Origin: a virus
Strand: one strand, 5' to 3'
DNA: 24,142 bases
IMG/VR virus record: IMGVR_UViG_3300013129_000033
Location: 1 to 24,142 of that record
In this document: one piece after another, positions 1 to 24,142 of the stretch
Position numbering within the stretch: position 1 is the first letter of the stretch
Layout: each line of letters begins with the position of its first letter
The notes under the pieces: generated by a model
Seen by the model: only the letters and a program-made list of their open reading frames with translations
The model's database searches: none
What the model was told of the DNA's origin: nothing
Position numbers and translations under genes: made by a program

Positions 1-1975
1 CTGTGGATGGGGTAATAGTAGTATAAACATTTCCAAAGTATTGGTAAGAAATAATATTAGTACCTGCATTAATTATACTATAATCTTCAAGCTCAGGACC
101 TAAATTTGTTTGGGAAAACTGAGCATCTACGGTGGGGTAATTTATATAATTGCTATTAAAGCCGGTATTAGAACCAACAAGTTTAGAATAGTTAATACTT
201 AATAAATCCATTACTCTCTGTAAATCAGCAGGAAACTTTATATTATAGTTCTTATCTTCGTAGTTTACCTCTCCAAATAGCCCGTATAGCTGAGAAATAT
301 TAGCTCCATCAACATCAGCGTTGTTGTCAACGAAGTTAGCAATTTTTTCATAATATCTTTTACCTATACTATTAGGGCTGCTTTCCTGTGTACCGCCTAC
401 ATATGCAAAAAATTCATCAAATAAAGCTGTCTGGTCTCTTAATCTTGGCATTAAGGCATAGCTTTTTAAAGCCTCTACATAATCGAAGTTTTCATTAATC
501 TTCATTATGTTATACTCTACATACTCAGGGTAATAATTAAAAACATAAATACCTTCAATAAAACTATTAAATCCATCAGGTTCCATAGCATTACCAAATG
601 CTGATAAAACAACAGGGTTTATAACAAGAGGAACCTGTATATTTGTATATGATGTGCTTAAAGAAAAGTTAGTAGTTGCTCCAATAGTTGCAAAACTGTT
701 TGTATAATTTGCAGATAAAACACCAGTATAAAAACCACTTAACAAGGCTGTTGTTATATTATTGGAATTATAAGCATTGTATTGAAAGTTGGTTGGAAAT
801 AGATTATTATTTCCAAATTCATCTTTTGTACCATCTGCAGAAAGTAAAGCTAACTTAAAAGTATTATTTGAAATGGTTGCGCTAGCAGGAATATAATTCA
901 ACTGACCATAATATTTTAAAATATTACCTTGATTATCTGCTGGAGCGACAAACAACGGAAATGATGTACCGTTAAACATTATATTTGGTAGAGGTGGTTG
1001 AACTAATCCATTACTTGTAAAGCTCCATGAAGCAGGTACATTATTATCAACAAGCAAGTCAATAAAAGTGCTTGAGTTGTTAATAATTGGTAAATCTTTT
1101 TCAAAAATAGAAAATAACTTGCTGTTTAAAATTTGTTGAGCTAACGGAATATCTTTTAAATTCTGAGTTAAATATAGCTTCTCTAGGTTATTTCTTGATG
1201 GGGAGTCATCTTTAAAATAAAAAATATTTTGACCGCTAGTTCCTGTAAAAACACTATTAACAGAGCTTAGTGAACTTAAAGTACCTGTATAGCCATCATA
1301 TGTTAAGTAAAGATCTGTACTATCTGTACTTAGAGACCTAATAATAGTTGTTTGGTTTTCATTTGTAAACTGCCAGAAAGGAACTAAATGGTACCAATTA
1401 GTTTGGTAATAATTTCTGTTTTCGTAATCGTTAGAAAAACTTCCATCACAATACAATTCAATCTTATAATCAATAGAAGAAAGACTATTACATAGCTGCC
1501 AAGAATTATATCTATAGACATATACAGGGTCAGTATATTGAGCAGCTAAAACTGACATGTTGTCAACATATGTTCTGCTTTGATTAATACCAGAAGTTGT
1601 AGTTGAAGAATTAAAATAAACATCATTTACAGGAGCAACAGAAGGATTAATTACATCTGTAATATAATTAAACGCTGAAAGATAAGTAGTGTAGTTTTCA
1701 ATTGGCTCTCCACTTAAGTCAGCAGTGAATAAGGTAATTTTATAAACTCCAGGCAAAGGAAAATTATAAACAGAATTGTTTTCTTTAAGAACAAATTTAT
1801 CATTTACAGCAAACACAATAAAGTCTTTGTTAGCAGATAAAGGTAAACTAGAAAGAGAAACACTTAGGGTAACTGGTGTACCAGTATAAGAAGAAACGGG
1901 AAAAACATTATTGCTGTTAACAACATATTCTCTTGTATTTCCCTTGCCAGTTATAATTGAAAACGATACACTCAT
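1..1975 (-). CDS. Large baseplate-type structural protein downstream of gp6 (gp7 position), partial
   Basis: This reading frame is open for 658 codons from an ATG and leaves the window without a stop, so the C-terminus is missing. Its ATG shares one base with the gp6 stop codon (TAATG), which implies translational coupling and co-transcription with gp25 and gp6. The product starts MSVSFSIITGKGNTREYVVN. Residues about 20-110 look like a PKD/Ig-type beta domain, with a PGVYKITLFTAD strand. The rest is rich in Asn, Thr, Ser, Tyr and Phe, typical of virion beta proteins. In T4 the gene after 6 is the wedge protein gp7 (1032 aa), so position suggests a wedge or wedge-peripheral protein. I do not recognise gp7 sequence motifs, and a tail-fibre-attachment or generic structural protein is equally possible. 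A virion role is likely; the precise identity is uncertain. Confidence 0.7.
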   Translation of the reverse strand, partial: MSVSFSIITGKGNTREYVVNSNNVFPVSSYTGTPVTLSVSLSSLPLSANKDFIVFAVNDKFVLKENNSVYNFPLPGVYKITLFTADLSGEPIENYTTYLSAFNYITDVINPSVAPVNDVYFNSSTTTSGINQSRTYVDNMSVLAAQYTDPVYVYRYNSWQLCNSLSSIDYKIELYCDGSFSNDYENRNYYQTNWYHLVPFWQFTNENQTTIIRSLSTDSTDLYLTYDGYTGTLSSLSSVNSVFTGTSGQNIFYFKDDSPSRNNLEKLYLTQNLKDIPLAQQILNSKLFSIFEKDLPIINNSSTFIDLLVDNNVPASWSFTSNGLVQPPLPNIMFNGTSFPLFVAPADNQGNILKYYGQLNYIPASATISNNTFKLALLSADGTKDEFGNNNLFPTNFQYNAYNSNNITTALLSGFYTGVLSANYTNSFATIGATTNFSLSTSYTNIQVPLVINPVVLSAFGNAMEPDGFNSFIEGIYVFNYYPEYVEYNIMKINENFDYVEALKSYALMPRLRDQTALFDEFFAYVGGTQESSPNSIGKRYYEKIANFVDNNADVDGANISQLYGLFGEVNYEDKNYNIKFPADLQRVMDLLSINYSKLVGSNTGFNSNYINYPTVDAQFSQTNLGPELEDYSIINAGTNIISYQYFGNVYTTITPST

Positions 1976-3783
1976 TAGAGAATAGTAATTAAGTTAGATA
2001 AGGTAAAGTAATCAGGCAAATATGGATACATAAAATCTTGAAGAGTCACAGATGACACAGAAGTTTTTACATCAATATTTGGGTATTGAAAATTATAATA
2101 TATAAAGCTCAAACTGTTTCTTGCTCCGTTTAAATTAGTGGTTTGAATAGATTGTACACCAGCAATATCAATAATTTGAGCATTTAAATCTGTAATATTA
2201 ACTGTACCACCTAGAGATTGTAAATCAAAATAACTCTGAATGGTACTAATAATAATACTCTTAATTTTATCTCTATTTACAACTACATTAGGGTTAGTTG
2301 TTACAACTAACTTTGCTCCAAAATTAGTATCTTGTACAGCTGTATCATCTACACTAGTACCGTAACCAAATTGGAACGCAATATAAACCGGGTCCATAAT
2401 AATTGGTTCAGCTGTTACTGTTTTTACAGAATTAATTGCAGATATAATAAAGTTCTTTTGAGCGGGGGTTACAAAGTTGTTCTTTGTTATAGTTGTTATT
2501 CTAGATGCAGATGTTTTTGGAGCACAATAAATATAAACATTGTTAAAGTTACAAGAAGAAGAAAATAATATCTGGTTTGATAATACGTTAGTATCTAGAT
2601 TTGGGTCGTTTAATTTTAAATTTTCAGTCAAATACTTTAAATGAGAATTTAAATATTGGGTATTGCTCAATACTTTTGTAGAATAAACAAAACTAGCAAA
2701 GTTAGTATAAACGAAATTTTCGTAGTCTGTAGCATTTACTAGCCTGTATTGAGATGTAAATGTTTGAGGTGCTCTTGTTCTAATAGACTCTACTGTTTCA
2801 GCATCAAAGAATGCTGTGGAGTCTACATCATTATTAATATTAAGAGCTAAAATCTGAGTTGCAGTTAAATAGGATAAATTATCATCTCTTACATCAGCAA
2901 AAATTTGATTGAATCTAGGGGTGTTATATAAAGAAATTGGATTATTATTTAGCTTATTAGAATTAATTTGACCATTAACACCATCAGATTGTAAGAAATA
3001 TATAGAAATTAAATCCCCGTTTTGTATTTGACGGCCTGTAATATTATCGCCAAATTTTACTTCATAATGCTTATTCTCATTGAGTCTAATTTCACATACT
3101 CTATCTTGAGAGCCATACAAGAACAAACTATCTACCTTTTTATATTCTACGTATGTACCAGTCTGAACTTCAAAAACATATACAAAAATATTAAAGTTAT
3201 CGACAATAACAGAATCTCCAGGTAAAATAGCTACAGTTTCAAAAGCTACCCCTGCAGCAGTTTGAGTAGGATATTCAACCATTTTACCCTGATATAACAA
3301 ATAAGTAGAGCTAAACTGTTTTAATGTTTCATTAATACCAGCCTGTGTAGTTTTTTCAAAAGTAATATCGCTTGTAAATGTATAATTAATACCATTTACA
3401 TTTAAGTAGGAATATCTCGGTATTGTGAATACTCCTGCGCTTAATTGAGAAGAGTTAGCTATAAATGGTAATGCACAGGTTTGTGGCCCTACAGGGTTAT
3501 AGTTGAGTAGCTTTACAATTCTATTAATATTTTCATACAATTGAGATTCTGTAAAAATAGATTCACTTGATGTTTGGTTCAAATAGAAAAGTAGAGTCTG
3601 GTAAGAGTATGCTACAATATCAATAATCGCGTTTAAATTACTACCTTCAAAATTTTGATCTGTAAAGACAGCATTAGAAGGTGAATTGAGACGCTCAATT
3701 ATTAAGCGTTTAAGACTAGTAGCATCAAATGCTGTGTAGGCATTTGGAGCTAATTTAAATTCTGGATATACACCTGTAGCCAT
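1975..3783 (-). CDS. gp6: Baseplate wedge protein gp6 (gpJ-like)
   Basis: A 602-aa protein close in size to T4 gp6 (660 aa). T4 gp6 dimers form the inner ring of the baseplate and join the wedges. The N-terminal region (residues about 25-110) carries the pattern typical of T4-like gp6 proteins: FTDQNFEGSNLNAIIDIVAY, a helix with SESIFTESQLYENINRIVKLL, and LNYNPVGPQT. A central part contains RAPQTF and ATDYENFV, as in gpJ-family baseplate proteins, and the C-terminal part is beta-rich. It lies directly after gp25, the same pairing as in many contractile-tail loci. Only two bases separate it from the gp25 stop and no Shine-Dalgarno is visible, so it probably depends on translation of gp25. Family assignment is confident; it rests on sequence pattern and synteny, not on a search. 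Confidence 0.88.
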   Translation of the reverse strand: MATGVYPEFKLAPNAYTAFDATSLKRLIIERLNSPSNAVFTDQNFEGSNLNAIIDIVAYSYQTLLFYLNQTSSESIFTESQLYENINRIVKLLNYNPVGPQTCALPFIANSSQLSAGVFTIPRYSYLNVNGINYTFTSDITFEKTTQAGINETLKQFSSTYLLYQGKMVEYPTQTAAGVAFETVAILPGDSVIVDNFNIFVYVFEVQTGTYVEYKKVDSLFLYGSQDRVCEIRLNENKHYEVKFGDNITGRQIQNGDLISIYFLQSDGVNGQINSNKLNNNPISLYNTPRFNQIFADVRDDNLSYLTATQILALNINNDVDSTAFFDAETVESIRTRAPQTFTSQYRLVNATDYENFVYTNFASFVYSTKVLSNTQYLNSHLKYLTENLKLNDPNLDTNVLSNQILFSSSCNFNNVYIYCAPKTSASRITTITKNNFVTPAQKNFIISAINSVKTVTAEPIIMDPVYIAFQFGYGTSVDDTAVQDTNFGAKLVVTTNPNVVVNRDKIKSIIISTIQSYFDLQSLGGTVNITDLNAQIIDIAGVQSIQTTNLNGARNSLSFIYYNFQYPNIDVKTSVSSVTLQDFMYPYLPDYFTLSNLITIL

Positions 3784-3785
3784 AG

Positions 3786-4265
3786 TTATGAAATTGTTAT
3801 TACGTCTCCTTGTATTGAACCTTGCAATGTTATAGTCTGTTTTAAAGTTGGAACTCTTAAGGTCAGATTAATAACGTAAAGGTATTGATCTGGATAAGGT
3901 ATAACTTGCAACTCTACTATTTGCACTCTAGGTTCATATTGAGTGATAACAGTATTAATCTCGTTTGAAATTGCAGTTGCTGTAGTGTCTGTAACTTGTT
4001 CAAATAAGTAGTCTTCAATTCTTAATCCAAATTCTGGGCTTAGAATCTTTTCATTCTTTTTAGTCGAAAAAATATTATTAATACTATTTTTAACAGCGTT
4101 AATATCATACGAAACATTAAGATCTGTTTTAACTTTTTGAGCTGCAATATTGTTAGTATAAAGAGTTTCCATGGACATAACATCAAAGTCCTGGTAAATG
4201 TACTTTATAGCACTATTAGGATTGACTGGCTTCTTAAAGAGATTGTTTAAGTTTACTGTTGCCAT
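3786..4265 (-). CDS. gp25: Baseplate wedge protein gp25 (lysozyme-like fold)
   Basis: A 159-aa protein; T4 gp25 is 132 aa. This family is conserved in contractile tails (gpW/gp25 family) and connects the wedge to the first sheath ring, helping trigger contraction. The family hallmark EPR triad is at residues 111-113 (TQYEPRVQIVELQV), preceded by the LSPEFGLRIEDYLFEQ segment (residues 75-90) and followed by beta strands. The first 60 residues form a longer N-terminal arm than in T4. The ATG is 8 nt downstream of a perfect TATAAATA late box and has no Shine-Dalgarno, so this is probably the first gene of a late operon gp25-gp6-large structural protein. Confidence 0.93.
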   Translation of the reverse strand: MATVNLNNLFKKPVNPNSAIKYIYQDFDVMSMETLYTNNIAAQKVKTDLNVSYDINAVKNSINNIFSTKKNEKILSPEFGLRIEDYLFEQVTDTTATAISNEINTVITQYEPRVQIVELQVIPYPDQYLYVINLTLRVPTLKQTITLQGSIQGDVITIS

Positions 4266-4273
4266 CTGTTAAT

Positions 4274-4281
4274 TATTTATA
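4274..4281 (-). promoter_or_regulatory. T4-type late promoter box for the gp25 operon
   Basis: A perfect TATAAATA on the minus strand lies 8 nt before the gp25 ATG. T4 late promoters have this octamer as the only essential element, spanning about -13 to -6, which puts the transcript start about 3 nt before the ATG. It is divergent from the box at 4299-4306. Confidence 0.75.
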
Positions 4282-4298
4282 AATTTTTGAACGAATTA

Positions 4299-4306
4299 CA
4301 TAAATA
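4299..4306 (+). promoter_or_regulatory. Late promoter box for the plus-strand gene at 4314
   Basis: CATAAATA lies 7 nt before the ATG at 4314, followed by an AT-only leader (TTTATAT). It is one mismatch from TATAAATA. Predicted initiation is within one or two bases of the start codon. Confidence 0.65.
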
Positions 4307-4313
4307 TTTATAT

Positions 4314-4931
4314 ATGGCATCTCGATTTGAACAAGTTATAGAAGAACATTATGACAGATTTACCCGCAACGGGTTTCTTTGCGGTGATCTAGTTAAAATT
4401 AAGCAAGAAGCCTTTACTGGTCCGTGGTCCAAGACTCAGTCTGTTGAGAAGATCAACATGCTTAGAGAGCTTGCTACTTCAGGAGATTATTTGCGTGTTA
4501 GCCATGTTAAATCCCCATATGGTTTCAGTATGGCTGGAAAAGATTATGAGCCTGATGCTTTTTATCTTGATATTACAAGAGAAATCGCCCCAGGTCTCTT
4601 TACTGACAAGGTAACTGTTCCTTCTTATCTTGTTGAATTGCTCATGACGGGTGGTGAAAATAGAACTCAAACACCTATTAATCCTAAGCACGTTAGACCA
4701 AATAATGAGATTATTAAGCCACAACCTGTTCAACAAGTAAATAGTACTGCTAGATACATGGATACTCAACACCCTAATTATCCAAAGATTGATGCTCCAC
4801 CAGGTAATGAAGATCCAGGAAATATTCCTCAGACTGATAAGAACGTTACAAGTAACCCTACAACTAATACAACCCTACCTTATACACAGAAGCATAAGAT
4901 GGATTATGGCAGTTACATGAAGGGGTATTAA
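4314..4931 (+). CDS. Uncharacterised late protein, 205 aa
   Basis: I do not recognise this protein. Residues 1 to about 115 look folded (MASRFEQVIEEHYDRFTRNG, then GFLCGDLVKIKQEAF, a GDYLRVSHVKSPYGFSMAG stretch, and VTVPSYLVELLM). Residues from about 120 to the end are rich in Asn, Pro, Thr and Gln and look disordered. I chose the ATG at 4314 instead of a TTG nine codons upstream because the late box CATAAATA stands 7 nt before the ATG and the TTG lies upstream of that promoter. The late promoter suggests a virion or assembly protein. Its stop codon overlaps the stop of the convergent clamp loader gene inside the palindrome TTAA. No signal peptide or membrane segment is visible. Confidence 0.72.
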   Translation: MASRFEQVIEEHYDRFTRNGFLCGDLVKIKQEAFTGPWSKTQSVEKINMLRELATSGDYLRVSHVKSPYGFSMAGKDYEPDAFYLDITREIAPGLFTDKVTVPSYLVELLMTGGENRTQTPINPKHVRPNNEIIKPQPVQQVNSTARYMDTQHPNYPKIDAPPGNEDPGNIPQTDKNVTSNPTTNTTLPYTQKHKMDYGSYMKGY

Positions 4932-5848
4932 ACCATCGACAACAAACAAGCGTAAAAGTTGATCTCCTGATCCATTACAAAAGCAGACTTATACAAGTGA
5001 TCTGCGATGGTGACGAGCATTTTACGCTTATTTTTTTCGTCAAATTCAAACTCATTAATAAAGTTGAATAGCTGCCGCATTAGTCCAACATAATCTCCAT
5101 TGAACACTTCTTCGTTCTCAATTACATGGCGACGAATAATAGTACAGTCTTTCTTAGAAAGAACATTGATCAAAATACCTTTTACAAGAGCAATGTTCTG
5201 CTTATTAGAAGCTGTCTGAAGAGATCCTGACCTGCTATTTTTCTGCAATTCATTGATAGCAATACGCAGGTCAGGATAATACTGTTCTGTAATAGTCTCA
5301 ACTTGAGTCTTCTCAAATGCAACATTCTCTTTAGTGAGAATATTACCTAGATGATTCACAAATTGAGTCTTTGAGATTTGAATATCGAACTTCTGACACC
5401 GGCTAGTTAATGCACTAATAATCTTGTGACCATAGTTGGCTGTAAGTATGAAACTAGTTACTTTATGAAACTCTTCCATTACATTACGCAAGGCCTTTTG
5501 AGCGTCTTGTGTCAACCCATCACATTCATCAAGGATAATAATCTTGATTCGACCATCAATTGATTTAGTCTGAGAAAATGCAACAACCTTGGTTCTGATT
5601 GCATCAATACCATTCTCATCTGAAGCATTAATATACAGATACTGACACTTTAGAACACTCTTAGCAATAATCTTTGCGAGACTGGTTTTACCCAAACCAG
5701 GCTTACCAACAAACATTAAATGCGGAATCTTCTCATCGCGACCATATCCTTCAATAGTAGCCTTGATATTATCTGGAAGAATAATCTCTTCCAAAGTCTG
5801 AGGGCGGTATTTTTCGAACCAAATATAACTAGCCGGAGTTTTATTCAC
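4928..5848 (-). CDS. gp44: Sliding-clamp loader ATPase, gp44/RFC small subunit family
   Basis: A 306-aa AAA+ ATPase, close to T4 gp44 (319 aa). It would load the sliding clamp (gp45) on primer-template DNA for the phage polymerase. Motifs in order: the WFEKYRP box at residues 10-16, Walker A GKPGLGKT at 48-55, Walker B IIILDECD at 103-110 (DECD in place of RFC DExD), sensor-1 LTAN at 135-138, and the SRC motif with its arginine finger at 149-151. A C-terminal helical collar domain follows. The start is GTG, overlapping the stop of the upstream 70-aa ORF (GTGA), which suggests coupled translation. No gp62-like partner subunit is encoded beside it. It belongs to the dUTPase operon driven by a sigma70-like promoter, consistent with early expression. 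Confidence 0.92.
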   Translation of the reverse strand: MNKTPASYIWFEKYRPQTLEEIILPDNIKATIEGYGRDEKIPHLMFVGKPGLGKTSLAKIIAKSVLKCQYLYINASDENGIDAIRTKVVAFSQTKSIDGRIKIIILDECDGLTQDAQKALRNVMEEFHKVTSFILTANYGHKIISALTSRCQKFDIQISKTQFVNHLGNILTKENVAFEKTQVETITEQYYPDLRIAINELQKNSRSGSLQTASNKQNIALVKGILINVLSKKDCTIIRRHVIENEEVFNGDYVGLMRQLFNFINEFEFDEKNKRKMLVTIADHLYKSAFVMDQEINFYACLLSMV

Positions 5849-6057
5849 AGGTATTTGAGTATAACAGTTTTTACGATAGAGTCAAGATCCATTCCTTCGA
5901 ACATTTTCTTAAATTTTCGCTTTTCTAAAAGGTCAAAGAAACCAGGGTTGACCTTGTATTTGACATCACATTCTCCATTTTCAGGACAAATAATTGATTC
6001 AATGTTGATATTATCGGCCAGTTGAGCCAAAGCCTTGGGATCCTCGGTTGGTTTCAT
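5845..6057 (-). CDS. Small uncharacterised protein between dUTPase and clamp loader, 70 aa
   Basis: This short frame starts inside the dUTPase gene and ends four bases into the clamp loader gene (GTGA overlap). The product has a central ICPENGECDVKYKVNPG segment with two cysteines and a C-terminal helix, FKKMFEGMDLDSIVKTVILK. A GTG four codons upstream is possible, but the ATG at 6057 is preferred because GGAG lies 11 nt before it. Position next to gp44 invites comparison with the T4 partner subunit gp62 (187 aa), but this protein is far smaller and I see no supporting motif. The coupled overlaps argue that it is translated. Function unknown. Confidence 0.65.
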   Translation of the reverse strand: MKPTEDPKALAQLADNINIESIICPENGECDVKYKVNPGFFDLLEKRKFKKMFEGMDLDSIVKTVILKYL

Positions 6058-6460
6058 AAACTTTATCACTCCAGTTAACTTCTGTATTGATCAACTTGTA
6101 GACAACAAATTGACACACCTTATCTCCGACCTTGTAAGTATAGTCAGCGTAAGAGAAATTATAGATCTTGATTCCCATGCCTCCACGGTATTGGTTATCA
6201 ATGATTCCAAGATGAGGTTGCAGACCAAACTTGAACCCTAGACCACTCTTAGGTTCAATGCGAAACCAGTAACCAGGAGTAACAAAGGCAAGCTGCAAAC
6301 CAACAGACACAACAGCAGAGCCCCTACCTGGGATAGTTGTTTCTTCGACTGAATAGATGTCATAACCTGAATCTCCTGTAAAGTTGTCGCTGTTAGCCTT
6401 AGTAGGGAGCTTGGCAAGGTCATGAGTTCGTTTAAATAAGATTTGAATTAACTCTTCCAT
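6011..6460 (-). CDS. dut: dUTP diphosphatase (dUTPase), trimeric family
   Basis: A 149-aa enzyme with all five motifs of the homotrimeric dUTPase family: motif 1 SGYDIYS (residues 31-37), motif 2 EPKSGLGFK (69-77), motif 3 GIIDNQYRGG (85-94, with catalytic-region Asp88 and Tyr91), motif 4 GDKVCQFVV (112-120) and the C-terminal P-loop-like motif 5 RGSQGFGSTGR (139-149). It hydrolyses dUTP to dUMP and pyrophosphate, keeping uracil out of DNA and feeding dTMP synthesis. It is the first gene of a three-gene nucleotide/replication operon with the 70-aa ORF and the clamp loader. A sigma70-like promoter ends 6 nt before the ATG and no Shine-Dalgarno is present. Confidence 0.96.
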   Translation of the reverse strand: MEELIQILFKRTHDLAKLPTKANSDNFTGDSGYDIYSVEETTIPGRGSAVVSVGLQLAFVTPGYWFRIEPKSGLGFKFGLQPHLGIIDNQYRGGMGIKIYNFSYADYTYKVGDKVCQFVVYKLINTEVNWSDKVYETNRGSQGFGSTGR

Positions 6461-6466
6461 GACCCA

Positions 6467-6495
6467 AGTATAGCATAGAAAAAACTGGTAATCAA
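6467..6495 (-). promoter_or_regulatory. Host-type sigma70 promoter (extended -10) for the dUTPase operon
   Basis: On the minus strand, TTGATT (6495-6490), a 17-bp spacer and TATACT (6472-6467) are preceded by TGC, giving an extended -10 (TGn). The -10 ends 6 nt before the dUTPase ATG, so the expected start point falls on or next to the A of the ATG. There is no late box before this operon. Early expression is an inference. Confidence 0.7.
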
Positions 6496-6502
6496 GTAAA
6501 TA
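6495..6502 (+). promoter_or_regulatory. Late promoter box for the gp16-like gene
   Basis: AGTAAATA followed by ATTAT and then ATG at 6508, a 5-nt gap. The same ATTAT-ATG join follows the boxes at 11549 and 17523 on the other strand. Two mismatches to TATAAATA, but the identical spacing supports it. It shares base 6495 with the -35 of the divergent sigma70-like promoter. Confidence 0.55.
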
Positions 6503-6507
6503 ATTAT

Positions 6508-6981
6508 ATGGACGAAGTAAACATCCCTGATGAATCAGTTGCTCAATTTTTAAATGATCTGCAAACTATTCGAGCAGAACAGGCTAAAATTGAAATTCCA
6601 AGAGAGAATGTAGCTACAATGGATAGTTTGGAGAGCTTTGTTCTTAAGAATAGCAGCGAAGTTATTACATCTTCCGTAAACATGCTTAGAAATATGGAAG
6701 ATGTAGTAAGAGCAGTTCAAGGGCCTGAGGAAATGGCTGCCTACTCAGAGTTAGTTAATGCATCTACCAATGCAATTGAAACTCTTAATAAGATATTGCT
6801 ACAGAAAAAGAAGATTGATGCTCAAATTGAGATAAAAAAGATGGATGTTGAGAATAAAAAGGAACTTCAAACTAATGACCATGCCCTTAAAATAATGGCA
6901 TCAAGAGAAGAAATCCTAAAAATGATGTTATCTAATAAAGAAAAACAGCAAGAGGAAATAAACGTTACACACTCAGCATAG
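6508..6981 (+). CDS. Small terminase-like protein (gp16 candidate), helical, 157 aa
   Basis: A 157-aa, almost entirely helical protein; T4 gp16 is 164 aa. Residues about 45-115 have a helical hairpin: FVLKNSSEVITSSVNMLRNM, then a turn at QGPEEMAAYSELV, then ASTNAIETLNKILLQKKK. This resembles the central domain of T4-like small terminases, where a helix of bound residues, a short turn with a Pro/Arg-containing segment, and a second helix ending in a Leu-Leu-x-x-Lys pattern build the oligomeric ring. The acidic N-terminus and charged C-terminal helix also fit. gp16 recognises the DNA and stimulates gp17. It would be unusual in lying about 15 kb from gp17 on the other strand. It could instead be an unrelated coiled-coil virion protein. 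The last 17 bases overlap the convergent 379-aa gene. Confidence 0.6.
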   Translation: MDEVNIPDESVAQFLNDLQTIRAEQAKIEIPRENVATMDSLESFVLKNSSEVITSSVNMLRNMEDVVRAVQGPEEMAAYSELVNASTNAIETLNKILLQKKKIDAQIEIKKMDVENKKELQTNDHALKIMASREEILKMMLSNKEKQQEEINVTHSA

Positions 6982-8104
6982 CCTTTGTTGTATTCTGAGT
7001 CTGAATATTCTGATACAATTGCTGGAAAAAATCTACTGTACAAGAAGTATTTTGAACAATCTTGTTAATTAAGGCTTTTGTTATTTCTTGTTTATTACCC
7101 TCAGTAGATAAACCTACAAGAATTCTATATTCAAATATACGAGCACCAACATCTAAATAATTGTTTACTGCTCCTAAAAGAGAGTCGTTTATAGTTCCAA
7201 TATATTCGTAATACTTGTCATCTGTTACAAGATTAGTGCCATGGGCTGTTGTAGCAGGGTAAACTACTGTTGGGTTAGTATAGATACCTTGTAAGTTGTG
7301 TCTGTGAACATAAGAGGTCTTTTGAGAAAACTCAATTAACAATCTCTGAAATTCATCATCTAATTTATCTCCTATAAAAGAAGGAAAATGTCTTGGGAGT
7401 AATTGATTATATTCATAATACGGGTCTGATAACGGACCGTTTACTACATCAAAGTTTTCTTTGTAACGAGTATAAAGTCTAATGCTATCGCTCAATGTTT
7501 GAAATATACCTTTTTCAAAATCAGGGTCAAGCTTTTTATATTCTTCTTTTACTTGAGCTAAACTATTATTAAACACATTGATCCAATACAAACAAAACTC
7601 TTCACTTAAAGAACTTTGCCCATAATCATCTTCTACAGTCTCTAATATTGCATTAACTTCTGAAGTAATATTAGTAAGAACTTCAACAAATCTTGTTTTA
7701 TTCTTTTCGTTAATTATGTTTATAAGAATTTCTAGATTACCAGTATCAGGGTTGATTCTAGTAAAATTGTTACCAGCAGAGTCAGTAGTAATTTCTTCGT
7801 CTTTTCCTATATTGAGACTGTCTTTAATGAAACTATATTGTATAACATTTGGGTTTTTTGTACACTTAAAATTGTTTTTAAGCTGTAATAAATTTTTGTT
7901 TATTTCTTTAAAAAATAATGCCTGAGAAGTTATAGGGTCATTAGTTGTTTTTGTGTAATTGTAAAGATAAGCAACACAAATTTCGTTAGGGAATGTTTGA
8001 ACTAAAGAGTTTAAATTACCCGCCGCAATTAAAAAGTCTAGAGTATTAAATAGATTTTGATCTACTAAATAGGGTATACCTGTATTTTGTGGTTGGCTTG
8101 CCAT
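6965..8104 (-). CDS. Uncharacterised tail/baseplate operon protein, 379 aa
   Basis: I do not recognise this protein. It has 379 residues, no signal peptide or membrane segment, and a mixed helical pattern. A His/Tyr-rich central part (residues about 235-300, including LPRHFPSFIGDKLDDEFQRL and SYVHRHNLQGIY) is followed by a helical C-terminal third. It is the last gene of the late operon tube-cap, gp53, hub candidate, starting one base after the preceding stop (TAATATG), so it is probably translated by re-initiation. Position implies a virion or assembly role, for example a baseplate or tail-fibre connector. The final 17 bases overlap the convergent gp16-like gene. Confidence 0.75.
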   Translation of the reverse strand: MASQPQNTGIPYLVDQNLFNTLDFLIAAGNLNSLVQTFPNEICVAYLYNYTKTTNDPITSQALFFKEINKNLLQLKNNFKCTKNPNVIQYSFIKDSLNIGKDEEITTDSAGNNFTRINPDTGNLEILINIINEKNKTRFVEVLTNITSEVNAILETVEDDYGQSSLSEEFCLYWINVFNNSLAQVKEEYKKLDPDFEKGIFQTLSDSIRLYTRYKENFDVVNGPLSDPYYEYNQLLPRHFPSFIGDKLDDEFQRLLIEFSQKTSYVHRHNLQGIYTNPTVVYPATTAHGTNLVTDDKYYEYIGTINDSLLGAVNNYLDVGARIFEYRILVGLSTEGNKQEITKALINKIVQNTSCTVDFFQQLYQNIQTQNTTKAMLSV

Positions 8105-8105
8105 A

Positions 8106-9671
8106 TTATGCTATAGATTCAAACTTTCTAATTTTCTCAATCAAATCCGGATTATCAGTTTCAGTTACAGCTGAAACTTTATCATAAAAATATGTTTTAA
8201 CTCCTGTAATATTGTTTGAATATTTATTACCTGTAAAATTATGTACAACTTTTGTGACTAACCACTCTCCTGAGAATAAGCTAGCAAATACTGATTCTGT
8301 TTCTATTTGGGAATTTAATAATGACATAAATTTACCGCTTTCTCTATGAGAAAACCCTTCTGTATCAAAGCTAATACATGGAGAAGAATCAATATATTTT
8401 TTAAGAGCAGTATTTAAACCATACTTTTGGTATACGTTACTATCAACTGGTAAAATAAAATCAGACTTAAATACCCTATTACTTCTTTTTACCTCATCAA
8501 TATAATAAGCAGTAGATGGAGATGTACCTCCAAATTTTTTGGTGTAGTGTTGATCAATAAAGGCTTTTTGATTTTCAACACTGTTAACAGGTTGCTGAAT
8601 AAAGAAATTCTTACTGCCTAAATCATAAGAGCAAATACCATAAGATATCAAATAGTTATATCCATCAAAACCTGTTCTATTTAAAAAGTTAAATTCGGGT
8701 AATTGTGGAAAGTTTGCTATATTAGTTATGTTATTAAATGAAAACTTAATTGTGTTGTTTAATAAATCTTTTTTATCTAAAGGAGCTGCAGTACTAGCCT
8801 TTTTTGAAGTGTTATCCTCATACGCAAAAAAATCTTGCATAAATGGGCCTGCAGAATCTCCGTTTCTGTTAAGAGAAAAATAATTAGAAAAAGATCTTAA
8901 TGAAAATATTCCACCTTTTTCTAACTTTAAAATGCTATTATCTTTTATAACAGATGATACATGGAAATCCAAAAGATATTCTATATCATCATAAGCAGAA
9001 AAATTTTGCGGGGAAGCATAGAATAATTTACTTTCACCTGAATCCCAAAGAGGGTCAAAAGCTGGTTCAGCCTCTTTTAAGGATTCTAATAATATGTATT
9101 TTATAATATCTCCGCTAGGCGCGACTCTGGAAGTATCATCTAGCTGTTTGACTCTAAAGGAGTTCTTAGCAAAGTTAGGTTCATTTATAGAAGAAAAGCC
9201 TCTTTTGTCTGTTTGTAAGATATATTCTCTAATATCAATACACTGATATATTCTTCTCTTCTGACCGTTACCAACTAAAACTTCATCTTCATCCTGTATT
9301 GTCAATTGTAAATCAATTGAGAATGGGTCTGATTTTATTCTACTTTGATCTATATTTTGAGTGTCTTGTGTTTTAGGTTTTAAATGGAGCTTAAAATAAT
9401 CATTACCGGAACCTAAGAAGTTATATGATTTAGATTCTCTAACTTGTGTTACTCCTTTTTTATAAGTTGAAAAAATATCTAAATTATTTCTTGAGTTATT
9501 TAATACAATGGTAGCAGAGCTAAAAATATTGTATAAGTCGTCTGTAATTATTATAGACTCGACTAAATTGTGCGGAATATAAATATTAAAATACTCGTTT
9601 ACTAATATCAATTCAAATTCGTATTGAGTATTATTATACGTTACTACTGTGTATTGGTTTATATCAGACAT
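8106..9671 (-). CDS. Baseplate hub protein candidate (gp27-like)
   Basis: A 521-aa protein with alternating beta-rich segments. The first 70 residues (LVESIIITDDLYNIFSSATI) and the C-terminal segment (residues about 465-500: SGEWLVTKVVHNFTGNKYSN followed by a strand ending TYFYD) match the shape of gp27/gpD-type hub proteins, where a closing beta strand with a conserved His and Tyr completes the tube-like domain. T4 gp27 (391 aa) is a trimer joining the gp5 spike to the tube. Position after the tape measure, tube-cap and gp53 genes fits. Its ATG shares a base with the gp53 stop (TAATG). It is longer than T4 gp27, and no lysozyme or spike domain is visible. Assignment is by pattern and context only. 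Confidence 0.6.
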   Translation of the reverse strand: MSDINQYTVVTYNNTQYEFELILVNEYFNIYIPHNLVESIIITDDLYNIFSSATIVLNNSRNNLDIFSTYKKGVTQVRESKSYNFLGSGNDYFKLHLKPKTQDTQNIDQSRIKSDPFSIDLQLTIQDEDEVLVGNGQKRRIYQCIDIREYILQTDKRGFSSINEPNFAKNSFRVKQLDDTSRVAPSGDIIKYILLESLKEAEPAFDPLWDSGESKLFYASPQNFSAYDDIEYLLDFHVSSVIKDNSILKLEKGGIFSLRSFSNYFSLNRNGDSAGPFMQDFFAYEDNTSKKASTAAPLDKKDLLNNTIKFSFNNITNIANFPQLPEFNFLNRTGFDGYNYLISYGICSYDLGSKNFFIQQPVNSVENQKAFIDQHYTKKFGGTSPSTAYYIDEVKRSNRVFKSDFILPVDSNVYQKYGLNTALKKYIDSSPCISFDTEGFSHRESGKFMSLLNSQIETESVFASLFSGEWLVTKVVHNFTGNKYSNNITGVKTYFYDKVSAVTETDNPDLIEKIRKFESIA

Positions 9672-10063
9672 TATACTCTAAGCTGAATGTTAATTTGATT
9701 AACTATTGTTCCAACATATTCTGGTTTAATAGCTTTTATTTGAGTACCTAACGCGGGGTTTTTAGTTGCGTCTTGTATATTGTTTACTAAACACAACAAC
9801 CACCATAAGTTTAATGTACCATATACTTTGTAACTAAATACAACCCATGGAATATCAACATCAACGTTATATGTTAAAAAATAAGTAGGGTCAATATCGT
9901 TAGTATTTGTAAGAATATTAATCTTTTTTAATAGATTAAAAAAAGCAAACTCCTCATTAACAAGATGCATTTTAAAAAAGTTTTCATATGAAACATTTTC
10001 TATATCCGGATAAGATGGAATATCACTTACGTAAAGACCTATTTCTGTAATTGTATTAGCCAT
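9671..10063 (-). CDS. gp53: Baseplate wedge protein gp53
   Basis: A 130-aa protein (T4 gp53 is 196 aa). The diagnostic part is residues about 70-130: a short strand DIPWVVFSYKVYGTLNLWWL followed by LCLVNNIQDATKNPALGTQI and a closing LysM-like strand. The YKxYGTxxLWW-x-L-C-x-x-N pattern is typical of gp53 family wedge proteins, which clamp the gp6-gp7-gp25 wedge together. It follows the tube-cap gene with a very strong Shine-Dalgarno (AGGAGGA, 7 nt spacing) embedded in the last codons of that gene. Shortened relative to T4, it mainly keeps the conserved core. Confidence 0.85.
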   Translation of the reverse strand: MANTITEIGLYVSDIPSYPDIENVSYENFFKMHLVNEEFAFFNLLKKINILTNTNDIDPTYFLTYNVDVDIPWVVFSYKVYGTLNLWWLLCLVNNIQDATKNPALGTQIKAIKPEYVGTIVNQINIQLRV

Positions 10064-10064
10064 A

Positions 10065-11543
10065 CTAAAATCCTCCTGGTATTGATGCTAGAGAGCCAGC
10101 TCTAACTCCTGGAGGTAAACCTACACCTGCAGACCCAAACTGACCTACTCCACCAGGTGCTGCTGCTGCAGCAGCATTAGCAGTTTGAGGCACAGCTCCG
10201 TTATTTCTTGTCTGAGCCATGGCTTCATATAGTAAGTTTTGAGATTCTGGTATTAAGCTTTCAAAAGTAATTTCAATTTTATACACTTCAGGCATTACTA
10301 CTTTAAATGATGAATTAATTGGAGATCCTTGATTGGTTGATATATTTCTTACGGAATCATCAGTATTACCAGTTTGAATAATTGGAATATCTATTAATAA
10401 ATTTGCACCTATAAATGTAACATCTATACTTCTCATGTAAGTATACATGCTGTAAAAATATCCTGGAACAGTAGCTTCGTATATAACAGATGGTGTCAAG
10501 ATCAATCTGTTTAATCTATTAGGTAAATTCTGATATTGTAAACCAAATACAGCATACCAGTTTTTTACTGTATCAGCCCATGTTAAGTTATTAAAAAGAT
10601 AAAAACTTATTGAAAAACTAGGTAGGTTACTACCATAACTAAAAGTTTTAGCAGATTCAGTATAAGCAGCAGCAAAAATGTTTTTATTGGCTTCTGAAAA
10701 CATATAGTTTACTTCAGCAGCTGCTTTAGCTAGTAAGGAGCCTGTCTCTAAAGTACTTGAGGCTGTCTTTGTTAACCCCTCTGCTGCAGAAGAGCCAGGC
10801 AAATCTTCAAATTTACTACTAATCCCTTCTAGAGAATCTCCAATTGTATAACTTTCTTCAGTCCAGCTCTGAGAGATACCTTTTGTAATTGACCCTACAG
10901 TCTTTACAAAAGGTAACTTGTAACTAAAGTTGGTATTAGTTGTGCTATATAATCCGGAAAATGCTCTTAAATTGTTGTTGTATATTTCTCCAGGCAAAGC
11001 TTGTTCAGAGAAAAAATTTGCAACAGCAGCTCCACCTAACCCACCAACAACTTTAGATCCAATTTGAGCTATCTTCCCTGTACCCCCTAATTCTGCTACT
11101 GCTCTACCAGCGGCCCCAGCTCCAATAGCTGCTCCTGCAGCAATACCTAACGGGCTCTGTAAAAGTGAAACAGTGCTATACATTAAATTTTGAAGTCTTG
11201 AAGATCTATCAACAACTTTTTCTGTTAAATAAACATAAGGCATTTCTGCTCTAGCAGGATCAGACTTACTAGAAGTCCAAGCAAAATCGCTTTTTATATC
11301 TATGGGAGCTGAGGATATTGGCACCAATCTTGGAGCTTTAGATGATGGACCAAGTAACCCAGCAAAAGGGGTGGTGGGGCCAGTATTATTTGTACCTTTA
11401 ATTTTATCCCAGGCTGCATTTGCAAAGTTTGCACCCTCTCTAACTACTCTCCCTACACCAAGAGCGTCAGTATAGTTAGGAATTTCAAACTCAAATAATA
11501 CACTTGCCTGTCTAGCTGTTTGCTGTGGGGAGGTAGTACCCAT
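10065..11543 (-). CDS. Tail tube initiator/cap candidate (gp48/gp54-type), 492 aa
   Basis: A 492-aa protein placed immediately after the tape measure, where T4 has gp48 and gp54, the proteins that cap the baseplate and start tube polymerisation. The C-terminal half (residues about 300-450) has tube-type beta pattern: SFSISFYLFNN, a WADTVKNWYAVFG helix, LTPSVIYEATVPGYF, and a final strand PEVYKIEITFESLIPESQNL, which is typical of this group. Residues 133-177 are Gly/Ala-rich and hydrophobic, with GxxxG-like spacing. The last 40 residues are an Ala/Gly/Pro-rich tail. The ATG sits 5 nt after a CATAAATA box that overlaps the tape-measure stop codon. It could be gp48 or gp54; one protein may serve both roles. 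Confidence 0.62.
   Translation of the reverse strand: MGTTSPQQTARQASVLFEFEIPNYTDALGVGRVVREGANFANAAWDKIKGTNNTGPTTPFAGLLGPSSKAPRLVPISSAPIDIKSDFAWTSSKSDPARAEMPYVYLTEKVVDRSSRLQNLMYSTVSLLQSPLGIAAGAAIGAGAAGRAVAELGGTGKIAQIGSKVVGGLGGAAVANFFSEQALPGEIYNNNLRAFSGLYSTTNTNFSYKLPFVKTVGSITKGISQSWTEESYTIGDSLEGISSKFEDLPGSSAAEGLTKTASSTLETGSLLAKAAAEVNYMFSEANKNIFAAAYTESAKTFSYGSNLPSFSISFYLFNNLTWADTVKNWYAVFGLQYQNLPNRLNRLILTPSVIYEATVPGYFYSMYTYMRSIDVTFIGANLLIDIPIIQTGNTDDSVRNISTNQGSPINSSFKVVMPEVYKIEITFESLIPESQNLLYEAMAQTRNNGAVPQTANAAAAAAPGGVGQFGSAGVGLPPGVRAGSLASIPGGF
10071..10077 (-). promoter_or_regulatory. Strong Shine-Dalgarno for gp53
   Basis: AGGAGGA ends 7 nt before the gp53 ATG and lies within the final Gly-Gly-Phe codons of the upstream gene. 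It shows that the host ribosome uses canonical SD pairing, which makes the absence of SD sites at promoter-proximal genes meaningful. Confidence 0.85.
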
Positions 11544-11548
11544 ATAAT

Positions 11549-11556
11549 TATTTATG
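11549..11556 (-). promoter_or_regulatory. Late promoter box for the tube-cap/gp53/hub operon
   Basis: CATAAATA followed by ATTAT and ATG (5-nt gap). The TAA inside the box is the stop codon of the tape measure gene, so the promoter is built into the coding end of its neighbour. Confidence 0.72.
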
Positions 11557-14500
11557 CCATAACTCTATTTTGTGTTCTAAATTCATATGCTGGACTTTGT
11601 GTTTGAGTAGAGGTTGAATTAGAAGCGATAGGATTCACCATAACTGGGGTTATAGAAGTAGGGTTATAATCCTTTCCAGCCATAACTTTTAGTAACTGCT
11701 GTAATATTTCATTAGTTTGCTGGGTTTGAAAGTTGTTTGCGACTAATAAAGGCTCTAATTCAGATGTAATATTAGATGGCTCAAGCTTAATTTGTGGCAT
11801 AACATTAGAAGTTTCTTTAGAAACTGATGATGTAACCTTTTTGCTTGTATCTGCTTTTTCTGGTACTATAGTTGAGGGTGTTGCTTTTTTATTAATTATC
11901 TCTTTACCAGTGAGATTTTTATAAGTATCTGGGTCTAAAGGGACGCTTTCTCTGCCTTGAACCTTGGAAATATACTCCATTGCTTTAACAGCTGTTTTAT
12001 AATCTCCTTTGCTTACTAACTCTCTGATTGAAGAAACATCTGTACCTCCTATACCAGGTACTTGAGTGTTTTCAATTTCTGATAAAGCCTTATTAATATC
12101 AGTTTCAGCTTTCTTTGAGAGAATATTACTATTACTACCATCTAATAACTCTTGTGGTAAATAATTAGCTAAACCTGGGTTTTGTTTTAAATCTTCTTGA
12201 ACTAATTTTTTAGCTTTATTAACATCTTGTTCTTTTAGAGCCTCTACTACTGCTGTCATATTTTTACCAAAAATACCACTACTAGAAGCCTTTACATAAC
12301 TATTCATAGCGCTTCTTGATAAATTTTGAATTTTATTGTAATTAACACTTTCCATTGCTGATTGTTGCATTCCTGTACCCATTCTTGCTGCATCTGATGT
12401 ATGCAAAGGGTGAGGTGTAAGCATCAATTGAGCTGACCTATTGCTTGCAGTTATATCATGTTTATAAACATAACCTGGCTTGTTTTTCTTGAGGGCCTCC
12501 CACAATTTTGGATCTTCTTTAAATTCAGGATTTTCTTCAGAATATGGATGTCCTTGGGTTTTTTGCTTATATAGTTCAGCTTGCAATTTTTTAATACTTT
12601 CCTCATCTGTAGGTACTTCATCCCCAGTAAGAGCTATTGGGGTTTTATAGTAGTCAATAAAGTCTTTTTTATCGCTAATTGTTTGTTCCTTTTTAGAGAA
12701 TCTACCATCTTCTACATCTTGCTTAGTTGCAATAACAGGTGGTTGTAATTTTTCTGTATCTTCTGGTTTCTTTTCTGCAACGCTTAAATCATAAGGCTCG
12801 GGTGTCCCCTCTAAAGCAGCAGTAAAAGCCCCGCTTTCCAAAAATGGGTCTATTTTTGAACTTTCTTCTATTTGAGTTTTTATATTTTCTACTGTTTCTT
12901 TTTTCTTATTACTTGCTTCTTTTTTCTGATTTTCAAGTTTAGATATATTATCTTTTAATTTATCAATTAATTTATCAATACTAGCGTTATCTTGTTTTTC
13001 AGAAAGACTGTACCCAATAGAATTGTTTATCTCCTTTTGTTTTTGTAGCCTTTCTATATCTAATTTAAAACGCTCTATTTTTTTATCGGTTGGAGATAAA
13101 TCTGTACGTAAATTTAAATATTTCTGGTTTTCTTGAGATTCTTTAATTATCTGTTCATTTTTACGTTCTTTGGATTGGCCTATAGATCTTTCTATTAAAA
13201 ATGTACCCACTCCACCTTTTCTATTACCTGTGTCTTCGTCTTTACCGCCATATTGTTCAAGACCGTAGCCTAAAGCCCCTCCCGCTGCAGCAGTCCCCAC
13301 AACAAGACCGCCTGCAGTCATAAAAGCACCTGCACCTAACTTACCAGTTAAAGCTGCTCCAGCGCTTGACCCTAACAAGCCTTTTATACCTAAACCACCA
13401 GTCATATATCCGTAACCTTTAGCACCATATTCAAGAGCCTTTTTTGCTCCCCTTTTGTATATGCTTGGAGGTACTCCAGAACCTTGTTCGTTTTTAGATT
13501 CTTTTTTAGGTTCTTCTTTACCGCTCTTACGCTTTAACTTCAACAAACTGGTAAGTTTGTTGTTCTCTTTAAGAATTTCAGCTAAATCTTCTGTAATTAT
13601 AGGTTTTAATGTTTCATTAATTGCATCATTAAAGACATCTGTTAAATTTTTCTTACCTTCTGCTCCTATATCACTAATTATAACTTTAAAGGGGGCGTTT
13701 TCTTTAGCTTCTTCTACTAGTTGAAGGAGGTAATTTATATTTTCGGAATCAGCAGTTGGGTTAACAGAGGTTGTTGCCTCAATTTTAGCATTTTTTTCTG
13801 CTAAAGATTCTTCTATTTTTTTTGTTTCCTCAATTTTTTGTGGGATTATATTTGGGGTAGGTAGAGGTACAGTGGACTGTGGTGTTGATAAGGTAGCAGG
13901 AACCTTAGGTTCAGAAGTCTGGGATGGGGTAGGTTCAGGAATAGTAGGTTGAGGTACTACAGGCTTTGGTGAGGCTAGACGAGGTGGAACTGGAACATTA
14001 TTATTAACAAAAGATTCTGACTTTTTAAAGTTTTTCTTTTGATTCTCTTTTTCAATATCACTTATTAAAATTCCTGCAGCAGTCTTTTTACCTGTTTCTA
14101 AATAAGGTTGTTTAGCTCCTTTACCTTTAAAAAGGGCACCCAAACCAGAATTAAAGGCTTTTGCTGCTATGGATGTTTTTTCGTTTTCTTCTTTGAATCT
14201 TTTTGTTGTAAAATCTGCTAATCTACCAGAAAGTTTACCAATAGCAGATGTTTTACCGTAAGTTTCCTCATAGGTAGATCTTCCTAATTCAATTTTTTCT
14301 TTCTTAATTTTTTCTTCAAGAATCTTTTTTGTCTTACTATCAAGATTAGCTTTATCTCTCTGTCTTTCAAGCTCTTCAATGTAAGAGCTGTACAAATCTT
14401 GTTTGATTTCATCTAGCTTCTCACTAGTAATGCCAAGTTCTAGCATTGTTTCAGAGTTTTCCTCAAGAGCTGCGTATTGTTTTAATAAGGCCTTTTTATA

Positions 14501-15100
14501 GTTTTCTGTAGCTTCATCAACGTTTTTAGTCTCCCTTAAATCCTTTCTAAAAATACCCTCTCCAGCCCTTTTAAGGCCAGTAAACATTTCTTCAGTTAGC
14601 TGTTTTTGATTCTCTTCAATATTTTTTTGAATCTGCTCATTGAGAATATCAACTTTTTTATCATATTTCTCAAGAAACTTTTCAAGAGCCTTTTGATTTT
14701 GATCAATAATTTGTTCAAGTTCTTTAATTACAGTGGGGTCGCTACTACTATCCTTTTTAAGACCTTCAATATATTTTCTATCCTCTTCTACTTGTTTCTG
14801 TTGTTTAAAATAGTCCTCTTGTAACTTTAAAAAATCTTCTTGTCTTTCGTCTATTTTTTTGTTAGATTCTTCTAGCCGTTTTTTAAGATTTTCAGTGAAT
14901 TCAGTAAAGAGGTCTTTTAAATCTATGTTACTTTGAGTTTTGTTAATGTAGTTTCTTGTCTCTCTTGATAAATGTTTTAGCTCGCTAATAATATCTTCAG
15001 AATAGCTACTGTCTCTTCTACGATTTTCTGACATTGTCTTATTAACTGTCTCAGATACTATTTCGGCAATTAATTTTAATTCTTTGTTAGTCAAAGCCAT
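11552..15100 (-). CDS. Tail tape measure protein (gp29 position)
   Basis: The longest gene in the window, 1182 aa, about twice T4 gp29 (590 aa). It lies between the tube/chaperone genes and the tube-cap gene, the standard tape-measure position. Residues about 25-360 are highly charged and predicted coiled coil (for example EELERQRDKANLDSKTKKIL). Residues about 370-420 form a proline-rich linker (PVPPRLASPKPVVPQPTIPE). A hydrophobic Gly/Ala-rich stretch lies at about 560-617 (GLLGSSAGAALTGKLGAGAF and following), as expected for a segment that inserts into the inner membrane during DNA injection. More coiled coil (640-740) and Lys/Glu-rich disorder follow. No peptidase or lysozyme motif was recognised. 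A late box with 5-nt gap precedes the ATG. Confidence 0.85.
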   Translation of the reverse strand: MALTNKELKLIAEIVSETVNKTMSENRRRDSSYSEDIISELKHLSRETRNYINKTQSNIDLKDLFTEFTENLKKRLEESNKKIDERQEDFLKLQEDYFKQQKQVEEDRKYIEGLKKDSSSDPTVIKELEQIIDQNQKALEKFLEKYDKKVDILNEQIQKNIEENQKQLTEEMFTGLKRAGEGIFRKDLRETKNVDEATENYKKALLKQYAALEENSETMLELGITSEKLDEIKQDLYSSYIEELERQRDKANLDSKTKKILEEKIKKEKIELGRSTYEETYGKTSAIGKLSGRLADFTTKRFKEENEKTSIAAKAFNSGLGALFKGKGAKQPYLETGKKTAAGILISDIEKENQKKNFKKSESFVNNNVPVPPRLASPKPVVPQPTIPEPTPSQTSEPKVPATLSTPQSTVPLPTPNIIPQKIEETKKIEESLAEKNAKIEATTSVNPTADSENINYLLQLVEEAKENAPFKVIISDIGAEGKKNLTDVFNDAINETLKPIITEDLAEILKENNKLTSLLKLKRKSGKEEPKKESKNEQGSGVPPSIYKRGAKKALEYGAKGYGYMTGGLGIKGLLGSSAGAALTGKLGAGAFMTAGGLVVGTAAAGGALGYGLEQYGGKDEDTGNRKGGVGTFLIERSIGQSKERKNEQIIKESQENQKYLNLRTDLSPTDKKIERFKLDIERLQKQKEINNSIGYSLSEKQDNASIDKLIDKLKDNISKLENQKKEASNKKKETVENIKTQIEESSKIDPFLESGAFTAALEGTPEPYDLSVAEKKPEDTEKLQPPVIATKQDVEDGRFSKKEQTISDKKDFIDYYKTPIALTGDEVPTDEESIKKLQAELYKQKTQGHPYSEENPEFKEDPKLWEALKKNKPGYVYKHDITASNRSAQLMLTPHPLHTSDAARMGTGMQQSAMESVNYNKIQNLSRSAMNSYVKASSSGIFGKNMTAVVEALKEQDVNKAKKLVQEDLKQNPGLANYLPQELLDGSNSNILSKKAETDINKALSEIENTQVPGIGGTDVSSIRELVSKGDYKTAVKAMEYISKVQGRESVPLDPDTYKNLTGKEIINKKATPSTIVPEKADTSKKVTSSVSKETSNVMPQIKLEPSNITSELEPLLVANNFQTQQTNEILQQLLKVMAGKDYNPTSITPVMVNPIASNSTSTQTQSPAYEFRTQNRVMA

Positions 15101-15105
15101 GTAAA

Positions 15106-15113
15106 TATTTATT
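15106..15113 (-). promoter_or_regulatory. Late promoter box for the tape measure gene
   Basis: AATAAATA followed by TTTAC and ATG, a 5-nt gap. It overlaps the TAA stop codon of the upstream 238-aa gene. Confidence 0.68.
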
Positions 15114-15828
15114 AGGACAACATAAACTCTAGCGTAGGATTAAACACAAATTTGTCTCCCTTATTATCAAAGGTATTCAACTCTTTAACGTCTGTATTAG
15201 ATCTCAGAATAATTTTATTAAAAGTTTCGACTAGATTAGCAGGCATTTCACCAATAAGAGCTTTAAGATCTTTTACATTTTTACCATCTGAAATATTCTG
15301 ATCATAGTATTCAATGCTCTTAAGATACTTGAATATTTCAAGAGAAATAATCTCTCCAGGGTATTTGTATTGATTTTCTAGAGAAATAAGGTAATCAATA
15401 TTTGTTTTAGCTACTGTCTTAAAATTATTCAACCCAAAATTTATCTTAAGGTTGCTGTTTATATAGAATGTATCATATGAAGAGAGAGACAAAGTTTCCA
15501 TTTTTGTCTTGAGACTAGATTGATAGTCTGCAAGAGAAATACCTAAAAACTCAGCTTCTTGAGCCATCTTTATCTGTACTAGCAAGAAAGGCTTATCAAA
15601 ATATAGTAAATTGTCCACACTCTCTATATTTTCAGAAACAATTTTATCTGATAAAATAGAAAATTTAAGAAATTGCTCGAACCCGAATTCAGATGTTGAA
15701 TCTAGTTCTAAAAGCTCATTATATTGCCTAATAGTTAAAGAGCAACCATTAATAAATTCATTTTTACTTGGAATATAAAAAGAATTGCTTCTGAGTGTCT
15801 TGACTATAATGTTAAAAATTTCGTTCAT
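15112..15828 (-). CDS. Tail assembly chaperone/hub assembly candidate, 238 aa (gp26/gp51-like position)
   Basis: A 238-aa, mainly helical, soluble protein. It begins with a segment reminiscent of T4 gp26-family baseplate assembly proteins: SFYIPSKNEFINGCSLTIRQ followed by YNELLELD. In that family an I/LPS motif and a later 'LT-x-x-Q/E' helix are typical. It lies immediately before the tape measure, where tailed phages place tail assembly chaperones. It starts within the ATGA overlap with the upstream 261-aa gene and is in the -1 frame relative to it. It has only a weak purine-rich region for ribosome binding, embedded in the lysine codons of that gene. A non-virion assembly role is my inference; identity is moderate at best. 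Confidence 0.55.
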   Translation of the reverse strand: MNEIFNIIVKTLRSNSFYIPSKNEFINGCSLTIRQYNELLELDSTSEFGFEQFLKFSILSDKIVSENIESVDNLLYFDKPFLLVQIKMAQEAEFLGISLADYQSSLKTKMETLSLSSYDTFYINSNLKINFGLNNFKTVAKTNIDYLISLENQYKYPGEIISLEIFKYLKSIEYYDQNISDGKNVKDLKALIGEMPANLVETFNKIILRSNTDVKELNTFDNKGDKFVFNPTLEFMLS

Positions 15829-16610
15829 GATTTTTGTTTCTTTTTCTCTTGTATTATTTTATTTATTGTATCAACAAGCAGATACAATTCTCTCATTGTT
15901 ATCGTCTTGATATGGTCATAACCCACACTAAATTCTTTGTTTAAATTATATGAAAGAGAGTAATATTCTGCTATATTTTCTTGATAGATAAAATTTAAAA
16001 TGTATAAAAAACACTCATTATTAAACGTTAGTTGCCTTAAAAAGTTACTTTGAAAATATTCTGACTCAATAAAATTATTATTTTTAAGTTGCATGTTTTG
16101 AATTAGTGTGTATAATTTTACAGGGAGAGAGGGAAGATTTTTATTATCTATCTCGTTTATTATTTTATTTTCAGTACTATTTTTTATTGAATATATTACA
16201 ACATCGCTCTTACAGGCCAAGTTTTGTGGTATACAATAATTAATTTCGATATCTCCTTCAGTGTATGTACCATTTAAGATATATTTTTTATCTGATATTT
16301 CATTGTAGATTCTTACAAGACTTGTTTTTTTGCTTATTTTGGAGTCTGAACCAGCGCTTTGAATAATAATATTTGTATCAAAAGAATGACTTAATATTTT
16401 TTGGGATAGTAAATAAAGAAACTTATCAAAAGAATTTAATATTGTAGTATCCTTTGAATATTCTTCAAACTTAGTTTGGCAAAACATATCAACCCCTATA
16501 TAATCTTCATTAGCCAATAAAAAATGGAGATCAATACAGTCTTGAGTTGTAAACTGCTTTGTTAAAACATCTTTTTTAGTAGAATAAATATTAAATGTAT
16601 AATACGGCAC
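15825..16610 (-). CDS. Uncharacterised protein in the chaperone pair upstream of the tape measure, 261 aa
   Basis: A 261-aa protein that I cannot name. It has an N-terminal beta hairpin (PYYTFNIYSTKKDVLTKQF), a helical part, a beta section around residues 110-150 (KKYILNGTYTEGDIEINYCI) and a helical C-terminus ending in lysines (IIQEKKKQKS). Length, soluble character and position between tube-like proteins and the tape measure suggest a tail assembly chaperone or hub assembly factor comparable in place to T4 gp26/gp51. It starts with GTG. A TTGACA/TATAAT pair with 15-bp spacing lies just upstream. It overlaps the next gene by four bases (ATGA), indicating coupled expression. Confidence 0.6.
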   Translation of the reverse strand: MPYYTFNIYSTKKDVLTKQFTTQDCIDLHFLLANEDYIGVDMFCQTKFEEYSKDTTILNSFDKFLYLLSQKILSHSFDTNIIIQSAGSDSKISKKTSLVRIYNEISDKKYILNGTYTEGDIEINYCIPQNLACKSDVVIYSIKNSTENKIINEIDNKNLPSLPVKLYTLIQNMQLKNNNFIESEYFQSNFLRQLTFNNECFLYILNFIYQENIAEYYSLSYNLNKEFSVGYDHIKTITMRELYLLVDTINKIIQEKKKQKS

Positions 16611-16617
16611 TAATATA

Positions 16618-16644
16618 ATTATACTCTTTTAACTAAATTGTCAA
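16618..16644 (-). promoter_or_regulatory. Possible sigma70-like promoter before the chaperone pair
   Basis: On the minus strand both hexamers are exact consensus, TTGACA (16644-16639) and TATAAT (16623-16618), but the spacer is only 15 bp. The -10 ends 7 nt before the GTG start. The -35 lies within the last codons of the upstream gene. In an AT-rich sequence this could be chance. Confidence 0.35.
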
Positions 16645-17517
16645 CGGATTGAAAGTTATTTCGTAATTTGTATAGCAAAAATTAGTAAGTACAGTCTCTA
16701 GAGAATTTTCTGAAGATTGGGTATAATCTAGCGTACCCATGTCCTTAGGGAAGCAATTTTTAAAAACAATAGTTTTTCTTACATTCCATGGGTTGTTATA
16801 ATTAGGAATTACTGAATTGGAGTTACTGTTCAACTGAGCGTTAGCTTGTCTTTGTTGGTCAGTCTTTCCTACACCTGTTCTTGTCATTAAATAGCAGGTA
16901 ATATCTTGTTTTAAATCATATATACCTTTGTTAGCGCTAATAGCATTGTTTCTTGCAATAGAAGAGTAATATGACATTAAAATAATCCAAGGTCTAATTA
17001 CGTGATCAATGAAGCTTACTGAGCTCTCATAAAATGAGAGAGAAAGGCTATTTAAATTACCACTACTTCTGCTGCCTACATACGGAACACTTCTAAACCC
17101 CCTTATTTCCATTTCTGGAACTGTAGAAAAATTATTTTCTCCTGCAAAATTAAAAGATCTACAAAAAATACATCCAATATTTCGAGTAAGTTTATTGTTA
17201 GATAAGGAATTAATAGCATGATCGTTATTTCTAAATATTTCACTTAGACCATTTAAATTCTGTTCTCCTATTAAGAAAGGTATATTAAAGCTAACCATCC
17301 AAAAAGATTTTAACGGTACAGATGCTGCATATTGAGAAAGAGCATCAAGAAACTGATTTTGTGGGTTTCTTATATCTACCCCAATATTTGTAATCAATGG
17401 AGGGGGGTTGTACGGCAATTGCTGACTAGCAATATTTGAAATTGCCCCGCTACTATTAATAGGTGGTTGATTACCTGTTGAATTTGTAGCGTTTAACAAC
17501 GCTAAGAGATCAGCCAT
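16633..17517 (-). CDS. Tube-fold tail protein, 294 aa (third gp19-like protein)
   Basis: A 294-aa protein with a disordered N-terminal 60 residues (Asn/Pro/Ser-rich) and a core that looks like the gp19/tube fold: KSFWMVSFNIPFLIGEQNLN, a central PEMEIRGFRSVPYVGSRSSG strand pair, LNSLSLSFYESSVSFIDHVI with the following RPWIILMSYYSS helix, and a closing strand FCYTNYEITFNPLTI. Compare the tail tube protein, where 'F-x-x-P-G, D-L-T-F-Y, I-x-x-F-F' appear in the same order. Its role may be a tube adaptor or terminator, or a minor tube protein. It starts a late operon with a 5-nt-gap late box after the terminator that closes the sheath/tube operon. Confidence 0.68.
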   Translation of the reverse strand: MADLLALLNATNSTGNQPPINSSGAISNIASQQLPYNPPPLITNIGVDIRNPQNQFLDALSQYAASVPLKSFWMVSFNIPFLIGEQNLNGLSEIFRNNDHAINSLSNNKLTRNIGCIFCRSFNFAGENNFSTVPEMEIRGFRSVPYVGSRSSGNLNSLSLSFYESSVSFIDHVIRPWIILMSYYSSIARNNAISANKGIYDLKQDITCYLMTRTGVGKTDQQRQANAQLNSNSNSVIPNYNNPWNVRKTIVFKNCFPKDMGTLDYTQSSENSLETVLTNFCYTNYEITFNPLTI

Positions 17518-17522
17518 ATAAT

Positions 17523-17530
17523 TATTTATT
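17523..17530 (-). promoter_or_regulatory. Late promoter box for the 294-aa tube-like gene
   Basis: AATAAATA followed by ATTAT and ATG, a 5-nt gap, with no Shine-Dalgarno. It lies 20 bp downstream of the terminator, so this gene needs its own promoter. Confidence 0.7.
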
Positions 17531-17550
17531 AATTAATTCTATTTTAGTAT

Positions 17551-17579
17551 AAAAAAACCCCAGCTTTTGGCTGGGGTTT
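17551..17579 (-). terminator. Intrinsic terminator after the tail tube gene
   Basis: On the minus strand a perfect 10-bp stem AAACCCCAGC / GCTGGGGTTT with a 5-nt loop CAAAA is followed by a run of T residues (seven including the end of the stem). It lies 16 bp after the tube stop codon and is the only clear factor-independent terminator in the window. It closes the sheath-tube transcript. Confidence 0.92.
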
Positions 17580-17595
17580 GTTGATATTGTTTTTA

Positions 17596-18168
17596 TTATG
17601 GTATTGGTACGCGAGCTGGAGTAAGTGGTCCTACTACAGCAGAAGGGAATGTCTTTTCCCAGAATTGATAGGCAATCCCAGCAGTAAAGGATAGCACATT
17701 TCCTTGACCTGTTGTATCCATTGATAGTGCTCCTACACTTGTTGGATAAATACCAATTAAAGTGTAACCGGTAGTTACAGCTTCTGGTGATATATTATTG
17801 TAAGTATAGAAAGAAATCACATTAGATTGGCTTACAGTATAAGCACCTCCAGATGATCTATTATCAAATGTAGCATAAGAAATAGCTTCAAAGAAAGATC
17901 TAATAACTTGTGGTTGGTCACAATAGAAAGTTAAGTCCATTGTTCCAGTGTATTGAGCAGTACCAGGCACTGAAAAATTCAGACCCATAAAAGGTACAGG
18001 TACTGAATTAATCGTACGGGCTGGTATTTCTGCAGTTCTTAAATATACTAGATCAGTCTCTGTTAGAGAAAAACCTTCATAAAGTAAATTACTGATTCTA
18101 TATTGGTGATCGCGCAAGAAATCTCTTTGCTGCATCACGTTGAAATATTCTGTTATGTTTAGTGGCAT
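17596..18168 (-). CDS. gp19: Major tail tube protein gp19
   Basis: A 190-aa protein (T4 gp19 is 163 aa). Tube-family pattern: DHQYRISNLLYEGFSLTETD at the start, the loop and strand of TAEIPARTINSVPVPFMGLN, the conserved FSVPGTAQYTGTMDLTFYCD strand, and QPQVIRSFFEAISYATFDNR, the helix after it. The C-terminal domain ends in a strand YQFWEKTF. gp19 hexamers stack to form the inner tube through which DNA passes. It follows the sheath gene by about 20 bases, as in T4, has its own good Shine-Dalgarno (AAGGAA, 8-nt spacing), and is followed by the terminator. It is probably transcribed from the sheath promoter. Confidence 0.92.
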   Translation of the reverse strand: MPLNITEYFNVMQQRDFLRDHQYRISNLLYEGFSLTETDLVYLRTAEIPARTINSVPVPFMGLNFSVPGTAQYTGTMDLTFYCDQPQVIRSFFEAISYATFDNRSSGGAYTVSQSNVISFYTYNNISPEAVTTGYTLIGIYPTSVGALSMDTTGQGNVLSFTAGIAYQFWEKTFPSAVVGPLTPARVPIP

Positions 18169-18176
18169 ATGTTAAA

Positions 18177-18182
18177 TTCCTT
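18177..18182 (-). promoter_or_regulatory. Shine-Dalgarno of the tail tube gene
   Basis: AAGGAA lies 8 nt before the ATG, in a gene that has no late box of its own. This contrasts with promoter-proximal genes, which lack such sites. Confidence 0.75.
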
Positions 18183-18189
18183 TTTTGTA

Positions 18190-20685
18190 TTAAATTAACT
18201 CGTTAAAATTCTGGTCAGTTCTAGTTGCATAGAAGTTTACCAAAATAAACTCTGCTGCGCGAGTAGGTTTAATGTAGATATCAACAACCAATTGGTTGTT
18301 ATCAATTACATTTGGAGTGTTATTTCTAGCATCGCAAACGATGAGGTAGTCATACATACCCTGGTTATTCTTAACGTCTTCGAAGATTGGGGTTAAAACG
18401 TTAATAACACTTGTTCTTGTAAAGAGAGTATTAGGTTCGAATACAAAATACTTGAGTGTCGATCTTGTAATCTTCTCCAAATACAAGAACAATCTTCTAA
18501 CATTAATTCTGTCAAAGGCAGAAGGTGTTGACAACTTAGTCTTTTGACCGAATACTGTAATTCCGTCGTTAGGGAACTTAGTAATTGGATTAATACCTTG
18601 CTTGTAAATTAAATCTCTGTTGCGTTGGCTTGGAGATACTGCAATATCAAGCACAGGTGTTGGGAACTTACCTCTTGTAAACCCTGCTGGAGCAAACCAT
18701 GGAGCGAAGTTAGCGTCATCCTTGGCCATCATACCAGCAATTAAACCAGAGACTGGAATCCAAACATTAGCACCAGAAGTTAAATCGTTGATTAAAGCCC
18801 AGTTACCATACACTGTAGCATAACTTGTGCTTGTTGTATCAAATTGATTTCTTAATGGAGTATTAATGTGCTGAGTAAAAGTATTATTTCTGTTAGAAAG
18901 AACCTTTGTTTTTGCACCTGTTACGAAGATTGGGCGTAGAGGATCAGCAATAAACAAGTGATCCTTTCTTATATCCTGTGCAAATGTTCTGAACTGTTCG
19001 TAAACAGCCAAATAATTGTTCTTCAAGTCTTGAGCATTATATGTGAATGGAGCATTTCCTACATTTGGCACAGATGTTGAAAGAGAGTCTTCAGTTAGAT
19101 TACCATTTGTACGATAGAAACCAGTTGATGGTGTACCGCTTGGAGTTTCACCAATGTCAACAACGATTGTATCATCATACGCCTGCAACTGAGCGGATGG
19201 TGAACTTAGCGTATTGCAAATAGAATACATTGTACCTAAACCAGCTTCAACAGATAAGTCGATTCTTAAAGCATCGACATCATCGATTGTTTGGAATACT
19301 CTGTCAATCTTAGCTGGTGTGTTACCAATTGCAAATGTAGCAGCAGCATTATCAACATTGTTGAGTACTGTTGGACCGTAGCTATAAAGCGAGTCAATTG
19401 GATTGAGATAGAAATTTAAATATGATTGAAAGTTTGCAAAAAAAGCACCGCTAGAAGGGGAAACCCAAGCGGCTAAACCAGCACCGTAAAGAGGTGTATT
19501 AGCGAAAGAAGCGTTTGCTTTTACTTGTTCTGTTTTTGCTAAAGTATCGCTGGCAGAATGGTTAAAGATGACGAACTTGCTTGGCTTACCCTCAGGGTTT
19601 GTCCAATCGCCAGCAACTGTGGAGATATTTGGGTTTACAACAATCGAGATGTAAGTCGAACTATCCTCTACATCACCGAGGAAGAAACCTACTGGCTGTC
19701 CACCGTTTTGAGACTGAACCTGTCTTCTGCTGTTGAAAGAGCCTAAGAAACCATCTGGGAATGTATAGTCCAATGTTACAGCTTGTGGGGTATAAATTGA
19801 CTGTCTTAGCTTAGCAACCTTGACGCTAACAGAATCAATAAACGCTCCTTGGAACAAGTTAATATTTGGGTCTTGTTGCTCAATTTGACGAGAAACTGAT
19901 TGAGTATTGCTTGTTACAGTAGATTCAAGCTGGAAGTTAAGTCTTGTTTGAGGGATAGTTAGATAATTAGAGTAACCAATGTGACCAGAATTTATAGGCG
20001 CATACTTAATATTAGTAACACTGTTAAAATTAGATTGCGGATCAGTATCTAAGCTATCAGCAAAACCTACTGTATAACCTTCAAAAGATTTACTATCAAA
20101 GGTTGATTGGAACTTGTTGAGAACAAGAAAACCGGCAGAGGCTAAAGAAGAAATAGTATCAAAATTATTACCTGTACCAATAAAATGTAATGCTTGGGAT
20201 GAATCTACCCAATCAATATTTCCTTGAACAATAGATAGATACTCTTCTTCAGTTAATTCCAAATATTCAGGAGCACCGATGAAATAACCAGATAATTCCT
20301 GTGAAAAAGATACTGAAGCAGCAGAACTGGCAATAAACGCAGTTTGTTCAAATGGAACTGCTGGGTAAGCTAAGCAGCTGTACTTAGTTGTAGAAGACCC
20401 TACACCAGTTCCAGAGCCGTAAGGTAATCTGGAAACGATGGGTCTACCACCCCCGTTAAGAACCCCTCTTACTGAGTAGTAAAAGTATCTTTCTGCTGCA
20501 TTTGTAGGGTTGCCATAAATAGTTGAAAATGTTTGAATATCAGGAATTTCAAGCACCTCTTCAATCGGGCCTTGAGTTGCATATCCTAAAACCAAAACAT
20601 TTGTACCATTTGGAACAACCGCTCTAAGAGATAAATCTATCTCATTAATTTGAACACCAGGACTTTCTATAGTTTGTGTTGGCAT
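18190..20685 (-). CDS. gp18: Contractile tail sheath protein gp18
   Basis: An 831-aa protein, clearly longer than T4 gp18 (659 aa). The N-terminus MPTQTIESPGVQINEIDLSL and the following VPNGTNVLVLGYATQGPIEE are typical of T4-like sheath proteins. The C-terminal domain is the conserved one: RINVRRLFLYLEKITRSTLK, FVFEPNTLFTRTSVINVLTP, a YDYLIVCDARNNTP strand and the final strand ending NFYATRTDQNF. This domain carries the extended arms that link sheath subunits. The extra length lies in the central, surface-facing part (about residues 150-480), where sheath proteins vary. The ATG is 10 nt after a CATAAATA late box, with no Shine-Dalgarno. Confidence 0.96.
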   Translation of the reverse strand: MPTQTIESPGVQINEIDLSLRAVVPNGTNVLVLGYATQGPIEEVLEIPDIQTFSTIYGNPTNAAERYFYYSVRGVLNGGGRPIVSRLPYGSGTGVGSSTTKYSCLAYPAVPFEQTAFIASSAASVSFSQELSGYFIGAPEYLELTEEEYLSIVQGNIDWVDSSQALHFIGTGNNFDTISSLASAGFLVLNKFQSTFDSKSFEGYTVGFADSLDTDPQSNFNSVTNIKYAPINSGHIGYSNYLTIPQTRLNFQLESTVTSNTQSVSRQIEQQDPNINLFQGAFIDSVSVKVAKLRQSIYTPQAVTLDYTFPDGFLGSFNSRRQVQSQNGGQPVGFFLGDVEDSSTYISIVVNPNISTVAGDWTNPEGKPSKFVIFNHSASDTLAKTEQVKANASFANTPLYGAGLAAWVSPSSGAFFANFQSYLNFYLNPIDSLYSYGPTVLNNVDNAAATFAIGNTPAKIDRVFQTIDDVDALRIDLSVEAGLGTMYSICNTLSSPSAQLQAYDDTIVVDIGETPSGTPSTGFYRTNGNLTEDSLSTSVPNVGNAPFTYNAQDLKNNYLAVYEQFRTFAQDIRKDHLFIADPLRPIFVTGAKTKVLSNRNNTFTQHINTPLRNQFDTTSTSYATVYGNWALINDLTSGANVWIPVSGLIAGMMAKDDANFAPWFAPAGFTRGKFPTPVLDIAVSPSQRNRDLIYKQGINPITKFPNDGITVFGQKTKLSTPSAFDRINVRRLFLYLEKITRSTLKYFVFEPNTLFTRTSVINVLTPIFEDVKNNQGMYDYLIVCDARNNTPNVIDNNQLVVDIYIKPTRAAEFILVNFYATRTDQNFNELI

Positions 20686-20695
20686 ATGTTTTAAT

Positions 20696-20703
20696 TATTT
20701 ATG
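20696..20703 (-). promoter_or_regulatory. Late promoter box for the sheath-tube operon
   Basis: CATAAATA, then ATTAAAACAT, then ATG (10-nt gap). The predicted leader is about 5 nt. The purine run AAAA lies in the leader but no SD core is present. Confidence 0.68.
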
Positions 20704-20721
20704 TTTTGGCAATTAAATTTT

Positions 20722-21363
20722 TTACGGAATGATGTTAAAAGTTAATTGACTGAACTCAAAAGAAAAGCTCGAAGCTATCTCTTCACTAGCCTGATAATTA
20801 AAATTAATTCCATTGAGAGAAGTTGCAAAGCATTGGGTAAAAACAAATTCTCCTAACACCTGATTGTACTCGTTCAAAGGTAATAATGAAATTTGGGAGG
20901 CATATTTTGGTATGTAGCTAGGCTTTTTAGGGTCTATTAAAGTCTTTGTACCAGGATCTAATAACCCTGAATTATTTTCAGCATCAAAAACAGATTTTTT
21001 TGGATCGTTTAATAAAGCAAGCCACTTCCAAATAACATAGTAATTGTAAAACTCACTATCAATTGTAAAGTTAACTGTTACAGGATCGTAGGCTGGTCTT
21101 GAAAATGAAGTAACCTTTGGTACCTGTCCCTGAAAAGGTACACTTACCGAAGGTACACTAATAGCCGGTACTACATTTCCCCATACAGACATTTGTAACT
21201 TATCAGAAATAATCTTTGATGGTGTCTCATCACCGTACCTGACATCGATTTTTCTTAATGCCTCTGGCATTGTTAAAATAAGAACAAACTTATCAACCCT
21301 AGCCTTGTTAAGAATAGCCTGGTTGAGGTAATTATGTTTTTCTGTTAAATCTCTATAACTCAT
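20722..21363 (-). CDS. Tube-fold tail protein, 213 aa (second gp19-like protein)
   Basis: A 213-aa protein with the order of elements seen in tail tube proteins: DKFVLILTMPEALRKIDVRY, a strand ISVPSVSVPFQGQVPKVTSF, the strand and helix RPAYDPVTVNFTIDSEFYNY followed by YVIWKWLALLND, and a final domain with FVFTQCFATSLNGINFNYQA ending in a strand FSFEFSQLTF. I start it at ATG 21363, one base after the preceding stop and with GGAA 10 nt upstream. A longer GTG-start reading would overlap the upstream gene by about 60 bases and adds sequence unlike the family. It could be a tube terminator or head-side tube protein (gp3-like role). It precedes the sheath gene. Confidence 0.68.
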   Translation of the reverse strand: MSYRDLTEKHNYLNQAILNKARVDKFVLILTMPEALRKIDVRYGDETPSKIISDKLQMSVWGNVVPAISVPSVSVPFQGQVPKVTSFSRPAYDPVTVNFTIDSEFYNYYVIWKWLALLNDPKKSVFDAENNSGLLDPGTKTLIDPKKPSYIPKYASQISLLPLNEYNQVLGEFVFTQCFATSLNGINFNYQASEEIASSFSFEFSQLTFNIIP

Positions 21364-21364
21364 A

Positions 21365-21673
21365 TCAGCATTTCCATCTTCTACGAGCTGCACAACCTCT
21401 TGTATCCTTGCCTCCACAACCACCTGAAGGTATCCAGGCCTTGGATCTAGAACAGAAGCTCTTGCGTCTCTTAGAAGCCTTAGAACCTTTCTTTACTTTT
21501 CCAGTTACGGGTGCCTTTAATTTGCTACCTGTTGCTCTGTTATATTTGGCTCTACCTTTTGCAGTCAAACCAGCACCTTTGCTGGCTGGTAATTTTTCTC
21601 CACGCTTTATTGATAAAGAAGGCCCTTTTTTGGCTTCAGTCAACAACTGCTCAACAAGTTGATTGTAAGTCAT
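21365..21673 (-). CDS. Small basic phage protein (DUF6321-like), candidate head internal protein, 102 aa
   Basis: A 102-aa, strongly basic protein. The core has the pattern KGAGLTAKGRAKYNRATGSK, then LKAPV, KASKRRKSFCSRSKAW, DTRGC and ARRRWKC at the very end, which I recall as the domain of unknown function DUF6321 found in phages. It has four cysteines (74, 86, 94, 102). The N-terminus MTYNQLVEQLLTEAKKG resembles T4 internal proteins (MKTYQEFIAEA) and contains L-x-E (LTE, residues 11-13), the T4 prohead protease recognition type. I start at ATG 21673 because a GATAAATA late box ends 5 nt before it. The upstream ATG at 21700 lies inside the terminase gene. A DNA-binding packaged protein is my hypothesis. 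Confidence 0.78.
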   Translation of the reverse strand: MTYNQLVEQLLTEAKKGPSLSIKRGEKLPASKGAGLTAKGRAKYNRATGSKLKAPVTGKVKKGSKASKRRKSFCSRSKAWIPSGGCGGKDTRGCAARRRWKC

Positions 21674-21678
21674 AATAT

Positions 21679-21686
21679 TATTTATC
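21679..21686 (-). promoter_or_regulatory. Late promoter box for the small basic protein
   Basis: GATAAATA followed by ATATT and ATG, a 5-nt gap. The TAA in the box is the terminase stop codon. This decides the start of the 102-aa gene. Confidence 0.72.
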
Positions 21687-23394
21687 TCCAACGCTCCCAT
21701 CCTTGAGAAATTAAATCTTCCATTTCTGGGTTTTCTGGCTCATTGCCGAAGTTAGTAAAGAAAGAAGGCATCTCGTTAAAGTCTTCTTCGCTATCTTTAT
21801 CTTGAGCAATTTTTCTATTTGTTAAAATCCCAAAATCATCAACAAACTCCCCTGGTTGAGAATAGCTCAATCTCTTAATTTTGAATGGTTTTTGATTCTT
21901 ATCATACTCTAAAACCTCAAAATACTTCTCACAAACTTCTCTGTCAAGAATAATTAAGGCCCAGGCCATACCCATTACTCTGTCATCTAACTCCCCAGAT
22001 CTAGCACTCCAGGTACCGTTTTTGTTTCTTGTAAAACTCTTTAATTCATTGAGTAGATCAACAGATTTGATCTTTACTCTCATAGTTTCATTCAACCAAT
22101 ATCTCATATTGGTCATACACTTGTACTTGGTGTTTGTATGAGAATGAATTCCAGGTCTATCAAAATGTATCTTGCCAGATTTAACAGTGTATGTTACAAT
22201 CTTGGTGTAATTGTATTCGTTTTTAAGGTTATCGCAAACACCACCACCATGATTATTACGCTCAATCAAAACCGGAGGAGAACCCCAGTGCTTACATATC
22301 TGATTAATCTTTTGAGTGAACGTGTAGGGGTTGATATTGTTGTTGCAGTACTCTGCTACCTGACGAATATTAGTTAAATCTGTAATATCAATCACCTCTA
22401 CTGAGCTAGCATTTTGACCTACACCTTCTGCGACGTCAACACCTATAACATATAAGCTAGCCTTATTTGGGTTTTCCCACATCTTATATGACCCATCTTC
22501 AAAAATATGCAAAGGTGGAGCAATATTTGATTTTAAATGCTCATATAATTTGTCTGATAGAGTGCTCTCCCCAACTTCAATAAATTCGTTGCCGAACTCT
22601 TGATTGAATGTCTCTTCACTGCCAATTTCTCTAATTGTATTCTGCTTCCAAACTTCATCTCTACCAGGTATTTCCCACCAATCAATGCGTTCTGCAGCCC
22701 AACCATTTTTTCCTTCAATGGCTCCAGAATACAAATCATAAAACAAATTCTTTGTACCGTTAGGAGTAGAAGCAACAAATATCTTGGATTGTTTGGATGA
22801 AGAAATAATTGGAAAAACAGATTTCCAGAACTTGTCAACAATGTTATTTGGAATGAAAGCCAACTCATCCAAGATTAGAACGTTTACGGAATCACCGCGA
22901 CCAGCATCAGAACTTGTAGTAGAAATACCAATTGAAGAGTCATTTTCTAGTGTTATAGATGTTTTACCGTATTCTTTTACCCCTGGTTTCAAGTAGTTCG
23001 GTAACATCTCATAAGCCGTGCGTATACGACGAAAGATGTTTATCGCTGTCTTCTCTTTGTTAGCTACAACAAGTACTCTCTTATCCTTGTTGAAGCATGC
23101 AATCCAAAGGGCATAGATTGTCATTAGAGTCGTTTTTCCTGATTGGCGACTCGCTAGCAATGAAACAAATCTTTCCTCATCCAAGGCTTTAAGGACTCTT
23201 AATTGACAAGGATGCAGTTTAATTAACTGTTTGCCTTTATCTAGATTAATAATATAGAAAAAGGTTTGAGCAAAGTATAAGATATCATCACGACTATTCT
23301 CCAAATGCTTGAGCATTTCAGGAGTCCAATCAAATTGTGTGTCTGGTTTGGGGAGATTTTTATTACCTAAGTAGTAATTTTCTTCGGCTGGCAT
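21682..23394 (-). CDS. gp17: Terminase large subunit gp17
   Basis: A 570-aa DNA packaging motor and headful nuclease (T4 gp17 is 610 aa). ATPase domain: Walker A SRQSGKTT at residues 82-89, Walker B VLILDE at 172-177 followed by LAFIPNN, and the coupling motif STPNG at 209-213. Nuclease domain of RNase H fold: first Asp in VIGVDVAEG (Asp320), Glu378 in VLIERNNHGGG, and acidic residues Asp470/Asp471 in ELDDRVMG. Both domains appear intact. The ATG is 5 nt after a TTTAAATA box and has no Shine-Dalgarno. It is divergent from the scaffold-like gene with only 20 bases between start codons. The small terminase is not adjacent, unlike T4. Confidence 0.97.
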   Translation of the reverse strand: MPAEENYYLGNKNLPKPDTQFDWTPEMLKHLENSRDDILYFAQTFFYIINLDKGKQLIKLHPCQLRVLKALDEERFVSLLASRQSGKTTLMTIYALWIACFNKDKRVLVVANKEKTAINIFRRIRTAYEMLPNYLKPGVKEYGKTSITLENDSSIGISTTSSDAGRGDSVNVLILDELAFIPNNIVDKFWKSVFPIISSSKQSKIFVASTPNGTKNLFYDLYSGAIEGKNGWAAERIDWWEIPGRDEVWKQNTIREIGSEETFNQEFGNEFIEVGESTLSDKLYEHLKSNIAPPLHIFEDGSYKMWENPNKASLYVIGVDVAEGVGQNASSVEVIDITDLTNIRQVAEYCNNNINPYTFTQKINQICKHWGSPPVLIERNNHGGGVCDNLKNEYNYTKIVTYTVKSGKIHFDRPGIHSHTNTKYKCMTNMRYWLNETMRVKIKSVDLLNELKSFTRNKNGTWSARSGELDDRVMGMAWALIILDREVCEKYFEVLEYDKNQKPFKIKRLSYSQPGEFVDDFGILTNRKIAQDKDSEEDFNEMPSFFTNFGNEPENPEMEDLISQGWERWR

Positions 23395-23401
23395 ATAAAT
23401 A
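23394..23401 (+). promoter_or_regulatory. Late promoter box for the scaffold-like gene
   Basis: A perfect TATAAATA whose first base is also the first base of the divergent terminase start codon. The ATG of the plus gene is 13 nt further on, giving a predicted leader of about 8 nt. Confidence 0.72.
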
Positions 23402-23407
23402 TTTAAA
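23400..23407 (-). promoter_or_regulatory. Late promoter box for terminase gp17
   Basis: TTTAAATA on the minus strand, one mismatch to consensus, followed by TTTAT and ATG (5-nt gap). It overlaps the divergent plus-strand box by two bases. Confidence 0.58.
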
Positions 23408-23414
23408 ACTATTT

Positions 23415-24142
23415 ATGAAAGATCTATCAGAAGATGTAGTTCACTCATTTCCTGGATTTGAAAAACTCCTTGAACCATTCAAAATTACGGGTGATGCAAA
23501 AGTTAAGAAAGACTTGGTTACCCCAAAAGATGCTCCACATTATTCAGCCAACTCAAAGGCCTCAGATGTTGATAGCAAAGAGCCAGTAATGGCTAAGGCC
23601 TATGAACCTTCAAAGGGTACTAAGGGCAAACAGAAAAAGAATAAAAAGGCTAGAAAAAAGCTAAAGGAGAGCATAAATAATTTCAGAAGCAACACTATGA
23701 AATCTCAAAAAAACAAATTTGATGAATTGTTCGAAAATGTCATGGGCGAAGAAGATCTAGATATGACTCTAGGTACTGATGGTGCCGGTGATATGGAAAT
23801 GGACGCCGATCTCGAAGGTGGCGGTCTTGGTGGCGGTCTTGGATCCGGTGACACAGCTCACGGAGATTTGGCCGAGAAGATCGAAAATATTATCTCAGCT
23901 CTCAATGACTTGAAGGCATCTCTAGGCTCTGAAGGAGCTGATGATATGGACGATAGTATAGAAGGAGATGAAGATGAAGGTGAAGAAGATCTCGAAGATG
24001 CTGACGAGGGTTCAATGTATGAAGGTGGCAATGATATGCCAGAAGAAGCCATTGTTAGCGAGCCAGAGCCAAAGCCACATAACCCACAACCAGCTATTAA
24101 CACCTTGACCGGCAAGGGTAACAAGCCAACTGCAAGTGGATA
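23415..24142 (+). CDS. Prohead core/scaffold-like acidic protein, partial
   Basis: The frame is open for 242 codons to the end of the window, so the C-terminus is missing. It begins MKDLSEDVVHSFPGFEKLLE. Residues about 70-86 are a very basic patch (KGTKGKQKKNKKARKKLKES), followed by MKSQKNKFDELFENVM. The rest (from about 110) is strongly acidic and Gly/Asp/Glu-rich, with a short helical insert, GDLAEKIENIISALNDLKAS. A small charged protein with a basic patch and acidic body next to the terminase in a T4-like phage suggests a prohead core or scaffold component. It may be shown by capsid genes to the right. No homologue is recognised by motif. It has its own late box and no clear Shine-Dalgarno. 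Confidence 0.68.
   Translation, partial: MKDLSEDVVHSFPGFEKLLEPFKITGDAKVKKDLVTPKDAPHYSANSKASDVDSKEPVMAKAYEPSKGTKGKQKKNKKARKKLKESINNFRSNTMKSQKNKFDELFENVMGEEDLDMTLGTDGAGDMEMDADLEGGGLGGGLGSGDTAHGDLAEKIENIISALNDLKASLGSEGADDMDDSIEGDEDEGEEDLEDADEGSMYEGGNDMPEEAIVSEPEPKPHNPQPAINTLTGKGNKPTASG

Follow-up and report, generated by a model that had tools for sequence, protein, structure and literature searches.

The window, meaning the whole stretch of 24,142 nucleotides analyzed here, holds on its minus strand a small gene of the DUF6321 family, located between the gene for a T4-type terminase large subunit (TerL) and a tail-tube-like gene. The features of this locus are as follows.

21682-23394, minus strand: TerL, T4 type (Pfam PF03237, E 1.3e-20; PF17289, E 4.5e-8).
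21679-21685, minus strand: ATAAATA, late-promoter-like sequence immediately 5' of the DUF6321 gene start (motif count).
21365-21673, minus strand: DUF6321 gene, candidate internal head protein, 102 aa plus stop (translation, Pfam).
21635-21673, minus strand: candidate capsid-targeting propeptide, residues 1-13 (MTYNQLVEQLLTE); boundary [LI]xE in 25 of 26 tagged relatives, predicted helix.
21374-21577, minus strand: DUF6321 domain, residues 33-100, with four Cys (Pfam, E 9.6e-16).
20722-21363, minus strand: tail-tube-like gene, 3' of the DUF6321 gene (phrog_45, E 1.6e-13, for the ORF 20722-21423).

The N-terminus of the DUF6321 gene product reads MTYNQLVEQLLTEAKKG (translation of the minus strand from 21673 to 21365). 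The gene starts 8 nt from the end of TerL (21682), and the ATG of the tail-tube-like gene is at 21363. The whole protein contains four Cys and 28 Lys plus Arg against 4 Asp plus Glu, and its score against DUF6321 (PF19846) is 58.6 bits, above the curated cut-off of 28.5. Thus, both the small basic protein adjoining the terminase and the basic four-cysteine body of the DUF6321 type, which had been proposed in an earlier sequence-only reading of this DNA, were confirmed. The first 13 residues fall outside the DUF6321 match (33-100), and the match to PHROG 10346, a family without an assigned function in PHROG, covers residues 14-102 (E 4e-27). The part after LTE (residues 11-13) consists of 89 aa with 28 Lys plus Arg and 2 Asp plus Glu, and has a computed pI of 11.5. 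An alternative in-frame ATG at 21700 would give an ORF of 111 aa running into TerL; we took 21673 as the start because the tags of types B and C described below start at the corresponding Met. The ATAAATA sequence at the start, which we liken to T4 late promoters, suggests late expression. Of 20 gene starts in the window, which were chosen by hand and one of which is off by one base, 9 have [AT]TAAATA no more than 30 nt upstream, versus about 0.35 expected. At its end, the window is 100% identical over 6121 bases to part of a 68-kb contig (G001), in which the DUF6321 gene is identical.

Further observations concern the neighbouring genes. The phrog_45 tail-tube family is matched by three window genes (20722-21423, 17596-18168, and 16633-17517), near a gene for a sheath protein of 831 aa. 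An acidic, Gly-rich reading frame on the plus strand (23415-24142) is divergent from TerL and runs past the window end; its relatives adjoin TerL at L131 (in G001, the same virus), L139, L147, and L154. At L147 (2975-5731) and L154 (1488-4244), the TerL homology extends over about 2.7 kb versus 1.7 kb, which suggests an insertion in the terminase gene.

DUF6321 is widespread: a tblastn search with a composed query found it in 537 of 50,697 phage records, and an IMG/VR scan gave at least 597 related stretches, from which 80 loci were kept. A DNA pattern for the four-cysteine motif, which lies within the domain, provided 36 stretches; among these, L132 is truncated, L135 has no tag, and L137 is a fusion in which DUF6321 follows about 250 residues, with ...SFNQLIDRLLE preceding the domain. 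A contig scan also found 25 DUF6321 loci in records titled bacterial or archaeal. In the literature library that we searched, no paper names DUF6321. All of the sampled IMG/VR loci together gave 102 distinct N-termini, and most of the DUF6321 genes sampled start straight away with MAKKxPSL-like residues, without a tag. The sequence [LI]xE at the domain boundary was found in 26 of the 102 (the 26th being the fusion) and was absent from the other 76. The sequence-only reading had proposed to check whether homologues keep the N-terminal LxE; the tagged relatives do, in 25 of 26 cases, but the distinct N-termini overall do not.

For comparison of the tags, we used 26 distinct complete sequences, leaving out L137. 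They can be classified as type A (M[TKN]Y..LV.QLLTE, n=5), type B (M[ND]F, then [IL]LEE, n=11), and type C (M..LFE..F, n=10). The tag ends in [LI]xE immediately before the domain in 25 of the 26, versus a mean of 3.35 and a maximum of 10 in 2000 shuffles; the sole exception is L142, with VLE. The shuffle serves as a guide and not as a probability, because the tags are related, were gathered in part by a DNA pattern within the domain, and were anchored by a procedure that picks Glu. Among the Glu-anchored tags, 24 of 26 have Leu at P3 and 24 of 26 have an aromatic residue at P11, P2 is variable (E, T, N, L, or D), and P1 is Glu in all 26, which is partly a product of the anchoring. Furthermore, a helix rich in Leu and Glu makes a chance LxE likelier, which weighs against an argument from the tag. 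The genomic place differs among the types, as judged by the positions of genes matching 15 panel proteins, which were taken from the window, G001, and G003. Genes of type A have TerL on one side and the tail tube on the other. Most of those of type B stand between gp13 and gp4, and Peptidase_S77 (S77), gp22, and capsid genes are often close by, except at L159 and L160. As for type C, none of nine loci shows a gene of the panel (L006 was outside this test). Around the genes of types B and C, in loci of 2.6 to 14 kb, TerL was not found. The tag is constant although the gene differs in place, which argues against an effect of the neighbouring genes.

The co-occurrence of the tag with a prohead protease was then considered. 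The contig of the window is too short for judging the protease, and G001, sharing 6121 bp at 100% identity, was used instead; it holds a T4-type prohead protease (Peptidase_S77, E 5.1e-34). Among IMG/VR records of at least 30 kb, sorted by hand, S77 was present in 12 of 16 with a tagged gene, whereas it was found in none of 20 phage records of at least 30 kb with a short N-terminus (18 from IMG/VR, DSL-LC05, and S-CRES3). The records are not independent; for example, G043 and G044 share one DUF6321 gene. The tagged contigs with no S77 match (G004, G029, G035, and G042; sizes, in ascending order, 33, 43, 79, and 130 kb) may be incomplete. The search took in 66 of the 80 IMG/VR loci, the other 14 being on contigs shorter than 10 kb, and 13 of the loci that one other scan alone had given. 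It was run in batches that gave 4 of 21, 17 of 41, 0 of 48 (a batch without a positive control), and 1 of 14 (with G001 as the positive), and G001, G004, and G005 were included in two batches. The L-x-E site of prohead-protease type proposed from the sequence is thus conserved in the tagged type and co-occurs with a T4-type protease in most of the large tagged records. However, the named T4-like cyanophages break this split between tag and protease: the DUF6321 proteins examined are fused and, as a rule, untagged. S-CRM01, which is outside the above counts, has the protease and a protein of 516 aa ending in DUF6321, and gp21 is annotated in both S-SM1 and S-ShM2.

According to the available text of one study, proteins with capsid-targeting sequences carry an N-terminal propeptide of 10 to 19 residues that ends in L/I-x-E, and in T4 IpIII residues 4 and 7 function in targeting and residues 8 and 10 govern processing (PMC9026906). 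The window protein resembles T4 IpI, IpII, and IpIII in having a short tag at the N-terminus with [L/I]xE as its end, a basic sequence, and a gp21-type protease in the virus, and its LTE at residues 11-13 is within the 10 to 19 residues of that definition. IpII and IpIII begin with MKTYQEFIAE in the T4 record. The [L/I]xE end is at residue 10 in these two proteins and at residue 19 in IpI, whereas the window tag is 13 residues long and its hydrophobic residues are more widely spaced. Thus, the start of T4 internal-protein type that had been proposed is supported with respect to the tag and its LxE end and by a near match in cyanophage P-SSM7 (see below), but the exact spacing of IpII and IpIII is absent, as it is in IpI. 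The window protein also differs from all three in having four Cys and a far more basic body; the ratio of Lys plus Arg to Asp plus Glu is 28:4, versus 13:11 in IpI, 19:15 in IpII, and 34:25 in IpIII. BLASTP of the window protein gave nothing at E up to 100 against IpI and IpII and only two-residue matches against IpIII.

We compared 12 larger cyanophage proteins ending in DUF6321 (156-849 aa): those of the T4-GC119 cluster (records of P-SSM2, P-SSM7, S-SM1, and S-ShM2) and similar proteins of S-SCSM1, ACG-2014f, P-RSM1, Bellamy, P-TIM68, S-RIM8, S-CRM01, and S-CREM2. They share the C-terminal domain with the window protein, and the gene is near gp16/gp17 in 11 of 12; unlike in the window gene, DUF6321 is preceded in the same protein by other sequence, which in most cases consists of modules rich in Cys and Lys. 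Only the P-SSM7 protein (PSSM7_194, 172 aa) has a T4-like tag at the N-terminus; it begins with MKTYSQFIEE, agreeing with IpII and IpIII at positions 4, 7, 8, and 10, and the other 11 have none. By eye, the residue before DUF6321 is Glu in all 12, but a single one of them has L or I at P3, so that the junction does not follow the strict T4 rule. The word [ST][FY]..F.{1,2}E occurs somewhere in 5 of the 12 proteins, versus 0.14 by shuffling: in P-SSM7 it is the N-terminal tag, in S-ShM2 it precedes the DUF6321 junction by 12 residues, and in P-RSM1, S-RIM8, and S-SM1 it is followed by a CWK module after 0 to 4 residues.

Data on virions are available for some of these relatives. The available text on the S-CREM2 virion proteome lists ORF137 (108049-109521) with four unique peptides and 4.1% coverage (PMC10665884), the part of the protein detected not being given. 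SCREM2_gp137, the gene at these coordinates, matches DUF6321 (E 3.5e-10), and its GenBank product is hypothetical. In S-SCSM1, for which 45 virion proteins by mass spectrometry are reported in the accessible part of PMC9602691, the product of SSCSM1_29 (DUF6321, E 3e-22) is named 'virion protein', and in the record this label is on most of the known structural proteins examined and not on TerL or TerS. In the S-ShM2 record, the remark 'similar to Synechococcus phage S-SM1 protein' accompanies gp13-15, one of two gp18, gp19-21, gp23, gp3, GC190, GC426, and GC119, and is absent from gp16, gp17, gp22, uvsY, and gp43. The remark may mark proteins detected in virions; it is a hint only, because the records of S-SM1 itself call the protein hypothetical. 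The reports of DUF6321 in virions thus concern proteins of related phages, listed for S-CREM2 and labelled for S-SCSM1. As for the short DUF6321 genes of other phages (S-TIP37, KBS-P-1A, P60, DSL-LC05, and Venkman), the domain is the same and they lie mostly in late or head regions in the records examined, but they are untagged, usually have two Cys in the IMG/VR sample, and come with no S77 match in the large records searched. The accessible part of a podovirus paper contains no mass spectrometry (PMC9860041). In Ma-LMM01, the DUF6321 gene is among replication genes.

Similar tags were found on unrelated small genes. In all 10 loci of type C, the gene that follows DUF6321 is preceded by GGAG, has a 7-nt overlap with the DUF6321 stop, and reads MLTF[KR]QF...E (another in-frame ATG is two codons earlier). 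Seven of the 10 match the T4 spacing if any hydrophobic residue is allowed at position 8, and 5 do so if only L or I is allowed; in L006, L153, and L220, the Glu is one residue earlier. The domain behind this tag is CWKGY in six and SAYKSGAVVKCR (SAYxSG) in four. The third gene of the four SAYxSG loci encodes a GKPC domain and starts with MKFDSLVNFILE, MNFDSLVNFILE, MKFNNLVQILIE, or MKFNDLYQILME, and a 43-aa CWKGY gene in G044 starts with MNFDKIVKAILTE; these tags resemble those of types A and B. The tag-bearing neighbours are small, Lys/Cys-rich, and unrelated to DUF6321. The GKPC, SAYxSG, CWKGY, and DUF6321 modules are fused in several cyanophage proteins (L290, L291, L293, L300, L301, and L303) and are separate tagged genes in the type-C contigs. 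At L013, a short untagged DUF6321 gene and a short untagged SAYxSG gene are on one contig, in parallel with the tagged pair of the type-C contigs. At L145, a separate gene 390 nt past the DUF6321 stop has the domain RPVLGVTEYITIDGIGS...DSGNEAYN with the tag MKTFKKFIQE, and this domain is fused behind a CWKGY module in L156, L221, and L223.

With rough gene calls for eight contigs, the strict T4 geometry was found in 15 of 1646 genes, versus 2.7 in shuffled sequences and 2 of 1431 internal controls; in G001, the virus of the window, it was found in 0 of 86 genes. Under a broad rule, only G044 and G029 of the eight exceeded every shuffle. G044, which spans L244-L255, gave 49 of 334 (shuffle mean 18.3, maximum 33), including the DUF6321-adjacent gene MSRFDYYVEKFLTE, G029 gave 12 of 96 (mean 4.8, maximum 11), and G001 gave 10 of 86 (mean 4.7, maximum 12), not above all shuffles. 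Likeness of the whole tag to other genes of the same contig was null in G044, G057, and G035, where the best match did not exceed 30 shuffles. Two further patterns were set aside: a looser T4-like pattern (44 of 1646 versus 22.4, about twofold) was not relied upon, and one modelled on the type A/B and GKPC tags themselves (4 of 1646 versus 0.04) is circular and illustrative only.

AlphaFold2, run with 33 sequences, predicted the window protein with a mean pLDDT of 84.3 and a pTM of 0.62. The model, made without Met1 and numbered one lower than the protein, has an N-terminal helix at residues 3-15 over the tag, a less certain stretch, and then three helices in the domain (protein residues 38-48, 65-80, and 92-100). 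The fold is uninformative on function, because a fold search of the PDB gave only one match, which is not meaningful (E 6.4), and the 27 matches in BFVD are mostly named DUF6321 themselves, including the S-SCSM1 virion protein.

Taken as a whole, we regard it as likely that the window protein is a T4-type internal head protein, targeted to the capsid, cut after LTE, and injected. Residues 1-13 would be a propeptide docking the protein in the prohead core, and a gp21-type protease would cut after Glu13; the remaining 89-residue, very basic, four-cysteine protein would stay among the packaged DNA and enter the host together with the genome. Packing into the head by means of the tag is the most probable of these steps, as conservation of the tag, co-occurrence with the protease, and sharing of the tag with other genes all point to it. 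Cleavage after Glu13, judged from the motif, is also likely. Injection with the DNA, argued by analogy with T4, is somewhat favoured. The available text of PMC12373910 states that T4 internal proteins enter the host and that IpI-III block type IV restriction enzymes. We infer, without a firm claim, a job in or on DNA, which may be binding, condensing, or the blocking of a host defence as by IpI-III.

One alternative is that the protein is a head-packed peptide that binds or condenses DNA and stays there, without injection or an anti-defence role. The 28 Lys and Arg against 2 acidic residues in the mature form and the conservation of Lys and Arg through the domain would fit such a peptide; nevertheless, entry of T4 internal proteins into the host speaks, by analogy, for injection, and we consider this alternative rather unlikely. 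Another possibility is that the N-terminal helix docks a partner such as terminase or portal, that DUF6321 is a packaging helper outside the head, and that LxE is incidental. In type A and in DSL-LC05, which has no S77 match, the gene directly follows TerL, in Venkman it is close to TerL, and the domain is widespread without a tag. However, the tag is kept in types B and C, where no TerL was found nearby, similar tags are on unrelated small genes, and DUF6321 proteins are reported in virions, which makes a packaging helper improbable. Least probable of all is an ordinary host-interaction protein, with a Leu/Glu-rich N-terminus by chance or descent and a place in virions as a contaminant: tags within a type are closely related, coverage in S-CREM2 is low, the S-SM1 record says hypothetical, and whole-tag likeness within contigs is null, but three tag types have the boundary motif in common, most of the neighbouring genes in type C have the T4 spacing, the P-SSM7 tag is nearly that of T4, and two phages list or label DUF6321 as a virion protein.

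The head-packed role that the sequence-only reading had given to DUF6321 as a domain is therefore supported in part. The tag, the protease, the tags of neighbouring genes, and the virion reports on related proteins favour it, although the majority of N-termini are untagged. Because 76 of the 102 distinct N-termini lack the motif and S77 was found in none of the 20 records with a short N-terminus, head targeting and cleavage are not the whole story of DUF6321. In phages with an untagged gene and no S77 match, the domain has a different mode of action or a different way into the head.

A more tentative possibility, to which we give somewhat less than even weight, is that DUF6321, CWKGY, SAYxSG, and GKPC make up a set of exchangeable head-cargo domains, all small and Lys/Cys-rich, in related T4-like phages and cyanophages. 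In one phage group, each would be a separate gene with a tag of its own, and different cargo would be exchanged behind the same tag at a single locus. In cyanophages, they are fused; Glu precedes DUF6321, some of the proteins have words like the T4 tag ahead of another module, and such a fusion might be cut by the prohead protease into separate injected peptides.

The new point of the present analysis is a likely role, in some phages, for the uncharacterised domain DUF6321. The tags provide a means of listing other candidate head-packed proteins from sequence, and the head-cargo role is directly testable in cultured cyanophages, for example P-SSM7 and S-CREM2. If true, it would extend the injected-protein strategy of T4 to cyanophages and their relatives.
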